DNA of 52,933 nucleotides from the NCBI GenBank assembly GCA_022508925.1, contig JAFLUF010000006.1, forward strand, positions 1 through 52,933, in the 5' to 3' direction. The DNA is from Oscillospiraceae bacterium. Lineage in GTDB: Bacteria; Bacillota; Clostridia; Oscillospirales; Ruminococcaceae. Shown one piece after another: positions 1 to 52,933 of this stretch; the stretch's first letter is position 1; each line of letters starts with the position of its first letter. The notes under the pieces are model-generated. The model did no database searches and was not told the origin of the DNA. It saw only the letters and a program-made list of their open reading frames with translations. The position numbers and the translations under genes are program-made.

Positions 1-18
1 AAGTCTTTGAAAGGGAGT

Positions 19-54
19 CTGAGGGAAAACTTTCTACAGAAAGTTTTCCCTCAG
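19..54. repeat. Perfect 16-bp intergenic hairpin
   Basis: CTGAGGGAAAACTTTC (19-34) pairs perfectly with 39-54 around a TACA loop. It belongs to the same style of A/T-and-G-rich palindromes as the larger repeat at 203-388. It may terminate a gene lying left of the window, or be part of the repeat family. Positions 55-202 hold only further weak dyads and no credible gene. Confidence 0.6.
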
Positions 55-202
55 TATGAAAGAATGTAAGACAGCGCGATAACGGAGCGGCATAATTAAA
101 ATTTTAAGCAAGAAATTTAATTTTGGTGTTTAATGCTGTCGGCTGGCGGCAAATGCTCTGCGATGAGAAATTGCCGATTCTCAGCTGTGCTTCGAATCGG
201 CA

Positions 203-388
203 ATGTTGGGAAAACTCTTGTTTTCCCAACACCCATGGATAAAAAGCCGCAGGCTTTTTATCCGGTGCGCTTTGCCGGCGCTGTTTCGCGCCTTCGGCGC
301 AAAACGCTACTTTTTGAAAAAAGTTCCCTTTGGAAACCCTCAAAAACTTTTTGTACACCTTTGTGGTCGTAGGCGATACGTTGTCGGC
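203..388 (+). repeat. Dispersed multi-hairpin repeat, copy 1
   Basis: About 186 bp made of successive hairpins: 205-214/221-230, 237-248/252-263 and 288-292/296-300. It is closely matched, in inverted orientation, by 52744-52933. Both copies end about 30-45 bp before the start codon of a gene read in the same direction (ysxC here, asnB there). It is probably a non-autonomous intergenic repeat that also forms a 5' leader. The reading frames crossing it are incidental. Confidence 0.75.
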
Positions 389-418
389 GGCACCAAACAA
401 CCTCTAAGGAGTTGACTT

Positions 419-1003
419 ATGAACTACAACAACGTGAAATTCTTCGCCTCATACGGAAAGATCTCTCAGCTCCCGAGTCCCGAACGCACGGAAATAGCGT
501 TTATCGGGCGCAGCAACGTCGGGAAAAGCTCGATGATAAACAAGCTGTTAAATCGCAAGAACCTCGCGAGAGCTTCCGCCGAACCCGGAAAAACCGCGAC
601 AATAAACTTTTACGAGCTTGAAAACATTTTTCTCTGCGACCTGCCCGGATACGGCTATGCAAAGACATCAAAAAGCGAGAAAAAACGCTTTTCCGAGCTT
701 ATCAGCGGCTATCTTTCGGCAGACCGAGAGCTTGCGCTGGTTATTCAGCTTGTAGATTTCCGCCACTCCCCTACCGCAGATGATATCTCAATGATAAACG
801 CGCTTATTGACGGTGAATTTCCGTTTGTGGTCGTTATGACCAAAGCGGATAAGCTGTCGAAAACTCAGCGCGAACAACGCCGTGAGGCGCTTAAAACCGA
901 GCTTCCCTGCTATGAGGATATCACGGTGATAGAGTTTTCCTCACAGACCGGCGAGGGAGTGGAGCAACTGCGCGGAATAATCGAGGAAATAGCGGACAGT
1001 TGA
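419..1003 (+). CDS. ysxC: Ribosome biogenesis GTP-binding protein YsxC/EngB
   Basis: 194 aa, the usual length of this family. It is a small cytosolic GTPase needed for late assembly of the 50S ribosomal subunit. The P-loop GRSNVGKSS lies at about residues 30-38, the G3 motif DLPGYG near 74-79 and the G4 motif TKAD near 141. AAGGAG at 406-411 precedes the ATG by 7 bases. The gene directly follows the hairpin repeat copy at 203-388, so its mRNA leader is probably strongly folded. A GC-rich hairpin follows at 1020-1055. Confidence 0.95.
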   Translation: MNYNNVKFFASYGKISQLPSPERTEIAFIGRSNVGKSSMINKLLNRKNLARASAEPGKTATINFYELENIFLCDLPGYGYAKTSKSEKKRFSELISGYLSADRELALVIQLVDFRHSPTADDISMINALIDGEFPFVVVMTKADKLSKTQREQRREALKTELPCYEDITVIEFSSQTGEGVEQLRGIIEEIADS

Positions 1004-1019
1004 CAGTACGCGGAATATA

Positions 1020-1055
1020 GCCGAAACGCGCTCGGAATTTCGGGCGCGTTTCGGC
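1020..1055 (+). terminator. Hairpin after ysxC
   Basis: A 12-bp stem, 1020-1031 with 1044-1055, and a 12-nt loop. There is no good T tract, so termination here is plausible but not certain. Confidence 0.55.
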
Positions 1056-1089
1056 TTGACAACTTGCGTTAAAAATATTAAAAATCCTC

Positions 1090-1118
1090 TTGACAAATTG
1101 TGTAAATGTTGTTATAAT
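1090..1118 (+). promoter_or_regulatory. Consensus sigma-A promoter of the peroxidase operon
   Basis: TTGACA at 1090-1095, a 17-bp spacer and TATAAT at 1113-1118. It reads into the three genes at 1183-2526. Confidence 0.85.
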
Positions 1119-1182
1119 TGAAAATAGATAGTGCACAATTAAATTGCACAATTTCAAAATGCCAAAAGGAGAAATTTTATCA

Positions 1183-1722
1183 ATGAGCATTTACGACTAC
1201 AGTTTTAAGGCACAGGACGGCTCGGAGGTCTCGATGTCAGACTATAAAGGAAAGGTAGTGCTGATAGTAAACACGGCTACAGGCTGCGGATTTACGCCGC
1301 AGTACGACGAGCTTCAGGATCTTTACGAGCTTCACCGTAAGGACGGCTTTGAGATACTTGATTTCCCCTGCAATCAGTTCGGAAACCAGGCGCCCGGCTC
1401 GGACGAGGAAATACACAGCTTCTGTACGGGGCGTTATGGGATAACCTTCCCGCAGTTCGCAAAAATAGATGTATTCGGGGATAATGCTCTCCCGCTTTAC
1501 AAATACCTTTCGGAAAACACCGGATTTGAGGGCTTCAGCGGAGCCTCGGGGCTTATACTCAAAGCGGTTGTCAGCAAAATGGATAAGGATTATAAGAACA
1601 ACGGTAACGTAAAGTGGAATTTCACTAAGTTCCTCATTGACAGAAACGGCGAGATCGCCGCGCGTTTTGAGCCGACGGCGGCTATAAGCAAGGTACAGTC
1701 TAAAGTAGAGGAGTTGCTTTAA
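1183..1722 (+). CDS. Glutathione peroxidase family protein (Cys type)
   Basis: 179 aa from the ATG at 1183, preceded by AAGGAG. A longer frame from 1144 has an unlikely N-terminus. The thioredoxin-fold peroxidase motifs are visible: NTATGCGF with the peroxidatic Cys at about 35 (cysteine, not selenocysteine), FPCNQFG, and a WNFTKF block with the conserved Trp/Asn. It should reduce hydroperoxides; bacterial members usually use thioredoxin rather than glutathione. The stop codon overlaps the next start (TAATG), so the two are translationally coupled. Confidence 0.93.
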   Translation: MSIYDYSFKAQDGSEVSMSDYKGKVVLIVNTATGCGFTPQYDELQDLYELHRKDGFEILDFPCNQFGNQAPGSDEEIHSFCTGRYGITFPQFAKIDVFGDNALPLYKYLSENTGFEGFSGASGLILKAVVSKMDKDYKNNGNVKWNFTKFLIDRNGEIAARFEPTAAISKVQSKVEELL

Positions 1723-2042
1723 TGTTTCACTATGATTATACGACCGAAAACACCTGCTCACAGATAATCAGCCTTGACCTTGACGGCGACGTGGTCCACA
1801 ACGTAAAATTTATGGGCGGCTGCAACGGAAATCTGAAGGCGATACCGCTTTTGATAGAGGGCTGGACGGTAGAGCAGATAGCGGGAAAACTAAGCGGTGT
1901 TTTGTGCGGACGAAGACCCACCTCATGCGCCGACCAGCTTTCGAGAGCGGTACGGGAGGCTTATGCCGCTTCTATGGGAGAGATCACCGGCGAAATAAAC
2001 GGCGGATCAGATAATATAATAAACGAAAACGGAGGAAATTAA
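1722..2042 (+). CDS. TSCPD domain protein (TIGR03905-type)
   Basis: 106 aa. The N-terminus has the MFHYDYTTENTCSQ start, then GGCNGN and the CGRRPTSCADQL block that names the TSCPD domain. This domain also occurs near ribonucleotide reductases, but its function as a free-standing protein is unknown. Several cysteines could bind metal. It sits between a peroxidase and a flavodoxin, which suggests a redox role. It overlaps the gene before it and ends 1 nt before the next ATG. Confidence 0.88.
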   Translation: MFHYDYTTENTCSQIISLDLDGDVVHNVKFMGGCNGNLKAIPLLIEGWTVEQIAGKLSGVLCGRRPTSCADQLSRAVREAYAASMGEITGEINGGSDNIINENGGN

Positions 2043-2043
2043 A

Positions 2044-2526
2044 ATGAACAAAAAGCTGGTTGCGTATTTCAGCGCAAGCGGAGTTACAAAAGACGCGGCG
2101 GAAAAAATAGCCGAGGCTGTGGGAGCTGATCTTTACGAGATAGTTCCCGATGTTTTGTACACAAAAGAGGACCTTGACTGGAACGATAAAAGCTCGCGCA
2201 GCTCGGTTGAAATGAACAATAAAAACCTGCGCCCCGCGCTCAAGGACAAATATCCCGATGTTTCGGAGTATGACACGGTTTTTCTCGGGTTTCCCGTATG
2301 GTGGTACACCGCGCCGACAATTATAAACACATATCTTGAAAGCGCTGATTTTTCGGGAAAAAGAATTATTCTCTTCGCTACCTCGGGCAACACCGGCTTT
2401 GAAAACTCTCTGTCAGACCTGAAAAAAAGCATAAGCAGTAAGACTATGATTGAAGAAGGTATCGTCATACACGGAACTCAGTCCGCCGAGGAATGGAAAA
2501 AATGGGCTGAATCCGCGTGCGGTTGA
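2044..2526 (+). CDS. Flavodoxin
   Basis: 160 aa, typical length. The N-terminal beta strand and FMN-phosphate loop (VAYFSASGVTKDAA) and the GFPVWWYTAP segment that stacks on the flavin are both visible. It is a cytosolic FMN electron carrier. GGAGG lies just upstream, overlapping the stop of the previous gene. It is the last gene of the operon driven from 1090 and is followed by a strong hairpin terminator. Confidence 0.92.
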   Translation: MNKKLVAYFSASGVTKDAAEKIAEAVGADLYEIVPDVLYTKEDLDWNDKSSRSSVEMNNKNLRPALKDKYPDVSEYDTVFLGFPVWWYTAPTIINTYLESADFSGKRIILFATSGNTGFENSLSDLKKSISSKTMIEEGIVIHGTQSAEEWKKWAESACG

Positions 2527-2541
2527 CAGTGAATATAAGTT

Positions 2542-2568
2542 ATGTGGGGAAAAGTGTTTTCCCCACAT
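2542..2568 (+). terminator. Rho-independent terminator after flavodoxin
   Basis: A 12-bp stem ATGTGGGGAAAA / TTTTCCCCACAT with a GTG loop, then a T-rich run. The same stem sequence recurs as a module of the repeat at the right edge of the window (52744-52933). Confidence 0.8.
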
Positions 2569-2609
2569 TCGTGTTTTATTACTTTTCCGAGAAATAGGAA
2601 CAATAAAAA

Positions 2610-3032
2610 CTAATCTTTGATCTCTGACTGAAACAAGACTGATGCCGCGAAAGCCGCCATATAATCGAACTCGGAAAAACCTTCCAAGAGTAAAAGCGGA
2701 AGCTCGAGCGGCTCGCAGACGCCGCTTTTGGTTTTTAACGCGCGGTTGAGAGCGAGCGTTATTTTATCGGCAGTCCGCGAGGTTATACAGACTGTGTTTT
2801 TGGGACTGTTTCCGCATACGATAAGCTGAACGCCGCGCTTTACCGAATGCTCGGCGTTTTCTCCGACAATTACCCCGAGCGCGTTTGTTATCTCGGGCGC
2901 TCCGTTTTTCGCAATAACGACCGCGTTTGGGGCGTTTATCTCGATGCTGTTCCAAGTATGAATAAACTCGGTTTCGGGAAAGATTTTCCCAAAAAGTCCC
3001 GCCGCGTTTGTTTCTCCAATGATTATAAGCAT
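2610..3032 (-). CDS. Hypothetical protein
   Basis: 140 aa; AAAGGAG lies 7 nt before the ATG at 3032. I do not recognise a family. The sequence starts with a hydrophobic strand (MLIIIGETNAAG) that looks like the first beta strand of an alpha/beta fold, followed by alternating strands and helices. There is no signal peptide or clear membrane segment. It is convergent with the flavodoxin operon and divergent from the TPR gene. Confidence 0.75.
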   Translation of the reverse strand: MLIIIGETNAAGLFGKIFPETEFIHTWNSIEINAPNAVVIAKNGAPEITNALGVIVGENAEHSVKRGVQLIVCGNSPKNTVCITSRTADKITLALNRALKTKSGVCEPLELPLLLLEGFSEFDYMAAFAASVLFQSEIKD

Positions 3033-3122
3033 TTTACCGCTCCTTTACTGTAAGTATTGTGGTAGGTTTTCGGCAATTTATGATTTCTTAAAATTGGAAT
3101 TTAGCGTGAAAAATTCCTGTTA

Positions 3123-3151
3123 TTGACTTTTACTTATTTTTGTGCTATAAT
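3123..3151 (+). promoter_or_regulatory. Promoter of the TPR/DUF1266 gene
   Basis: TTGACT at 3123-3128, a 17-bp spacer and TATAAT at 3146-3151. A long leader of about 140 nt follows, with hairpins at 3149-3174 (AATAAAAGC / GCTTTTATT) and about 3237-3266 (ATATCATAACC / GGTTATGATAT). Confidence 0.7.
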
Positions 3152-3296
3152 AAAAGCGTAAATGCTTTTATTATACGGATTTAAACACCCTCGCGCATAG
3201 GCAAGCCTTCGGCCTGCTCCGTGCGTATCGGGCATTTATATCATAACCTTGCGGTTATGATATAATTATACAACAAACAAAAAACGGAGGAATATT

Positions 3297-4421
3297 ATGG
3301 ACAACTTGATTTCCGATAACGACAAGCTTTTTGAAAAGCTTGACAAGCTATATGACGAGGATAAATTCGATGATGTGATAAAAGAGATAACGAAAGTTCC
3401 GCAGGAAAACCGCAGCAATAAACTGTTATTCATGCTTATAGGAGCATACAGCAGTTCGGAAAAATACGGCGAGGCTCTGCGTGAGCTTGAACAGATCTTC
3501 GAACGGTGTGAAACCAACGAGGATATCGCGCGGTATTGGTATCAGCGCGGATATATCTGCTATAAGACCGACCACGAGTTTGCCGCAAAGCACCTCTACG
3601 AGCGCGGACTTGAGGCGGCTCCCGATGATCCGCTTGATTTAAAATCGGAAATTGAAGAATGCAACTCGTTTATTTTAGACGACCTGCACAAGCTTGCCGA
3701 TATTTCATACCGCGCAAAAACGACTATTCAGAAGCACTGCGCCTCGGGTATGGGCAGGGTAAAATACCGCCTGTCAGATGAGGAATTTTCAATGAGACTC
3801 AGTTTTTTGTCGGCTATAAGGCAGATTCCCGGAACAAAACTCGGGCTTGGCTTCAGCGATTTTTTGAAAACCTATCCGGACAAGGAAAAGCCTGTTGTGC
3901 GAGAGTTTTTAAAACAACGCTTTAAAATAACCGACAAAAAATCTCTTGATAGTTTTATCAACAACAGCTTCAGCTATAATCTCGCGTTTCTTTTACACAA
4001 CGTCTGCGCGAATGCGGCGGGAACGCCCGACTTTGACCTTTCTGCTCTTGATAGGAACGGACGTGAGCTTTTTGAAGACCTCACCGTTTTTTTCAGTTAT
4101 ATTGCCAGATATCTCCCCGAACGCGGCGGTGTGGCGGCGTGGGATATATGTGAAAAGATCGGTTTTGCGAGAAGCGCGTTCGCCTGCGGTATAATAAACG
4201 AAAAAGATTACCGTTCAATTGTAAATACTATGACGAACTTTGCGAAGGACAACTTTTCGTCCTTTGAGGAATACCTCACATCTCTCGTAATCGGAAGCGG
4301 TACGTTTATGTTTGTCGAGGACAACCGCTCGGTAAAATCGGCGATACGCTTTATTGACCAAATGATGCCTCTCATACTTGTGGGAGACGTCGCCGACGTA
4401 ATGTGGAACGGAAACAATTGA
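3297..4421 (+). CDS. TPR repeat protein with C-terminal DUF1266 domain
   Basis: 374 aa; ACGGAGG precedes the ATG. The first half (about 10-130) is helical, with TPR-like pairs such as 'YGEALRELEQIFE' and 'FAAKHLYERGLEAAPDD'. The C-terminal half has the DUF1266 pattern with WDICEKIGFARSAFACG and a following E-K-D-Y segment. DUF1266 has no settled function. The protein is cytosolic and probably a protein-binding scaffold. A terminator shared with asnB follows. Confidence 0.82.
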   Translation: MDNLISDNDKLFEKLDKLYDEDKFDDVIKEITKVPQENRSNKLLFMLIGAYSSSEKYGEALRELEQIFERCETNEDIARYWYQRGYICYKTDHEFAAKHLYERGLEAAPDDPLDLKSEIEECNSFILDDLHKLADISYRAKTTIQKHCASGMGRVKYRLSDEEFSMRLSFLSAIRQIPGTKLGLGFSDFLKTYPDKEKPVVREFLKQRFKITDKKSLDSFINNSFSYNLAFLLHNVCANAAGTPDFDLSALDRNGRELFEDLTVFFSYIARYLPERGGVAAWDICEKIGFARSAFACGIINEKDYRSIVNTMTNFAKDNFSSFEEYLTSLVIGSGTFMFVEDNRSVKSAIRFIDQMMPLILVGDVADVMWNGNN

Positions 4422-4437
4422 GGACAATAAAACAAAG

Positions 4438-4474
4438 AAAAACGCGCTCGGAATATTCCGGACGCGTTATATTT
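4438..4474. terminator. Bidirectional terminator between TPR gene and asnB
   Basis: An outer stem AACGCG / CGCGTT with an inner GGAATATTCC palindrome, followed by ATATTTTT on the plus strand. It lies between two convergent genes. Confidence 0.75.
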
Positions 4475-4484
4475 TTAACTGTTG

Positions 4485-5185
4485 TCAACCGTTTATTTCC
4501 ACATCGTATTTTTTCATCCAATACTCAACCTGCAGGAAATACGCGTATATCTGCGGAACGGTCATAAGCTGTCCGTACCAATTCTTCTTAAACGACGCGC
4601 CGTCGGTCTCAAGCATTTCCCGCAGCTTCTTTTCGTTTACAAGCTCGGTGAGACGGCAATCCCCGCCGTCGAGCAGCTTTGTCAGCTTTTCGGACAACAG
4701 CCGCATATAATTCGGATTGTGCGTTTTAGGATACGGCGATTTCTTGCGCCACAGAACGTCCTCCGGCAAAACTCCTGTCATGGCGTAACGCACCAACCCC
4801 TTTTCGCGGTCGCGGTAATTCTTGAACGCCGAGGGGATATTGTACGCGTATTCCACCAGCCTGTAATCGCAGAACGGCACGCGCACCTCAAGCCCGTGCG
4901 CCATTGACATTCTGTCCTTGCGGTCAAGCAGCGTCGCCATAAAATACTCGAGATTAAGCGTAAACATCTCGCGCATTCTTCTGTCCTCCGCGCTTTCGCC
5001 GTCAAGATAATCCGTGTCCTCTAAACAGCGGTCATACGTCTTTCTTACAAACGCCTCGGCTTCTTCCCCGCTGAGCGGATCTTTCATCAGTTCGGCGCGC
5101 TCGGGAACGCTGGTTGCCCACGGAAAGCCGTCGTAGTTTATCACCTCGGGCTTGTGATACCACGGATAGCCTCCGAAGATCTCAT
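4485..5185 (-). pseudogene. asnB: asnB 3' fragment (C-terminal part of asparagine synthetase B)
   Basis: It reads in frame from the attL core: EIFGGYPWYHKPEV, then 218 more residues to the stop at 4485. These are the C-terminal half of the synthetase domain, with ERAELMKDPLSGEE and VRVPFCDYRLVEYAYNIP. The fragment lacks the glutaminase domain and the ATP PP-loop, which are at 51555-52700. No usable start codon with a ribosome site exists at the junction; the first in-frame GTG is at 5144 and the ATG in the core is out of frame. It is therefore silent while the prophage is integrated. Confidence 0.95.
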
Positions 5186-5203
5186 AAGAACACGCCTGTT
5201 AAC
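5182..5203. other. attL
   Basis: The core TCAT (5182-5185) is followed by the phage arm at 5187-5203, AGAACACGCCTGTTAAC. That arm matches the reverse complement of the attR arm (51554-51570) at 15 of 17 positions. Left of the core is asnB coding sequence for GluIlePheGlyGly. Confidence 0.9.
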
Positions 5204-5208
5204 TCCTG

Positions 5209-6411
5209 TTATTCCTCACCTGCCTTGAAGTTGTAAACAGGCTTTATGCGGCTTACAATTTCGACTGTATCATCAAGGTTGCTCACAATATCGTCAATTG
5301 ATTTATATGCCATAGGACACTCATCAAGCGTCGCCCTGTTTACAGAGGTCGTGTAAATACCCTGCATTTCCCTCGCATAATCGTCAACCGTAAAATTCTC
5401 CTTCGCCTCGGAACGCGAGAACAGTCTTCCCGCACCGTGTGGAGCCGAATAATTATAGTCTGGATTTCCCTTACCAACACAGATAAGACTGCCGTCACGC
5501 ATATTTATGGGAATAAGCAGCTTTTCTCCTTTTTGCGCACTGACAGAGCCTTTTCTCAATATCATATTTTCCGTGTCGATATAGTTGTGTATCGTAGTGA
5601 ACTGCTCTTCGGCGTGAAGGTCGAGCGCGCCCATTATCTCGTCAACCATTGCTTTGCGGTTAAGAACGGCAAAGCGCTGAACTATCCTCATATCGTGTAT
5701 ATAATGTTCAAACAACTCTCCTTCACAATAAGCAAGTTCATTAGGAATTTTCGGTATCTTCTCCATATACTCTCTGAGGGCGGACTGAATTTCCCACTGA
5801 CGGTTCTGAGCTTTAAGCTCCGCGGTTATTTTCGCAATAACCTTCCTATCGGGCTTGGCAAGGCGTGTATAAGCTTCGTTCTGATAATATTTCGCAGTCT
5901 CAAGTCCAAGATGACGCGAGCCCGAATGGATTATCAGGTAAAGATTTCCGTCATCGTCTCTGTCAACCTCGATAAAATGATTTCCTCCGCCTAATGTGCC
6001 TATACTGTTCAATGCTCTTGCAATATTTACGGATTTACAGCAATGCAGCTCTTCAAGGTCGATATCCTTAACATATTTGTGGGGAGAAGTTCTTATGTTA
6101 AAGCCAGACGGGATATTTTCGTGAATTGCTTTATCCAATTCCGCAAAATCAAGCTCTTTTTCTTCGAGCTTTACCGTTTCCATGCCACAGCCTATGTCAA
6201 CACCAACAAGATTTGGCACGACCTTATCCCTGAGGGTCATTGTTGTTCCGATAACGCACCCTGCCCCCGCGTGAACGTCCGGCATAATGGCGATATGTGA
6301 ATCTGCTATGAAAGGCTGATTCAATAGTTCAATTATCTGAGAGATCGCCGAGTTATCAACAACACTTGCATAAACATTGGCTGTGCCGTATTTTCCGTTT
6401 AAAGTCATCAT
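5209..6411 (-). CDS. rtcB: RNA-splicing ligase RtcB
   Basis: 400 aa from the ATG at 6411 (AAAGGGTG six nt upstream); a longer frame would overrun its own promoter. RtcB joins RNA ends carrying 2',3'-cyclic phosphate or 3'-phosphate to 5'-OH, using GTP and Mn2+. The active-site motifs are intact: MPDVHAGAG (43-51), VDIGCGM with Cys75, GGGNHF with His145, IHSGSRH near 161-167, and APHGAGR with the guanylated His at about 325. It is the last phage gene before attL, 23 bp from the core. It is separated from the late operon by a terminator and has its own promoter, so it is likely expressed in the lysogen. Its role may be repair of tRNA cut by toxins or defence nucleases; that is inference. Confidence 0.93.
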   Translation of the reverse strand: MMTLNGKYGTANVYASVVDNSAISQIIELLNQPFIADSHIAIMPDVHAGAGCVIGTTMTLRDKVVPNLVGVDIGCGMETVKLEEKELDFAELDKAIHENIPSGFNIRTSPHKYVKDIDLEELHCCKSVNIARALNSIGTLGGGNHFIEVDRDDDGNLYLIIHSGSRHLGLETAKYYQNEAYTRLAKPDRKVIAKITAELKAQNRQWEIQSALREYMEKIPKIPNELAYCEGELFEHYIHDMRIVQRFAVLNRKAMVDEIMGALDLHAEEQFTTIHNYIDTENMILRKGSVSAQKGEKLLIPINMRDGSLICVGKGNPDYNYSAPHGAGRLFSRSEAKENFTVDDYAREMQGIYTTSVNRATLDECPMAYKSIDDIVSNLDDTVEIVSRIKPVYNFKAGEE

Positions 6412-6427
6412 AAAATTCACCCTTTTT

Positions 6428-6456
6428 ATTATATCGCTAATTTTATGTGCTGTCAA
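6428..6456 (-). promoter_or_regulatory. Perfect consensus promoter of rtcB
   Basis: On the minus strand TTGACA (6456-6451), a 17-bp spacer and TATAAT (6433-6428), about 17 bp before the ATG. No operator is obvious, which fits constitutive expression from the prophage. Confidence 0.88.
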
Positions 6457-6471
6457 TACTCTAATAAGCAA

Positions 6472-6505
6472 AAAGGCGGCTGTCCGTTTCTGAACAGCCG
6501 CCTTT
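6472..6505. terminator. Late-operon terminator
   Basis: A 12-bp perfect stem AAAGGCGGCTGT / ACAGCCGCCTTT (6472-6483, 6494-6505) with a 10-nt loop, just after the endolysin gene on the minus strand. It isolates rtcB from the late transcript. Confidence 0.85.
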
Positions 6506-6528
6506 ACTTATATTCTTATATTATTCAT

Positions 6529-7506
6529 TCAGATCTTCGTCAAATACTTCTTATCCACAGCCCCCGTAACATCTCCAGAAGGCTTTGTAGAAACGACGAC
6601 ACGATCTCCGCTGAGCTCACGGACATAAAGTACAGAAGAGTATACCCAGCCCGCGAATTTGTCCGATGTGCCGTAAATCGGCGCGCCGTCAGCCATTTTC
6701 ACCTTGTCGCCGACCGCAATCGACGCGGAAGGTGTAGCCGTACCGATCGTATCGGAGTTAACCCAGCCGTACACATCACTGCCGCCTTTTTCACCGATAA
6801 GGTGATACTTGTGCTTTGCGGTGGGAGCGACAGCGGTTATTCTCGCCCTGCCTGCGGTTCTTACGCCGCCGACGGGCTTGTCCGCGCTCGACGAGGCGTA
6901 ATGCACACCGCCCTTGAAATCGACGATATCTCCGACCTTGTACTCGGCAGGCTTGTCCGCGGTCGGAACATCTTCATCGGGAATAATCACCGTATCCTCT
7001 TCCGGAACGCACTCGGCGGGAAGATAGATAAAGCCCATAAACTCAAAGCTCGAGCCCGCGCCCCAATTTCCGTTACCTTTCTTGCGCGTCTTGGTGTAAA
7101 ATGCCATACCGCCGTAGGCGCTCTCACTTGTGATGATCTCGCTCTCGGAAATAACCTTTTCGACAACGGCGACATGACCCGCGCCGTCATTGCCGTTCCA
7201 TAATTTTCCCTGTTTCCAGCAGATGACCGCGCCGGGCTTAGGGGTCTGTCCTTTCTCGAGCGTGGTGTTATTGTAAAAATCCTCGGCATTGAGGTGCGGG
7301 AGCAAATTAGTCTGCGTTTGCAGTATCTCCATAGCTCGTCCGATCGCCCAGCCGACGCAATTTGACAGAGCGGTCAGGTGTGCGTGAGTAGGGCTGCCCT
7401 TGATACAAGGTGAATACCCGCCGTCCGCTTTGCGTATGTAATATTTGTTGTCATTATCGGGTATGTCTGCCGCCGTAAGTCTCGGTTTGTACTTAATCGT
7501 CTTCAT
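6529..7506 (-). CDS. Endolysin: CHAP domain plus SH3-like wall-binding modules
   Basis: 325 aa. The ATG at 7506 has better spacing from GGAAAGGAAG than the ATG at 7512. The N-terminal domain (about 30-170) is CHAP-like: catalytic Cys in LSNCVGWA, His in GHVAVVEKV and a polar residue in SESAYGG. It should cut peptidoglycan as amidase or endopeptidase. After an acidic linker come two SH3-like segments, YKVGDIVDFKGGVHYASS..YGWV and VGDKVKMADGAPIYGTSD..GWVYSS, for wall binding. There is no signal peptide, so export depends on the holin. It overlaps the holin gene. Confidence 0.9.
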   Translation of the reverse strand: MKTIKYKPRLTAADIPDNDNKYYIRKADGGYSPCIKGSPTHAHLTALSNCVGWAIGRAMEILQTQTNLLPHLNAEDFYNNTTLEKGQTPKPGAVICWKQGKLWNGNDGAGHVAVVEKVISESEIITSESAYGGMAFYTKTRKKGNGNWGAGSSFEFMGFIYLPAECVPEEDTVIIPDEDVPTADKPAEYKVGDIVDFKGGVHYASSSADKPVGGVRTAGRARITAVAPTAKHKYHLIGEKGGSDVYGWVNSDTIGTATPSASIAVGDKVKMADGAPIYGTSDKFAGWVYSSVLYVRELSGDRVVVSTKPSGDVTGAVDKKYLTKI

Positions 7507-7714
7507 GTTCATCTTCCTTTCCCGAATTCGCCGCGTCCGAAAGTCCCTCGCCTACTATGTACCCGACAACTGCCGCGCCGCTGAGTATCGCTCCCGATAT
7601 CTTGTCGGCGGTTTCCTGCGAGCCGTTGTTTATTACGATCATACCCGCGACAAAGCCCGCTACCGCAACCCACAGCTTACGGCTCGTCAGCTTTCTTTTC
7701 CAGTCAATCTTCAT
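7493..7714 (-). CDS. Phage holin
   Basis: 73 aa with a basic N-terminus (MKIDWKRKLTSRKLW), a hydrophobic helix at about 14-28, a second at about 40-55, and a charged, acidic C-terminus. This is the layout of small Firmicutes phage holins that open the membrane for the lysin. GAGGT lies 6 nt before the ATG. It sits between the XhlA-like gene and the endolysin. Confidence 0.85.
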   Translation of the reverse strand: MKIDWKRKLTSRKLWVAVAGFVAGMIVINNGSQETADKISGAILSGAAVVGYIVGEGLSDAANSGKEDEHEDD

Positions 7715-7729
7715 CTTTGTACCTCACTT

Positions 7730-8038
7730 TCAAAATATGACCTGCACCAGATATCCAAATACCAAGGATATAACCGCCGTTATAGTGTAACCCGCGACCT
7801 GCCGCCACTTTTCGCCGTCGCGCCCTTCGAGCGTTTTAAGGCGTTCACCCTGCCTTTCCTGCTCGCGGAGCATACTCTCCATATTTACCGCAAGCTTTTC
7901 AACCGACGACGAAATAGAGCCGATTTCGCGGATATGCTCCTCCAACAGCTCTATGCGGCGGTTCTGCCGCGCGTTTTCACTGTCAAGACGTCGGCAAAAT
8001 TCGTCATGCTCTTTGCGCGATATGTAATCCTCCGGCAT
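7730..8038 (-). CDS. XhlA-like lysis accessory / membrane-anchored coiled coil
   Basis: 102 aa from the ATG at 8038, with AGGAGG eight nt upstream; the in-frame GTG at 8047 overlaps that site. A long charged coiled coil (about 5-75) precedes one C-terminal membrane helix (YTITAVISLVFGYLVQVIF). This is the haemolysin XhlA layout, often next to the holin. It is probably part of the lysis cassette. Confidence 0.75.
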   Translation of the reverse strand: MPEDYISRKEHDEFCRRLDSENARQNRRIELLEEHIREIGSISSSVEKLAVNMESMLREQERQGERLKTLEGRDGEKWRQVAGYTITAVISLVFGYLVQVIF

Positions 8039-8083
8039 TTTGTTCACCTCCTCGCTTTACAATATTGCTGTTGAAACTGCAAT

Positions 8084-8551
8084 TTAGTGCAATTCAAGCT
8101 TTGTCAGCTCATCGCGGAGCTTGACTGCCTGCGTTTCAATTGCCGCGAGCTTGTCCTTGTCGTCATCGGTCGGAGTCCCCGCCAAGATAGCTCTCAACGG
8201 ACGTATTGCCTGATTGTCAAGCTCGGTGAGTTGTTGTTTTATCTCCGACGCCCTGCGTTCGGGAGAGTTGAGGATCGCGGCTCTTTCCGAGGCGATTTCT
8301 TCCTCGGTGCGCTGTATCACTCTCTCGCCGTCCCACTTATACAGCGGAATGCCGTCATTTTCATCGAATAACGGCTTTTCGAGATAATGATTTTGGGCAT
8401 GAGCGAATTTATCGCCGTGCCCACTGTCAATTTCTGTCCAACCGTCGGTATCATCAAGAAATACACTACTTGCGATTTCTGTAATACCCCCGCGAGCATC
8501 GGTCTTGACATAGACCTTTATAGGCTCACTGTAAAAATCGTCTTTTTTCAT
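8084..8551 (-). CDS. Tail-fibre-associated protein, unknown
   Basis: 155 aa from the ATG at 8551 (AAAGGAAG 7 nt upstream). The first half has short strands with aromatic residues (DGWTEIDSGHGDKFAHAQNHYL). The C-terminal half is a helical, charged segment (ERAAILNSPERRASEIKQQL). Such two-part proteins lie just after fibre genes in many Firmicutes phages and may act as fibre assembly factors. No specific family is recognised. Confidence 0.7.
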   Translation of the reverse strand: MKKDDFYSEPIKVYVKTDARGGITEIASSVFLDDTDGWTEIDSGHGDKFAHAQNHYLEKPLFDENDGIPLYKWDGERVIQRTEEEIASERAAILNSPERRASEIKQQLTELDNQAIRPLRAILAGTPTDDDKDKLAAIETQAVKLRDELTKLELH

Positions 8552-8572
8552 AAGCATACTTCCTTTCACTTA

Positions 8573-9676
8573 TTACGGTATAATTTCAGCATCGTAACTG
8601 TAAACGTCTCCTTTTGCTTTTACGGTCGGGGTTATCCGCATAGGCGGACGCAGATCCGCATCGGGAACATTGCCTGTGCTCCTTAACTGGTAGTATTTTT
8701 GACATTTCATAAGTTCCGATACAGGTTCGGGCGGAATAAACCGTGTCGCCTTATCGCCAAATTCGAGCTTTGCCCATTCCATTTCTACGCCTTCTGTTAG
8801 CGGCGTGAAAACTATCCAAGAAAATCCGCCTGAATCTAAATAACGTGAAAATCCTATATCCGCATCATAATACAAACTGATAGAACTTTCCGATTTGTCG
8901 GGGTATATAAAAGTTCCCTCTCTTATTTTTCCGTTTACAGATACCGATACAGTCATTTCACGACCAATCAACAGTTCTTCGTTTTCAACAACCTGTCTTA
9001 TCAACGAGCCATCGCCCGAAAATATAATTTTACCATCATCAACCGATATAGTTCCGGCACTGTTTTTATACCACCGGTCAGCTGTGTATTGCCCGCCGGA
9101 ACCGTAAGAACTCTGTCCTCTCTGATTTATCCTGAAATCGGGGTTTATCAGCAGGTTGGGGTTGATGATATCAGACTTGTTGGCTTTGGCGGTATCGAGC
9201 CTTTTTACTTCCTTCTCAAACTCAACAGCAGGTACAAACGCCAACGGATTTACTGTTACCGTAATGTTGTTTGTACGTGATAACGCGAGCGTCACCCACT
9301 GCTCGATATCAAACTGCGGGAACTCATCATACGCAGGGATTTCCTCGCCGATCTCGTCTTGCAAAATAACGAAAAGTACTTCGTCCTCGTGGTCTGTTTT
9401 CGCGTAAATAGCGATCTGCCGCATTCGTGTTGTTTCGGCTACGCCGTCGTTACGCACCTGAATTTTGATAATCTTGCCGCCCTCTGTAGGCTCTTCTCCC
9501 GCCAAAAGCGCCGGAGCAGTTATAGGCTCGATCACATCAGTCAGCGAAGGCAGCTCCTCAACAGGTACTGTTCCCGCACCGATCGCGGCGCGCGTTAATA
9601 TCAGCTTGCTGCCGTTTACCATTTCCTCCAATATTTTTTCGCCTGCGTCAGTTATTGTAACATCTTTCCACGCCAT
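8573..9676 (-). CDS. Tail fibre / collar fibre protein
   Basis: 367 aa; AGGAGGG before the ATG. The N-terminus (MAWKDVTITDAGEKIL to about 170) matches the P2 gpH-type baseplate-binding region of collar fibres. A short coiled linker (VEFEKEVKRLDTAKANKSD) leads to a beta-rich C-terminal domain with NLLINPDFRINQRGQ and DRWYKN motifs. These are typical of fibre tips that may bind glycans. It would set host range. I found no reverse transcriptase or variable-repeat pair near it. Confidence 0.85.
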   Translation of the reverse strand: MAWKDVTITDAGEKILEEMVNGSKLILTRAAIGAGTVPVEELPSLTDVIEPITAPALLAGEEPTEGGKIIKIQVRNDGVAETTRMRQIAIYAKTDHEDEVLFVILQDEIGEEIPAYDEFPQFDIEQWVTLALSRTNNITVTVNPLAFVPAVEFEKEVKRLDTAKANKSDIINPNLLINPDFRINQRGQSSYGSGGQYTADRWYKNSAGTISVDDGKIIFSGDGSLIRQVVENEELLIGREMTVSVSVNGKIREGTFIYPDKSESSISLYYDADIGFSRYLDSGGFSWIVFTPLTEGVEMEWAKLEFGDKATRFIPPEPVSELMKCQKYYQLRSTGNVPDADLRPPMRITPTVKAKGDVYSYDAEIIP

Positions 9677-9687
9677 GTGTTTCCCTC

Positions 9688-10365
9688 CTAATCATTGTTG
9701 TATATTACTTTCGCATAAAGCCGTTTTGACATAGCACAATGCTTTACCGCTGCGCAAATCGATACTGTCCGCGTAAAAACGGTATCGTCATTGTAGGAGA
9801 TTTTCGCGCAGATTCTCTTTGACTGTGCCGCTCGTGTTGTGCCAACAAAGATATCTGCCGCTTTATCGGGAATTATAATGAACACGGTATCGTCCATTAC
9901 CGAGCGCAGATTCTTTGCGTATTGCACCTTGAGATACAGATTTTTCAATCCGCCGCCGCTTGAACCGCCGTAGACCGTGAGCTTGAAATGATACGGTTCG
10001 CCGCCGTACTCGAACCATTCTTCTACTTTTGCGTCCTCAAACATACTGTGCAGCGCAGTTTCCACGGCATATTTAGTGCCTTTGTACTTATGCACCATAA
10101 AGCACTCTTTTATTGCTTTGCGCTTGTTCTCGATAGGAGCTTCTGTATCGTACCAATCGACCTTAAAATCATACGCGAGAATGTCCAGAAGCTCTTCGGG
10201 AAGCTCGTCTATTCGTGTATAAATAGTTGCCTTGTTGATTTCTCTTATGAGCTTAATCAATTCCTCGGCAATTACATCTGCAAGCAGCGCTTTCTGTTCG
10301 TCTCTTAAAAGTGCGTAGGGAAACGCATCCAAAAGGCTCTGCTTGTCGGTGATAAGCTTACTCAT
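9688..10365 (-). CDS. Tail protein I (P2 gpI-like)
   Basis: 225 aa; the ATG at 10365 is better spaced from GGAGG than the one at 10371. The core LDILAYDFKVDWYD..IENKRKAIKECFMVHKYKGTKYAVE is the classic gpI pattern. The C-terminal 60 residues contain two similar short units (SKRICAKISYNDDTVFTRT, SKRLYAKVIYNND) that may link to the fibre. It is a baseplate wedge component between gpJ and the fibre. Confidence 0.88.
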   Translation of the reverse strand: MSKLITDKQSLLDAFPYALLRDEQKALLADVIAEELIKLIREINKATIYTRIDELPEELLDILAYDFKVDWYDTEAPIENKRKAIKECFMVHKYKGTKYAVETALHSMFEDAKVEEWFEYGGEPYHFKLTVYGGSSGGGLKNLYLKVQYAKNLRSVMDDTVFIIIPDKAADIFVGTTRAAQSKRICAKISYNDDTVFTRTVSICAAVKHCAMSKRLYAKVIYNND

Positions 10366-11512
10366 CTTCATAGCCTCCGTTTACAACGTTTATCTCACGA
10401 ACACGGGCTATTTGAGGGACATTTCTATCAGAACCGTCTACAAGCGAGGTGAACACAGGACTTGTTACTTCCACGCGCTTAATGCCCGTTTCCCGCAAAA
10501 GCCAGACAAGCTGGGAGGGGTTTATATCTCGTCCGATTTTGGCGTGCTGCCATTTGATATATTCTTTGACAGCATTATCAACCGCTGCTTCAATATCGCT
10601 TACCGACAACTCAGAGCCGCGTTTGATATAATACGTCAGCGAGATGTCATATTCTACGACAATTGGGTCGAGGACTTCTACCATATCTGTCAGAGGCCGA
10701 ACTTTATCATCTTTGCAAACCTCATAAATGGCGTTCTTGGTTCCATCGTCTGCAATCGAGCCGTCGTCCATTATCGCAAAGATATGTACATATCCTCCAT
10801 CTTTTTTATACTTCGGACATATAGCGCAAACATCAGCAATGCTTGACGATACTGTTTTCGCCCAATACTCGTATGCTCCTTTCGGACCGGCTGTACTGTA
10901 TGAATCCAAACCCGACCGCATGAGATCGTAATATCGGTTATCATCCGCCTGTTCCGCGCCGCTGTTGCTGGTATCAATGTTTTCACACGAAGAGAAATAC
11001 ATCACTCTGTCAATATCTATCAGCATGTTTATTTGTCCCGGAACATACCCGTTTCCGACTTCGCCTTCGGTTTCACATTGAGCCGGCACCTCGATTGTCG
11101 TTTCACCAATCGGTACAAGCGCATCCTCAGTGGTTTGCCAAATCAGTGTTTGGCTCGAATCTGTGATTCTCGTGCCCCGCGGCACAAGTATTGCCGACTC
11201 CTGCGGCGCGGAAATCGTAAACTGCATTGTGCAAATCGCAGGCTTCGCAGGTGTTCGAGCAACATTGTAAATCGTCTCGCCAAGAGCGTCAAGGTTTTCT
11301 CCTTCAGCTCTGCTCGCTAAGTTTTGATTTGCGGCGTAATTCAGCATTACGCGCAATTGGGTGATGATGGTCGATAAGTAATGTATTAACACTCGGTCAG
11401 GGTCGGCAGGTTGAATCGCGCGTTCCGTGAGCTTTTCGTATGTCGTTATTAAGCTCGCGAGTGTTTCCGAGCTGTCCGTTGACACAAATTTATAATCCGT
11501 GCCTCTGCTCAT
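10358..11512 (-). CDS. Baseplate J-like protein (P2 gpJ family)
   Basis: 384 aa; GGAGG before the ATG, which overlaps the stop of the preceding gene. It contains VPRGTRI and the AEGENLDALGETIYNVAR segment of gpJ proteins and the C-terminal VEVTSPV block. It forms the baseplate wedge that links tail tube end and fibres. The next gene (gpI) overlaps its end. Confidence 0.93.
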   Translation of the reverse strand: MSRGTDYKFVSTDSSETLASLITTYEKLTERAIQPADPDRVLIHYLSTIITQLRVMLNYAANQNLASRAEGENLDALGETIYNVARTPAKPAICTMQFTISAPQESAILVPRGTRITDSSQTLIWQTTEDALVPIGETTIEVPAQCETEGEVGNGYVPGQINMLIDIDRVMYFSSCENIDTSNSGAEQADDNRYYDLMRSGLDSYSTAGPKGAYEYWAKTVSSSIADVCAICPKYKKDGGYVHIFAIMDDGSIADDGTKNAIYEVCKDDKVRPLTDMVEVLDPIVVEYDISLTYYIKRGSELSVSDIEAAVDNAVKEYIKWQHAKIGRDINPSQLVWLLRETGIKRVEVTSPVFTSLVDGSDRNVPQIARVREINVVNGGYEDE

Positions 11513-11817
11513 AATATTTCCACCTCCACAACGGTCGCCATTCTTCCGTTCGCGTCCTTTTCAAAAGTTACATTTTTAACCTTGGCACGCGGCTCAAATT
11601 CCTCTACGGCGGCAGTAATCTCGGAAAATGCTATCGTCTCAGCAACATCAATTGGCTTGTCCACAAAGTTCATCGCCAAGCCGAATTCCCGATACATAGG
11701 AACAGTACCCTTTTTGGTATTCAACAATAGCGCGATATTCTGCAACACCGATTTTACGGTATCGGTTTGTTGAAACTGTGAAGAAAAGCTATCCGTGGAT
11801 CTCACCGTATAGCTCAT
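11509..11817 (-). CDS. Baseplate gp25/GpW-like protein
   Basis: 102 aa, with VLQNIALLLNTKKGTVPMYREFGL at the start, the gp25/gpW lysozyme-like fold without catalytic function. It initiates the sheath at the baseplate. AAAGGAG lies upstream; the stop overlaps the start of the gpJ gene. Confidence 0.9.
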   Translation of the reverse strand: MSYTVRSTDSFSSQFQQTDTVKSVLQNIALLLNTKKGTVPMYREFGLAMNFVDKPIDVAETIAFSEITAAVEEFEPRAKVKNVTFEKDANGRMATVVEVEIL

Positions 11818-11821
11818 GAAA

Positions 11822-12220
11822 TCACTCCTTTATGTACTCGGTCAGCGAAAGTGAAACATCGGCCACAGTAGGCTCGTTATTTTTCCCAAAGTACTTCATT
11901 GTAACCGTATGCTTTTTTATCACCCAACGGTATCTTCCGTAACTTCGCTTTCCAATAACAAGATTAAGTATTTTTCCCTGTTGCTCCGCTTCGATAATCT
12001 TATCAATTTCCTCCATTACATTCACGCCGAGAAAAGCCGTCAGCTGTATGTTAAGGGAAAACGTGTCCGCGTCTGAGCCGACAAATTCCACCAACGATGA
12101 ACCGTTATGGCGTTGATGAGTTCCAAATGAAGCCGAGCCGCTCCATTTCGCATTGTTAAATGTTTTGACTTCATTTTCCGAAACAGTAAAAACAATGTCA
12201 CCAAGACAGCCTACTGTCAT
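11822..12220 (-). CDS. Tail protein U (P2 gpU-like)
   Basis: 132 aa. It has the gpU pattern: a beta-rich N-terminus, HQRHNGSSLVEFVGSDADTFSLNIQL, then GVNVMEEIDKI. It helps complete the tail. The start overlaps the end of the spike-like gene by four bases. Confidence 0.85.
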   Translation of the reverse strand: MTVGCLGDIVFTVSENEVKTFNNAKWSGSASFGTHQRHNGSSLVEFVGSDADTFSLNIQLTAFLGVNVMEEIDKIIEAEQQGKILNLVIGKRSYGRYRWVIKKHTVTMKYFGKNNEPTVADVSLSLTEYIKE

Positions 12221-12495
12221 TCCATCGCCCCCAATACATATCCATCCTCGTTAAATCCCGGATTGTAAGCACAAAGCACGGTTTCTCCAACCTTGGGAAA
12301 CCAAGGCGTTATTTCAATTTTCGGTTCGTAAGCTTTGGGAATTTCGGAAGAATCAAAAGTTATTGAAACAGACGGCGAGGATTTTATCACCTTTAGCCAG
12401 CCCGAAACAATGTTCACATCGGGGAAATGCACTCTTACGAGCTGTTTTTTCTGGTCTGTATCTGATACCGTTCCGATTCGGAATATACCGCTCAT
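12217..12495 (-). CDS. Short baseplate spike-like protein (gpV-type OB fold)
   Basis: 92 aa; AGGAGG before the ATG. It has the RIGTVSDTDQKKQLVRVHFPD...WFPKVGETVLCAYNPG...DGYVLGA pattern of the gpV/gp5 OB fold. P2 gpV is about twice as long. This protein stops right after the OB domain and lacks the beta-helical needle, so the puncturing tip must be supplied otherwise. It sits between the gpD- and gpU-like genes. Confidence 0.8.
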   Translation of the reverse strand: MSGIFRIGTVSDTDQKKQLVRVHFPDVNIVSGWLKVIKSSPSVSITFDSSEIPKAYEPKIEITPWFPKVGETVLCAYNPGFNEDGYVLGAME

Positions 12496-12503
12496 AAGTC
12501 CTC

Positions 12504-14264
12504 CTACATTCCGAGCATTTCGTTTACACGTTTTTGCACGGTTTTATAATCATATCCCGCCTCCGTTAGTCTGCGCTTTCGTTCCTCGCCGTTGCCCCAA
12601 TCGCCGCGAATACATTGACGCGCAAGCTCGTCAATGTCCGCCGATGTCGCAGTAGAACTGCTGTTTACGGCTTCGTTGGCAGGCAGTGCTTTTCGGAGAG
12701 AGATTTGTGTTGTATAGCCCGAGCTTGATATACTGTGCTTGGATTGTTTAATCATATATTTGCCGTTCCATGCGCCAAAGCCCTCAAGCATAACAGCATT
12801 TCCCGCGACAAGCGTTGTGTCTCCTGGAAAAGTAAAAGAAGCCTCAAACTCATACTTGTTGTGAAGCCTTAAAAGCTTATGCGCTAAAGCCTGCGCTTCA
12901 GCAATGCTTTCTACTTTCTGATGAACCTCAAGGCATTGGTTATCCTCGCCGTCCTTGTAATCCTCCACATAGGCGGTCGCGGAGATCACATTTCCGCTTG
13001 CATTAGTGTAGCTTACCCGACAGCTCGCATATTGGTCGTTTGCGCCTGTGGATAGCTTGTATTTGGTATAGCCGCCTTTTTCACCGAATTTGATAGTCCG
13101 CACGGTAGCCTTTGATTCATATTCCTCTTGGTCGAATATCACCAAAATGTTATTTGTCACCTTAAGTGAACAGCCGGCATTGTGACAGAGCGTTTTCAGA
13201 AAGGCGATATCGCTCGTCTGGTATTGCTCCACCCTCGTATATTTGGGATTGTTTCTGCTCTCAAACATACACGTCATTCCGTTCCTGCCCGCTATCTGTT
13301 GACAAATTCCCGAAAGAGATATATTTTCCCAAGATTTGCTCTTTAAGGTCTGCCGAATTGTGCTGCTGTATGGCAGCGAAGTTCCTTTGATTGTGAGTGT
13401 CGCAGGAGGTCCCGAAACGTCAACACTGTCAAGCTCAAACTGTCCGCAATCAAGAACATCGTCCTTGCCGTCACTGTTCCAATTTCTGCGCACAATGACG
13501 GCGGATATCTTCAAGCCTTTGCTTCCGGCCTGCTCGGTTGATGCTGCGCCACCGTTTACCTTTTCAACCTGACTTTCGGCAAACCAGCCTAAATAATCAA
13601 CGTGTATCGGATAAGGAATATTCGATTTAAGGTTGAGGTGCGTTATTTTGCCCTTATAGTTGGTGACATTCGCGCCCGGGGTACCCGTACCGTAGCTTGA
13701 ATACTGCGGTCTTCCGTTTACAATAACTTCATCGCCGATATTCCAAGTAACACTCGACGATGTTGTTACGGACTGTGACGAACCTGAAGTCGAAGCAGAT
13801 CCGCCGCTGACGAACTGTAAGCATTTAACAGCGACATAAGCGTGTTTTCCCGAATAAGTGAAATATGCCCAGCCATTTGTAACGTCAATGACCTCAATGA
13901 TTGTTCCATAAGAAAGCGTACCCCGAATGCTGTACATCTCACCGGGACTGCTGCGGATATTTGCTCCGCCCGTCGCTATGACCTTGTACTTCGCGGTTTT
14001 ATCTTTTTTTTGACCGTCCGAAGAAGTCGGCTTTGTGTCAAGGGTCTTTCCTCCCTCGGCAGCGGCGTTTATCGCCGTATCCAGCCATTTTGTCAGCCAC
14101 TTTCCCGAACGGTCGTTCAGCTTAATCTGTAAATCGTCAGTCTCATCTTCCTCGTTGTCGGTATATGTAAACGAGGACAAGTCCTTATTCACAGCTTCCG
14201 AGATATCCGTACCCGCGAAGAACACCTGAAGATCAGTGCGGCGAGCTAAATTGCTGTCGCTCAT
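12504..14264 (-). CDS. Tail hub / late control D-like protein with inserted SH3-like domains
   Basis: 586 aa, much longer than P2 gpD (about 390). The start is the ATG at 14264 (AGGTGA upstream). The N-terminal hub strand region runs to about 60. Then comes a bacterial SH3 domain (YKVIATGGANIRSSPG..GWAYFTYSGKHAYV), then a second SH3-like unit (WNIGDEVIVNGRPQYSSYG..LGWFAESQVEKV), then the gpD core (SWENISLSGICQQIAGRNGM, DIAFLKTLCHNAGCSLKV). It caps the tube at the baseplate. The added modules probably bind cell wall. Confidence 0.88.
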   Translation of the reverse strand: MSDSNLARRTDLQVFFAGTDISEAVNKDLSSFTYTDNEEDETDDLQIKLNDRSGKWLTKWLDTAINAAAEGGKTLDTKPTSSDGQKKDKTAKYKVIATGGANIRSSPGEMYSIRGTLSYGTIIEVIDVTNGWAYFTYSGKHAYVAVKCLQFVSGGSASTSGSSQSVTTSSSVTWNIGDEVIVNGRPQYSSYGTGTPGANVTNYKGKITHLNLKSNIPYPIHVDYLGWFAESQVEKVNGGAASTEQAGSKGLKISAVIVRRNWNSDGKDDVLDCGQFELDSVDVSGPPATLTIKGTSLPYSSTIRQTLKSKSWENISLSGICQQIAGRNGMTCMFESRNNPKYTRVEQYQTSDIAFLKTLCHNAGCSLKVTNNILVIFDQEEYESKATVRTIKFGEKGGYTKYKLSTGANDQYASCRVSYTNASGNVISATAYVEDYKDGEDNQCLEVHQKVESIAEAQALAHKLLRLHNKYEFEASFTFPGDTTLVAGNAVMLEGFGAWNGKYMIKQSKHSISSSGYTTQISLRKALPANEAVNSSSTATSADIDELARQCIRGDWGNGEERKRRLTEAGYDYKTVQKRVNEMLGM

Positions 14265-14470
14265 CCGCTCACCTGCTTCCACGGAGGCAAATCATCAGCT
14301 GTAACCTTATCGTTTATTTCGGGGATATCAAGGACAATCCCCGAGGAAAAAATGAATATTTCCCGATACTGCGGATTTGCGTTTATCAGCACGTCTGTAA
14401 ACTTGGTGTCGCCGTACTGTGCCTTTGCAATACTGTCCCACATATCGCCCTGTACAGTGGTATATGTCAC
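14261..14470 (-). CDS. Tail protein X with LysM fold (P2 gpX-like)
   Basis: 69 aa, GTG start overlapping the stop of the tape-measure gene (GTGA), with AAGGAG 9 nt upstream. The LysM-like motif TVQGDMWDSIAKAQYGDTKFTDVLINANPQ fills most of the protein. LysM binds N-acetylglucosamine polymers; in gpX it helps tail assembly. Confidence 0.9.
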   Translation of the reverse strand: MTYTTVQGDMWDSIAKAQYGDTKFTDVLINANPQYREIFIFSSGIVLDIPEINDKVTADDLPPWKQVSG

Positions 14471-17400
14471 GCATATGCACTCCTTCTCGTATTAACTTCG
14501 TTGTCGGCCATTGCTTCCATAACTGCTTCCTTTATTTGCTCTACGCATTTGTTCAGTTTCTCCTCAATATCGTCATTGTTTCCACCGTTGATTACAAACG
14601 ACGGTGATATGTTGATAGACGGCTGAGAGCTTGGTGTGATAGGAATAGCGGCAATGGCTGTCGAAGACTGCGCATTGGCGCCGTTTGCCGTTTCCGCGTA
14701 GTCTATCAGCCTGTTGTAGTCCTGTAATATCGCCTGTGTTCTGTCGGTGGGGATCACCGTTTCGCCGCCATTGAAAAATCTAAGCTCCGGACCGTTCTCG
14801 CCTACTAAATCCCAGCCTCGAGCCGCGTTTGATGTACCGTTCGCATACCCGTATAGTTTAGGTCCCACGAAATTCATTGCGGACTCAAGCTCCGACGGCG
14901 ATAATAAAGTGGAAGATATGCTGCCGGGAGCCTTACCTACAGAAATTGTTGACGCAAACGACAGCGACGCTGCTACACTTGCCGCCACAGCGTTTGCAGC
15001 GTCAGTAACGGTACCCTTATACTCCAAAATAGCGTCCGCATAGGCTGTTATGGTCGCTTTCGCGGCTTCTGCGGCTTCGGCTTCCATATTCATGTCTTTT
15101 ATGGTTTCTTCCATTTTGGCGGTGATCTCGTCCATTTCGCTGTCAAAATCAACACGGACATCTGCCAGCGATTGAGAGGTCAAGTCTTGCTGTTCCTTGA
15201 GCTTCTGGTAAAATTCCACCATCTGCTTAAGTTCTTTATCGGAAGCATTTGCCATACCCGCTATTGCGTTTACGCTTTCCTCGCTGCCGTCAGCGAATGT
15301 AGCAAGAACATCTTTAAGCCCTTCGATATTCTCTGCTCGTGAAAGCAGATTCTCAAGGCTTGTATTGTAATCGTTCCAATACTCATACTGCGTATCAAGC
15401 GCGGTGTTGATCGTATCAATGCTTGTCGGGATTACCCTTGCCGCAGTGTCCCAGAGCGCATATTGTCCGTTTATACTATCATAAGCCGCTTCATAAGCTT
15501 CATTATAGGCGGCGAGCAATTCTTCGGTTCTGTCCGTAACCTTAGAAATTGCGATAGACATACCGTCATAGACCGATACAGCCTTTTCGGAGGTACCTGA
15601 TACAACCTCACCGTATACCGCGAGACTTGCTTCAGCTTCAGCAATTGCGGCTTGTATAGCCTGCCAATCTTCTAAAGCCTGCGCTTCCATTTGATTTGCT
15701 TTATCCAGATCTGCTTTGGTTTGACTTTCGGTTCCGGCGATCATTGCGTAGGCTGCCGAGAATATATTATCGCCAACGGCATTAGAGTAAGTCGATCCTG
15801 CTATAATCGAGGCTTTTATCGCTTTGTCATAGGCTTCTCTTAACTTAACCTCCTGTGCGTAAAGGTCAGATAACTGTTCCTTAGCAGTTTCGTACTTTGC
15901 CTGTATACTGTTCGCCCCCGAAGCCTCGTCGATCTTTTTCATCATTTCGTCGAGGTTTTCGGTTACATTCTCAATATTTAGCCCGAGGCTGGGGAAATCC
16001 TTGTTGAGCTGTTCGATGATGGCTTCCATCTGCGACTGTGTTCCCGCAGTCTTTTCAGATGTACTGCCTAATTCCTTAAGCTTTGCAATTAAAATAGCCG
16101 CCCGCTCGCGCTGGTTATCAATTTCGTTCGAACTGTCGTAAAACGCGCCCAACAAATCAGATGTAGATGTATGAAGCGCGTCAAGCTCAAAATAAAGCTC
16201 CTTAACGCTGAACGCATTAGCTTCAATGCTTGCGTTCGCTTCGTCAAGGTCATATTTCAGAGCGCGTGCTTTGTCGCTTGTCGCGCCATATGCTTCAACC
16301 GCACGGTTGTATTCGTCGTTAAGCTCCGAAACCCTGTTATACTGCTCCTGTGTAGCCGCAGAAAGCGTCTGCATTTCTAAGGATTCCATCTTATTGGCTT
16401 CTCTAAGCCCTATTATTCCCGCGGTCAGAGCCGCGACAGCAACAGTAAATATGAAAATGGGGCTTGCAAGCATTGCGGTATTTAATCCTGTTTGAGCTGC
16501 CGTCGCACCTGTTGTCGCGGTTGCTTCTGCTGTTGTTGCCGTTGCTGCCGCACCGGCCGCCGCGGCTTTCTTTGCCTCAAGGACCGCGCTCATGGTATCA
16601 AGGGCGTTCTTCACCTTTTTGGCGGTGTTAACGGCATTATATACAAGCAGCACCGCTCCGATTTCTGCCGCAATTGCCATTATAGCCTTTACAACAGCAG
16701 GGTTTTCCTGTACAAACTCGTTAATTCCGGTAAGGATCTCTGTTTCAAACTGAGCAAGACCGCGAAGCTCGTCGTTATAAAGCTCACCGATAGTCATTTT
16801 CAGACCGTCCGTGGCGGATTCGAGCAGAGTAACATCGCCTTTAAGGTTATCAAGCTTGATCTCTGCCATTCTCTGAGCCGCGCCCGTGCATTCATTTATG
16901 TCCTTGGTGAGCGATTGATACTGCTCATCAGTGGAGTTAAGTATTGCCAGAAGACCATTATATCCATACTGCCCCGATATTGCCTGAGCATTGCTCATAC
17001 GCTCTGCGTCGGTCATTTGTTCAAAGTATCCGCGCAGTTCGTCAATGGTTTCAGAAAAGTCTTTCATTGTGCCGTCAACATTCTTTGAGGTAAATTCAAC
17101 CTCGCCGAAAGCCGCAGATGTAAGCGTTGCGCCTTTAAGTAATCCATCAAAGGTGTTTTTCAACGCTGTACCTGCCATGCTGCCCTTGACACCACTGTTT
17201 GCCATAAGACCGACAGCGACTGCAACATCTTCAATACTATACCCTAATGTACCAGCAACAGAAGCCGACTTTTTAAAGGTTTCTCCCATAACGCTGACAC
17301 TTGTATTGGACTTGGAAGCAGCTGACGCGAGTACGTCCGCAAAACGCGCCGTATCTTTAGCGGTAAGCTTGAAAGCAGTAAGGTTGTCCGTAACAATATC

Positions 17401-18231
17401 GGAAACCATAGCCAAGTCTTCGCCGGATGCCGAAGCAAGCGCGAGAACCCCGTTCATTCCCGAAAGCATTTCGCCAGCGTCCCAACCGGCCATTCCCATG
17501 TAGGTCATAGCTGAAGCGCTCTGCTGAGCTGTGTAGACCGTAGACGCTCCGAGTTCCTTCGCCTGTGCCGTGAGCTTCTTCATTTCCTCGACGTTCGCTC
17601 CCGAAAGAGCCTCGACAGTGGACATTGTGCTGCCGAATTCCATTGAGATATTTACGCACTCCTTGTATGCGTCATATATCTCGTTAAGAGCTTTGGCAAT
17701 TCCCGCAGAAACAAGAGCTGCGCCCGCGGCTTCAAACGCGCTTACTGACTTGTCGCCGAATTTTGCGGCTTCATGTGCCGCCGCTTCTTCCTGCGCGCGC
17801 AGCTCTGCCATTTGGTCTTGTAATTTCCGGCTCTCATTGGAAAGAGCGCTTATATCAACTCCCGCTTCATTGAGAGCGTTTCCCATTTGGCTCAGACGCT
17901 GCGTTTTCGCGGCGATCTGTTCCTCGGTATTGCGGATCCTTTGCTGTAGTTCAAGCTCCTTATTCGCTAACTCAGCGCTGGCTGTGCCGGAGCGAGTCAT
18001 TTCGTTCTGAATGTTTTCGAGCTGTTTCTTGTAAAGCTCGAGCTTTTCATTCGACTTTTCAATGCTCGCTTGCTGTTTCTCATAAGAGTTTACATCGGAC
18101 TGGATCTTGTTGAGGGCTTGTATCTCTTTCTGAGTAGCCGCAAGGACCTTCTGCGCGGAGCTGAATGTCCCCGAGAAGTTCTGCCCAAGCTGCGCGCCCA
18201 GCTTAAAGAGCATTTCGTATTCTCTTGCCAT
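14467..18231 (-). CDS. Tail tape measure protein
   Basis: 1254 aa; AAGGAGG before the ATG. The N-terminal 170 residues are coiled coil (NSYEKQQASIEKSNEKLELYKKQ). A TP901-type core follows (GSTMSTVEALSGANVEEMKKL..GASTVYTAQQSASAMTYMGMAG). Hydrophobic segments lie in the middle (VKAIMAIAAEIGAVLLVY and FIFTVAVAALTAGIIGL), then more helices. The C-terminus has GYANGTSNAARGWDLVGENGPE, common in tape measures. It sets tail length and may enter the host membrane during DNA delivery. The frameshifted chaperone ends 10 nt upstream. Confidence 0.95.
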   Translation of the reverse strand: MAREYEMLFKLGAQLGQNFSGTFSSAQKVLAATQKEIQALNKIQSDVNSYEKQQASIEKSNEKLELYKKQLENIQNEMTRSGTASAELANKELELQQRIRNTEEQIAAKTQRLSQMGNALNEAGVDISALSNESRKLQDQMAELRAQEEAAAHEAAKFGDKSVSAFEAAGAALVSAGIAKALNEIYDAYKECVNISMEFGSTMSTVEALSGANVEEMKKLTAQAKELGASTVYTAQQSASAMTYMGMAGWDAGEMLSGMNGVLALASASGEDLAMVSDIVTDNLTAFKLTAKDTARFADVLASAASKSNTSVSVMGETFKKSASVAGTLGYSIEDVAVAVGLMANSGVKGSMAGTALKNTFDGLLKGATLTSAAFGEVEFTSKNVDGTMKDFSETIDELRGYFEQMTDAERMSNAQAISGQYGYNGLLAILNSTDEQYQSLTKDINECTGAAQRMAEIKLDNLKGDVTLLESATDGLKMTIGELYNDELRGLAQFETEILTGINEFVQENPAVVKAIMAIAAEIGAVLLVYNAVNTAKKVKNALDTMSAVLEAKKAAAAGAAATATTAEATATTGATAAQTGLNTAMLASPIFIFTVAVAALTAGIIGLREANKMESLEMQTLSAATQEQYNRVSELNDEYNRAVEAYGATSDKARALKYDLDEANASIEANAFSVKELYFELDALHTSTSDLLGAFYDSSNEIDNQRERAAILIAKLKELGSTSEKTAGTQSQMEAIIEQLNKDFPSLGLNIENVTENLDEMMKKIDEASGANSIQAKYETAKEQLSDLYAQEVKLREAYDKAIKASIIAGSTYSNAVGDNIFSAAYAMIAGTESQTKADLDKANQMEAQALEDWQAIQAAIAEAEASLAVYGEVVSGTSEKAVSVYDGMSIAISKVTDRTEELLAAYNEAYEAAYDSINGQYALWDTAARVIPTSIDTINTALDTQYEYWNDYNTSLENLLSRAENIEGLKDVLATFADGSEESVNAIAGMANASDKELKQMVEFYQKLKEQQDLTSQSLADVRVDFDSEMDEITAKMEETIKDMNMEAEAAEAAKATITAYADAILEYKGTVTDAANAVAASVAASLSFASTISVGKAPGSISSTLLSPSELESAMNFVGPKLYGYANGTSNAARGWDLVGENGPELRFFNGGETVIPTDRTQAILQDYNRLIDYAETANGANAQSSTAIAAIPITPSSQPSINISPSFVINGGNNDDIEEKLNKCVEQIKEAVMEAMADNEVNTRRSAYA

Positions 18232-18240
18232 AAGCCCTCC

Positions 18241-18821
18241 TTATTTTTGCTTCTTGATTTCATCTGCCAAAGCATTATGAGCGTCTACCCAGCGCTGTAT
18301 TTCCCTAATGGGAAGTTTCAGCCAGAACGGCAGCGGCGCATATCCGCTTTGCGATAGAATAAGCAAGGTGCGCCTTAAGTTCTTGAACGCACCGAATTTA
18401 GTAAAAAATACTTTGTCCTGTTGCGGATTTTATGAAAATCGCCAAACGAAAGTTTCCTAAGCAAATCAACACCGATAGGCTCTGTACAAGCTCTCGCTGC
18501 CATACGAATAAGATAAGGGGCGTAAAAAGCAGGATCCACAGTAGGAAACCGTCCTATTGCGAGAAGCTCGTCTTCAATATTAAGCGCGTCATCAGCCGTG
18601 AGCTTTTCAAAGTCAAACGTCAGTTCCGTATACTCGCTACTGTTGTATGTAACAGGTCTATTAAGCTTGCAAGTAAACTGCGGCTCGGGGTTGGTAATAG
18701 ACTTAACAATGTTGTCAACCTCCTCGTCTAAGTCTCCGGTCGAATCAATATCAGCGTCGCTGTTCTTAGCCTTGATTTCTTCCTTAATTTCGCTCTCGCG
18801 TGCGTTCTTTTCGTTACTCAT
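18241..18821 (-). CDS. Frameshift fusion E-E' tail chaperone (-1 shift at 18402)
   Basis: In the -1 frame the reading continues from 18402 to a stop at 18241, adding 53 residues (TKFGAFKNLRRTLLILSQSG.. ..WVDAHNALADEIKKQK). The total is about 193 aa. In P2 and many other phages the E-E' pair is made the same way by a -1 shift, and the fused form binds the tape measure. The extension ends 10 nt before the tape-measure start, exactly where E' is expected. Confidence 0.85.
18375..18821 (-). CDS. Tail assembly chaperone E (gpE-like), unshifted product
   Basis: 148 aa; AAAGGAG before the ATG. An acidic N-terminus is followed by the gpE/gp41 core (QFTCKLNRPVTYNSSEYTEL..LTADDALNIEDELLAIG). It binds tape measure during tail assembly. 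Ribosomes reaching the slippery T TTT TTA at 18408-18402 can shift to -1 and avoid the stop at 18375. Confidence 0.88.
   Translation of the reverse strand: MSNEKNARESEIKEEIKAKNSDADIDSTGDLDEEVDNIVKSITNPEPQFTCKLNRPVTYNSSEYTELTFDFEKLTADDALNIEDELLAIGRFPTVDPAFYAPYLIRMAARACTEPIGVDLLRKLSFGDFHKIRNRTKYFLLNSVRSRT
18402..18408 (-). promoter_or_regulatory. Programmed -1 frameshift slippery site
   Basis: The minus strand reads T TTT TTA in frame (codons TAT TTT TTA). It is the canonical X XXY YYZ heptamer of a -1 shift. Confidence 0.85.
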
Positions 18822-18889
18822 AAAAAGCTCCTTTCAAATCTATTGCCCGGGGCAAATACGCTCCGGGCAATTCAAATCATATTGTTAAA

Positions 18890-19408
18890 TTACAGTCCGA
18901 GGAAATTACCTACCTCGGCGAGTCTGTTCGTGCCAGTATGATCCACGTCACGGAAGTTCATAGGATCAACAGCACTTACCAATTCTTCACCGATATACTC
19001 TTCTAATGATAAGACGCTGTATTCACCAGACACTGCCTGCGGTGAAGCAGGGGCAAGCGTTCCGCCGTTAAGCGACAGAGGGATAATTTTTGCAACATAT
19101 TTGTGCTTTGAAAATCCCAATACACTTGTTGTCGGGTCTACATTCTCGTGAGCTACGCGTATGTCAATTACATGAACACGTTCCTCCGCGAGAATGTATG
19201 CTGATTCTGATACATCCCTAAAATTGATTGTCATCTTCATTGCGTCATGCTGTCCGATAACAGGCAAATCAATATCTCCCGCAACAGCCGCACCATTCAA
19301 GGTGAATGTCTTGTTGGTTTTATTGGGCATTGTAACGTTTGCTATTCCGAGAAATCGTGAGCCGTCCTCATGTATGGTATAATTTATAATTCCTTCATTT
19401 CCGTCCAT
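18890..19408 (-). CDS. Tail tube protein (P2 FII-like)
   Basis: 172 aa; AAGGAGG before the ATG. Beta-rich, with FLGIANVTMPNKTNKTFTLNG near the N-terminus and HKYVAKIIPLSLNGGTLAP..YSVLSLEEYIG in the second half, as in P2-type tube proteins. It polymerises inside the sheath. Confidence 0.88.
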   Translation of the reverse strand: MDGNEGIINYTIHEDGSRFLGIANVTMPNKTNKTFTLNGAAVAGDIDLPVIGQHDAMKMTINFRDVSESAYILAEERVHVIDIRVAHENVDPTTSVLGFSKHKYVAKIIPLSLNGGTLAPASPQAVSGEYSVLSLEEYIGEELVSAVDPMNFRDVDHTGTNRLAEVGNFLGL

Positions 19409-19426
19409 ATTGTACCTCCTTGTATG

Positions 19427-20863
19427 TTAAGCCGAGAGGGCTTCCGTAAGCATATCTACGCTGTATTCGATATGCATATTGATTTGCTCTGCCGGAACGG
19501 GAGATGCCGCCTTGGTATCAAGTCTGAATTTGCCCTTAAGCAAATCCCTGTCTGGATTATTGTCCCCGATATACTGTATTTCGCCGCCGCAGAGCTTGCC
19601 CTCTGCCGTCAGACCGTTAAGCCAGATATTAAAGTGGTTGACGATTGCATCAATAAGAATACGTGTCAGCGGACGATCTGTGTACTTGCGATAGAGATTT
19701 ACAAAGGTATTGCAGATCCAATCCTGCGTACGGTTTGTACAAATGAAGTGCTTCGCAACATCCTGAAGCTCGGGCCAGCAGCCTGTATAATTGCCCCAAA
19801 GCGTCCACTCGTCGTGATGTATCACCGTAACAACACCGTCTGCGTAACTGATTGTATCAGCCTGCGGGTATGAGAGCGAAATCTCGGTACCGTCTTTCAG
19901 TACAGCGCCGGAGATGTCAATGCTCTTATTTGACGGCGACTCAAATGGGCAATTCCCGTTGTCGGAGTCCAAGCTTGCGATAAGACCGCAAACTATCGTA
20001 GACAGGTCGAAAAGATAGCCGCCCTTCTTTACCATAGGCCAGCAAACTATCATATTTTCGCTCGTATAGCCGTTCTCGTCCTTATACGCCTTTACTTTTT
20101 CAACGGTATTCGCGCCTTCAGCAGAGGTATCAAGGTCAACTACCGCTTTTGCTTTATACAGACCTTCGATATTCTCCGCCTTTGCGTCCATTACAGCAGC
20201 CACAACGGGATTGCTCGACCACCCGGGAGCGCACAGCAGATCGGGAACAATACCGACGGTGCTTCTGCACATCTCGACTTTTTCAACAGCCGCCTCAATA
20301 TCTTCGGCGGTGATCGCTTCGGGATTTGCCTTTTCATAAGCGATATTAAGCGTCGTCGCGTTATATTCCGAGCCGCCTTTGATAAGCTCGATACGGCAGT
20401 CGGTGGCAGTATAAAACACGTCATAATCCGTGCCTTTGGCGAGCGCTGCGCCGCCTTCCCCTGTTGTTTTTACTACGAGCTTATCATTGTCGAATGCTTC
20501 CGGCGGAAGCACCACCGTGTGATCCACAACATTTACATCTGCGGCAGGCACATCCGTCTTATGTTTGGCGGGATCGAAAACATTGTAGAATATAGCAGGA
20601 GAAACGCCAAACAGCCTGAAATGGCTGTACATAGCCTGACACAAAGTCCACTTAGGATCGCCGTTTTCCGTTCTCCACTCATCGCTGTACCCGCCGAGCT
20701 CTTTCGCTTCGGCAAATCCGTTTACGAGCTGCGGTTTCCCCATAAAGCCCTTAGCTGTATGACACGGCCAAGCGCCGAAAAAAATCGGTATTCCGCAAGC
20801 GGCGGACTTGACTGTAACATAACCGCTATCGTCCTTATAGGTGTTTATTCCGTGATTAAGCAT
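19427..20863 (-). CDS. Contractile tail sheath protein (P2 FI-like)
   Basis: 478 aa from the ATG at 20863, preceded by AGGGAGG; a frame extending upstream to 21025 is an arginine-rich artefact over the previous gene. Typical sheath features are GINTYKDDSGYVTVKSAACGIPIFFG at the start, a middle variable beta domain, and a C-terminal LTRILIDAIVNHFNIWLNGL..GEIQYIGDNNPDRDLLKGKF..INMHIEYSVDML block. It makes the virion a myovirus. Confidence 0.93.
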   Translation of the reverse strand: MLNHGINTYKDDSGYVTVKSAACGIPIFFGAWPCHTAKGFMGKPQLVNGFAEAKELGGYSDEWRTENGDPKWTLCQAMYSHFRLFGVSPAIFYNVFDPAKHKTDVPAADVNVVDHTVVLPPEAFDNDKLVVKTTGEGGAALAKGTDYDVFYTATDCRIELIKGGSEYNATTLNIAYEKANPEAITAEDIEAAVEKVEMCRSTVGIVPDLLCAPGWSSNPVVAAVMDAKAENIEGLYKAKAVVDLDTSAEGANTVEKVKAYKDENGYTSENMIVCWPMVKKGGYLFDLSTIVCGLIASLDSDNGNCPFESPSNKSIDISGAVLKDGTEISLSYPQADTISYADGVVTVIHHDEWTLWGNYTGCWPELQDVAKHFICTNRTQDWICNTFVNLYRKYTDRPLTRILIDAIVNHFNIWLNGLTAEGKLCGGEIQYIGDNNPDRDLLKGKFRLDTKAASPVPAEQINMHIEYSVDMLTEALSA

Positions 20864-21161
20864 TCTTAATACCTCCCTGAAGGTCGGACAGAAGCTCGCG
20901 GTAAGCGGCACTCCACCCATTGTTACCTTCCTTGATTTTCTTCTTCGTCTCCGAAACGTCTCTGTCAGCGACAATAAACCGCTCGATTTTCGGACATTTG
21001 TCGATGACAGGTCTAAGCTGCGCAAGAACTGTTTTGCGCGTTCCCGCGAATATGCTTCCGTTGGTAATCCCGCCCTTAATGGACGGACCTACATACACAA
21101 AAACGCGCGGCTCGTGTACTACTGTCTCTTCATAGACAGCTTTCTTTTTTAGATTACTCAA
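20856..21161 (-). CDS. Conserved tail-region protein, unknown
   Basis: 101 aa, TTG start overlapping the previous stop, with GGGAGGTAG upstream. It contains VFVYVGPSIKGGITNGSIFAGTR and lies directly before the sheath gene. I recall no function. The position between terminator and sheath suggests a neck or sheath-related role. Confidence 0.7.
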   Translation of the reverse strand: MSNLKKKAVYEETVVHEPRVFVYVGPSIKGGITNGSIFAGTRKTVLAQLRPVIDKCPKIERFIVADRDVSETKKKIKEGNNGWSAAYRELLSDLQGGIKNA

Positions 21162-21643
21162 AATTCTACCTCCCTCTGTATTGGCGGCAATTCAAATGTG
21201 CCGATCATTTCTCCTGCGAAAAACGGTGCAGTGTTGTCGGGATAAGCAAGCCCCTCCAGCGGCTCGTTTACATCAAGCTTGAAATACTCGCTGACATTAA
21301 CTTTTCTCAGCAATTCAAGACGTACCGTTTCCATAAAATTCAGCAATGCCATTCCGCCTTCTTGCGCGTCATTGTTCCATACACAGAAAATAAACCGCAC
21401 TACAGCAGTATTTTTAGGTTTTTCACCCGGCTTTTGAATATGATTGCTGTTCAAAAACTGAACAATGAAGTACGGAACAAATTTATCAGCGCTCTTGCCG
21501 TCTGGCAGACGCATTTTGTAGCCCGTTGGCGGTCTGAATATCTGCTCGGTATCACCTTTTGATACAGCCGTCGGCAGCTTCAGATGTTTCACCGCGTTTT
21601 CGCAAAATATCTTCAAATCGTCGATTAGATTGACTATTGTCAT
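21158..21643 (-). CDS. Probable tail terminator protein
   Basis: 161 aa. A helical N-terminus (MTIVNLIDDLKIFCENAVKHL) is followed by an alternating strand pattern (YFIVQFLNSN, VVRFIFCVWNN, ALLNFMETVRLELL), resembling the lambda gpU/terminator fold. It lies after gpZ-like and before the sheath, which fits a neck/terminator role. Its start overlaps the stop of the previous gene. Confidence 0.65.
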   Translation of the reverse strand: MTIVNLIDDLKIFCENAVKHLKLPTAVSKGDTEQIFRPPTGYKMRLPDGKSADKFVPYFIVQFLNSNHIQKPGEKPKNTAVVRFIFCVWNNDAQEGGMALLNFMETVRLELLRKVNVSEYFKLDVNEPLEGLAYPDNTAPFFAGEMIGTFELPPIQREVEF

Positions 21644-22266
21644 TATCTCCTCCAGCCGTTCATTATCGCGAGGATTTCGTGCTCTATTCGCTCGTCAAAG
21701 GTCTCGCGTATTTTGTCGCCGATTGCCTGCGAAACATCTTCATTCGCGTCCATCATCTGCGGCGTTGACGGTCCGTATTTTTCTTCAATCGGGTACCTGC
21801 TCGTCGAAACTCTTTCAAAAACTCCGATATGCTGATTCCCGACCTTTTGCCGAAAGACGTGTGCCAACACCTCTGCGCTCGATGAACGCTTGACTTGCGT
21901 TCTCACAAGTCCGTCGCCGCCGATTTTGGTGTTGAATTTCAACAGCGGGATATGACGTCCGCGAAAACTGATATCTACTTCGGTTTGCCCCGCGGACGTT
22001 CTGATATGCCGTTTTGACTGCGTATACTGCTTGAAATCCGTAACCTTAATGGTGTAATACTTGCTTACTGCTCGCGCTGCATAGGCTTCACCGCTTGTTG
22101 CGGCACGCTTTATCGCCGAGCCTATTGCTTTTTCCGCGCCGTGAGGAAATCCCGCAAGCAACAGCTCCGCCCGTGCGATCGCGCCGGAACCGCCAACATC
22201 GTCCGTTATGTACACGCCGATAGCGTTTTTCATCTCGCTGCGCGGCATACTGTAAACATTACTCAT
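21643..22266 (-). CDS. Minor tail protein Z-like
   Basis: 207 aa from the ATG at 22266 (GGAGCTTTACG upstream). Motifs include GAEKAIGSAIKRAATSGEAYAARAVSKYYTIK and a C-terminal ERVSTSRYPIEEKYGPSTPQMM, both typical of the lambda gpZ family of head-tail joining proteins. It overlaps the genes on both sides. Confidence 0.82.
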   Translation of the reverse strand: MSNVYSMPRSEMKNAIGVYITDDVGGSGAIARAELLLAGFPHGAEKAIGSAIKRAATSGEAYAARAVSKYYTIKVTDFKQYTQSKRHIRTSAGQTEVDISFRGRHIPLLKFNTKIGGDGLVRTQVKRSSSAEVLAHVFRQKVGNQHIGVFERVSTSRYPIEEKYGPSTPQMMDANEDVSQAIGDKIRETFDERIEHEILAIMNGWRR

Positions 22267-22624
22267 CGTAAAGCTCCAACTCCAAACAAGCCATTCCCAT
22301 AGCGTTTTCAACGGTAACTACGCGATAACGCTCAAAAAATGGCTTTCCTAATGCTTCTCCGTCGTCGATTTCGAAGTGCGCTCCATGTTCGGGATATTTT
22401 CCGTCAGTGTCCTCAACGCTGAAATACGCCTTTGCCGTAACGAGATGTACACCTTGCATATGATCGTCTTTCGGGATAATGCGGTCAGACTGCTTTACCT
22501 TGATAAGCGTGACATCTATATCCTCAAAGGTCATTCCGTCAAACTTTATCGTATGCTTTTCGGCAAATTCCTCGGGGTTGAGGAATACTTCGATATCCGC
22601 CTTCACCATTTCTTTAAATCCCAT
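22259..22624 (-). CDS. Head-tail joining protein
   Basis: 121 aa. It carries the N-terminal helix plus NPEEFAEKHTIKFDG pattern of lambda FII-type completion proteins, then beta strands to the end (VVTVENAMGMACLELELYDE). It sits between the capsid-side genes and the gpZ-like gene. GGTGGTGAAG lies upstream. Confidence 0.75.
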   Translation of the reverse strand: MGFKEMVKADIEVFLNPEEFAEKHTIKFDGMTFEDIDVTLIKVKQSDRIIPKDDHMQGVHLVTAKAYFSVEDTDGKYPEHGAHFEIDDGEALGKPFFERYRVVTVENAMGMACLELELYDE

Positions 22625-22641
22625 TACTTCACCACCGTTGA

Positions 22642-23049
22642 TTAGGAACGAAGTGTAGGTGCGCTTCCAAAGTGCTCATCCAAAGCCGAAATAAGTTCGG
22701 CCTTATTAGCGCGATTCGGAACAGCTATTCCGTATTCTTTTGCAATCGCTTGCAATTCTGCATTTGATGAGTCCTCATTGTATTCAGGAACACTGTCGGC
22801 GTCTTTCTCGCCGTCTTCATTGATAGTATCGTCGTCCGATTTGCCCGCCGAAGCGGCATCTGTTTCAATGTAACTGCTGTTCTCCGCAAACGGCGCTCCG
22901 TTCACGGTAACTTTCTGAGCCACACCTAACGCACAAAGGCGGTCGGCTTCGGCAGAGGGAACTTCAAACGGCGGGTCTGACGGACTTTTCGCTCTCACGA
23001 TTCGTCCGTCATTATAGCCGTAGTTGCCTTTTATGATCTTGATATACAT
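22642..23049 (-). CDS. Head protein with C-terminal HeH/LEM-like helix pair
   Basis: 135 aa from the ATG at 23049 (AAAGGAG upstream). The N-terminal beta part (MYIKIIKGNYGYNDGRIVRA) is followed by an acidic low-complexity stretch of about 40 residues and then NAELQAIAKEYGIAVPNRANKAELISAL. The last segment is a HeH/LEM-type DNA-binding unit seen in small head proteins. It lies directly after the major capsid gene. Confidence 0.75.
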   Translation of the reverse strand: MYIKIIKGNYGYNDGRIVRAKSPSDPPFEVPSAEADRLCALGVAQKVTVNGAPFAENSSYIETDAASAGKSDDDTINEDGEKDADSVPEYNEDSSNAELQAIAKEYGIAVPNRANKAELISALDEHFGSAPTLRS

Positions 23050-23072
23050 TTCTCCGTTTTCTCCTTTCGCAA

Positions 23073-24149
23073 TCACGAAACCACTTTTCCCGCAAAAATG
23101 TACGGGCAGTACACTGCCGGCACAGCAAGAGGATGGCTGATAAGATCCAACTCGCGAACATCGTTCTTTTGATCGATTATCAGTTTAGGAATTCGCTTTC
23201 CTGTGAAGTCAACAGGGTCTTTTTGCCCATACGGGATGTGTGTGTCGCGACCATACATCAGATGCCCGCATTTCGGGAATGAAACCATCGCGCCGTCCTT
23301 TGGGAAATAAGGTGTATTCACTCCGTTTTCGTTTTCGTAGGTTGTGCTTGCCACAAAAATGCGCAGTTTAAAGCCTTTAATATTAAACGGTCCATTTCCA
23401 AGGGTCGCGATACCGGGATAATCGATCCTTTCATTTATCTCGCCAAATACAATGCCACTGTTTTTATCAAGCATCCGCGCAATGGATTCGTCCTGATAAA
23501 ACACATCCTCAACATCAGTACCTATAACAAGGTCGGCAGCATTCAAACCGAGCATTGCAAGTAGTCTGCACATTGCGTGAATATCTCCAATGACATTTGC
23601 ACCCTTGGAATTCCACGGAATTCCAACTGTATAAATATGAGGTGAGCTGTCTCCCTCATAAAACAGAATGTCATAGGCAGCGCCTTTTGTTTTTGCGTCA
23701 ACATATTCCTGTACCGTACAGCCATTGTTGATCATAGTCTGAGCGCACATCCACTCCTCGCGTCTCGAAATCGTCAGATCAAGATCCGTAAAGTCATTAA
23801 CCATCAATCTCACCGCGCGTTCAGCCGGTGTAGTGTTTGAGTAAATTGCCTCTCCGAATCCACGCTTCTTGAGATCATCAATAGTAAGGCTGCGCGACAT
23901 TGAGATTTTAGGCGGCTCAAACTCGTGTACCTTGTATCCGGTTCTTTCCAGCGGAATAGGATTGCTGCGGTCCGAAACAAACGCCGCAATTTTCCTGTTT
24001 CCCTTCTTGTACTCAACAAGCACCTTGTCGGTATTAAAAATGTCCGCGGCGGTAGTAGGGAAATATCTGTCCCTAAAGAAAAATTTTTCGGGCTGAATTT
24101 CCTCAACTGCCGCACGAAGCATATATGTACTGAAATAATCTATAGACAT
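23073..24149 (-). CDS. Major capsid protein (lambda gpE-like)
   Basis: 358 aa; AAGGAGG before the ATG. It has the gpE family layout: MSIDYFSTYMLRAAVEEIQPEKFFFRDRYFPT, VEYKKGNRKIAAFVSDRSNP, and the late block RIFVASTTYENENG...YCPYIFAGKV. It would form the icosahedral shell with the decoration protein encoded just upstream. Confidence 0.92.
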   Translation of the reverse strand: MSIDYFSTYMLRAAVEEIQPEKFFFRDRYFPTTAADIFNTDKVLVEYKKGNRKIAAFVSDRSNPIPLERTGYKVHEFEPPKISMSRSLTIDDLKKRGFGEAIYSNTTPAERAVRLMVNDFTDLDLTISRREEWMCAQTMINNGCTVQEYVDAKTKGAAYDILFYEGDSSPHIYTVGIPWNSKGANVIGDIHAMCRLLAMLGLNAADLVIGTDVEDVFYQDESIARMLDKNSGIVFGEINERIDYPGIATLGNGPFNIKGFKLRIFVASTTYENENGVNTPYFPKDGAMVSFPKCGHLMYGRDTHIPYGQKDPVDFTGKRIPKLIIDQKNDVRELDLISHPLAVPAVYCPYIFAGKVVS

Positions 24150-24163
24150 CTTTTTTTACCTCC

Positions 24164-24535
24164 TTAATTGGTATTTAACGCTGCCCTATACTCAATGCCA
24201 TACTTCCGCAGCGTGTCCTTGTCGGACTCTTTGATTTCGTACCCATCCTTAACAATGAGTTTGTTGGCATTAAACATTCCGCTTATGTAGATATCTACAG
24301 GGAGATCGCTCTCGCTGGCTTCAACATCGTCTGTAAGAATGCCATAAGCCTCGGCAGATTCATCATTTCCGAGAATATCCAGCTTTCCGTCCGTGCCTTT
24401 TGCGAGTATTGTTCCGCGCTTCAATGCACCCGCGTTTGCTTTAAGCACACCATTCCCGACACGACAAGGCGGCTGTGTACTTATCACAAGGTCATCGGGT
24501 TCCATTTTTCCGACTGTCTTAAACAATTCTTTCAT
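24164..24535 (-). CDS. Head decoration protein (lambda gpD-like)
   Basis: 123 aa; GGGAGGTG before the ATG. It has RGTILAKGTDGKLDILGNDESAEAYGILTDDV and VYISGMFNANKLI, the conserved pattern of lambda D trimers that stabilise the capsid. Its start overlaps the end of the protease gene by one base. Confidence 0.88.
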   Translation of the reverse strand: MKELFKTVGKMEPDDLVISTQPPCRVGNGVLKANAGALKRGTILAKGTDGKLDILGNDESAEAYGILTDDVEASESDLPVDIYISGMFNANKLIVKDGYEIKESDKDTLRKYGIEYRAALNTN

Positions 24536-25710
24536 TATGTGTCACCTCCCATCGCTCTGCGAACCACAGCTCTTGCCTCTGCCATTTTTTGCTCCTCGGT
24601 TTTGACCTCGCTGTTACTGGTATTCTGAAAATCATCGGGCGCAACTGCTCCGTTGACCTCCTGCACTCCGGATGCACGATTATCCGAAGACACATCTCTC
24701 AAGAAGCTCTGTCCAAGTTTCGCGCTCTCTACCGCCGCCCTGTAAGCCATCTCCTCAGCTGTGCAGGGAGAGCCATACTTGGCATTTTTCACAGTGTCCG
24801 CGCTGAACTGATCCGCGATTTCGTCAATTTTTTGAAGTCTCTCGCGTTCGGCTGCGACTGCCTTCTTGATTGCCTCTCCGTCAACCTGCGTCGACGGAGT
24901 CTGTGCTGAATTGTTGTTATCCACGCTGTTACCTCCTTCAATGTTTGTTTCCGGTTTTATATTTGTAACGCCGTTGCCGCTGGTAGTCGGTTCGGGCAAT
25001 GTTACCGTCGGAATGTTCTCAGGGCATTTCGCGCCGAAAAGTGCGACTCTTCTGCCGCCGACATAAAGCGCGGTTCTATCTGCAGATGCCGCTATCTCCG
25101 GTGTATCATCGGATTCAAGCAGCTCGTCAACAAACCCCAAGTCAAGCGCTTCTTTTCCCGTCATATAAAGCTCCTCACTCATCATCGTGAGAAGCTCGTC
25201 TTCCGATTTCCCTGTTTTGCGCTTATACGTTGCGACTATTGCTTTGTCATACGCATCAGATGTTTCCGCGAGCTTGCGTAACTCGTCTGCGTTGTACCAA
25301 CCAAAGCAGAGAGTGAGAGACTTGTGGATCATAATAAGGCTTGATTCCGTTGCGCTGATTTTATGGGCAGCGCATATAATAAGCGATCCTGCTGACATAG
25401 CAACGCCATCTACAACACAAGTGATATGTGTACCCTTGCCGGAGAGATCTCTCAGTCTGTTATAGATTACCAGAGCCGCCGCTACTTCGCCTCCAAACGA
25501 ACTGATTCGAATATTGAGCATTTTCGGAATTCCGATTTTGTCAAGCTCCTTAATAAATTCATCCTGCGCAATGTAATTACCATCGTCTTTTTCTCCCGTC
25601 CACCAGTTGATAGGACGTTCGGAGACAATCTCACCGTAAAGATCTATCTCAACGGCATCGTCATTGGCTGCGATGTTGTAATATTTTTCATTGCTGTTAT
25701 TCTTCGGCAT
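24535..25710 (-). CDS. ClpP-type head maturation protease with C-terminal scaffold region
   Basis: 391 aa. Residues about 15-205 are a ClpP fold with SSFGGEVAAAL, catalytic Ser106 in DGVAMSAGSL and His129 in LIMIHKSL. A low-complexity linker (about 245-270) is followed by a helical scaffold-like C-terminus rich in Ala, Glu and Lys. In lambda the protease and scaffold share one gene in this way. The gene overlaps the portal stop. Confidence 0.9.
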   Translation of the reverse strand: MPKNNSNEKYYNIAANDDAVEIDLYGEIVSERPINWWTGEKDDGNYIAQDEFIKELDKIGIPKMLNIRISSFGGEVAAALVIYNRLRDLSGKGTHITCVVDGVAMSAGSLIICAAHKISATESSLIMIHKSLTLCFGWYNADELRKLAETSDAYDKAIVATYKRKTGKSEDELLTMMSEELYMTGKEALDLGFVDELLESDDTPEIAASADRTALYVGGRRVALFGAKCPENIPTVTLPEPTTSGNGVTNIKPETNIEGGNSVDNNNSAQTPSTQVDGEAIKKAVAAERERLQKIDEIADQFSADTVKNAKYGSPCTAEEMAYRAAVESAKLGQSFLRDVSSDNRASGVQEVNGAVAPDDFQNTSNSEVKTEEQKMAEARAVVRRAMGGDT

Positions 25711-27253
25711 TTTCTTCTTCCTCCTCTAAGTCGTTAAAAGTGATGTTGTTATTGTTCAAAACGCCTTGTGACAGGGCGTTTTCAGCGGAAAGTGCTTGTA
25801 TATTTTCTTCGTAATTTCCATTATAGAATTCACGGGTGATCTGCTCATTTGTTTTCCAGCCGTGACTCACAACGATTGCGTTGGCTTTTGCCTCCTTAAG
25901 CGGATCAAGGTGTGTCTGAGCAGGACCGTCCCACCGCGTTCCGCTCCACGCCGCTCTAATAAGGGGATCCGTGAAGAATCCCGGCGCGGATATTCTTCCC
26001 CGCGCAACAGCTTCCGCAAGCCATGCTTCATATATCGGCTTGCAGAAGTCGCTCACGAACCATGAACGGCGTTTCTTAAACATTTTCCACGCTTCCTCTA
26101 ACGCGCCCTTTGATGCAGAGTAAGAGCTGTTAAACTCCTTCATCAACACGTCGTACGGTATTTCCAACGCCGCACCTACTTGCTTTGCGATCGACTGAGT
26201 AAAGGCTTCAAAGCCAACCGTTGGAATGTTCGGATTTCCGAACGTTATACTTTCGCCAGGCTTGAGCTCGACAATCTCTCCCGGACCGAGCTGGATCGTT
26301 TCTCTGTCGCCATTTTCATCATTCTTCTCTTCATCCTCCTCACGGTCAAGAAACGGTATTCCCGTACTGTCCGCTTCTGAAGTAATAAATGCAGTAAAAA
26401 AGGATTGAACTACCGCCGCTACAAGCTCGCTCTCGGTATATCTGCGATGCTGAAGGAGGACTTCTATAACAGGCGCGAGGTAAGTTACACCACGATACTG
26501 GTCGGGACGTTCCGCGTTCATAACGTGAAGAATATTGGGAATTCCTGTTTTCTTACCAACGGCTTCTACGCGTGCCCATTTTGGCATTTTACCGGAATAG
26601 AATCCTGCATTCGGATGAACGTCACAAACGTGATACGCCACGACTCTGCCGTCCGAATTGACCTCAACCCCATCGTGGATATAATTGCCATTGTTTGAGT
26701 TTTGTCCCTCTGTGTAAGTGTAAATTCCGTTATTAACCTTGTTGGGCGTACATACTCTGTCGGCTTCAATCAACTGTATTCGCAAAGAATAAGGATTCAG
26801 CCGCGAGGTCGTTTTGATGCGCTTAAGTGCAGCAAATACATCCCCGCTCATCAGCCAAGATTTTAATGCCACCGACTGTAATTCGTAAAAATTATTCATT
26901 CCAAGGGCATCGCAATTATTTTTGTTTTCAGCCCAGAATGCAAATTCAGATTCAGTTTTGAATTGCCATTTTTTTGCTTCTTGCTCGGATAATCCGAGAA
27001 TTTGCGTGTTGATATGGCACTTCATTTTAAGTCCCGTGCCAACGATCGTAGTATCGTTGGTGTTTACGGCTGATGTTGCAAGCGGCGCCGCCATAAACAG
27101 CATTCGTCCGCGCTGTCGGAGTGTAGCGTTGTAAAAATCAATATCCTCAATAGGCGAGGACGAATGTGCTAAGAATTTTTTTAGCGCACGTTTACTGTAT
27201 GATGCTCCCGCATCACCATAGCCGCTCGCTATGACTTCTTTAGATTTTGGCAT
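25697..27253 (-). CDS. Portal protein (lambda gpB family)
   Basis: 518 aa; AAGGAG before the ATG. It has RGRMLFMAAPLATSAVNTNDTTIVG, the SGDVFAALKR and MNAERPDQYRGVTYLAPVIE blocks, and DVLMKEFNSSYSASKGALEEAW near the C-terminus. All are hallmarks of lambda-type portals. It forms the DNA entry ring and head-tail connector. Unlike in lambda, where the gpW gene is adjacent, a 0.9-kb insertion lies between the two here. Confidence 0.93.
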   Translation of the reverse strand: MPKSKEVIASGYGDAGASYSKRALKKFLAHSSSPIEDIDFYNATLRQRGRMLFMAAPLATSAVNTNDTTIVGTGLKMKCHINTQILGLSEQEAKKWQFKTESEFAFWAENKNNCDALGMNNFYELQSVALKSWLMSGDVFAALKRIKTTSRLNPYSLRIQLIEADRVCTPNKVNNGIYTYTEGQNSNNGNYIHDGVEVNSDGRVVAYHVCDVHPNAGFYSGKMPKWARVEAVGKKTGIPNILHVMNAERPDQYRGVTYLAPVIEVLLQHRRYTESELVAAVVQSFFTAFITSEADSTGIPFLDREEDEEKNDENGDRETIQLGPGEIVELKPGESITFGNPNIPTVGFEAFTQSIAKQVGAALEIPYDVLMKEFNSSYSASKGALEEAWKMFKKRRSWFVSDFCKPIYEAWLAEAVARGRISAPGFFTDPLIRAAWSGTRWDGPAQTHLDPLKEAKANAIVVSHGWKTNEQITREFYNGNYEENIQALSAENALSQGVLNNNNITFNDLEEEEENAEE

Positions 27254-27280
27254 TTCCTTCTCCTTTTCATGCCCACTTAT

Positions 27281-27431
27281 ACGGGCGCGCCGATGAATCA
27301 GACTATATCACATTGTTTGGCTCTGTGTCCGCGCGCGCCCGTTTTGTGAGCAGCAAATACTGCCGAAAACACTCCTTGTACCGTAATGAGTGCTTTCGGC
27401 AATACGCATTTTTTTGCATTCGATTGCAAAA
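27281..27431 (-). other. Structured non-coding segment between VRR-NUC and portal genes
   Basis: A 10-bp perfect stem ACGGGCGCGC (27281-27290) with 27333-27342, a hairpin with arms GCCGAAAACACTC and GAGTGCTTTCGGC between about 27362 and 27401, and the 20-bp palindrome at 27412-27431. In the second hairpin the one imperfect position is G-U on the minus strand but A-C on the plus strand, which favours an RNA made with the late operon. No ORF or known RNA is recognised. Confidence 0.55.
27412..27431. repeat. 20-bp palindrome, copy A
   Basis: TTTTGCATTCGATTGCAAAA. It is identical to the copy at 40405-40424 and differs by one base from the perfect palindrome at 49257-49276. Confidence 0.6.
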
Positions 27432-27465
27432 TTTATTTTCTGAGCTTACGCTTTCCTCTAAGCAT

Positions 27466-27831
27466 TCACATTTTCCAATCAAGGTATCTGATTATATCCC
27501 GTTTCGCTTCTTCAAATCCGAAGCAAACACACACGGCATACCCCTGTTCATAAAGCTCTCTGAGCCATTTTCCCTGATTTTCGGACACACGTCCGTTGTG
27601 GGCTTTAAGCTCTATAAACAAGCCGTAAAAACCTCCGCGTGAGACAGGCAAAAACAGATCTGGAACACCGGGCTTGACTCCCATCCGTTTAAATCGCGCA
27701 GCTTCTCTCGCGTTTCGCTTACCGCCGTTCGGGACATGGAACAAGAGCGCGAGTTCGGGGTATTTACCGGATTGATACTGTGCCCATTCAAATAAAGCCA
27801 TCTGCTCTGAATCTTCTATGTGTTGTGACAT
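27466..27831 (-). CDS. VRR-NUC domain nuclease
   Basis: 121 aa from the ATG at 27831, with GGAGG five nt upstream. It is a PD-(D/E)XK-type nuclease: FHVPNGGKRN, GVKPGVPDLFLPV with the metal-binding Asp, FIELKAHNGRVSENQ with the ExK pair, and a terminal helix. Such proteins usually sit with phage replication genes and may act as junction resolvases. Here it lies within the head operon and is flanked on both sides by strongly folded non-coding DNA, which suggests an inserted module. Confidence 0.9.
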   Translation of the reverse strand: MSQHIEDSEQMALFEWAQYQSGKYPELALLFHVPNGGKRNAREAARFKRMGVKPGVPDLFLPVSRGGFYGLFIELKAHNGRVSENQGKWLRELYEQGYAVCVCFGFEEAKRDIIRYLDWKM

Positions 27832-27847
27832 AATATCCTCCAATATT

Positions 27848-28143
27848 GTTTTGCCTTTCCGTAACGGTTCGTAGCGGTATCCATAGCTTCGAACAGGCAG
27901 AAAGGAATAAGACCTGTCCAAGCTCTGCGAACCGCTACGGGAAAGCAAAACATCGGCTAATCAAAAACGCCCTGCAAAGGCGTGCCGCCTTTGGCAATTC
28001 GTTCCGCACGTGGAACATTATCAAAGGCAAGCGCTCGACACGAACGATGATACTTTTTTTATCACCCGTTCCTTAACACAAGGCGTTTATATTATTCTAA
28101 GCGGATACAAGGCAGGTCGGAGAAACACCTGCCATGCATCCGC
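27848..28143 (-). ncRNA. Candidate structured RNA upstream of the VRR-NUC gene
   Basis: This 338-bp gap between the gpW-like and VRR-NUC genes has no ORF but has many stems: 27848-27871 with 27928-27951 (about 22 pairs); 27885-27889 and 27893-27897 with 27913-27917 and 27920-27924; 27965-27971 with 28082-28088; 27975-27982 with 27986-27993; 28001-28005 with 28012-28016; 28042-28052 with 28060-28071; 28101-28117 with 28127-28143. At three imperfect positions the minus strand gives G-U where the plus strand gives A-C, so the functional molecule is probably the minus-strand RNA. It matches no RNA family that I can name. Confidence 0.6.
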
Positions 28144-28169
28144 GACAAACTCCGAAGAGTATTGTCCGA

Positions 28170-28436
28170 CTACTTGTCTGTCGGCAATATTGCGGTTATT
28201 TTCCGCGTTGCTCTGCCGTGCAATATAGCGTCATAGTATGCTTGCTTTTCAACGGCTGCTTCAAGCTCGTCAGACAGCGTGTCCAGATCTCTGTATGTCA
28301 TCTGCCTATCGCCTATAGTGTAGCTCTTAACACCGCCTGTCAGCGCTTCCTGCGCCTGTATAAGCTGATCTATGCGCTTAGTGTAATAGTCATACATTTT
28401 TTTTGCTGTTTCAGGTTTTATCATACTCATCACCAT
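28170..28436 (-). CDS. Head-tail connector, gpW-like
   Basis: 88 aa with MIKPETAKKMYDYYTKRIDQLIQAQEALTGGVKSYTIGDRQMTYRDLDTL. The pattern of a helix, a short loop with S-Y-x-I-G-x-R and a second helix is typical of the gpW family. It closes the head for tail attachment. It overlaps the end of terL, as gpW follows gpA in lambda. Confidence 0.85.
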   Translation of the reverse strand: MVMSMIKPETAKKMYDYYTKRIDQLIQAQEALTGGVKSYTIGDRQMTYRDLDTLSDELEAAVEKQAYYDAILHGRATRKITAILPTDK

Positions 28437-30349
28437 TCGTCAAATACATCGCCTAAACGTCGCCTTTTTGTCTGTTTCATCACTTTTTTCTGCGGTTTAT
28501 TGTTGATTTCCTCGTTTAACGCATCGGGTTTTGTGTTTCTTATTCGCTGCTCAATAGCGTCAAAATCGGGATCAAGCGCGGCTATCGCCGCCAAATTGTA
28601 ATTGCGTATATCAAAAGCCTCGTTTCGCTCGTGTCCGGGGATCTTCTCCCACACGAACTTACGTCTGGCTTTGTTGTAAGTAAGGTGTTCGGACATAAGC
28701 TGATTAAAGTATTGCTTACCGTAGTCATCGCGCCTCGGGAAGTGACAGTAATTCGCGCCCGGAGCTTTCACTCTCAGATTGTCAACTATTTTTTGCTTAC
28801 CTGCGTTAACTCCGATCTCGTACACCCATACCGCGCCGACAAACTTACCATCTATAACGATTTTCTGCTGCCGAGGCGGGGACGTGAATGCCACGTCATG
28901 TGACGAGCCTTTAATGGCAAAGACCTGTTTGCCCTGCCGCTCGCGACAGTGTTTCCGCACTTCTTGGGTGAAATGTCCTCCTTCGTCAATAAACGTGAGA
29001 GTAATAGGGAGTGATACACCGTTTTTAAATTGATATTTATGATTGATTACGTCATCAAGCCGCTCCCACACCTCATCAGTGTCCGGTCTGCCCATAATCA
29101 CTCCGTGGCGTATGCCCCACGTCTCGCCGAAATGCCCGTGTCCTACAACCTCATACTCGAGGCGGTTGTCCTGCGTATCCACGCCGCAGGTCAACACCAG
29201 AACGCCGTCAGGAACTTCCGCATCATATTCCTCTCGACGCGCCATAACGTCTTCTTCGGTGTCCATATCCCCGCGGTTCTCCCACAGTTCGCCGAATTGA
29301 GTGTTATAAACCACCTGTAATTTCGACGAGTCGTGTCCTGCTTGCAAAAACTGTAAGATTATATCTTTCCAAGTCGCCCACGGCGATACCCAAGCTGTAA
29401 GCCAAAAAGAACGAGTTTTATGTTCAGTCAGAGCATTGGGTGCACTCGCCTCCCATTTCGCCGGTTGGGATTTCATCGTGTGTTCGTCAGAAATTGCACC
29501 ACAAACAGAGCAGATATACCGAATGTTTTGGATCGAGAAAATTTTCTCGTTTCCGTTCTCGCTTTCTTCATGATCATATCTAATATTTTCAAAGCGGATT
29601 TCTTTATATTCCCCGCAGTGAGGACACTTCGTCAGCCACCGCTCCATTGTGCCTATTTGATAAGATTTTTCGATTGCACTTGCGCCTTTAATGGTAGGAG
29701 TTGAAACCTCCACCATTTTGCGATTGTAAAACGTGCGCAAGCGAGCCTTTGCCAGCTCCCAAGGATCACCCTCCGAGCCTGCCGACTTCGCCCAACGATC
29801 GCGCTCATCACCAAAAAGGTAGCGTATAGGCATTGAACTCAAATCATGAGGCACGTTCGAGCCTGTCATTACCAACACTCCACCCGGAAAAGCCTTTTGT
29901 CGCCTCGTGTTTGCGCCGTCGCGGGTTTTCGGGTCAGCAACTTTTCCTTTCAGACACGGAGTTTCGCGTATCATAGGCGCAATTCTCATTTCGGAATATC
30001 GCTTAACGTCATCAACTGTAGGCTGGACAAGCAAGATCGGACCGGGGTCTTGATCTATGCAGTATCCAATCATATTGTTCAGCAGCTCTGATTTGCCGAC
30101 TTGCGATGCGGCAACTACAACTATATGCTCGATCCGCGGATCGGTAAAGCTGTTGAGTATATCCAGCATATACGGCGTGCGTGATGTACGCCACTTGCCG
30201 ACTTCCGCAGATGATTCCGACGTTAAGCGCCGGTTTTTGTCTGCCCATTGTGCAACTGTAAGATTTTCGGGAGGTTTGATACTGCGGAGTACCTTCGCAA
30301 GACAATTATTGAGCTTATTTTCCCGCTGTTTTGCAGTCTCTCGCACCAT
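28430..30349 (-). CDS. terL: Terminase large subunit (GpA family)
   Basis: 639 aa from the ATG at 30349 (GGGGGTGGAAAC upstream). The frame upstream to 30442 only translates a leader hairpin. ATPase part: Walker A in VVAASQVGKSELLNN (about 90), Walker B-like YLFGDERDRW. The nuclease part begins near 380 with VLTCGVDTQDNRLEYEV and later LTFIDEGGHFTQEV. It cuts and pumps DNA into the prohead. With a Nu1-like small subunit this points to cos-type packaging. Confidence 0.93.
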   Translation of the reverse strand: MVRETAKQRENKLNNCLAKVLRSIKPPENLTVAQWADKNRRLTSESSAEVGKWRTSRTPYMLDILNSFTDPRIEHIVVVAASQVGKSELLNNMIGYCIDQDPGPILLVQPTVDDVKRYSEMRIAPMIRETPCLKGKVADPKTRDGANTRRQKAFPGGVLVMTGSNVPHDLSSMPIRYLFGDERDRWAKSAGSEGDPWELAKARLRTFYNRKMVEVSTPTIKGASAIEKSYQIGTMERWLTKCPHCGEYKEIRFENIRYDHEESENGNEKIFSIQNIRYICSVCGAISDEHTMKSQPAKWEASAPNALTEHKTRSFWLTAWVSPWATWKDIILQFLQAGHDSSKLQVVYNTQFGELWENRGDMDTEEDVMARREEYDAEVPDGVLVLTCGVDTQDNRLEYEVVGHGHFGETWGIRHGVIMGRPDTDEVWERLDDVINHKYQFKNGVSLPITLTFIDEGGHFTQEVRKHCRERQGKQVFAIKGSSHDVAFTSPPRQQKIVIDGKFVGAVWVYEIGVNAGKQKIVDNLRVKAPGANYCHFPRRDDYGKQYFNQLMSEHLTYNKARRKFVWEKIPGHERNEAFDIRNYNLAAIAALDPDFDAIEQRIRNTKPDALNEEINNKPQKKVMKQTKRRRLGDVFDEW

Positions 30350-30387
30350 GTTTCCACCCCCGCGCACCTCCTCGACCGCAATAAAAT

Positions 30388-30426
30388 AGCGGCACGGAGT
30401 AGGTTCAATACCTACTCCAAGCCGCT
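30388..30426 (-). other. Leader hairpin of terL mRNA
   Basis: A 9-bp stem GGAGTAGGT / ACCTACTCC around a 5-nt loop, extended by AGCGGC / GCCGCT. It lies between the late promoter (-10 at 30447-30452) and the terL start. It resembles a tRNA T-arm by chance, but no other cloverleaf arms are present. Confidence 0.6.
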
Positions 30427-30446
30427 CGGTGTAATTTTTCAATTAT

Positions 30447-30489
30447 ATTATATCACACTTGCCTCGGGACAAGCGGGACATTCGGGACA
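30447..30489 (-). promoter_or_regulatory. Late promoter of terL with three 9-bp-period activator boxes
   Basis: The minus-strand -10 TATAAT is at 30452-30447. The plus strand shows CGGGACA starting at 30465, 30474 and 30483. The gap between the nearest box and the -10 is 12 bp, identical to the promoter before terS. There is no consensus -35, as expected for an activator-dependent promoter. Confidence 0.7.
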
Positions 30490-30607
30490 TCTTTTTGCAC
30501 AATTTTTTGTAGTATTTTTTGTAATTCTGTATAAAATGCTACGGTTTCAATACTTTTAAGACAAATAAAAAATATTTACATTTTTTAAAAAATTTTTAAA
30601 AAAACTA

Positions 30608-30636
30608 TTGACATACATAGCAAAGTATGCTATAAT
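30608..30636 (+). promoter_or_regulatory. Consensus promoter with operator-like dyad, antisense within the terminase region
   Basis: TTGACA (30608-30613), a 17-bp spacer and TATAAT (30631-30636). TAGCA/TGCTA (30618-30622, 30628-30632) and CATAC/GTATG dyads lie inside it, suitable for a ribbon-helix-helix repressor such as the one encoded at 30961. Confidence 0.82.
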
Positions 30637-30696
30637 ATAATCACAGGGGAAAGCAAAGCCCCGAGTTCGACGGCAGGTGTCAGAAAGGAGAATTAA

Positions 30697-30837
30697 ATGG
30701 AAGACGAAATGAATCTGGGAGAACTGCTCAAGGAAACCGCCGAGGAAAACCAAACTCGGAAAATCCTCGAAATCCTCAAAGAATGCAAAAGCCTTGAGGA
30801 AGCGGTAGAAAAGGTAAAAGCCCTACTCAATAAATAA
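30697..30837 (+). CDS. Small acidic helical protein (46 aa)
   Basis: AAAGGAG at 30684-30690 precedes the ATG. The product is nearly all helix (MEDEMNLGELLKETAEENQ.. ..SLEEAVEKVKALLNK), charged and without Cys. No family is recognised. It is co-directional with the ribbon-helix-helix gene and opposite to all surrounding late genes. It is a lysogen-expressed cargo gene, possibly a partner of the RHH protein. Confidence 0.7.
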   Translation: MEDEMNLGELLKETAEENQTRKILEILKECKSLEEAVEKVKALLNK

Positions 30838-30960
30838 GCAGGGCTGCAAGAACACCAAAGCGGACGGTACTTGCCGCCGCCCGCAATGGGTGTATTCACA
30901 GTATAGCACAAAAAGGCAGGATTGTCAAGGTATTTGACATTTATTTTCAAAGGGAGTTAT

Positions 30961-31149
30961 ATGGGCAAAACATCAAGCACGGTAAAAAACAGATACGCCG
31001 CCAAAAACTACGATATGGTTCGCGTTCTTGTAAAAAAAGGCGAAAAAGATCGTTATAAGGGAATAGCCGATAAAATGGGATTGTCGATGTCCCAGCTCTT
31101 CGTACAGGCGGTTGAGGAGTATATTACCGCTCACAACACAAAAAATTAA
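30961..31149 (+). CDS. Ribbon-helix-helix (Arc/MetJ-type) DNA-binding protein
   Basis: 62 aa; AAGGGAG upstream of the ATG at 30961. The N-terminal strand (YDMVRVLVKKGEKDRYK) and two helices (GIADKMGLSMSQLFVQAVEEYI) fit the Arc fold. It is probably the autorepressor of the promoter at 30608. A folded segment (ACACC..GGTGT enclosing GCGG-CGG/CCG-CCGC, about 30855-30896) lies between it and the 46-aa gene. Confidence 0.82.
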   Translation: MGKTSSTVKNRYAAKNYDMVRVLVKKGEKDRYKGIADKMGLSMSQLFVQAVEEYITAHNTKN

Positions 31150-31154
31150 CAAAT

Positions 31155-31180
31155 ATCCCCGCTCTTGTTTGGGCGGGGAT
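31155..31180. terminator. Bidirectional terminator between RHH gene and terS
   Basis: ATCCCCGC (31155-31162) pairs with GCGGGGAT (31173-31180), loop of 10 nt, between two convergent genes. It explains why terL needs its own late promoter. Confidence 0.75.
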
Positions 31181-31217
31181 ACTCATTTAATATTTACGCG
31201 CAGTGGTAAGGTGAATA

Positions 31218-31886
31218 TCACTCTTCGGAATCATCTGTTTCAAAGGTGGTTTCGTCTATCTCACGGTTCATTCGCTGCCGCACGAGCTCATCATATTTTG
31301 CCGCATCGTATTTGTAGCTCGACAGCTCGTCCATAATTGCAAACACTTCTTTCTCAATTATTTTCTGAACCTCAGCCGGCTCGGAAGCCGCTGCACAGGC
31401 AGACGCACACCTACCCGCAAGAGCTCTCAAACCGCCGCGAACGTAAAACAGCAAATCTGCCGTCATCTTCTGAACATCTTCGGAACGGTGTATTTTTCCA
31501 CGCAGTTCGTTAACCTTAAGCTCCTCAATCGCGGCTTTGGATTCCTTGAGCCTGACTTCGGCTCTCTTCCTTTGCAGTTCAATCTCAGCAACGTTTTCAT
31601 CGCCGCGCTTGGCGCGATCTTCCAACATACCAACATAAGCGTTTACGCTGGAAAAAAGCTCGTATAAAGAACCGTGCGGCGTATTGGTCTTGCATATTAC
31701 GCCGTTTTTGGTAAGCTCATTGATCCACTGTGACGTTTTGCCAAACGCTCTGCATAGGTCAGCGGTTTTAACGTAAATAGGCGAGCCCGCCGCCAACGAA
31801 TAAATTATTTCGGTGTTCGATTTTTCGCCTGAAATAGCCGCTTTAGCCTTGGACGTTTGCTTCGCCTTCGTTTTTTTCGTAGTCAT
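31218..31886 (-). CDS. terS: Terminase small subunit (Nu1-like)
   Basis: 222 aa. After a basic N-terminus, SPIYVKTADLCRAFGKTSQWINELTKNGVI is the winged HTH of Nu1-type subunits. A long coiled coil (AEIELQRKRAEVRLKESKAAIEELKVN) mediates oligomerisation. The acidic C-terminus should contact TerL. Ribosome site GGGGGGATAGGGT. It binds cos DNA, expected just upstream. Confidence 0.88.
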   Translation of the reverse strand: MTTKKTKAKQTSKAKAAISGEKSNTEIIYSLAAGSPIYVKTADLCRAFGKTSQWINELTKNGVICKTNTPHGSLYELFSSVNAYVGMLEDRAKRGDENVAEIELQRKRAEVRLKESKAAIEELKVNELRGKIHRSEDVQKMTADLLFYVRGGLRALAGRCASACAAASEPAEVQKIIEKEVFAIMDELSSYKYDAAKYDELVRQRMNREIDETTFETDDSEE

Positions 31887-32041
31887 ACCCTATCCCCCCT
31901 CTCAGCTCATATCAAGTAAAGTCCCCCTATTTTTTTGCCTGTCACTGCGTGAAATTTGGGCGTCGGCGAGCCGCACCTACCGGGGCGGGGTCGTCACAGT
32001 ACCTTTTTTTGAAAGGTGTGTCCTTTGCGCTATGATCAGGT
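31887..32041 (-). other. terS leader and predicted cos region
   Basis: The stretch is G/C-rich at its centre (about 31955-31995) with short dyads (ACCTTT/AAAGGT near 32001-32020). In lambda-type phages cos lies directly upstream of the small-subunit gene, and this is the only non-coding DNA there. The exact nick site cannot be read from sequence alone. Confidence 0.35.
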
Positions 32042-32048
32042 TAACCTC

Positions 32049-32082
32049 ATTATACCGCAAAACGGTCGGGACAAACGGGACA
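32049..32082 (-). promoter_or_regulatory. Late promoter of terS with 9-bp-period activator boxes
   Basis: The minus-strand -10 TATAAT is at 32054-32049. Plus-strand CGGGACA boxes start at 32067 and 32076 (9 bp apart), with 12 bp between the nearest box and the -10. The arrangement is the same as before terL. It lies next to the 3' end of the likely activator gene. Confidence 0.7.
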
Positions 32083-32086
32083 AGTT

Positions 32087-32497
32087 TTATTTTTCTTCAT
32101 TTACGTTGAGAACATGGCGGTAATACATCTTCTTAACTGAATCTTCCGTATTGTTTCCGCCAAGTTCCCTCGCAATTTGCCTGAAGTGCTTCTTTTCAAA
32201 AACGCGCTTTTCTGCAATTGACTTTATCAACATATCCGAAATGTTGTCAATGTAATTCTCAACACGCTCTTTTCGCTCTGCAAGCTCATCCATATTCCGC
32301 TGAAGATCTTCCTTTTTTGTCAACAGGTTTATGTATTTTTCCTCCATGATGTTTTTGCCAGAGGATTCAGTAATTACAACTTTTTCAAACCTCGGTGACG
32401 AGTAAAGCTGTGCATCAAGATATTTAATCCGGTTTTCCAACTTCTCGATAGCTTGACCGAGAAGGTAGTATTCGTTTAGTTCCTTGGCAAACTCCAT
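32087..32497 (-). CDS. DUF1492/ArpU-like late transcription regulator
   Basis: 136 aa from the ATG at 32497 (AAAGGGGA five nt upstream); a start at 32539 lacks a ribosome site. A long coiled coil (about 10-95) is followed by a C-terminal HTH-like segment (HFRQIARELGGNNTEDSVKKMYYRHV). Proteins of this type end the early/middle operon of Firmicutes phages and activate late genes. The iterated boxes before terS and terL are its likely targets. Confidence 0.75.
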   Translation of the reverse strand: MEFAKELNEYYLLGQAIEKLENRIKYLDAQLYSSPRFEKVVITESSGKNIMEEKYINLLTKKEDLQRNMDELAERKERVENYIDNISDMLIKSIAEKRVFEKKHFRQIARELGGNNTEDSVKKMYYRHVLNVNEEK

Positions 32498-32519
32498 CGT
32501 TTTCCCCTTTACAAATTTT

Positions 32520-32663
32520 TTACTTCTGGTTCTGCTCATAATCGTATAGAATTTTATTGTTATCTGAAACCTCTATACTGGGTAAGCTGAACATAAACAG
32601 AATATTCTGTGCTATCTCTTCCGGTGTCAACATAACGAGTGCACTTGCTTCTTCAATGGTCAT
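32520..32663 (-). CDS. Small protein (47 aa)
   Basis: The ATG at 32663 has AAAGGGGGG about 8 nt upstream. The sequence MTIEEASALVMLTPEEIAQN.. is helical and acidic, ending in YDYEQNQK. It fits between the zinc-finger gene (32690) and the late regulator with almost no free DNA, which supports a real gene. No function is recognised. Confidence 0.6.
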   Translation of the reverse strand: MTIEEASALVMLTPEEIAQNILFMFSLPSIEVSDNNKILYDYEQNQK

Positions 32664-32689
32664 TCGCTCCGTCCCCCCTTTGCGTCAGC

Positions 32690-32944
32690 CTATTTCTTTT
32701 TACCGTTCATCATCGCGACATACTTCCCGTAGCTCATGCCGTTTTCCATAGCCAGACGGTTTATATCGGCAACAGTGGGCTTGTTCTGCCTTTTCCTCTT
32801 CTTGTTTATGTACCTTTGTTTATTCTCCGCCGAGAAAAGTTTTGCGCATTCCGCGCAGTATAATTTTCCGCTTCTCGCGGGAACCTTCCCGCATCGGAGA
32901 CAAATTCCCTCGACTCGTCTTGTCGCTATCGTTATGTTAGACAT
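32690..32944 (-). CDS. Small zinc-ribbon protein
   Basis: 84 aa with two CxxC pairs (GICLRCGKVPARSGKLYCAECAKLF), then a very basic helix (NKKRKRQNK) and an IARL/YGKY-type C-terminal helix. It is probably a nucleic-acid-binding accessory protein. GAGGT lies before the ATG. Confidence 0.75.
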   Translation of the reverse strand: MSNITIATRRVEGICLRCGKVPARSGKLYCAECAKLFSAENKQRYINKKRKRQNKPTVADINRLAMENGMSYGKYVAMMNGKKK

Positions 32945-32974
32945 CAGGTTTTACCTCCATTGTTGACTCTCCTG

Positions 32975-33163
32975 TTAAAGTTTTTTTATGGGATTTTCCG
33001 CTTCTGTAATTCCGGGCGATACAATCCTATTACCACCGAAGCTTATATTTGCAAGACATTCCATATTGTTGCATCTGAAAAAAGTTATATTTCCCGGGCC
33101 TTTTTCCATTTCTATATTTTTGCCACAGAACGGGCAGCGTTCAAGTGATATGTGGGATTTCAT
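32975..33163 (-). CDS. Small zinc-ribbon protein
   Basis: 62 aa with CPFCGKN and CNNMEC pairs, a treble-clef or ribbon site resembling restriction-alleviation (Lar-like) proteins. The ATG at 33163 directly follows the stop of the 55-aa gene upstream. Confidence 0.72.
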   Translation of the reverse strand: MKSHISLERCPFCGKNIEMEKGPGNITFFRCNNMECLANISFGGNRIVSPGITEAENPIKKL

Positions 33164-33331
33164 TTATTTATTTTCCTCCTCTTTTTTGCGTGTAGGATTG
33201 TGCCACACGCAGCCCTTTTTAGTAAAGTGCATATACCCATGACCAGGCTCATACCGCGCCGCGGGCTTGCCACATTTGGTACAATAAATTGAGTAATTCG
33301 CCGCACAAGTTTGCATACCGCCTTTACTCAC
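33164..33331 (-). CDS. Small Cys/His-rich protein (55 aa)
   Basis: GTG start at 33331, five nt after the previous stop, with GGGTGA upstream. The sequence contains YCTKCGKPAARYEPGHGYMH and a later CVWHNP, probably one zinc site, with a basic then acidic tail (TRKKEEENK). The stop TAA abuts the next ATG. Gene packing on both sides supports it. Confidence 0.68.
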   Translation of the reverse strand: MSKGGMQTCAANYSIYCTKCGKPAARYEPGHGYMHFTKKGCVWHNPTRKKEEENK

Positions 33332-33336
33332 GTTTC

Positions 33337-33810
33337 TCACCCGCTTTCCTTTCCGCTCGAAAGCATAGGCAAAATACTCGGTGGTTTCCCGAGTTTGTAA
33401 GCTTCCGATATCTGCGGCTTCATAAAATCGCCTACTGTCATTCCGCCCGGAAGAACAATATTTGACATAAATTCATCTTCAAACACCGATATTCCGCATT
33501 CTACTGCTTCAAGCTTTGCTTGGATAACCAGTTTCAAAGCGCGCCAGCGTTGCCGGCAAGCCTGTTCCCACGCTTCGTATTGGCTGTTTTCCGTGCGTTT
33601 CTTGCCCGTAGGTGTTAAAGAGTATTCTTCTTTCCTCGGAAGCGGAAGAACGAATTTTACTTGCCGCTCGTTCATTGTAAAACCGATTAAGGCTTGTCCT
33701 GCTGCGGTCGCGTATGCGAAATTGTCCGCGCCGTAGCGTATCAGTATTCTCTCGATCTCCAAGCGTGAGTTCTCGGAAGAAACGCTTGTGTTTTTTGCGT
33801 ATTGTGCCAT
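33337..33810 (-). CDS. Conserved phage protein, unknown
   Basis: 157 aa; AGGAGGGG before the ATG. It contains ILIRYGADNFAYATAAGQALIGFTMNERQVKFVLPLP and later QRWRALKLVIQAKLEAVECGISVFEDEF. I recognise this as a frequent Clostridia phage protein of middle regions without assigned function. Confidence 0.75.
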   Translation of the reverse strand: MAQYAKNTSVSSENSRLEIERILIRYGADNFAYATAAGQALIGFTMNERQVKFVLPLPRKEEYSLTPTGKKRTENSQYEAWEQACRQRWRALKLVIQAKLEAVECGISVFEDEFMSNIVLPGGMTVGDFMKPQISEAYKLGKPPSILPMLSSGKESG

Positions 33811-33824
33811 CAGATCCCCTCCTG

Positions 33825-34283
33825 TTAAAATTTAATGTAATAAACCCAGCGTGTTTTTATCTCACGTGGCACACCGTTATCCCTTTTTCGGGAGCCTGTC
33901 CAGATCTCTCTTCCCGCCTTTCCTTCACAAATGAAATTGCTTGCTTTGAGGCTTGCTCCGTTCTCGCTTTCGAGAATGTAAGTAATTACCTTGTGATATC
34001 CCATTTCGCGAGCTATCCGAATGCACGCCCCATACAATTTTGAACACGCGTTCCGTGTTCCATTTGTACACAGACGATTTATCTCAAGCGTTCTTCCATC
34101 GTCAAAGTGGTGCGAGACGGGTCTGCCGCAGATCGCTACGCCTACAATAATGTCCTCGTACTCGCAGCCGATACAGAACTTACAGCCAACAACAGGCTTG
34201 TGATGCCTATGATAAAGCTCTACATACTCGTTTGCCTCTTTCAAATGCATAGGAACTATTTTTAGTGGTATGTTGTCTTTCAA
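33825..34283 (-). CDS. XF1762-family protein (acetyltransferase-like fold)
   Basis: 152 aa; TTG start with AGGGAGG upstream. It has MHLKEANEYVELYHRHHKPVVGCKF, VAICGRPVSHHFDDGRTLEINRLCT, and LYGACIRIAREMGYHKVITYIL. The fold resembles GNAT N-acetyltransferases. The substrate is unknown. Confidence 0.82.
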   Translation of the reverse strand: MKDNIPLKIVPMHLKEANEYVELYHRHHKPVVGCKFCIGCEYEDIIVGVAICGRPVSHHFDDGRTLEINRLCTNGTRNACSKLYGACIRIAREMGYHKVITYILESENGASLKASNFICEGKAGREIWTGSRKRDNGVPREIKTRWVYYIKF

Positions 34284-34285
34284 TA

Positions 34286-34570
34286 CTATCCTCCCTTGTA
34301 GTCCTTAAAATCCGGACTGCTGTAGAATATCCACCGATTATTGCACCAACACTGTAAGCGGCGTATCTCGTGTGGAGCTGTCTGCTTTTGGTAAATCATC
34401 ACATACGGACTGTACCTAAATTCCGAAGCGTATAAATGCGGTACAGATCCTCATCGATTGTACTGTTATAATTCGTGAGGACGTACACAGATTTATTCTG
34501 GTATGATTTTATAGTCGAAAGCTCCGCCGCCTCCGGCGAAATTGTCTACTATAAGATCTTTAAAATCCAT
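34286..34570 (-). pseudogene. Decayed remnant: start of a C5-cytosine methyltransferase fused to the end of a radical-SAM gene
   Basis: The 25-codon ORF at 34570-34493 begins MDFKDLIVDNFAGGGGA, the N-terminus of phage DNA cytosine methyltransferases, then runs off the family. Further on, in another frame, is SVYVLTNYNSTIDEDLYRIY. After one more base loss near 34412-34420 comes SPYVMIYQKQTAPHEIRRLQ and CNNRWIF..DFKDYKGG, ending at 34286. These two pieces are the C-terminal pattern of phage radical-SAM proteins. A deletion plus frameshift probably removed both genes. Confidence 0.7.
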
Positions 34571-34581
34571 TGTTTTTTTTC

Positions 34582-35376
34582 TTACTTTTCTTTATTTCTC
34601 CAGCTTACGCCTTTGAAAACTCTGTCTGATTTTCCATTGCGAAAGCTATTTGTATATCCGGGGTTGGCTAAGCTCTCATATTTTCCGCGGACGGCACAGG
34701 CGGTCCTGCCAAGCGCTCTTCCGATTTGCTCAAAGCTATATCCTCGCTCAACCATATCCGTAAGCTTGTTGATCTGATTCTCCGTCCACTTCCTGTTAAT
34801 GCGCCTTACAGGGCGCTGTTTCAATTTCAAGTCGTATATACGTCTTTTAACCGCGCCCTCGGATCGGTTAAGCTCGAAAGCGATCTCGTCCAAAGAGTAC
34901 TTAAACTTATTAAGCATGTTAATAAGCCTGTCGTCCTCGATTTTCGTCCACGGCTTTCTATTTACTGCGCCCTCAACGGAAGCCCGCCGAGCCTCCGACA
35001 CCCATTTAGGCTCGTTGCCTAAGATAAGAGGCTCTATGCGCTTGAAATCAAGCAGTTGTTTGTGTGTTTTTGCCCATTCCCAGAAATCCTCTATGTAGAT
35101 TATCTTATAATACTGCTTGATTGATTTACGTCGCTTAATCGGTAATCCGTACTTTTCCCAATTGCAGACAATACCGTAATGGTAATTCAGCGCTTTCGCG
35201 AGCTCTGAAACAGTTATAAAACTGCCGCTGTGAATATGACAACGGTGGTTTGTTTTATAAGCTTTGCACTTCACCGCATTGACTGAGCGCCCTAAATGTG
35301 CCGCAATTGTGGGAATGCTTACACGTCCCCAACTATCGTCCAGATATTCAAGCTCTTCTTCTGACCAAGGTTTCAT
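34582..35376 (-). CDS. SANT/Myb-like multi-HTH DNA-binding protein
   Basis: 264 aa; GGAGG before the ATG. Three similar SANT-type helical units are visible: MKPWSEEELEYLDDSWGRVSIPTIAAHLGRSVNAVK at the start, KPWTKIEDDRLINMLNKFKYSLDEIAFELNRSEGAVKRR in the middle and RKWTENQINKLTDMVERGYSFEQIGRALGRTACAV near the end. A region in between (FITVSELAKALNYHYGIVCNWEKYGLP) resembles an excisionase-type winged helix. It is probably a regulator or DNA-structuring protein. Confidence 0.82.
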   Translation of the reverse strand: MKPWSEEELEYLDDSWGRVSIPTIAAHLGRSVNAVKCKAYKTNHRCHIHSGSFITVSELAKALNYHYGIVCNWEKYGLPIKRRKSIKQYYKIIYIEDFWEWAKTHKQLLDFKRIEPLILGNEPKWVSEARRASVEGAVNRKPWTKIEDDRLINMLNKFKYSLDEIAFELNRSEGAVKRRIYDLKLKQRPVRRINRKWTENQINKLTDMVERGYSFEQIGRALGRTACAVRGKYESLANPGYTNSFRNGKSDRVFKGVSWRNKEK

Positions 35377-35385
35377 ATGTTCCTC

Positions 35386-36315
35386 CTACCAATTCACCGC
35401 GTCATTAAGCAATTTGATTTGCTCCGACTTGGATTTACGTGTATAAATAGCGGTTGTTTTAATATTGCCGTGTCCGAGAATATCCGCGAGAAGCGAAATA
35501 TCATTTGTTTTCTCCAAAAACTTTTTAGCGAAATAATGCCTGAACGCGTGCGGATATACTACCGCAGGATCTACTCCCGCCATTCTCGCGGCGTGCTTGA
35601 GCATAGCCGAAACAGTTCTTGTTGTTACAGGCTCTCCGGTACGGCTGTTTGGAACTAAATATTCAAAATCCGGTGAAAGAAAGCCCGAAACATCCTGTAT
35701 CAGCTCTTTGGTAAAATATACAGGTCGGGCTCTGTTCGCCTTAGAAACAATATGAGCCTCACCCTTTAGAAAATCCGATTTTCTTATTGAACAGAATTCC
35801 GATACCCTCATTCCCGTATGCGCCAGAACGGTACAAATCACATAAGTCCTCGGCAGCCTCTCGCGTGTATAAGCAACAAGCCGCTCATATTGCTCATCGT
35901 TGATTATGTTATCCATACAATAACGCTTTTCTTCCTTGACCCATCTTACAGAATATTCAACATCAGCGAATTGGAAATAATGGTTCAGTCCCGCCAGACG
36001 CAAATTAATGGTCTGGGGCTTGAAAGTTTCTATCAGCCAGTCGTTATATTGGCGCACCGTGTTTTCGTTCATAGCGCCGTATTTATCAAAAAAGACTTTA
36101 ACACCGGACACATAGCTTGCGATCGTGTTTTCAGAGAGCGACTTGCTTTTGAGATAATTCTTAAATTCAATCTCGCTCCACCTCTGGGCGGATTGGCTTG
36201 CTAAAGTAACTGTATCAGCATTAGCAAGAGAATTGCCGCCCATCAGCAGATTGATAAGCTCCTGCTGCTTGGCAATGATAGCCTTCAGCCTTTTGATCTC
36301 ACCTGATTCATCCAT
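35386..36315 (-). CDS. Tyrosine recombinase 2
   Basis: 309 aa; GAGGGA before the ATG. The N-terminal coiled coil (about 5-25) is followed by a SAM-like core-binding domain (50-120) and a catalytic domain with Arg170 (HTGMRVSEF), Lys193, His256-x-x-Arg259 (HAFRH), His282 (LGHGN) and Tyr291 (TAIYTR). All catalytic residues are present. The phage already has a serine integrase, so this enzyme must do another job such as dimer resolution, inversion or tail-end recombination. Confidence 0.9.
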   Translation of the reverse strand: MDESGEIKRLKAIIAKQQELINLLMGGNSLANADTVTLASQSAQRWSEIEFKNYLKSKSLSENTIASYVSGVKVFFDKYGAMNENTVRQYNDWLIETFKPQTINLRLAGLNHYFQFADVEYSVRWVKEEKRYCMDNIINDEQYERLVAYTRERLPRTYVICTVLAHTGMRVSEFCSIRKSDFLKGEAHIVSKANRARPVYFTKELIQDVSGFLSPDFEYLVPNSRTGEPVTTRTVSAMLKHAARMAGVDPAVVYPHAFRHYFAKKFLEKTNDISLLADILGHGNIKTTAIYTRKSKSEQIKLLNDAVNW

Positions 36316-36324
36316 AAAATTCCC

Positions 36325-37194
36325 TCAAAATAATGTCATCTGCCCGCCCACTTCAACAAGCAAGGGCTCTTCCGCCGTTTTCGACACCGCCTTACCATCT
36401 TCCGCCAAACTGTCAATATCTGGCATCTCCATCGCGCCTGGTTTTTTCGGTAAAGAAGCAAGCGTTTTGTCAATATTTCTCCACGCTCTCCGCCAATGCC
36501 AAACCTCTGAAAAATACATCGGCGTGTACCAATAGTTGGGGTCATCGTCACCGGCGTGCATGGGGTTCGTAAGAGTATTGCCGATTTTAACATAACCGGC
36601 GCAACCAAGCAGCGAAAGTTGTATATAGCACATTTTCGCCGTTACATAGTCAATGTCCTGAGCTGTAAACAAGATGTGATTCTGCCAATTATATCCGCTG
36701 TCCAAAAGTTGAGCGCGTGCATCATTTGCCGCCGCGATAAGTGTAGCCCCGCCGCCGCAGGCACAGTCGTTAACGGTGATATAGCCATTTTCTTCAATCT
36801 GCGCCTTGATATCCCCCATCGATATACTTGACATCATTTTTGTAACGGAATACGGTGTGAAGAATTGCCCTTTCCAATGGTTGCCTAAATCAAGCGCCAT
36901 ATAGAGTGATCCGAGAAAATCCTGTTCTGGGTCACTTTCAAGAGCGTTTACAGTAATATCGAAAAGCCGCGGGAACACTTCCGCTTCACTTTTGGTATAC
37001 TTGCCTATCACTGTCATATATTCTGCCTCCCGCGCTTCATAATGCGAGCGGTCAACGGAATTAGAGAGCGCCGCGGCGGTCAGCGTGACAAAATCCGCCC
37101 AGATCTCCCAAGCAGCTCGCGAGGTCTGTAATGACTGAAATACCTTTATAAAGTCCGCCGAGGCTTCATTTCTGTACCGAACCGTCTTAGCCAC
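36325..37194 (-). CDS. N6-adenine methyltransferase-like protein without an NPPY motif
   Basis: 289 aa; GTG start with GGGAGG upstream. The Rossmann fold is visible: GQFFTPYSVTKMMS, motif I VNDCACGGGATLIAAAND, FTAQDIDYVTAKMCYIQLSLLGC, GNTLTNPM. Where DNA adenine methylases have (N/D)PP(Y/F), this one has NPMHAG and later WYTPMYF. I recall phage relatives with the same pattern. DNA methylation is therefore possible but not assured. It lies between two tyrosine recombinases. Confidence 0.8.
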   Translation of the reverse strand: MAKTVRYRNEASADFIKVFQSLQTSRAAWEIWADFVTLTAAALSNSVDRSHYEAREAEYMTVIGKYTKSEAEVFPRLFDITVNALESDPEQDFLGSLYMALDLGNHWKGQFFTPYSVTKMMSSISMGDIKAQIEENGYITVNDCACGGGATLIAAANDARAQLLDSGYNWQNHILFTAQDIDYVTAKMCYIQLSLLGCAGYVKIGNTLTNPMHAGDDDPNYWYTPMYFSEVWHWRRAWRNIDKTLASLPKKPGAMEMPDIDSLAEDGKAVSKTAEEPLLVEVGGQMTLF

Positions 37195-37206
37195 TTCAAC
37201 ACCTCC

Positions 37207-38175
37207 CTAAACTACGAATTTCCGATGGCTCGCCTTGACGCTCTCAGCTTCCGACTGTGCGTAAATCGTAGTGGTTGCGATTCGGGCGTGACCGAGCATC
37301 TGCTGCACCTGATCTATCGGCATGCCCCGATTTAGCGCAATAGTCGCCGCGGTTCTACGGAAACGGTGAGGATGGCAGTTTTCAACGCCTGCCTGCTGTC
37401 CGATTTCACGGACTATTTTCTCAATGCTTGAACGTGACAAGCGATTAAACGGCTTTTGAGCGTTTACAAATAATGCAGGATTATCGTCTGACCGCTCACT
37501 CAGATAATCGCTGAGCGCAAGCCTTGCTTTAGCGTTCAAATAGCAAATACGCTCCTTGCCGCCTTTTCCAAACACAATAATCTCATCGCCGTCCACTTCG
37601 CTTCTGTTCATCCCACACAGCTCACTCGCCCGGCAGCCGGTGGAATACAGTGTTTCCAAAATCGCTATATCACGTTTGGATTCGGCAGCTTTGCGCAGAC
37701 GTTCAAGTTCCACTTCCGAAAATGGCTTTTTTATGCGCTTTTCCTGTTTGATTGCCTTAATATTTGTAGTTGGATTCTTTGTAATATAATCTTCGGCACT
37801 GCACCAGCTGAAAAAGCTCTTAAGCACACGCAGCTCGTTATCCTGCGAAACCTTACTGAGTTTGTCCCGTTCCGAACGGATTGCTATATAATAGCGTACT
37901 TGGTCAGCGGTAATCTTGTCAATATTGCTGTTGATTTCTGTGAAAAACCTCTTTAGCACACCGATATAATACGCGATAGTCTTGTCAGAACAGCCCTCCA
38001 CCTTCTTTGTGACAATGAACATCTGCACGGCTTTTTGCCGACCGTCCTCGGGGATTGCAAGCTCTGTAGACTTGTGAGAGATCTCATACTCGTTCATAAT
38101 GATCCGCAACGCGTTCTCGTTCACCGCACCGCAGGACATTATAATTTTGCGGATCAGTTCGTCAGCACAATTCAT
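37207..38175 (-). CDS. Tyrosine recombinase 1 (Xer-like)
   Basis: 322 aa from the ATG at 38175, whose ribosome site GGAGGAAGGTGGG overlaps the end of the previous gene; longer frames are artefacts. Catalytic residues are complete: Arg182 (TGCRASE), Lys207 (KGGKER), His270-x-x-Arg273 (HRFR), His296 (LGHA) and Tyr305 (TTIYAQ). The core-binding domain lies at about 45-130. It is more XerC/D-like than the second recombinase. Confidence 0.92.
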   Translation of the reverse strand: MNCADELIRKIIMSCGAVNENALRIIMNEYEISHKSTELAIPEDGRQKAVQMFIVTKKVEGCSDKTIAYYIGVLKRFFTEINSNIDKITADQVRYYIAIRSERDKLSKVSQDNELRVLKSFFSWCSAEDYITKNPTTNIKAIKQEKRIKKPFSEVELERLRKAAESKRDIAILETLYSTGCRASELCGMNRSEVDGDEIIVFGKGGKERICYLNAKARLALSDYLSERSDDNPALFVNAQKPFNRLSRSSIEKIVREIGQQAGVENCHPHRFRRTAATIALNRGMPIDQVQQMLGHARIATTTIYAQSEAESVKASHRKFVV

Positions 38176-38176
38176 A

Positions 38177-38908
38177 TTACCCACCTTCCTCCAGCCTCTC
38201 AAATTCATACGCCCATATATACGGATTGGCGTACCAGCCGTATTTGTCGAGGTCGGATTTTTTGATAGTGCCATCCCAAAGCTCCGCAAACGGTTTTATA
38301 TGGCACAGTTCCTCATATGCATCTCTGTTAGCGCACGGCTTTTCGAGGCACCCATCAACAGCCCATTTGCATTTGCACCCTCTTGTACACAACTCCTTTG
38401 GAACAATGCCTTCTTTGATAATGTCCTCTCTTTTTATATCCTGCAACCTCTCCACCCTAACATCTGTCACACGCAGGAATATTCGCGCCGCCTCTTTCGG
38501 CATATGTATTGACGGATGCCAGACAACATCATTAATCGCAATACCTTCTCGCAGACATTCTTCTTTGTAAATAATATCGCTTCGTTCTCCCTGCGAAACA
38601 TAAAGAGAGTTTTTGCTTCCAATAATACAACCTGTTGTCCACGTTTCCCGAACGTAAAGGATATCACCAGTATCATAAGGCATTTTTACGGCTTCAATCC
38701 AATCCCGGCTACCATCGGAGCTTGAGCATAAAAACCTTGCTGTCTTAACAGGTCCTTTATACCCCATCTCTAAAACTTCAAGGACATTTTCGGGCTGAGG
38801 CTGAATAATCCGCCTTGTAACGGTCTTTCTCTCGTCATGTATCGCCTTAACCATATCCGTATTGAACAGAATGGGCTTGGCGACTTTCAGCAGTTCTTCT
38901 CGTGTCAT
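38177..38908 (-). CDS. ASCH/PUA-like phage protein
   Basis: 243 aa; GAGGTGG before the ATG. It has PILFNTDMVKAIHDERKTVTRRIIQP at the N-terminus, GDILYVRETW in the middle, RIFLRVTDVRVERLQDI and a C-terminal NPYIWAYEFERL. This is the pattern of long phage ASCH proteins thought to bind modified RNA or nucleotides. A Cys-rich patch (CTRGCKCKW..CLEKPCANRD) may bind zinc. Confidence 0.85.
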   Translation of the reverse strand: MTREELLKVAKPILFNTDMVKAIHDERKTVTRRIIQPQPENVLEVLEMGYKGPVKTARFLCSSSDGSRDWIEAVKMPYDTGDILYVRETWTTGCIIGSKNSLYVSQGERSDIIYKEECLREGIAINDVVWHPSIHMPKEAARIFLRVTDVRVERLQDIKREDIIKEGIVPKELCTRGCKCKWAVDGCLEKPCANRDAYEELCHIKPFAELWDGTIKKSDLDKYGWYANPYIWAYEFERLEEGG

Positions 38909-39111
38909 AATACCACCTCACAATCCTCCATACTCGCAATAACGATACAGCTTGACTTCAAATCTTGAAGCTCCAGCGAGTAAGTCCAGCCTTTTCTCTT
39001 GTTGTATCGCGTAATCACGCCCGAAATCCTGTATTTTATGGGAATACCCATATGCGTATGCTGAACGAGCTGACCACTCGTCATAGCGTCTTTAGCCTGT
39101 TCCCGTGTCAT
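38905..39111 (-). CDS. Small protein, unknown
   Basis: 68 aa; GGGAGG before the ATG. Mostly beta (LVQHTHMGIPIKYRISGVITRYNKRKGWTYSLELQD), like a small OB or SH3 barrel. It overlaps the genes on both sides by a few bases, as is usual in this operon. Confidence 0.7.
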   Translation of the reverse strand: MTREQAKDAMTSGQLVQHTHMGIPIKYRISGVITRYNKRKGWTYSLELQDLKSSCIVIASMEDCEVVL

Positions 39112-39427
39112 ATATTAGCCTCCCTACCTGCTTTAAGCCAAGAATAACATATCCGTCCTTGCAGAAATATTTATTGTCGAGAATGTAGGTTATTTTCAAT
39201 AATATACATCTTCCCGAATATCTTCCGCCGTCCGCTTGCCGCTCGTCATCTGATAACGGAGTTTTTTCAAACTCATCATACGGATCCTCGCTGTCGGGGA
39301 CAAACTCGTTGACGGCAAGATAGTCCCCGACGCTATAAGGGCGGTCGTTTTTGCGTACCTCAAAGGTCTTGCTACCGTCTGAAAGCGGCGCGAAAAACTG
39401 CGGAAGGCATTTGACCGCGTGGATCAT
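39092..39427 (-). CDS. DUF3850 (PUA/ASCH-like) protein
   Basis: 111 aa with MIHAVKCLPQFFAPLSDGSKTFEVRKNDRPYSVGDYLAVNEF, the DUF3850 signature, and a C-terminal YVILGLK. A PUA-like RNA-binding role is suspected. The start overlaps the previous gene's stop. Confidence 0.88.
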   Translation of the reverse strand: MIHAVKCLPQFFAPLSDGSKTFEVRKNDRPYSVGDYLAVNEFVPDSEDPYDEFEKTPLSDDERQADGGRYSGRCILLKITYILDNKYFCKDGYVILGLKQVGRLIYDTGTG

Positions 39428-40041
39428 TCTTCGGATTCCTCCTTGTCGTCCAGCAAAGACATAATGTACTCCGAGCCTGTTAAATCATCTGATTGCATCG
39501 CGTCATAATTGCACTGTACAGCGTTAATAATATCGCAAAGCTCGTTCTTTATTTTGTCGGTATGCTCCTTATTCCAAGTCATTGTTCCGATTATTGCTTC
39601 CGCGCAAAGACCTTGTTTCACGCAAAGAACAGTCTTCTTATTACTGGTCTCACGAATACAGAAGTTTGTGTATTCATTTTCCACTATCGGGGCGAGCTGA
39701 GCGGCCGGTATAATTACCGCTCGTCCTTGTACCGCATAACAATAATACGTTTCTCCCTTGTAAACGAATGCAGAAGGCTCACCGTCAACGATTATCTCTT
39801 CAGCACAATCGTCGTTCGTGAGATCTCCCAAGCTCCCATAGTCTTCAATTATGGAATCATTGATATCCTTTTCGGAGAAGTCAAATGCCGCCGCGTATTC
39901 AACAGGTTTCATCTGCGGCATACCTTCCATTTTATAAAACGTTGTCCCGTATCCTATCCATTGTACGCCGTTTGCGGAAGTAACGACGTACAATCTTCCG
40001 AACTTTTTGCACAGCGCCGCGACCTTCTTTTTTCGGATCAT
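39424..40041 (-). CDS. Hypothetical phage protein
   Basis: 205 aa; AAGGAG about 11 nt before the ATG. Alternating strands (LYVVTSANGVQWIGYGTTFYKMEG, EPSAFVYKGETYYCYAVQGRAVIIPAAQLAP), acidic C-terminus. I know of similar proteins in Clostridia phages without function. Confidence 0.72.
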   Translation of the reverse strand: MIRKKKVAALCKKFGRLYVVTSANGVQWIGYGTTFYKMEGMPQMKPVEYAAAFDFSEKDINDSIIEDYGSLGDLTNDDCAEEIIVDGEPSAFVYKGETYYCYAVQGRAVIIPAAQLAPIVENEYTNFCIRETSNKKTVLCVKQGLCAEAIIGTMTWNKEHTDKIKNELCDIINAVQCNYDAMQSDDLTGSEYIMSLLDDKEESEE

Positions 40042-40232
40042 TCGTCAGGCAACTCCTTCCAGAGAATTTTTTGACCGCAAATCTCACAGTATGTAATTCG
40101 GTGTTTAGCTTGTCCGAGTTCACACTCTATCTTTGCGGAACACTTCGGGCAAGTTCCGCACATCAGCTTGACTTTTACAAGCCCGAGCGGCTGATGCGCG
40201 TTTTCTTTTTCGTTGCAGTTATCACAACTCAT
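40038..40232 (-). CDS. Small zinc-ribbon protein
   Basis: 64 aa from the ATG at 40232 (GGGAGG upstream). It has CDNC at the start, CGTCPKCSAK in the middle and YCEICGQK near the end, giving two probable zinc sites. The role is unknown. Confidence 0.75.
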   Translation of the reverse strand: MSCDNCNEKENAHQPLGLVKVKLMCGTCPKCSAKIECELGQAKHRITYCEICGQKILWKELPDE

Positions 40233-41205
40233 CGACCGCGCCTCCCAACTGCTTAACAACCGCCTCAAGTGCGGTCTTGTACTTTGCCTTCTCGTCATCG
40301 TTCTCCACCTCAGAGATTGTTTTAATGACTTCGGTAAATGTGTTCTGAATCTGCGAGATGTAGAATTTTACCCGTGCTTTTGTCTCGTCCGGAGCTTTCA
40401 TATTTTTTGCATTCGATTGCAAAACGGCGTTTTCGGACTTAAGCCGCTCGATTTCTTCAATTTTTTCCCCAACAGCGACAAGCTTGGCGTTATGTGCCTT
40501 TTCCAAATCCTCACGGAGTTCCTTAATTTCTTTTTCATGCTGCTTTTCGGCAGCTTTTAACTTCTTTTCCGCTGCCTTTTGTGCGTCGTCCTGAATTTTC
40601 TTTATTTCCTCGTCAGACGGTTTTTGTACTGCCACTTCTACGGGACGGCTTTCAAGCTCTTTGTTTTTGTCCTGTTCTTCCTTGAGCGCTACCGCCAAAG
40701 CTTTCATCTTCGCGATGAGCTTGTCAACCTCCTGCTCCGCGTCCTGCTTTGCGTCCTTAACTTGTCCGTAATCAAGGGTAAGCTGCTTATATTTGCTTTT
40801 CAGCTCGTCAATTTTCTCCTGAAGCTCCCGCGTGGAGAGATTTTCGGCATCACCGCTCGAAATAAGCTCCTCGCGATCCTCTTCGTCAAGAACAGTCATA
40901 AGCGTAAGCTTTGTAACGCCGATTCCCGACAGCTCGGAGAGCTGCTTCCCGTAGGTTTCATAACATTTGATGAAATTGTACGCCTGACGCTGACGGATGT
41001 CGGTATGCTTATCGCAGTACTCGCCGAAATCGGCGCAACCGAGAGCCGTATATAACTTCTCGTCGCGCATAGCCTTAAGGTCGCGTCCTATCGCGACAAG
41101 CGTTTCCGCTGCTATCTTCGCGTTTGCGTTGATGCGGCTTGTGAGAGCTGCCGCTCGCTCCTGCGGAATTGCCTCCGCTTGCTTGATGATTTCGTTGTTG
41201 TCCAT
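40222..41205 (-). CDS. DUF3102-like coiled-coil protein
   Basis: 327 aa; AGGAG before the ATG. The N-terminal 110 residues have the DUF3102 pattern (AKIAAETLVAIGRDLKAMRDEKLYTALGCADFGEYCDKHTDIRQRQAYNFIKCYE). A coiled coil of about 140 residues follows and then a short helical tail. It is possibly a replication or partition accessory factor. One copy of the 20-bp palindrome lies inside it at 40405-40424. Confidence 0.8.
   Translation of the reverse strand: MDNNEIIKQAEAIPQERAAALTSRINANAKIAAETLVAIGRDLKAMRDEKLYTALGCADFGEYCDKHTDIRQRQAYNFIKCYETYGKQLSELSGIGVTKLTLMTVLDEEDREELISSGDAENLSTRELQEKIDELKSKYKQLTLDYGQVKDAKQDAEQEVDKLIAKMKALAVALKEEQDKNKELESRPVEVAVQKPSDEEIKKIQDDAQKAAEKKLKAAEKQHEKEIKELREDLEKAHNAKLVAVGEKIEEIERLKSENAVLQSNAKNMKAPDETKARVKFYISQIQNTFTEVIKTISEVENDDEKAKYKTALEAVVKQLGGAVDEL
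40405..40424. repeat. 20-bp palindrome, copy B
   Basis: TTTTGCATTCGATTGCAAAA, identical to 27412-27431, inside coding sequence. Confidence 0.6.
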
Positions 41206-41208
41206 GAT

Positions 41209-43275
41209 TTACGCTCCTATCTTTACAGTCTTTCTGTGAGGCTCAGCCTCACAGATAAATTCCTCTAACCGCTTGTTTACGATGTTCTTTATCCACTTAT
41301 CCGCGAAAGCCCTCACTTCCTTGGTAGCCTCGCAGTTGTGCTTACCGAGGTTTTGAGTCAGCTTGCCGCGGTTGGTGAGAGTCACGGTATAGTACGGGAT
41401 ATCCGGAGAATCCTTCTTTCGTATAACGAATATGTTCGTTTTGCCCTTTGCGCAGCGGTCTATATAGGTTTTCACGCAGTGTGACAGGACGCTGCTTTCA
41501 GTAAGAAATTCCTCCGCTGTCCTCAGCGGCCTGATAATGAAGTTTCCGTCCTCCCATGACAGCTTCTCTAATATCTTCACACGCTTCGCGAGCTCCTTGT
41601 TCTGCGTCCGATACTCTCTATCCGTTTTTATTTTCATCAAGGCGTCATGTTCCTTTTGGATGTTTTGGGGGAATATCACACTCTCTGTAAGCTCCATGCG
41701 CAGATCCTTTGTCATGGATATATAATCCCGATAGGTGTTTATTATCCCCGCACCGCCGCGTTTGAGGAGCGCCGCCTGCTTTTCGATGTACCCTGCCAAT
41801 CTATTCACAGACATACGCAACCGCATGAGTAGCTCCTTTAGATTTTCAGGGCATTCCGCCGCGTCCAGCGCACGATAGCGCATAAACGTCTCCCAGGAGA
41901 TATTCGGACGGTGCTTACCCAGAATTTTATACAGGACAAATTCATCGGCAGTGATATTTATTTCCGCCATCCTCTTCGCGGTTATCCTGTCAACCCCGAG
42001 CAACTTCGCGGCGGAGCTTTCGGTGCGGTCTATATATTCCCCGATCGGCGATGAAGACCAGCGAATCCCGAGAGTGTCCGCCGCCGCTCCCACCAAATTA
42101 AAAAGCCCTTGCTTCGCGAGATTTTCGAGAGCCGGCATTTTCTCCACCATTGTGTACATCGTTTCGATATCCGCCGGCAGATGTTCTGCAACAACGGATA
42201 TCTCTATATTGCGGAACTTTACGGCCGAGTCTCTGAGTATCTCGTCGAGGTTATGCGGATATACCCACTCCCTCCCGTAAGACGGCATTGTCCCGATGTC
42301 CTCGGAGCACCACCTTGTATTGTTACTGCTAAGGAACGAACCGTAATAATATTCGGCTATGCCGAGCTTCTTCTGTCGGGTAAGCGTGCGGGAATCCAAA
42401 AATACCCGTATCCTCTCATATACGGCAGTATTCTTTTTCATGAGCGCCGCGCCTCTATGGTGATTGGATATATCCTGGCTTACCGAGTATATGCGCTCAA
42501 CAAGCGCGGGAGCTCCGCCGTCGGTTATCCGCTGAACATAGCTGACATTCGCGTGATCTCTGATATTGTACTGCGTGATCTTACCCAGAGCCTTGCAGGT
42601 GAGCTCGGTGCCGCAGGACGGACAGACTATGACCTTGTTATGACGCGCGCTTTTTTCCGAAAACTCACCGCGGCAGTGTGAGCAGTAGCCGTTTCGTGTG
42701 TCGTGCTTTTTGTCGTAGGTGAAGAAGTAATACCGCGCCTTGCCGAATACCCAGTTATGTATCCAGTCAAAAAACTCCGGCGGCGGATCTTCTGTGATCT
42801 GTGACATTCGCGCATCGATGATCTCTGCTTTGCGGCGGTGTTTTTTCTCCAGCCGCTCATCGAGAATGCGCTGCTCCGCCGTTTGGAGCAGTGAAATCGC
42901 ATTTTTGTTCACAATAGGACAGGCTTTGAAGTATTCAAATATGACCTGCTCGAACTCCTCAGATAGGGGGCGGGGATTCCAACCGATGTAATGCTGTATC
43001 GCTCCGCTGCCCTTGCTGCCGCCCTCGGCTCGCCATGTAGCGTATTTATCCTCATTAGCGCTGTAAAAATGCCGGCATTTCAGTTTAAGGCGCTGTCTGT
43101 TTGCTGCTTCGTATAAGTCTACCTCCAGCACTCCGTCAAGCACGCACGCGGAATAAAACGTATAATTCGGCAGATAGAGATGTTTTGCTGATGCAAACAG
43201 CTCGTCGAGCACCGTCTTCTCCTGCTCCTCCATTATTTGAGGGAATGACTTTTTGATAAGCTCGGCGTATTTCAT
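41209..43275 (-). CDS. PcfJ-like protein
   Basis: 688 aa from the ATG at 43275 (GGGGGA six nt upstream; ATG 43281 also possible). It has PcfJ features: GYCSHCRGEFSEKSARHNKVIVCPSCG (zinc ribbon), long helical middle, and FIIRPLRTAEEFLTESSVLSHCVKTY.. ..YTVTL near the C-terminus. PcfJ was named on the conjugative plasmid pCF10. The family is common next to PcfK on plasmids and phages, with unknown activity. Confidence 0.88.
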   Translation of the reverse strand: MKYAELIKKSFPQIMEEQEKTVLDELFASAKHLYLPNYTFYSACVLDGVLEVDLYEAANRQRLKLKCRHFYSANEDKYATWRAEGGSKGSGAIQHYIGWNPRPLSEEFEQVIFEYFKACPIVNKNAISLLQTAEQRILDERLEKKHRRKAEIIDARMSQITEDPPPEFFDWIHNWVFGKARYYFFTYDKKHDTRNGYCSHCRGEFSEKSARHNKVIVCPSCGTELTCKALGKITQYNIRDHANVSYVQRITDGGAPALVERIYSVSQDISNHHRGAALMKKNTAVYERIRVFLDSRTLTRQKKLGIAEYYYGSFLSSNNTRWCSEDIGTMPSYGREWVYPHNLDEILRDSAVKFRNIEISVVAEHLPADIETMYTMVEKMPALENLAKQGLFNLVGAAADTLGIRWSSSPIGEYIDRTESSAAKLLGVDRITAKRMAEINITADEFVLYKILGKHRPNISWETFMRYRALDAAECPENLKELLMRLRMSVNRLAGYIEKQAALLKRGGAGIINTYRDYISMTKDLRMELTESVIFPQNIQKEHDALMKIKTDREYRTQNKELAKRVKILEKLSWEDGNFIIRPLRTAEEFLTESSVLSHCVKTYIDRCAKGKTNIFVIRKKDSPDIPYYTVTLTNRGKLTQNLGKHNCEATKEVRAFADKWIKNIVNKRLEEFICEAEPHRKTVKIGA

Positions 43276-43288
43276 GTTCATTCCCCCG

Positions 43289-43654
43289 TCAGAAATCAAA
43301 CAGACTGTCCAGATCAAGCGACAGGCCGGACGGTTTCGGCGCGGGAGTCTCCTCAACTTTTTCCACGGGAGCGGCGGGCAGGGACTTTCCTTTGGGCACC
43401 GACACCCCGAAATAATTGCACACCCATTTAAAGTGCCGCTCGGGGGATATCCTCGCGAAGCCTCCGCCGCTTCCTTTGACCTCATACTTCTTGCCCTTTT
43501 TAAAGCAGCTCTCCACGCAGCCCTTGAGGGTAAGCTTGCTATCCGCTATCCTCTTCTCCGCCGCTTCATCGATCAGTGGAGATATGTACTCGAGGATCTC
43601 CTTTTCCATATCGTTCTTAGGCTCTCCGAGCTGTTTTCTAACCTTTTCTGTCAT
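43289..43654 (-). CDS. PcfK-like protein
   Basis: 121 aa; GAAAGGAAAA before the ATG. It contains RIADSKLTLKGCVESCFKKGKKYEVKGSGGGFARISPERHFKWVCNYFG, the PcfK pattern, followed by a proline-rich tail. It precedes the PcfJ-like gene as in pCF10 and overlaps the end of rep. Confidence 0.85.
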   Translation of the reverse strand: MTEKVRKQLGEPKNDMEKEILEYISPLIDEAAEKRIADSKLTLKGCVESCFKKGKKYEVKGSGGGFARISPERHFKWVCNYFGVSVPKGKSLPAAPVEKVEETPAPKPSGLSLDLDSLFDF

Positions 43655-44481
43655 GGTGATTTTCCTTTCCGTTTTATCGCTTTGTAGAGCGATAGATACC
43701 TTTTGTATTTTCGTTTTCGCATTAGTTTGAATCTGGCGTATGGTCTGCCCGTTACGGGATTTACGCCGATATCATAATCGATAACACTCCAGCCTATGTA
43801 TATCCGCTCGATCGTGCGTTTTACCTCGTCGTTTCGCTTTGCGTCCTGTGCCTTACGCATACGCTTTCGGGATACGCTGTTGTCGTCCGTTACTTCGTCG
43901 GGACGCTTGAGGTTTGCGGAGCAGTTCCATGACCGCTCGTATTTCTCGGCAGACGCCTTTGATTTGACAAGGTACCGCGACAAGGCATATAAACCGTCAT
44001 TTGCGTCCGGCTGAAGCCTGTCCGTGTTTGCAAGCCCGAGCTTCCATTTGGACTCTATGTCATCGCGGAGAACGCCGCTATTGCATATCAGATGATAATG
44101 CAAACGCGATCCGCTGCGCCTGCCCTCACAAACATAAAGATACTTAAACTCAATGTTCGCTTTATCGTATAACCGCCTTACCCGACGAATGAAGTTTGAA
44201 AACTCTTTTTGCCCTTGTTCTTTCGTCGGTTCATGCTTAAAAGTCAATGTGACATGATAATCGCCCTTGCCGAAATTATTGTGCAAAAGCCATCGAAAGT
44301 ATTTTCGAGAACGCTCATCGTTTAACCGCTTGATTTTAGGCGGTGAGGCTCGTGTTCTTGTTCTCCGGGTCTGTCTTACCGCCTGCTGTTCCTCTTCGGA
44401 ATACTCAAACCACTCGACTTCTTTATAGCTGCAATCATATCGTTCGAGAGACTTCTCCCGAATGAATGTATGCTTATTCAA
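43651..44481 (-). CDS. HUH-type replication initiator (rolling-circle Rep-like)
   Basis: 276 aa; TTG start, AAGGAG ten nt upstream. HUH motifs in order: motif 1 HVTLTF (76-81), motif 2 RLHYHLIC with His128-x-His130, and motif 3 Tyr170-x-x-Lys173 (SRYLVKSK). Such enzymes nick one strand at an origin and stay linked by the tyrosine. The C-terminal third is very basic. The start overlaps the stop of a 19-codon leader ORF (TTGA), so translation is probably coupled. A likely antisense RNA covers the leader. Confidence 0.85.
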   Translation of the reverse strand: MNKHTFIREKSLERYDCSYKEVEWFEYSEEEQQAVRQTRRTRTRASPPKIKRLNDERSRKYFRWLLHNNFGKGDYHVTLTFKHEPTKEQGQKEFSNFIRRVRRLYDKANIEFKYLYVCEGRRSGSRLHYHLICNSGVLRDDIESKWKLGLANTDRLQPDANDGLYALSRYLVKSKASAEKYERSWNCSANLKRPDEVTDDNSVSRKRMRKAQDAKRNDEVKRTIERIYIGWSVIDYDIGVNPVTGRPYARFKLMRKRKYKRYLSLYKAIKRKGKSP

Positions 44482-44537
44482 TTTTTATCATCTCCTTGCT
44501 TGACGATCTCGAAAATGTCCGAGATGTCAATACTCAT
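44478..44537 (-). CDS. Leader peptide coupled to rep (19 aa)
   Basis: ATG at 44537, product MSIDISDIFEIVKQGDDKN. The TGA stop overlaps the TTG start of rep. An AGGG element lies about 10 nt upstream and the rep ribosome site is inside this ORF. The layout matches leader ORFs that couple translation in plasmid rep genes. Confidence 0.6.
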   Translation of the reverse strand: MSIDISDIFEIVKQGDDKN

Positions 44538-44587
44538 TACAAGCCCTGAAATCGGCGGTATTCCGCCAAATTTTTTAATTTTTTCTA

Positions 44588-44616
44588 TTGACTTTTTCAA
44601 GGAAATGATGTATAAT
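44588..44616 (+). promoter_or_regulatory. Promoter of antisense RNA
   Basis: TTGACT (44588-44593), a 17-bp spacer and TATAAT (44611-44616), reading against the rep leader. Confidence 0.78.
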
Positions 44617-44621
44617 ATATT

Positions 44622-44678
44622 TGGACAATATTTTTCATTTCCTTGTTGCCTCAGCTAATTGCTGAGGTTATTTTTTAT
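44622..44678 (+). ncRNA. Candidate counter-transcribed RNA opposing the rep leader
   Basis: The RNA would start about 6-8 nt after the TATAAT at 44611 and end at the terminator CCTCAGC-TAATT-GCTGAGG (44649-44667) with a T-rich tail (44668-44678), giving about 55 nt. It is complementary to the mRNA that leads into rep and to the last codons of the gene ending at 44655. No ORF with a ribosome site is inside. Small antisense RNAs control Rep synthesis in rolling-circle plasmids. Confidence 0.65.
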
Positions 44679-45170
44679 GCGTTTCTCTATCCGCTCGAAG
44701 ACGAATTTCTCACACTCGCGGAAATATCTCTGCCATGCAAGCCGCTCGTCGTTCGGAAGGTAATACATCACATTGTCGGTAAGTATAATAGCGTACCGTG
44801 TGCCTTTTTTTAGTATCTTAGGCAGCTTCTCGCAAAGCTTGTCCATAGCGACCCAGTCGTTATAATCGTCTTTGGGAACTATTTCTAACTTTTCAAGACA
44901 AGGCTCGTTGCTCGGCTTTGCTTTCTTTGGCTCTTCCGGTTCGTCGGGAACTTCCGCATATTCTATGTATTCGCTTCTGACAAACGGGCTTTCATAATGC
45001 TCTTTTACCCAGCGCAGAGCACCCGCAATTTTGCGCTTGTCCTTGTAGGTCTTCGTTCTGCTTGTCAGCGGGGCGAATATAGCTACATAGTTTCCGCTCG
45101 TGCTGCTTATTACTCCCTGCCGAAAATAGATTTGTCCGTCGGTAATTACCCAGACATTTTTAAGGATCAT
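44655..45170 (-). CDS. Hypothetical protein
   Basis: 171 aa; GGTGA before the ATG. A beta-rich N-terminus (MILKNVWVITDGQIYFRQGVISSTSGNYVAIFAPL), an acidic Pro/Lys linker (about 72-92) and a helical C-terminus. The last codons form the antisense terminator on the other strand. No family is recognised. Confidence 0.72.
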   Translation of the reverse strand: MILKNVWVITDGQIYFRQGVISSTSGNYVAIFAPLTSRTKTYKDKRKIAGALRWVKEHYESPFVRSEYIEYAEVPDEPEEPKKAKPSNEPCLEKLEIVPKDDYNDWVAMDKLCEKLPKILKKGTRYAIILTDNVMYYLPNDERLAWQRYFRECEKFVFERIEKRIKNNLSN

Positions 45171-45210
45171 TTCGTTTCACCGTCCTTTCTGTTCATATTA
45201 TGTGTGCCAC

Positions 45211-45408
45211 CTATTCGTTCGCCGAGGGCGGCATTTCTTTTTCTGTAAAGCGGGTGTTCCACTCAACGGCTGCGTCCCATTTCGTGGATTGCTCCTCAAT
45301 TTGAGCATAGCATTTTTTGCACCGTATTTTTTGGAATCCGCTGCTCATACGTACATACTCAGCTTCCCCACCGCAGAACGGGCAGGGCTTGAGTTTAATC
45401 TCGGGCAT
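45211..45408 (-). CDS. Lar-family restriction alleviation-like zinc protein
   Basis: 65 aa from the ATG at 45408 (AGGAAG eight nt upstream). LKPCPFCGGEAEY..IRCKKCYAQI..AVEWNTR is the Lar family pattern: one zinc site plus the W-N-x-R end. Lar of Rac prophage alleviates type I restriction. Many family members are not tested. Confidence 0.87.
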   Translation of the reverse strand: MPEIKLKPCPFCGGEAEYVRMSSGFQKIRCKKCYAQIEEQSTKWDAAVEWNTRFTEKEMPPSANE

Positions 45409-45425
45409 TGTCATCACTTCCTTTC

Positions 45426-45794
45426 CTATGTTGTTGAAAGCAATCTGGGATTATCGTAGATATTGCCGATTACTTCAACTTCCGATATGTCGATGTCGTC
45501 GGAAAAAACTCTTATATATAAGTCGAACTCAACGAAAAACCTCGCTTCCGATTCATCGTATTTCACTATTCCGCTTTTATCATCTATCGAGCATATATCT
45601 CCCTCAAAAATGGGCGTGCCGTTCTTATCACGCAAACCCGTACATTCTCCGAGGGTATCGGGATCAACTGCGTACCAATCCTCGTGGGGCCTTGATAAGC
45701 ATAATTTTCCGCGAATGGTTTCATGCATAACATCTTTACTTACAATCCATTCGCCGTTGTCTACTCTCTTACCTCTGAAAAGTATCTCGCGCAT
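45426..45794 (-). CDS. YopX family protein
   Basis: 122 aa with MREILFRGKRVDNGEWIVS, TLGECTGLRDKNGTPIFEGDI and a C-terminal VEVIGNIYDNP, the YopX signature. It is widespread in Gram-positive phages; the structure is an SH3-like barrel pair, the function unknown. Confidence 0.92.
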   Translation of the reverse strand: MREILFRGKRVDNGEWIVSKDVMHETIRGKLCLSRPHEDWYAVDPDTLGECTGLRDKNGTPIFEGDICSIDDKSGIVKYDESEARFFVEFDLYIRVFSDDIDISEVEVIGNIYDNPRLLSTT

Positions 45795-45806
45795 CGTTAT
45801 CCTCCT

Positions 45807-46046
45807 TTAAACATACTTTTCTTCCAGTCGGCGCAAAACGTCTCTCGTCAGCGCAATAAGGCTGTCACCAGTGACGTTGATTGTTATAATATAACCTGTA
45901 TCGATTTTGCGTGACGGCGCAATTTCTGCATAAACTCTCTCGCATTCAGGATTATCCTGGCTACGATAAAAAAGCTTTTCAACCTGTGGAAACAATGCAT
46001 TGACCGTATGTATCCGATGCCGCTCGACAAATTCTTTCTTATCCAT
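45807..46046 (-). CDS. Hypothetical protein
   Basis: 79 aa from the ATG at 46046, overlapping the end of the small membrane-protein gene. It has MDKKEFVERHRIHTVNALFP, then alternating strands IAPSRKIDTGYIITINVTGDSL and a helix to the end. It looks like a small alpha/beta protein. Confidence 0.68.
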   Translation of the reverse strand: MDKKEFVERHRIHTVNALFPQVEKLFYRSQDNPECERVYAEIAPSRKIDTGYIITINVTGDSLIALTRDVLRRLEEKYV

Positions 46047-46260
46047 TATCATCACCGTCCTTCTCACTTTCCTCGCTTATTCCCGTCACAATCGGCGAGC
46101 TTACTATCATCGCGGAAGCGATTATGCTCTTTGCAATCTCGCGGTTAACTTCGTCCTCGGTCGCGCTGTCGCCGAGGAAATCGAGTGTACCTACTGACCC
46201 GACCGCGAGGAGCATTCCCAGAAACAGCAGTACTCCCGCGATTATTTCTCTTTTTTTCAC
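46039..46260 (-). CDS. Small membrane protein
   Basis: 73 aa; GTG start with AGGAGG eight nt upstream. One N-terminal membrane helix (IIAGVLLFLGMLLAVGSVG), an acidic middle, a weaker hydrophobic stretch (SIIASAMIVSSPIV) and an acidic tail. Unknown function. Confidence 0.7.
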   Translation of the reverse strand: MKKREIIAGVLLFLGMLLAVGSVGTLDFLGDSATEDEVNREIAKSIIASAMIVSSPIVTGISEESEKDGDDNG

Positions 46261-46766
46261 GCCTTAAACCTCCTGTGCGGTACAATATCAACATACCAAT
46301 CGTATATAGTGTCATTCAATGCGTTGATGAGCTTATTAAAATTAGAGTAACAAACCGTAGTACAATACACTTCATATGCGTCGCACGCTTCTCTCACTAT
46401 GGTGTGCCCTACTTCGGTGTAACGTCTCTCATTAAACGGATCCCGCATATAAAAACTAATTGCCCAAGCGCGGCGAAGTGTGTTGATTTTGTATATTCTT
46501 CCAAGCTCGTGAATCTTACGGAAAAAGCGGTGAGCAAAGCTCATTGTTTCACCATCGCCACTATTTACTGTGGCTATGATTTCCTCACGAGTAATATCGG
46601 GATAACGCTCGTCGATAAAGTTCCTTTCTGTGACAAGAAACAAGTCAACCTCCTTATCCCCGTATAGCTTGTCAATCAGAATCCAGAGACTTCCGTTAAA
46701 CTGTGGAAACTCCCGCGCGTGATCGTAAACCACATCATATCGCAAACTAATATATGCTATTTTCAT
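46257..46766 (-). CDS. Hypothetical protein
   Basis: 169 aa from the ATG at 46766 (AAAGGA upstream). It has MKIAYISLRYDVVYDHARE at the start, a central VDLFLVTERNF and SFAHRFFRKIHELGRIY segment, and INALNDTIYDWYVDI near the end. It looks like a globular alpha/beta cytosolic protein with no family that I can name. Confidence 0.68.
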   Translation of the reverse strand: MKIAYISLRYDVVYDHAREFPQFNGSLWILIDKLYGDKEVDLFLVTERNFIDERYPDITREEIIATVNSGDGETMSFAHRFFRKIHELGRIYKINTLRRAWAISFYMRDPFNERRYTEVGHTIVREACDAYEVYCTTVCYSNFNKLINALNDTIYDWYVDIVPHRRFKA

Positions 46767-46823
46767 TGCTTGTCCTTTCTTTAAAATAGCTTGTCCGTCC
46801 AAATTTGAACGTCCGATGTTTTC

Positions 46824-47021
46824 TTACTTGGCATTTTCAATCGCCTTTTGCGCCTCGGCTCTCGCCCAGATATCGGCAATATCATCAAGAATCTCCTGAA
46901 TCTTTGCAGGATCTCGCTCCACGAAGTTATCGGCGATATATCCGATGACCCTGCCGTTCTCGTCATAGCAAGTTTTGACGATATGCGGTACTACCGGCGG
47001 TTTAATGCCTCTCTTTGCCAT
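46824..47021 (-). CDS. Small early protein
   Basis: 65 aa; GGAGGTG before the ATG. VPHIVKTCYDENGRVIGYIADNFVE followed by a helix (DPAKIQEILDDIADIWARAEAQKA). It is the first gene after the Cro-like gene. Function unknown. Confidence 0.68.
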   Translation of the reverse strand: MAKRGIKPPVVPHIVKTCYDENGRVIGYIADNFVERDPAKIQEILDDIADIWARAEAQKAIENAK

Positions 47022-47077
47022 AGAATCACCTCCGTTCTATTGTATGATAATTGGGATTGTACAGTTGTTTAGACTGC

Positions 47078-47302
47078 TCAATTCGCAATGGCATTTGTAT
47101 CAAAAAGCTCATCGAGTGACATGTTTACGCCAAGGGCAATTTTGATTTCGCGTGCTTCATTGAGAGTAATCCCCCGTTTTCCTGTCAGCTTAAGCGAAAT
47201 TGTTGAACTGTCTATATGAAGCAGTTCGGCAAGCTTTTCTTGCGTCATTTGCCTGCGAGCTAATTCTGCGCCCAAATTAGGGTAAATCATCTTTGTTGTC
47301 AT
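47078..47302 (-). CDS. Cro-like XRE family regulator
   Basis: 74 aa; GAGAGGTG before the ATG. The HTH is clear: MTQEKLAELLHIDSSTISLKLTGKRGITLNEAREI. It is the first gene of the early operon and divergent from the repressor. It should bind the shared operators at 47322-47407. Confidence 0.88.
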   Translation of the reverse strand: MTTKMIYPNLGAELARRQMTQEKLAELLHIDSSTISLKLTGKRGITLNEAREIKIALGVNMSLDELFDTNAIAN

Positions 47303-47321
47303 ATAATCACCTCTCTCCTTT

Positions 47322-47407
47322 AACTCAATTGAGTTTATCTAACTGCTATTATACGCTCAATAGAGCATATTGTCAAGTACTTTTTGAAAAAAATATTTTC
47401 AATTGAA
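47322..47407. promoter_or_regulatory. Operator region of the lysogeny switch (three related dyads)
   Basis: AACTCAATTGAGTT (47322-47335, perfect), GCTCAATAGAGC (47355-47366, one mismatch pair) and TTCAATTGAA (47398-47407, perfect). The middle site lies in the spacer of the early promoter and the first lies downstream of its -10, so binding would block early transcription. Confidence 0.75.
47348..47376 (-). promoter_or_regulatory. Early (Cro-side) promoter
   Basis: On the minus strand TTGACA (47376-47371), a 17-bp spacer and TATAAT (47353-47348). Confidence 0.88.
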
Positions 47408-47417
47408 TAAATTTGTA

Positions 47418-47446
47418 TTGACATTTTGCAAATTATATTGTATAAT
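47418..47446 (+). promoter_or_regulatory. Repressor promoter
   Basis: TTGACA (47418-47423), a 17-bp spacer and TATAAT (47441-47446), 23 bp before the repressor ATG; AGAGGTG is the ribosome site. Confidence 0.88.
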
Positions 47447-47469
47447 GAGTAACGAAAGAGGTGTAAAAA

Positions 47470-47964
47470 ATGCAAGTTGAAGAAGAGTTAAAGGAGATTA
47501 TCCTTAAACGGTTTAAAAGTGTCCGTGCCTTTGCAATGGCTATCGGAGTTCCTCAATCCACTATAAACAATATATTTACCCGTGGTATTGGAGGTGTTGG
47601 AATTTCAACTGCAATTCCAATGTGTAGAGCGTTAAATATAGATGTTGACGCTTTAGCTGATGGTGAGATTAAATCAAAAGATATGGTAATTCTATTGTCA
47701 TCTGATGAAGAAAGATTACTTAATGCTTACCGTGGATTTAACGATGAGGGAAAAGAAAAGGTATTAGATACAATTTCAGATATGATACAACTTGACCGTT
47801 ATAAAAAAGGCCATGAGTATAAGGCGGTTGAGAAGCCAACCCCGGTCTATCGAGCCGCTCGAAGTCAAGATAATACCGAGCAACATGAGATCATTTCGGA
47901 CGGAAAGGATTTAATCGATAAACTAAGCAGAATACCGCCCGTAACCAAAAAGGAAGATATTTAA
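47470..47964 (+). CDS. Phage repressor (XRE HTH)
   Basis: 164 aa. The N-terminal HTH (SVRAFAMAIGVPQSTINNIFTRGIGGVGISTAIPMCRALNIDVDAL) is followed by LLSSDEERLLNAYRGFNDEGKEKVLDTI, typical of Firmicutes phage CI-like proteins cleaved by ImmA rather than self-cleaving. No LexA-type Ser/Lys peptidase domain is visible. It maintains lysogeny by binding the dyads upstream. Confidence 0.88.
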   Translation: MQVEEELKEIILKRFKSVRAFAMAIGVPQSTINNIFTRGIGGVGISTAIPMCRALNIDVDALADGEIKSKDMVILLSSDEERLLNAYRGFNDEGKEKVLDTISDMIQLDRYKKGHEYKAVEKPTPVYRAARSQDNTEQHEIISDGKDLIDKLSRIPPVTKKEDI

Positions 47965-48013
47965 ATCTATACAAAGCCGCTCCGTGGGAACAATATTTTG
48001 CGGGGTGGTGATT

Positions 48014-48598
48014 TTGGCTAATATATATGGAATTTATAAAAAGGCTCGCGATGCTTCGTGGCAAGCCTTAATTGACAACAAGGTTGACAGCTTGCCCGTT
48101 GATCTGGCGCAGATCGTTGACAACAATGGCATCAATCTGCTGAAAAACAGTCAGGTGCACGAATTAAGGAGCAAAGAAGTCGGAATTAGCCTGTTTGACG
48201 GTAAGAGATGGTTTATTGTGTATGATGATTCTTTACCGCTCGGGCGCAAGCGTTTTACTATCGCCCATGAGCTCGGACACATTTTTCTGGGACATCCTCT
48301 TGTTGCGGGATTTCATGCACGGACAACAGACGAGAATCTCCCGCAAACCGAAACTGCAGCTAATGTGTTTGCAAGTCGCTTTCTCGCTCCCGCTTGTGTG
48401 CTTTGGGGTCTGAACGCCCACACCGCTGACGAGATTGCCCGATTTTGTGAAATCTCAGCAGAAGCCGCGGGAATTCGTGCTAAACGTATGGCGGAATTAT
48501 ACAAGCGCAATATGTTTTTGACCAGCCCTCTTGAGCAGCAGGTCTACAATCAGTTTAAAGATTTTATTGAACAAAACCGCTTGGTTATGGATAATTGA
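48014..48598 (+). CDS. ImmA/IrrE family metallopeptidase
   Basis: 194 aa from a TTG at 48014 with GGGGTGGTG just upstream; the GTG at 47984 has no ribosome site. It contains the zinc motif HELGH in RFTIAHELGHIFLGHP, and ETAANVFASRFLAP with the third ligand. In ICEBs1 and related phages ImmA cleaves the adjacent repressor to trigger induction. Confidence 0.92.
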   Translation: MANIYGIYKKARDASWQALIDNKVDSLPVDLAQIVDNNGINLLKNSQVHELRSKEVGISLFDGKRWFIVYDDSLPLGRKRFTIAHELGHIFLGHPLVAGFHARTTDENLPQTETAANVFASRFLAPACVLWGLNAHTADEIARFCEISAEAAGIRAKRMAELYKRNMFLTSPLEQQVYNQFKDFIEQNRLVMDN

Positions 48599-48661
48599 GC
48601 GGATATAAATAAAATAGTCGCCCTGAAGGACGGCAGGTAATAATGCATAGGAGATTGTTTT

Positions 48662-49240
48662 ATGAAAAAAATTATATTTGTTTTCCTCTTTGTTTCAGTA
48701 TTGCTGACAGGCTGTTCAGGTGAGATTGAAAACAGCAAACTTTTGGATAATTCTAACGACAGTTCTGATGTAAATTCTACTGTAGAAAATAACGAAAGCT
48801 CCGAATCAATAACAGATACAGTTAACCTGTTCCCTGGAATGACAAGAGAGGATTTCTATACGCCAAACGAATTATACACCTTTTATCAAGGCGATGATTG
48901 TATAGTTTTCAAAAATAATGAGTTTAAAGACGATATTTTTTTAACTTCCTCTTACGATCCCCAAAATATGACACTTGCATATTTATATCAGTACAAATAT
49001 GATATAGGTAGCTCGGAAGCTGCTTATCAAATACTTTATTCAATATCAGAGATAATCGATTTAGCTGAGAGGAACAATGCATATCAACATATCTATTTGG
49101 ATTGGGCATTGTGGGGCGGAAAACCAATAGCTTATTGGACACTTACCAGAGGTTCAGATGGTAAATTTTATCAAGATTCGGATATGGTATGGTATGATAC
49201 ATACATTAAGGAAGCATTCAATAAAATAATGGAAAGGTAA
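48662..49240 (+). CDS. Predicted lipoprotein
   Basis: 192 aa. Signal peptide MKKIIFVFLFVSVLLTGCSG with lipobox LLTG-C at about residue 18. A Ser/Asn/Asp-rich linker (about 25-50) leads to a soluble domain (NLFPGMTREDFYTPNELYTFYQGDDCIVFKNNEF). The region is clearly richer in A+T than its neighbours. As a surface-anchored protein expressed with the lysogeny genes it may block superinfection, or serve the host; neither is shown. Confidence 0.85.
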   Translation: MKKIIFVFLFVSVLLTGCSGEIENSKLLDNSNDSSDVNSTVENNESSESITDTVNLFPGMTREDFYTPNELYTFYQGDDCIVFKNNEFKDDIFLTSSYDPQNMTLAYLYQYKYDIGSSEAAYQILYSISEIIDLAERNNAYQHIYLDWALWGGKPIAYWTLTRGSDGKFYQDSDMVWYDTYIKEAFNKIMER

Positions 49241-49256
49241 TGGGTTAGTACGGAAA

Positions 49257-49276
49257 TTTTGCAATCGATTGCAAAA
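49257..49276. repeat. 20-bp palindrome, copy C (perfect)
   Basis: TTTTGCAATCGATTGCAAAA, perfectly self-complementary. It lies between the lipoprotein stop and the next start, a position suitable for an operator. Confidence 0.65.
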
Positions 49277-49294
49277 CTTAAAGGAGAAGCAACT

Positions 49295-49534
49295 TTGGAT
49301 ATTAGCAACATAAATCCTTTTAGCCTTAAATATCCTGATAATTGTTGGAATCAATGCCCTTCAAAAAAGTGTGTAAAGTATTACTTGAGGAAAACAAAAG
49401 ACAAAATTGCATCTATTAGTATTACATTTCATTACATAGATGACTACTACGAAAAGAAAAAAACACAGGCAGTTTATCCAATAAAGATAAAACAAATTAT
49501 ACAGGAGAACTGTTGTGCAGATACGAAGAGTTAG
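49295..49534 (+). CDS. Hypothetical protein, AT-rich module
   Basis: 79 aa; TTG start with AAAGGAG eight nt upstream. MDISNINPFSLKYPDNCWNQCPSKKCVKYY, then a Lys-rich segment with strands. Four of its five Cys are in the two pairs near residues 18-24 and at the C-terminus (CC). It overlaps the following membrane-protein gene by 22 bases. Unknown function. Confidence 0.6.
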   Translation: MDISNINPFSLKYPDNCWNQCPSKKCVKYYLRKTKDKIASISITFHYIDDYYEKKKTQAVYPIKIKQIIQENCCADTKS

Positions 49535-49914
49535 AAAAGGCATCAAAATACTCTTTTTCAATTATATCGTCTGTCTTAACATCATTTATTATCTCTCTTC
49601 TTTTTATTATGCTTCAAACACCAGACGAAAATGGAATATCATATTTTGATATATTAGGTAACTACATTTACAGTGGCGCAGCTTTTTTGTCCACACTTGA
49701 ACCACCTGTTGCGATTATAATCTCATTAATTTATTTATCTATTTTTTGCCTTTTAGTAGGTGTTCTTGCAACAATTATTATATTACCAATAATTATATCT
49801 GAGAAAGTTTATTATCATAATTCTGTTTACAAAAACATTATTGTTCCATATGAAAAATCGGTCATTATTGATACGCTCTCAACATATGACGAACGATATA
49901 AAAACATCGAATAA
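49513..49914 (+). CDS. Small membrane protein, AT-rich module
   Basis: 133 aa; TTG start with AGGAGA four nt upstream. Two or three membrane helices: FSIISSVLTSFIISLLFIML, then PPVAIIISLIYLSIFCLLVGVLATIIILPIII. Both ends are soluble and charged. It overlaps the gene before and lies 20 bp before the integrase. With the upstream lipoprotein it may act in phage exclusion. Confidence 0.72.
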   Translation: MCRYEELEKASKYSFSIISSVLTSFIISLLFIMLQTPDENGISYFDILGNYIYSGAAFLSTLEPPVAIIISLIYLSIFCLLVGVLATIIILPIIISEKVYYHNSVYKNIIVPYEKSVIIDTLSTYDERYKNIE

Positions 49915-49934
49915 GTAGAAGGTGATATGAAATA

Positions 49935-51518
49935 ATGGACAAATACGCAATGTACCTCCGCAAATCCCGTGCCGATCTCGAGGCAGAAGCTCACGGTGAG
50001 GGGGAAACGCTTTCCCGGCACAAAACCGCCTTGCTGGCACTGGCAAAGCGGTTAAATTTAACGGTTTCGGAGATCTATCAAGAGGTCGTATCTGGTGAAA
50101 CGATAGCCGCTCGACCGATGATGCAACGGCTTCTTCAAGAGGTCAGTGAAGGCAAATGGACGGGCGTTGTTGTTATGGAAGTCGAAAGACTAGCCCGCGG
50201 CGACACGATGGATCAGGGGCTTGTTTCGCAGACATTTAAGTACTCCGGGACAAAGATCATCACACCACTCAAGATATACGATCCCTCGAACGAGTTCGAC
50301 GAGGAATATTTCGAGTTCGGTCTGTTCATGAGTCGCCGTGAATATGTCACTACAAACCGCCGACTACAGCGAGGGCGTGCCGCTTCCGCTCGTGAAGGGA
50401 AGTTCGTAGGCAGCATAGCACCATACGGTTACAAGCGCAAAAAAATCGAGAACGACAAGGGCTACACTCTTGAGATCGTTCCCGAACAGGCGGAAGTTAT
50501 TAAATTGATATTTGACTTGTATGTCAACGGAGACGAGCAGAACGGTACCCGCAGACGGCTCGGTATGCAAGCGGTGGCTCACCGACTTAACGAGCTTAAG
50601 ATTCCGCCCATTCGACACGATTATTGGCAAAAGGAATCCATTAAGGACATTATCACTAATCCGACCTATGCCGGGCTGATCCGCTGGGGCTATCGCAAGG
50701 TCAAGAAAACGGTCACGCCGCAGGGAAAGAAGACCTCCCGCCCGATCTCACTTGATGAGAACTGCATTCTTGCGGAAGGGCTTCATGAAGCTATCATTTC
50801 AAGGGATATCTTCGATAAAGCGCAGAAGCTTCTCGCCGAACAGCCGCCGGCGCCGGTAGGATATAAAAGCGAAATAAAAAATCCGCTATGCGGACTGATA
50901 ATCTGTGAAAAATGTGGACGAAAGATGGTTTTTCGACGCGGTACAGACAAAAAGCCCGACTACATCAAATGTCACGCGCGGGAATGTACAATGGTATCCT
51001 CGCCGTATTACTTGGTCGAGGATCGTGTCCTAAAAATATTAAGTGACTGGGCAAACGACTACACCGTAGTTTTAAGGGACATCGGGATAAAGACGAATTC
51101 CAATATTGCAGACTACGAAGCTGTCAGCAACAATCTCACCCAAGAACTTACTGCCCTTGAAAAGCAGCAACGCACCATATACGATCTTGTTGAACGCGGA
51201 ATGTATACCGATGAAGAATTTAAGGAGCGTATTTCGGAAGTAAAAAAGCGAATCGAAGACACCAAAAATGGTTTGAAAAAGCTCGAAGCTGACAAGGCGA
51301 CCTCAGAACTGCGCAGGAAAACCGCTGAAGAGTTCGTTCCGAAAGTAGAGTATATACTTGAGATATACTCTTCCCTGCCCTCTGCGGCCGCTAAAAACGA
51401 GCTTCTGAAAAAGGTGCTCGACCGCGCCGTATATAACAAGGAAAAAAGCGGTGCTTTTAAAGGACACTCTGCGGACGATTTTACCCTGACCGCCTATCCC
51501 AGACTGCCGGAGGACTAA
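49935..51518 (+). CDS. Large serine recombinase (integrase)
   Basis: 527 aa. The resolvase domain has the nucleophile Ser11 (MYLRKSRAD) and VERLARGDTMDQG. It is followed by the 'recombinase' domain (SIAPYGYKRKK..IKDIITNPTYAGLIRWGYRK), a zinc ribbon (CEKCGRKMVF..CHAREC) and a coiled coil (about 395-450). It joins attP to attB in asnB without homology beyond a few bases. It lies 55 bp from the attR core, and in the circular phage it would converge with rtcB on attP. Confidence 0.96.
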   Translation: MDKYAMYLRKSRADLEAEAHGEGETLSRHKTALLALAKRLNLTVSEIYQEVVSGETIAARPMMQRLLQEVSEGKWTGVVVMEVERLARGDTMDQGLVSQTFKYSGTKIITPLKIYDPSNEFDEEYFEFGLFMSRREYVTTNRRLQRGRAASAREGKFVGSIAPYGYKRKKIENDKGYTLEIVPEQAEVIKLIFDLYVNGDEQNGTRRRLGMQAVAHRLNELKIPPIRHDYWQKESIKDIITNPTYAGLIRWGYRKVKKTVTPQGKKTSRPISLDENCILAEGLHEAIISRDIFDKAQKLLAEQPPAPVGYKSEIKNPLCGLIICEKCGRKMVFRRGTDKKPDYIKCHARECTMVSSPYYLVEDRVLKILSDWANDYTVVLRDIGIKTNSNIADYEAVSNNLTQELTALEKQQRTIYDLVERGMYTDEEFKERISEVKKRIEDTKNGLKKLEADKATSELRRKTAEEFVPKVEYILEIYSSLPSAAAKNELLKKVLDRAVYNKEKSGAFKGHSADDFTLTAYPRLPED

Positions 51519-51553
51519 AACAAACCTCGCGAAGCCGCATTATATCAATAGGT

Positions 51554-51577
51554 GTCAACAGACGTGTTCTATTTCAT
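51554..51577. other. attR
   Basis: The phage arm GTCAACAGACGTGTTCT (51554-51570), then ATT, then the core TCAT (51574-51577). Beyond the core is asnB coding sequence for CysAlaAsp. Together with the attL arm it rebuilds an attP of two 17-bp inverted arms (15/17 matching) around 8 bp, whose central dinucleotide is TC/GA within the core. Confidence 0.9.
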
Positions 51578-52700
51578 CGGCGCATTCGCCCGAAAGCGCC
51601 ACGGAATGCGTTTTCTTTATCTCGCGGCAGAACAGGTAAAGCGAGCTGTCAACGTCAGCCATTCCCGGAAGATCGCGCGCGTAGGTAGAATATTCAAGCG
51701 CCTCGGTAAGCGCGGGAGTGTCAAGCTCCACGCCGATGTGGTCTGAATTGATAAACTTCGCCATTTCAAGAACATACGGCGCGTCCTCGTCGGGCTGAAA
51801 CGCGCTTTTGCGGAAGTTCTCGCGGTTGTTCTTATAGTCTATCGAATAGGTCGTAAGCTTTTCGCCGCGGGCTTCAAATTCCTTTGCGGCGATTGCCGAG
51901 ATTATCGAGCTGTCAAGTCCGCCGGACAAAAACGTGCAAAGCGGAACATCGCTTACAAGCTGACGCTTTACCGCGTCGAAGATAAGCTCGCGGGTATGCC
52001 GCGCGGTCTCCTCGAAGTTTTCCTTATGCGGCGCGGCTTTTAAGCTCCAATAGCGCTTTACCCTGAGTCCGTCTTTTGAAAACTCAGCAAAATGCGCCGC
52101 GGGCAGGTCGTCTATATCGCGGAAAACGCCGCTTCCTACGACCTTAGCGGGACCTACCAGCATTATCTGCGCCGCGCCCTCTTCGGTTATCACGGGTTTT
52201 ATTTCGGGGTGGAGCAAAAGGGATTTTATCTCGCTGGCGAATACGACGCCGCCGCTTGTTTTTGCGTAGAACAGCGGCTTTACGCCTATTCTGTCGCGGG
52301 CGAGGAACAGCTTCTGAGTGCGCTTGTTCCATACGGCAAAGGCGAAGATGCCGTTAAACTGCTCAACGCACTTTTCGCCGTACTCCGCGAAGGATTTGAG
52401 CACGACCTCGGTATCCGAATGCCCGAAGAACTCATAGCCTTTTTCGATAAGGCCGCGGCGAAGCTCGTCGGTGTTATACAGCTCGCCGTTGTAGATAAGG
52501 GTGAGATCTCCGAATGACATCGGCTGTTTTCCGTTTTCGGGGTCGATTACGATAAGCCGCCGATGTGCAAATCCTACATTTTCATCGATGTAAAAACCCT
52601 CGGCGTCGGGGCCTCGCGGTGTGAGTGCCGCGCTCATTTTATGCAGCAGTTCTTTGTTAATTCTGTTTTTAAAATCGATTTCTCCTGCGATTCCGCACAT
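51555..52700 (-). pseudogene. asnB: asnB 5' fragment (glutaminase and PP-loop part), truncated by prophage
   Basis: 381 codons from the ATG at 52700 (AAAGGGGA upstream). MCGIAGEIDF places the catalytic Cys2 of the Ntn glutaminase domain (about 1-205). The synthetase domain follows, with PP-loop LSGGLDSS near 245-252. Native sequence ends at SGECADE; Ile-Glu-His-Val-Cys and the stop come from phage DNA. If made, the product could still hydrolyse glutamine but not form asparagine. An extended frame from 52769 is not favoured because the cysteine must follow the start Met. Confidence 0.95.
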
Positions 52701-52743
52701 GATATGATCCCCTTTCGTGTCAGATGTCAGAAGTAAGTTGTGA

Positions 52744-52933
52744 GCCGACAACATATCGCTTACAACCACAAAGGTCTACAAAAAGTTTTTGAAGGATTCC
52801 AAAGGGGACTTTTTACAAAAAGTCCCCTTTGGTCGCGCCGAAGGCGCGAAACTGCGCCAGCTTAGCGCACCGGATAAAAAGCCTGCGGCTTTTTATCCAT
52901 GGGTGTGGGGAAAACAAGAGTTTTCCCCACATT
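52744..52933 (-). repeat. Dispersed multi-hairpin repeat, copy 2 (inverted)
   Basis: On the minus strand it reads like 203-388: a GGGGAAAAC hairpin, the GGATAAAAAGCC hairpin, a GCGCC-TTC-GGCGC element, an AAAGGGGACTTTTT / AAAAAGTCCCCTTT hairpin, and the GTTGTCGGC end. It reaches the window edge and may continue. It ends about 43 bp before the asnB start. Confidence 0.75.

Follow-up and report, generated by a model that had tools for sequence, protein, structure and literature searches.

The 296-nt stretch at 27848..28143 of the window (the whole 52,933-nt contig analysed here) is a composite of three elements that differ in origin. All three are described here on the minus strand: RNA-1 (28093..28168), a pair of adjacent hairpins; a copy of a host interspersed repeat (27977..28074), which lies in the loop of a terminator-like hairpin; and RNA-2 (27848..27951), a 104-nt long hairpin before a VRR-NUC nuclease gene. 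RNA-1 is a real phage RNA from a sense-strand family and, judging from Rfam 15 and the literature searches, it is uncatalogued. These searches, in which some candidates were judged by title and the start of the abstract, returned no description of it, and the available parts of the SPP1 genome paper (PMC6316719) describe no such RNA. As to mechanism, we infer that RNA-1 is most likely a cis-acting leader for translation of the portal gene, a reading to which we give about an even chance.

The stretch lies between the stop codon (28170) of a gpW-like head-tail adaptor gene (28170..28436, minus; phrog_118 head-tail adaptor, E 6.6e-9) and the ATG (27831) of the VRR-NUC gene (27466..27831, minus; phrog_824, and phrog_5702 Holliday junction resolvase), which in turn separates RNA-1 from the portal gene (25697..27253, minus; phrog_21 portal protein, E 1.1e-108). 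The intergenic span is 338 bases, as the preliminary description of this DNA had given it. The description gave it no ORF; the ORFs of at least 50 aa that touch it are all mechanical (76, 72, and 155 aa on the plus strand, and a TTG extension of VRR-NUC), and the 155-aa one is antisense to gpW and the terminase. Region 27830-28160 folds at -137.8 kcal/mol on the minus strand (z -9.2) and at -115.3 kcal/mol on the plus strand (z -6.5), and each value was equalled by 0 of 100 shuffles. The long stems that had been described are present in the minus-strand fold, at 28143-28101 and 27951-27848.

The impression that the stretch resembles no known RNA class holds as well, in that nothing in the window reached the gathering threshold of any Rfam 15 model. 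In 20 relatives, Rfam 15 found nothing beyond one tRNA (in L156), and a search of six loci by E-value gave no match. When 27400-28500 was searched by E-value, there were six weak matches, to microRNA types and similar, which we rejected (the best, a microRNA family, scored 27.2 bits against a gathering threshold of 95). A similarity search of 27600-28436 against phage records returned none.

Relatives of the gpW-like gene show where RNA-1 comes from. Among 36 inspected loci from IMG/VR, 20 have 93-154 nt between the gene and the next ORF as called mechanically, and of the 32 loci that were folded, most show two hairpins. The first has the form GGGUA..GCCC-loop-GGGC..UACC, and the second has a stem of some 16 pairs with a loop of the type AGUUU..GCUCCUUUCG at its tip. 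In the window, the corresponding hairpin A is at 28144..28166 (minus; GACAA-ACUC-uucg-GAGU-UUGUC, from the cmsearch alignment with the pairs read from the sequence). Hairpin B is at 28101..28143 (minus), with 17-nt arms that appear in the fold, among the inverted repeats, and in the cmsearch alignment. Its apical loop, GUUUCUCCG (28126-28118, minus), is a shortened family loop, and it is nearly identical to the loop in L230, the closest relative, which comes from an uncultured Clostridia MAG.

For the family we used a covariance model, R1, with a six-locus seed that did not include the window. Its structure was written by hand (alignment A2) and was used in place of the one from MAFFT/RNAalifold, which misaligned the long stem. 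The first search covered the window, 43 of 53 gpW loci, and 7 of 8 phage-record stretches, and 40 of the 50 loci matched at E <=0.001 (six of these are the seed). R1 matched the window at 28093-28168 on the minus strand (36.6 bits, E 3.6e-7) without having been trained on it. With two adjacent hairpins and a significant score, the window copy belongs to the family, and it begins directly after the gpW-like stop on the same strand (28168, with the stop ending at 28170). The covariance model from homologous prophages that the preliminary description had proposed as a check recovered RNA-1, and compensatory changes are abundant. The conserved family accounts for just 76 nt or so (28093-28168), which are partly outside the 296 nt once proposed to be a single RNA.

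A second set had 100 sources, 71 of which match R1 at E <=0.01. Counted by gpW locus, 66 of 95 match, or 58 of 87 when distinct by sequence. These locus matches are all on the gene strand and start no more than 70 nt from the matched gpW end, with the exception of L235 (about 560 nt on). R1 found no match in 29 of the 95 gpW loci, and when we ran a second model, R2 (trained with the window row included), over all 29, it added only L222. As most of these loci match neither model, RNA-1 is dispensable. In Roseburia phage Shimadzu, the gap is merely 13 nt and there is no RNA-1 match. In L228, RNA-1 is absent and a near-perfect hairpin of about 150 nt, after the gpW stop (1755), fills the gpW-portal gap; this is possibly another inserted element. 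We left weak matches out of the family (L195, L161:520, and those at 236 and 52814 of the window). The two in the window are near the contig ends and score 21.8 bits (236-319, plus) and 19.7 bits (52814-52899, minus) with R2.

Of 21 gpW loci in named genome records, 13 match R1 and L222 matches R2. The matching records include Anaeromassilibacillus senegalensis, Agathobaculum desmolans, a Gemmiger, and other Clostridia, and one is labelled Fusobacterium naviforme. Among 394 genomes of the window's order, a gpW search found the gene in six, including the window's own genome, and in the other five (L339-L343) the hairpin-B loop is visible by eye. The named phages with a match are the Faecalibacterium phages FP_Taranis and FP_Lagaffe and phage nd4; the gap of Pioen is nearly identical in sequence to that of Taranis.

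To score the structure, we used alignments that were fitted to it, so the numbers lean towards it, and the margin is nonetheless very large: standard pairs make up 95.0% of the cells in 57 distinct rows (70.4% when shuffled and 38-48% when slid), and 299 cells changed on both sides, versus 72 when shuffled. All 24 pairs of RNA-1 have such double-sided changes. Values were similar (95.3% paired; 237 double changes versus 57) in a previous set of 42 distinct rows, which overlaps with this one. The same 57 rows contain 121 G-U pairs and 26 A-C mismatches, and this large excess indicates a real RNA on the sense strand. R2 agrees: the same stretch of the window scores 47.4 bits on the minus strand and 6.1 bits on the plus strand. 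The preliminary description had argued for selection on the minus strand from stems in which G-U was the only imperfection, and the family data put this argument in a more formal way and bear it out more strongly than the window sequence does by itself. Its conclusion and the G-U excess stand, and the detail needs correction, as stem 28143-28101 also has one U-U.

We also searched IMG/VR without reference to genes, using the loop pattern alone (GGAGTTTN{1,6}GCTCCTTTCG). This gave 31 stretches, and 22 of them score at least 63 bits with R2. The gpW searches had likewise reached the contigs of half of the 22, and the other 11 are new. All 11 new loci have a gpW-like ORF upstream, and 8 of the 11 have a portal-like ORF downstream; for the exceptions, L307 ends at the RNA and L323 and L332 have no downstream ORF listed. 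Six stretches (L320, L328, L330, L314, L315, and L335) have the loop in a stem in other phage contexts and score 19-34 bits, and R2 did not match L311, L317, or L326. A second, overlapping pattern gave 51 stretches with 21 new loci. Eight are on gpW contigs (seven known ones plus L360, a new one in which gpW-like and portal-like ORFs adjoin the RNA), and 13, with stem scores of 7-10, were judged to be due to chance. Overall, we set aside 16 loci as chance (L311, L326, L317, L344, L346-L352, L354, L356-L358, and L363). Their stem scores are 6-10 except for L311 (16) and L326 (17), which approach that of a true gpW locus, L353 (just 18), so this cutoff is soft. Of the six stretches in other phage contexts, L320 (at 1889-1963), L314, L315, and L335 have a GGAGUUU..GCUCCUUUCG loop in a stem without a gpW-like gene, and in L320 this hairpin is right after a portal gene (phrog_776).

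In most relatives examined, RNA-1 fills the gap between the gpW-like adaptor and portal genes of Clostridia phages. Hairpin A starts soon after the adaptor stop, and hairpin B is directly next. The distance from the end of hairpin B to the portal Shine-Dalgarno has a median of 16 nt (quartiles 14-17, range 6-36) for 50 of 56 RNAs; the other six had no Shine-Dalgarno by pattern and were left out of the count. This tight spacing may merely reflect a compact gap, as hairpin A also starts close behind gpW. In L235, an insert parts the RNA from gpW, and the RNA remains beside the portal gene. A match at L209:5038 (24.9 bits, not counted as a member) is at a contig end, about 2.4 kb behind gpW and after five ORFs. 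In the window and L230, VRR-NUC parts RNA-1 from the portal gene, so the spacing of about 16 nt is absent from the window, and the hairpin-B loop is shortened in both. Together, these patterns suggest a closer tie of the RNA to the portal start than to gpW, and for this reason we prefer cis control of portal translation.

Specifically, RNA-1 would be a cis-acting leader within the polycistronic late mRNA and would set portal translation relative to that of the neighboring genes. Hairpin A would be opened by the ribosome that terminates on gpW, and the conserved loop of hairpin B would be a recognition element, which might pair with the Shine-Dalgarno or be bound by a protein. The window breaks with this arrangement: VRR-NUC, with its own long hairpin, comes before the portal gene, the loop lacks UUUC, and a terminator-like hairpin that carries the repeat is downstream.

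A typical family loop is UUU..GCUCCUUUC, an 8-nt match to the 3' tail of a Clostridia 16S rRNA. Across the 57 rows, the hairpin-B loop contains CUCCUUUC in 41 and CUCC in 50; the loop in the window retains UUU and CUCC and lacks UUUC and CUCCUUUC. When we compared the pairing of each loop with its portal Shine-Dalgarno to that of shuffled loops, the energies were -10.6 and -9.7 kcal/mol, respectively, and the real loop was better in 35 of 50 cases. As this is barely above the shuffled loops, it argues only faintly for a mechanism that relies on loop/Shine-Dalgarno pairing. Such pairing also leaves UUUC unexplained, as a T mostly precedes the portal Shine-Dalgarno (30 of 50).

The resemblance to 16S rRNA could instead point to action in trans. 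In this scenario, a released hairpin-B RNA would present its anti-Shine-Dalgarno loop to host or phage mRNAs, as has been proposed for the streptococcal csRNAs of the CiaRH regulon, which, according to PMC3091779, have anti-Shine-Dalgarno sequences in unpaired regions beside stem-loops, as RNA-1 does. Of seven genomes searched for the 16S tail GGATCACCTCCTTTCTA, which shares eight bases of CUCCUUUC, one has it (G434, to which L211 belongs); it was not found in the window's own genome, whose assembly may lack it. However, csRNAs are separate small RNAs from CiaRH-regulated promoters (PMC3091779) and RNA-1 is intercistronic, with a position fixed before the portal gene and no sign of a separate transcript. 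A scan of 27400-28600 found no sigma-70 promoter-like sites (1.8 were expected by chance). We consider action in trans to be highly unlikely.

Another alternative is that RNA-1 acts on transcription, either as a put-like antiterminator in the nascent RNA or as a leaky intrinsic terminator or attenuator that tunes read-through into the head genes. In PMC9378689, the putRNAs of phage HK022 (putL and putR) are about 70 nt with two stem-loops, and RNA-1 is likewise a cis RNA of a phage with two adjacent stem-loops in 70-80 nt. At least five of the eight bases after hairpin B are T in 43 of 56 RNAs, and the terminator-like hairpin that follows RNA-1 in L230 and in the window would need read-through. 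However, a loop of about 15 nt or longer, as hairpin B has in most members, is unusual for a terminator, and this one is conserved. The put elements are located downstream of early promoters and act on RNA polymerase, whereas RNA-1 is in the middle of a late operon, has another conserved loop, and in most relatives precedes the portal Shine-Dalgarno by about 16 nt. An effect on transcription would also leave this spacing unexplained, and we view it as unlikely. Similarly, RNA-1 might be an element for mRNA processing or stability, with a nuclease cut that would give the terminase-gpW and portal-capsid segments different lifetimes. The intercistronic position and the strong paired stems would suit such a role, which does not account for the conserved loop or for the spacing to the Shine-Dalgarno, and we rate it as quite unlikely.

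A bolder version of the preferred reading, control of portal translation in cis, is that a widespread phage RNA family sets the dose of portal protein through a hairpin loop imitating the 16S rRNA 3' tail, that this loop-in-hairpin has been reused in unrelated operons and, separately, that a mobile repeat of the host targets terminator loops and entered one behind RNA-1. We offer this combination tentatively and think that it is probably not correct as a whole. We know of no good explanation for how the portal is held to one ring per capsid amid hundreds of capsid subunits. With a conserved RNA immediately ahead of the portal start in named Faecalibacterium phages, the hypothesis of cis control becomes directly testable. 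Structured RNAs beside phage head genes have precedents in Mu-gpT-DE and other phage RNA motifs from comparative genomics. RNA-1 differs from motifs of this type in that no Rfam 15 model matches it.

The middle of the gap has another origin. A BLAST comparison of the gap to its own genome, in which 40 of 43 candidates were scored, gave at least 30 matches, one of them the gap itself. The 29 others all fall inside positions 86-224 of the 346-nt query, which implies that a host interspersed repeat occupies the middle and that the two ends are something else. The repeat is present in at least 11 of 61 genomes searched, including the window's own (judging from the best 11 or fewer candidates per genome), and these all belong to one genus. 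An alignment of 54 distinct full copies, taken from 64 fetched loci of this genome and its relatives, defines an element of about 94 nt, AAGG...CCTT, which contains two hairpins. The flanks vary between copies and yet tend towards mutual complementarity: for 42 distinct flank pairs, the mean helix score is 18.0, versus 10.75 (sd 0.48, maximum 12.2) for 200 permutations. Of these pairs, 24 score at least 18, 17 score 13 or less (about the level of the control), and 30 have TTTT in the right flank. The copy in the window (27977..28074, minus; 98 nt) is an AAGG...CCTT element of this kind between complementary flanks.

These flanks are the arms of the outer terminator-like hairpin, namely the 5' arm AAACGCCTTG at 28079..28088 (minus; inverted repeat I7) and the 3' arm CAGGGCG followed by T5 at 27963..27974 (minus). 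A terminator scan calls a terminator-like site at 27983-27967; its two sites per 1.2 kb, versus 1.4 expected, are no excess. L230 has the same order as the window (gpW, RNA-1, a small terminator-like hairpin, a long hairpin, VRR-NUC, and portal), and there the small hairpin is intact, AAAATGCC..GGCATTTTTG. The alignment of the two loci matches on both flanks of one window-only block, which is the host repeat in the loop of the small hairpin, and we therefore read them as a filled and an empty site. Although one minimum-energy fold covers all 296 nt, this comparison and the matches within the own genome led us to reject the idea that they form a single RNA: the middle is a host repeat that is missing from the equivalent place in L230, and RNA-1 stands alone in relatives whose gap measures about 100 nt. 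We give the single-RNA reading next to no probability. The preliminary description had listed two outcomes that would speak against an RNA. The first, a lack of compensatory changes in homologues, is contradicted by the changes found; the second, a match to a repeat with no RNA role, is half borne out, as the middle 98 nt or so are a genome-wide interspersed repeat.

Empty sites are also found elsewhere. We searched 43 genomes of the genus for the joined flanks of six insertions, and among the best nine or fewer candidates per genome, uninterrupted joined flanks were present for at least two of the six sites: that of L027 in seven genomes (confirmed by alignment) and that of L007 in two. Judging from sequence comparison, presence and absence between species at the same terminator-like hairpin fits insertion, and precise loss may be an alternative origin of the empty sites.

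At the other end of the gap, RNA-2 is seen in the fold and in the comparison with L230. Of the 32 pairs in their consensus fold, 23 are the same, five have one-sided changes, and four have two-sided changes; as two sequences are too few, we do not call it a family. In the 43 genomes of the genus, the 3' hairpin of the gap matches only itself, and the 5' hairpin has, besides its own place, two weak matches (E 0.002 and 0.008). By eye, the RNA-2 loop, UCUUAUUCCUUUC (27912-27900, minus), and its L230 counterpart, CUUUUAUCCUUUC, resemble the family loop. This likeness finds no support from the model (5.6 bits in the window and 8.8 bits in L230), and we rejected RNA-2 as a second member of the family. 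Of 80 VRR-NUC relatives, we checked 19 for their upstream neighbor, and none follow a gpW-like gene.

The host repeat is similar to REP/REPIN, BOX, RUP, and MITE elements in being short, multicopy, intergenic, and hairpin-forming, with some tandem copies. It differs from them in that it is often in the loops of terminator-like hairpins and in that the Y1 transposase (PF01797) that marks the REPIN/RAYT class gave 0 matches in the own genome (an assembly that is 89.85% complete; the control search matched in 5 of 14 genomes). REPs are described as 20-40 bp long and tagged with GTAG/CGTC in PMC3733652, and the main text of that paper does not contain the word “terminator.” If the repeat does choose terminator loops, then it would be a useful case of structure-guided insertion. 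Across L002-L065 and the window (27977-28074), the repeat is often in such loops and is sometimes in tandem. It also holds a TGTTCCACGTGcGGAACG palindrome (28000-28017 of the window), which varies between copies and which may resemble the parS sites of ParB.
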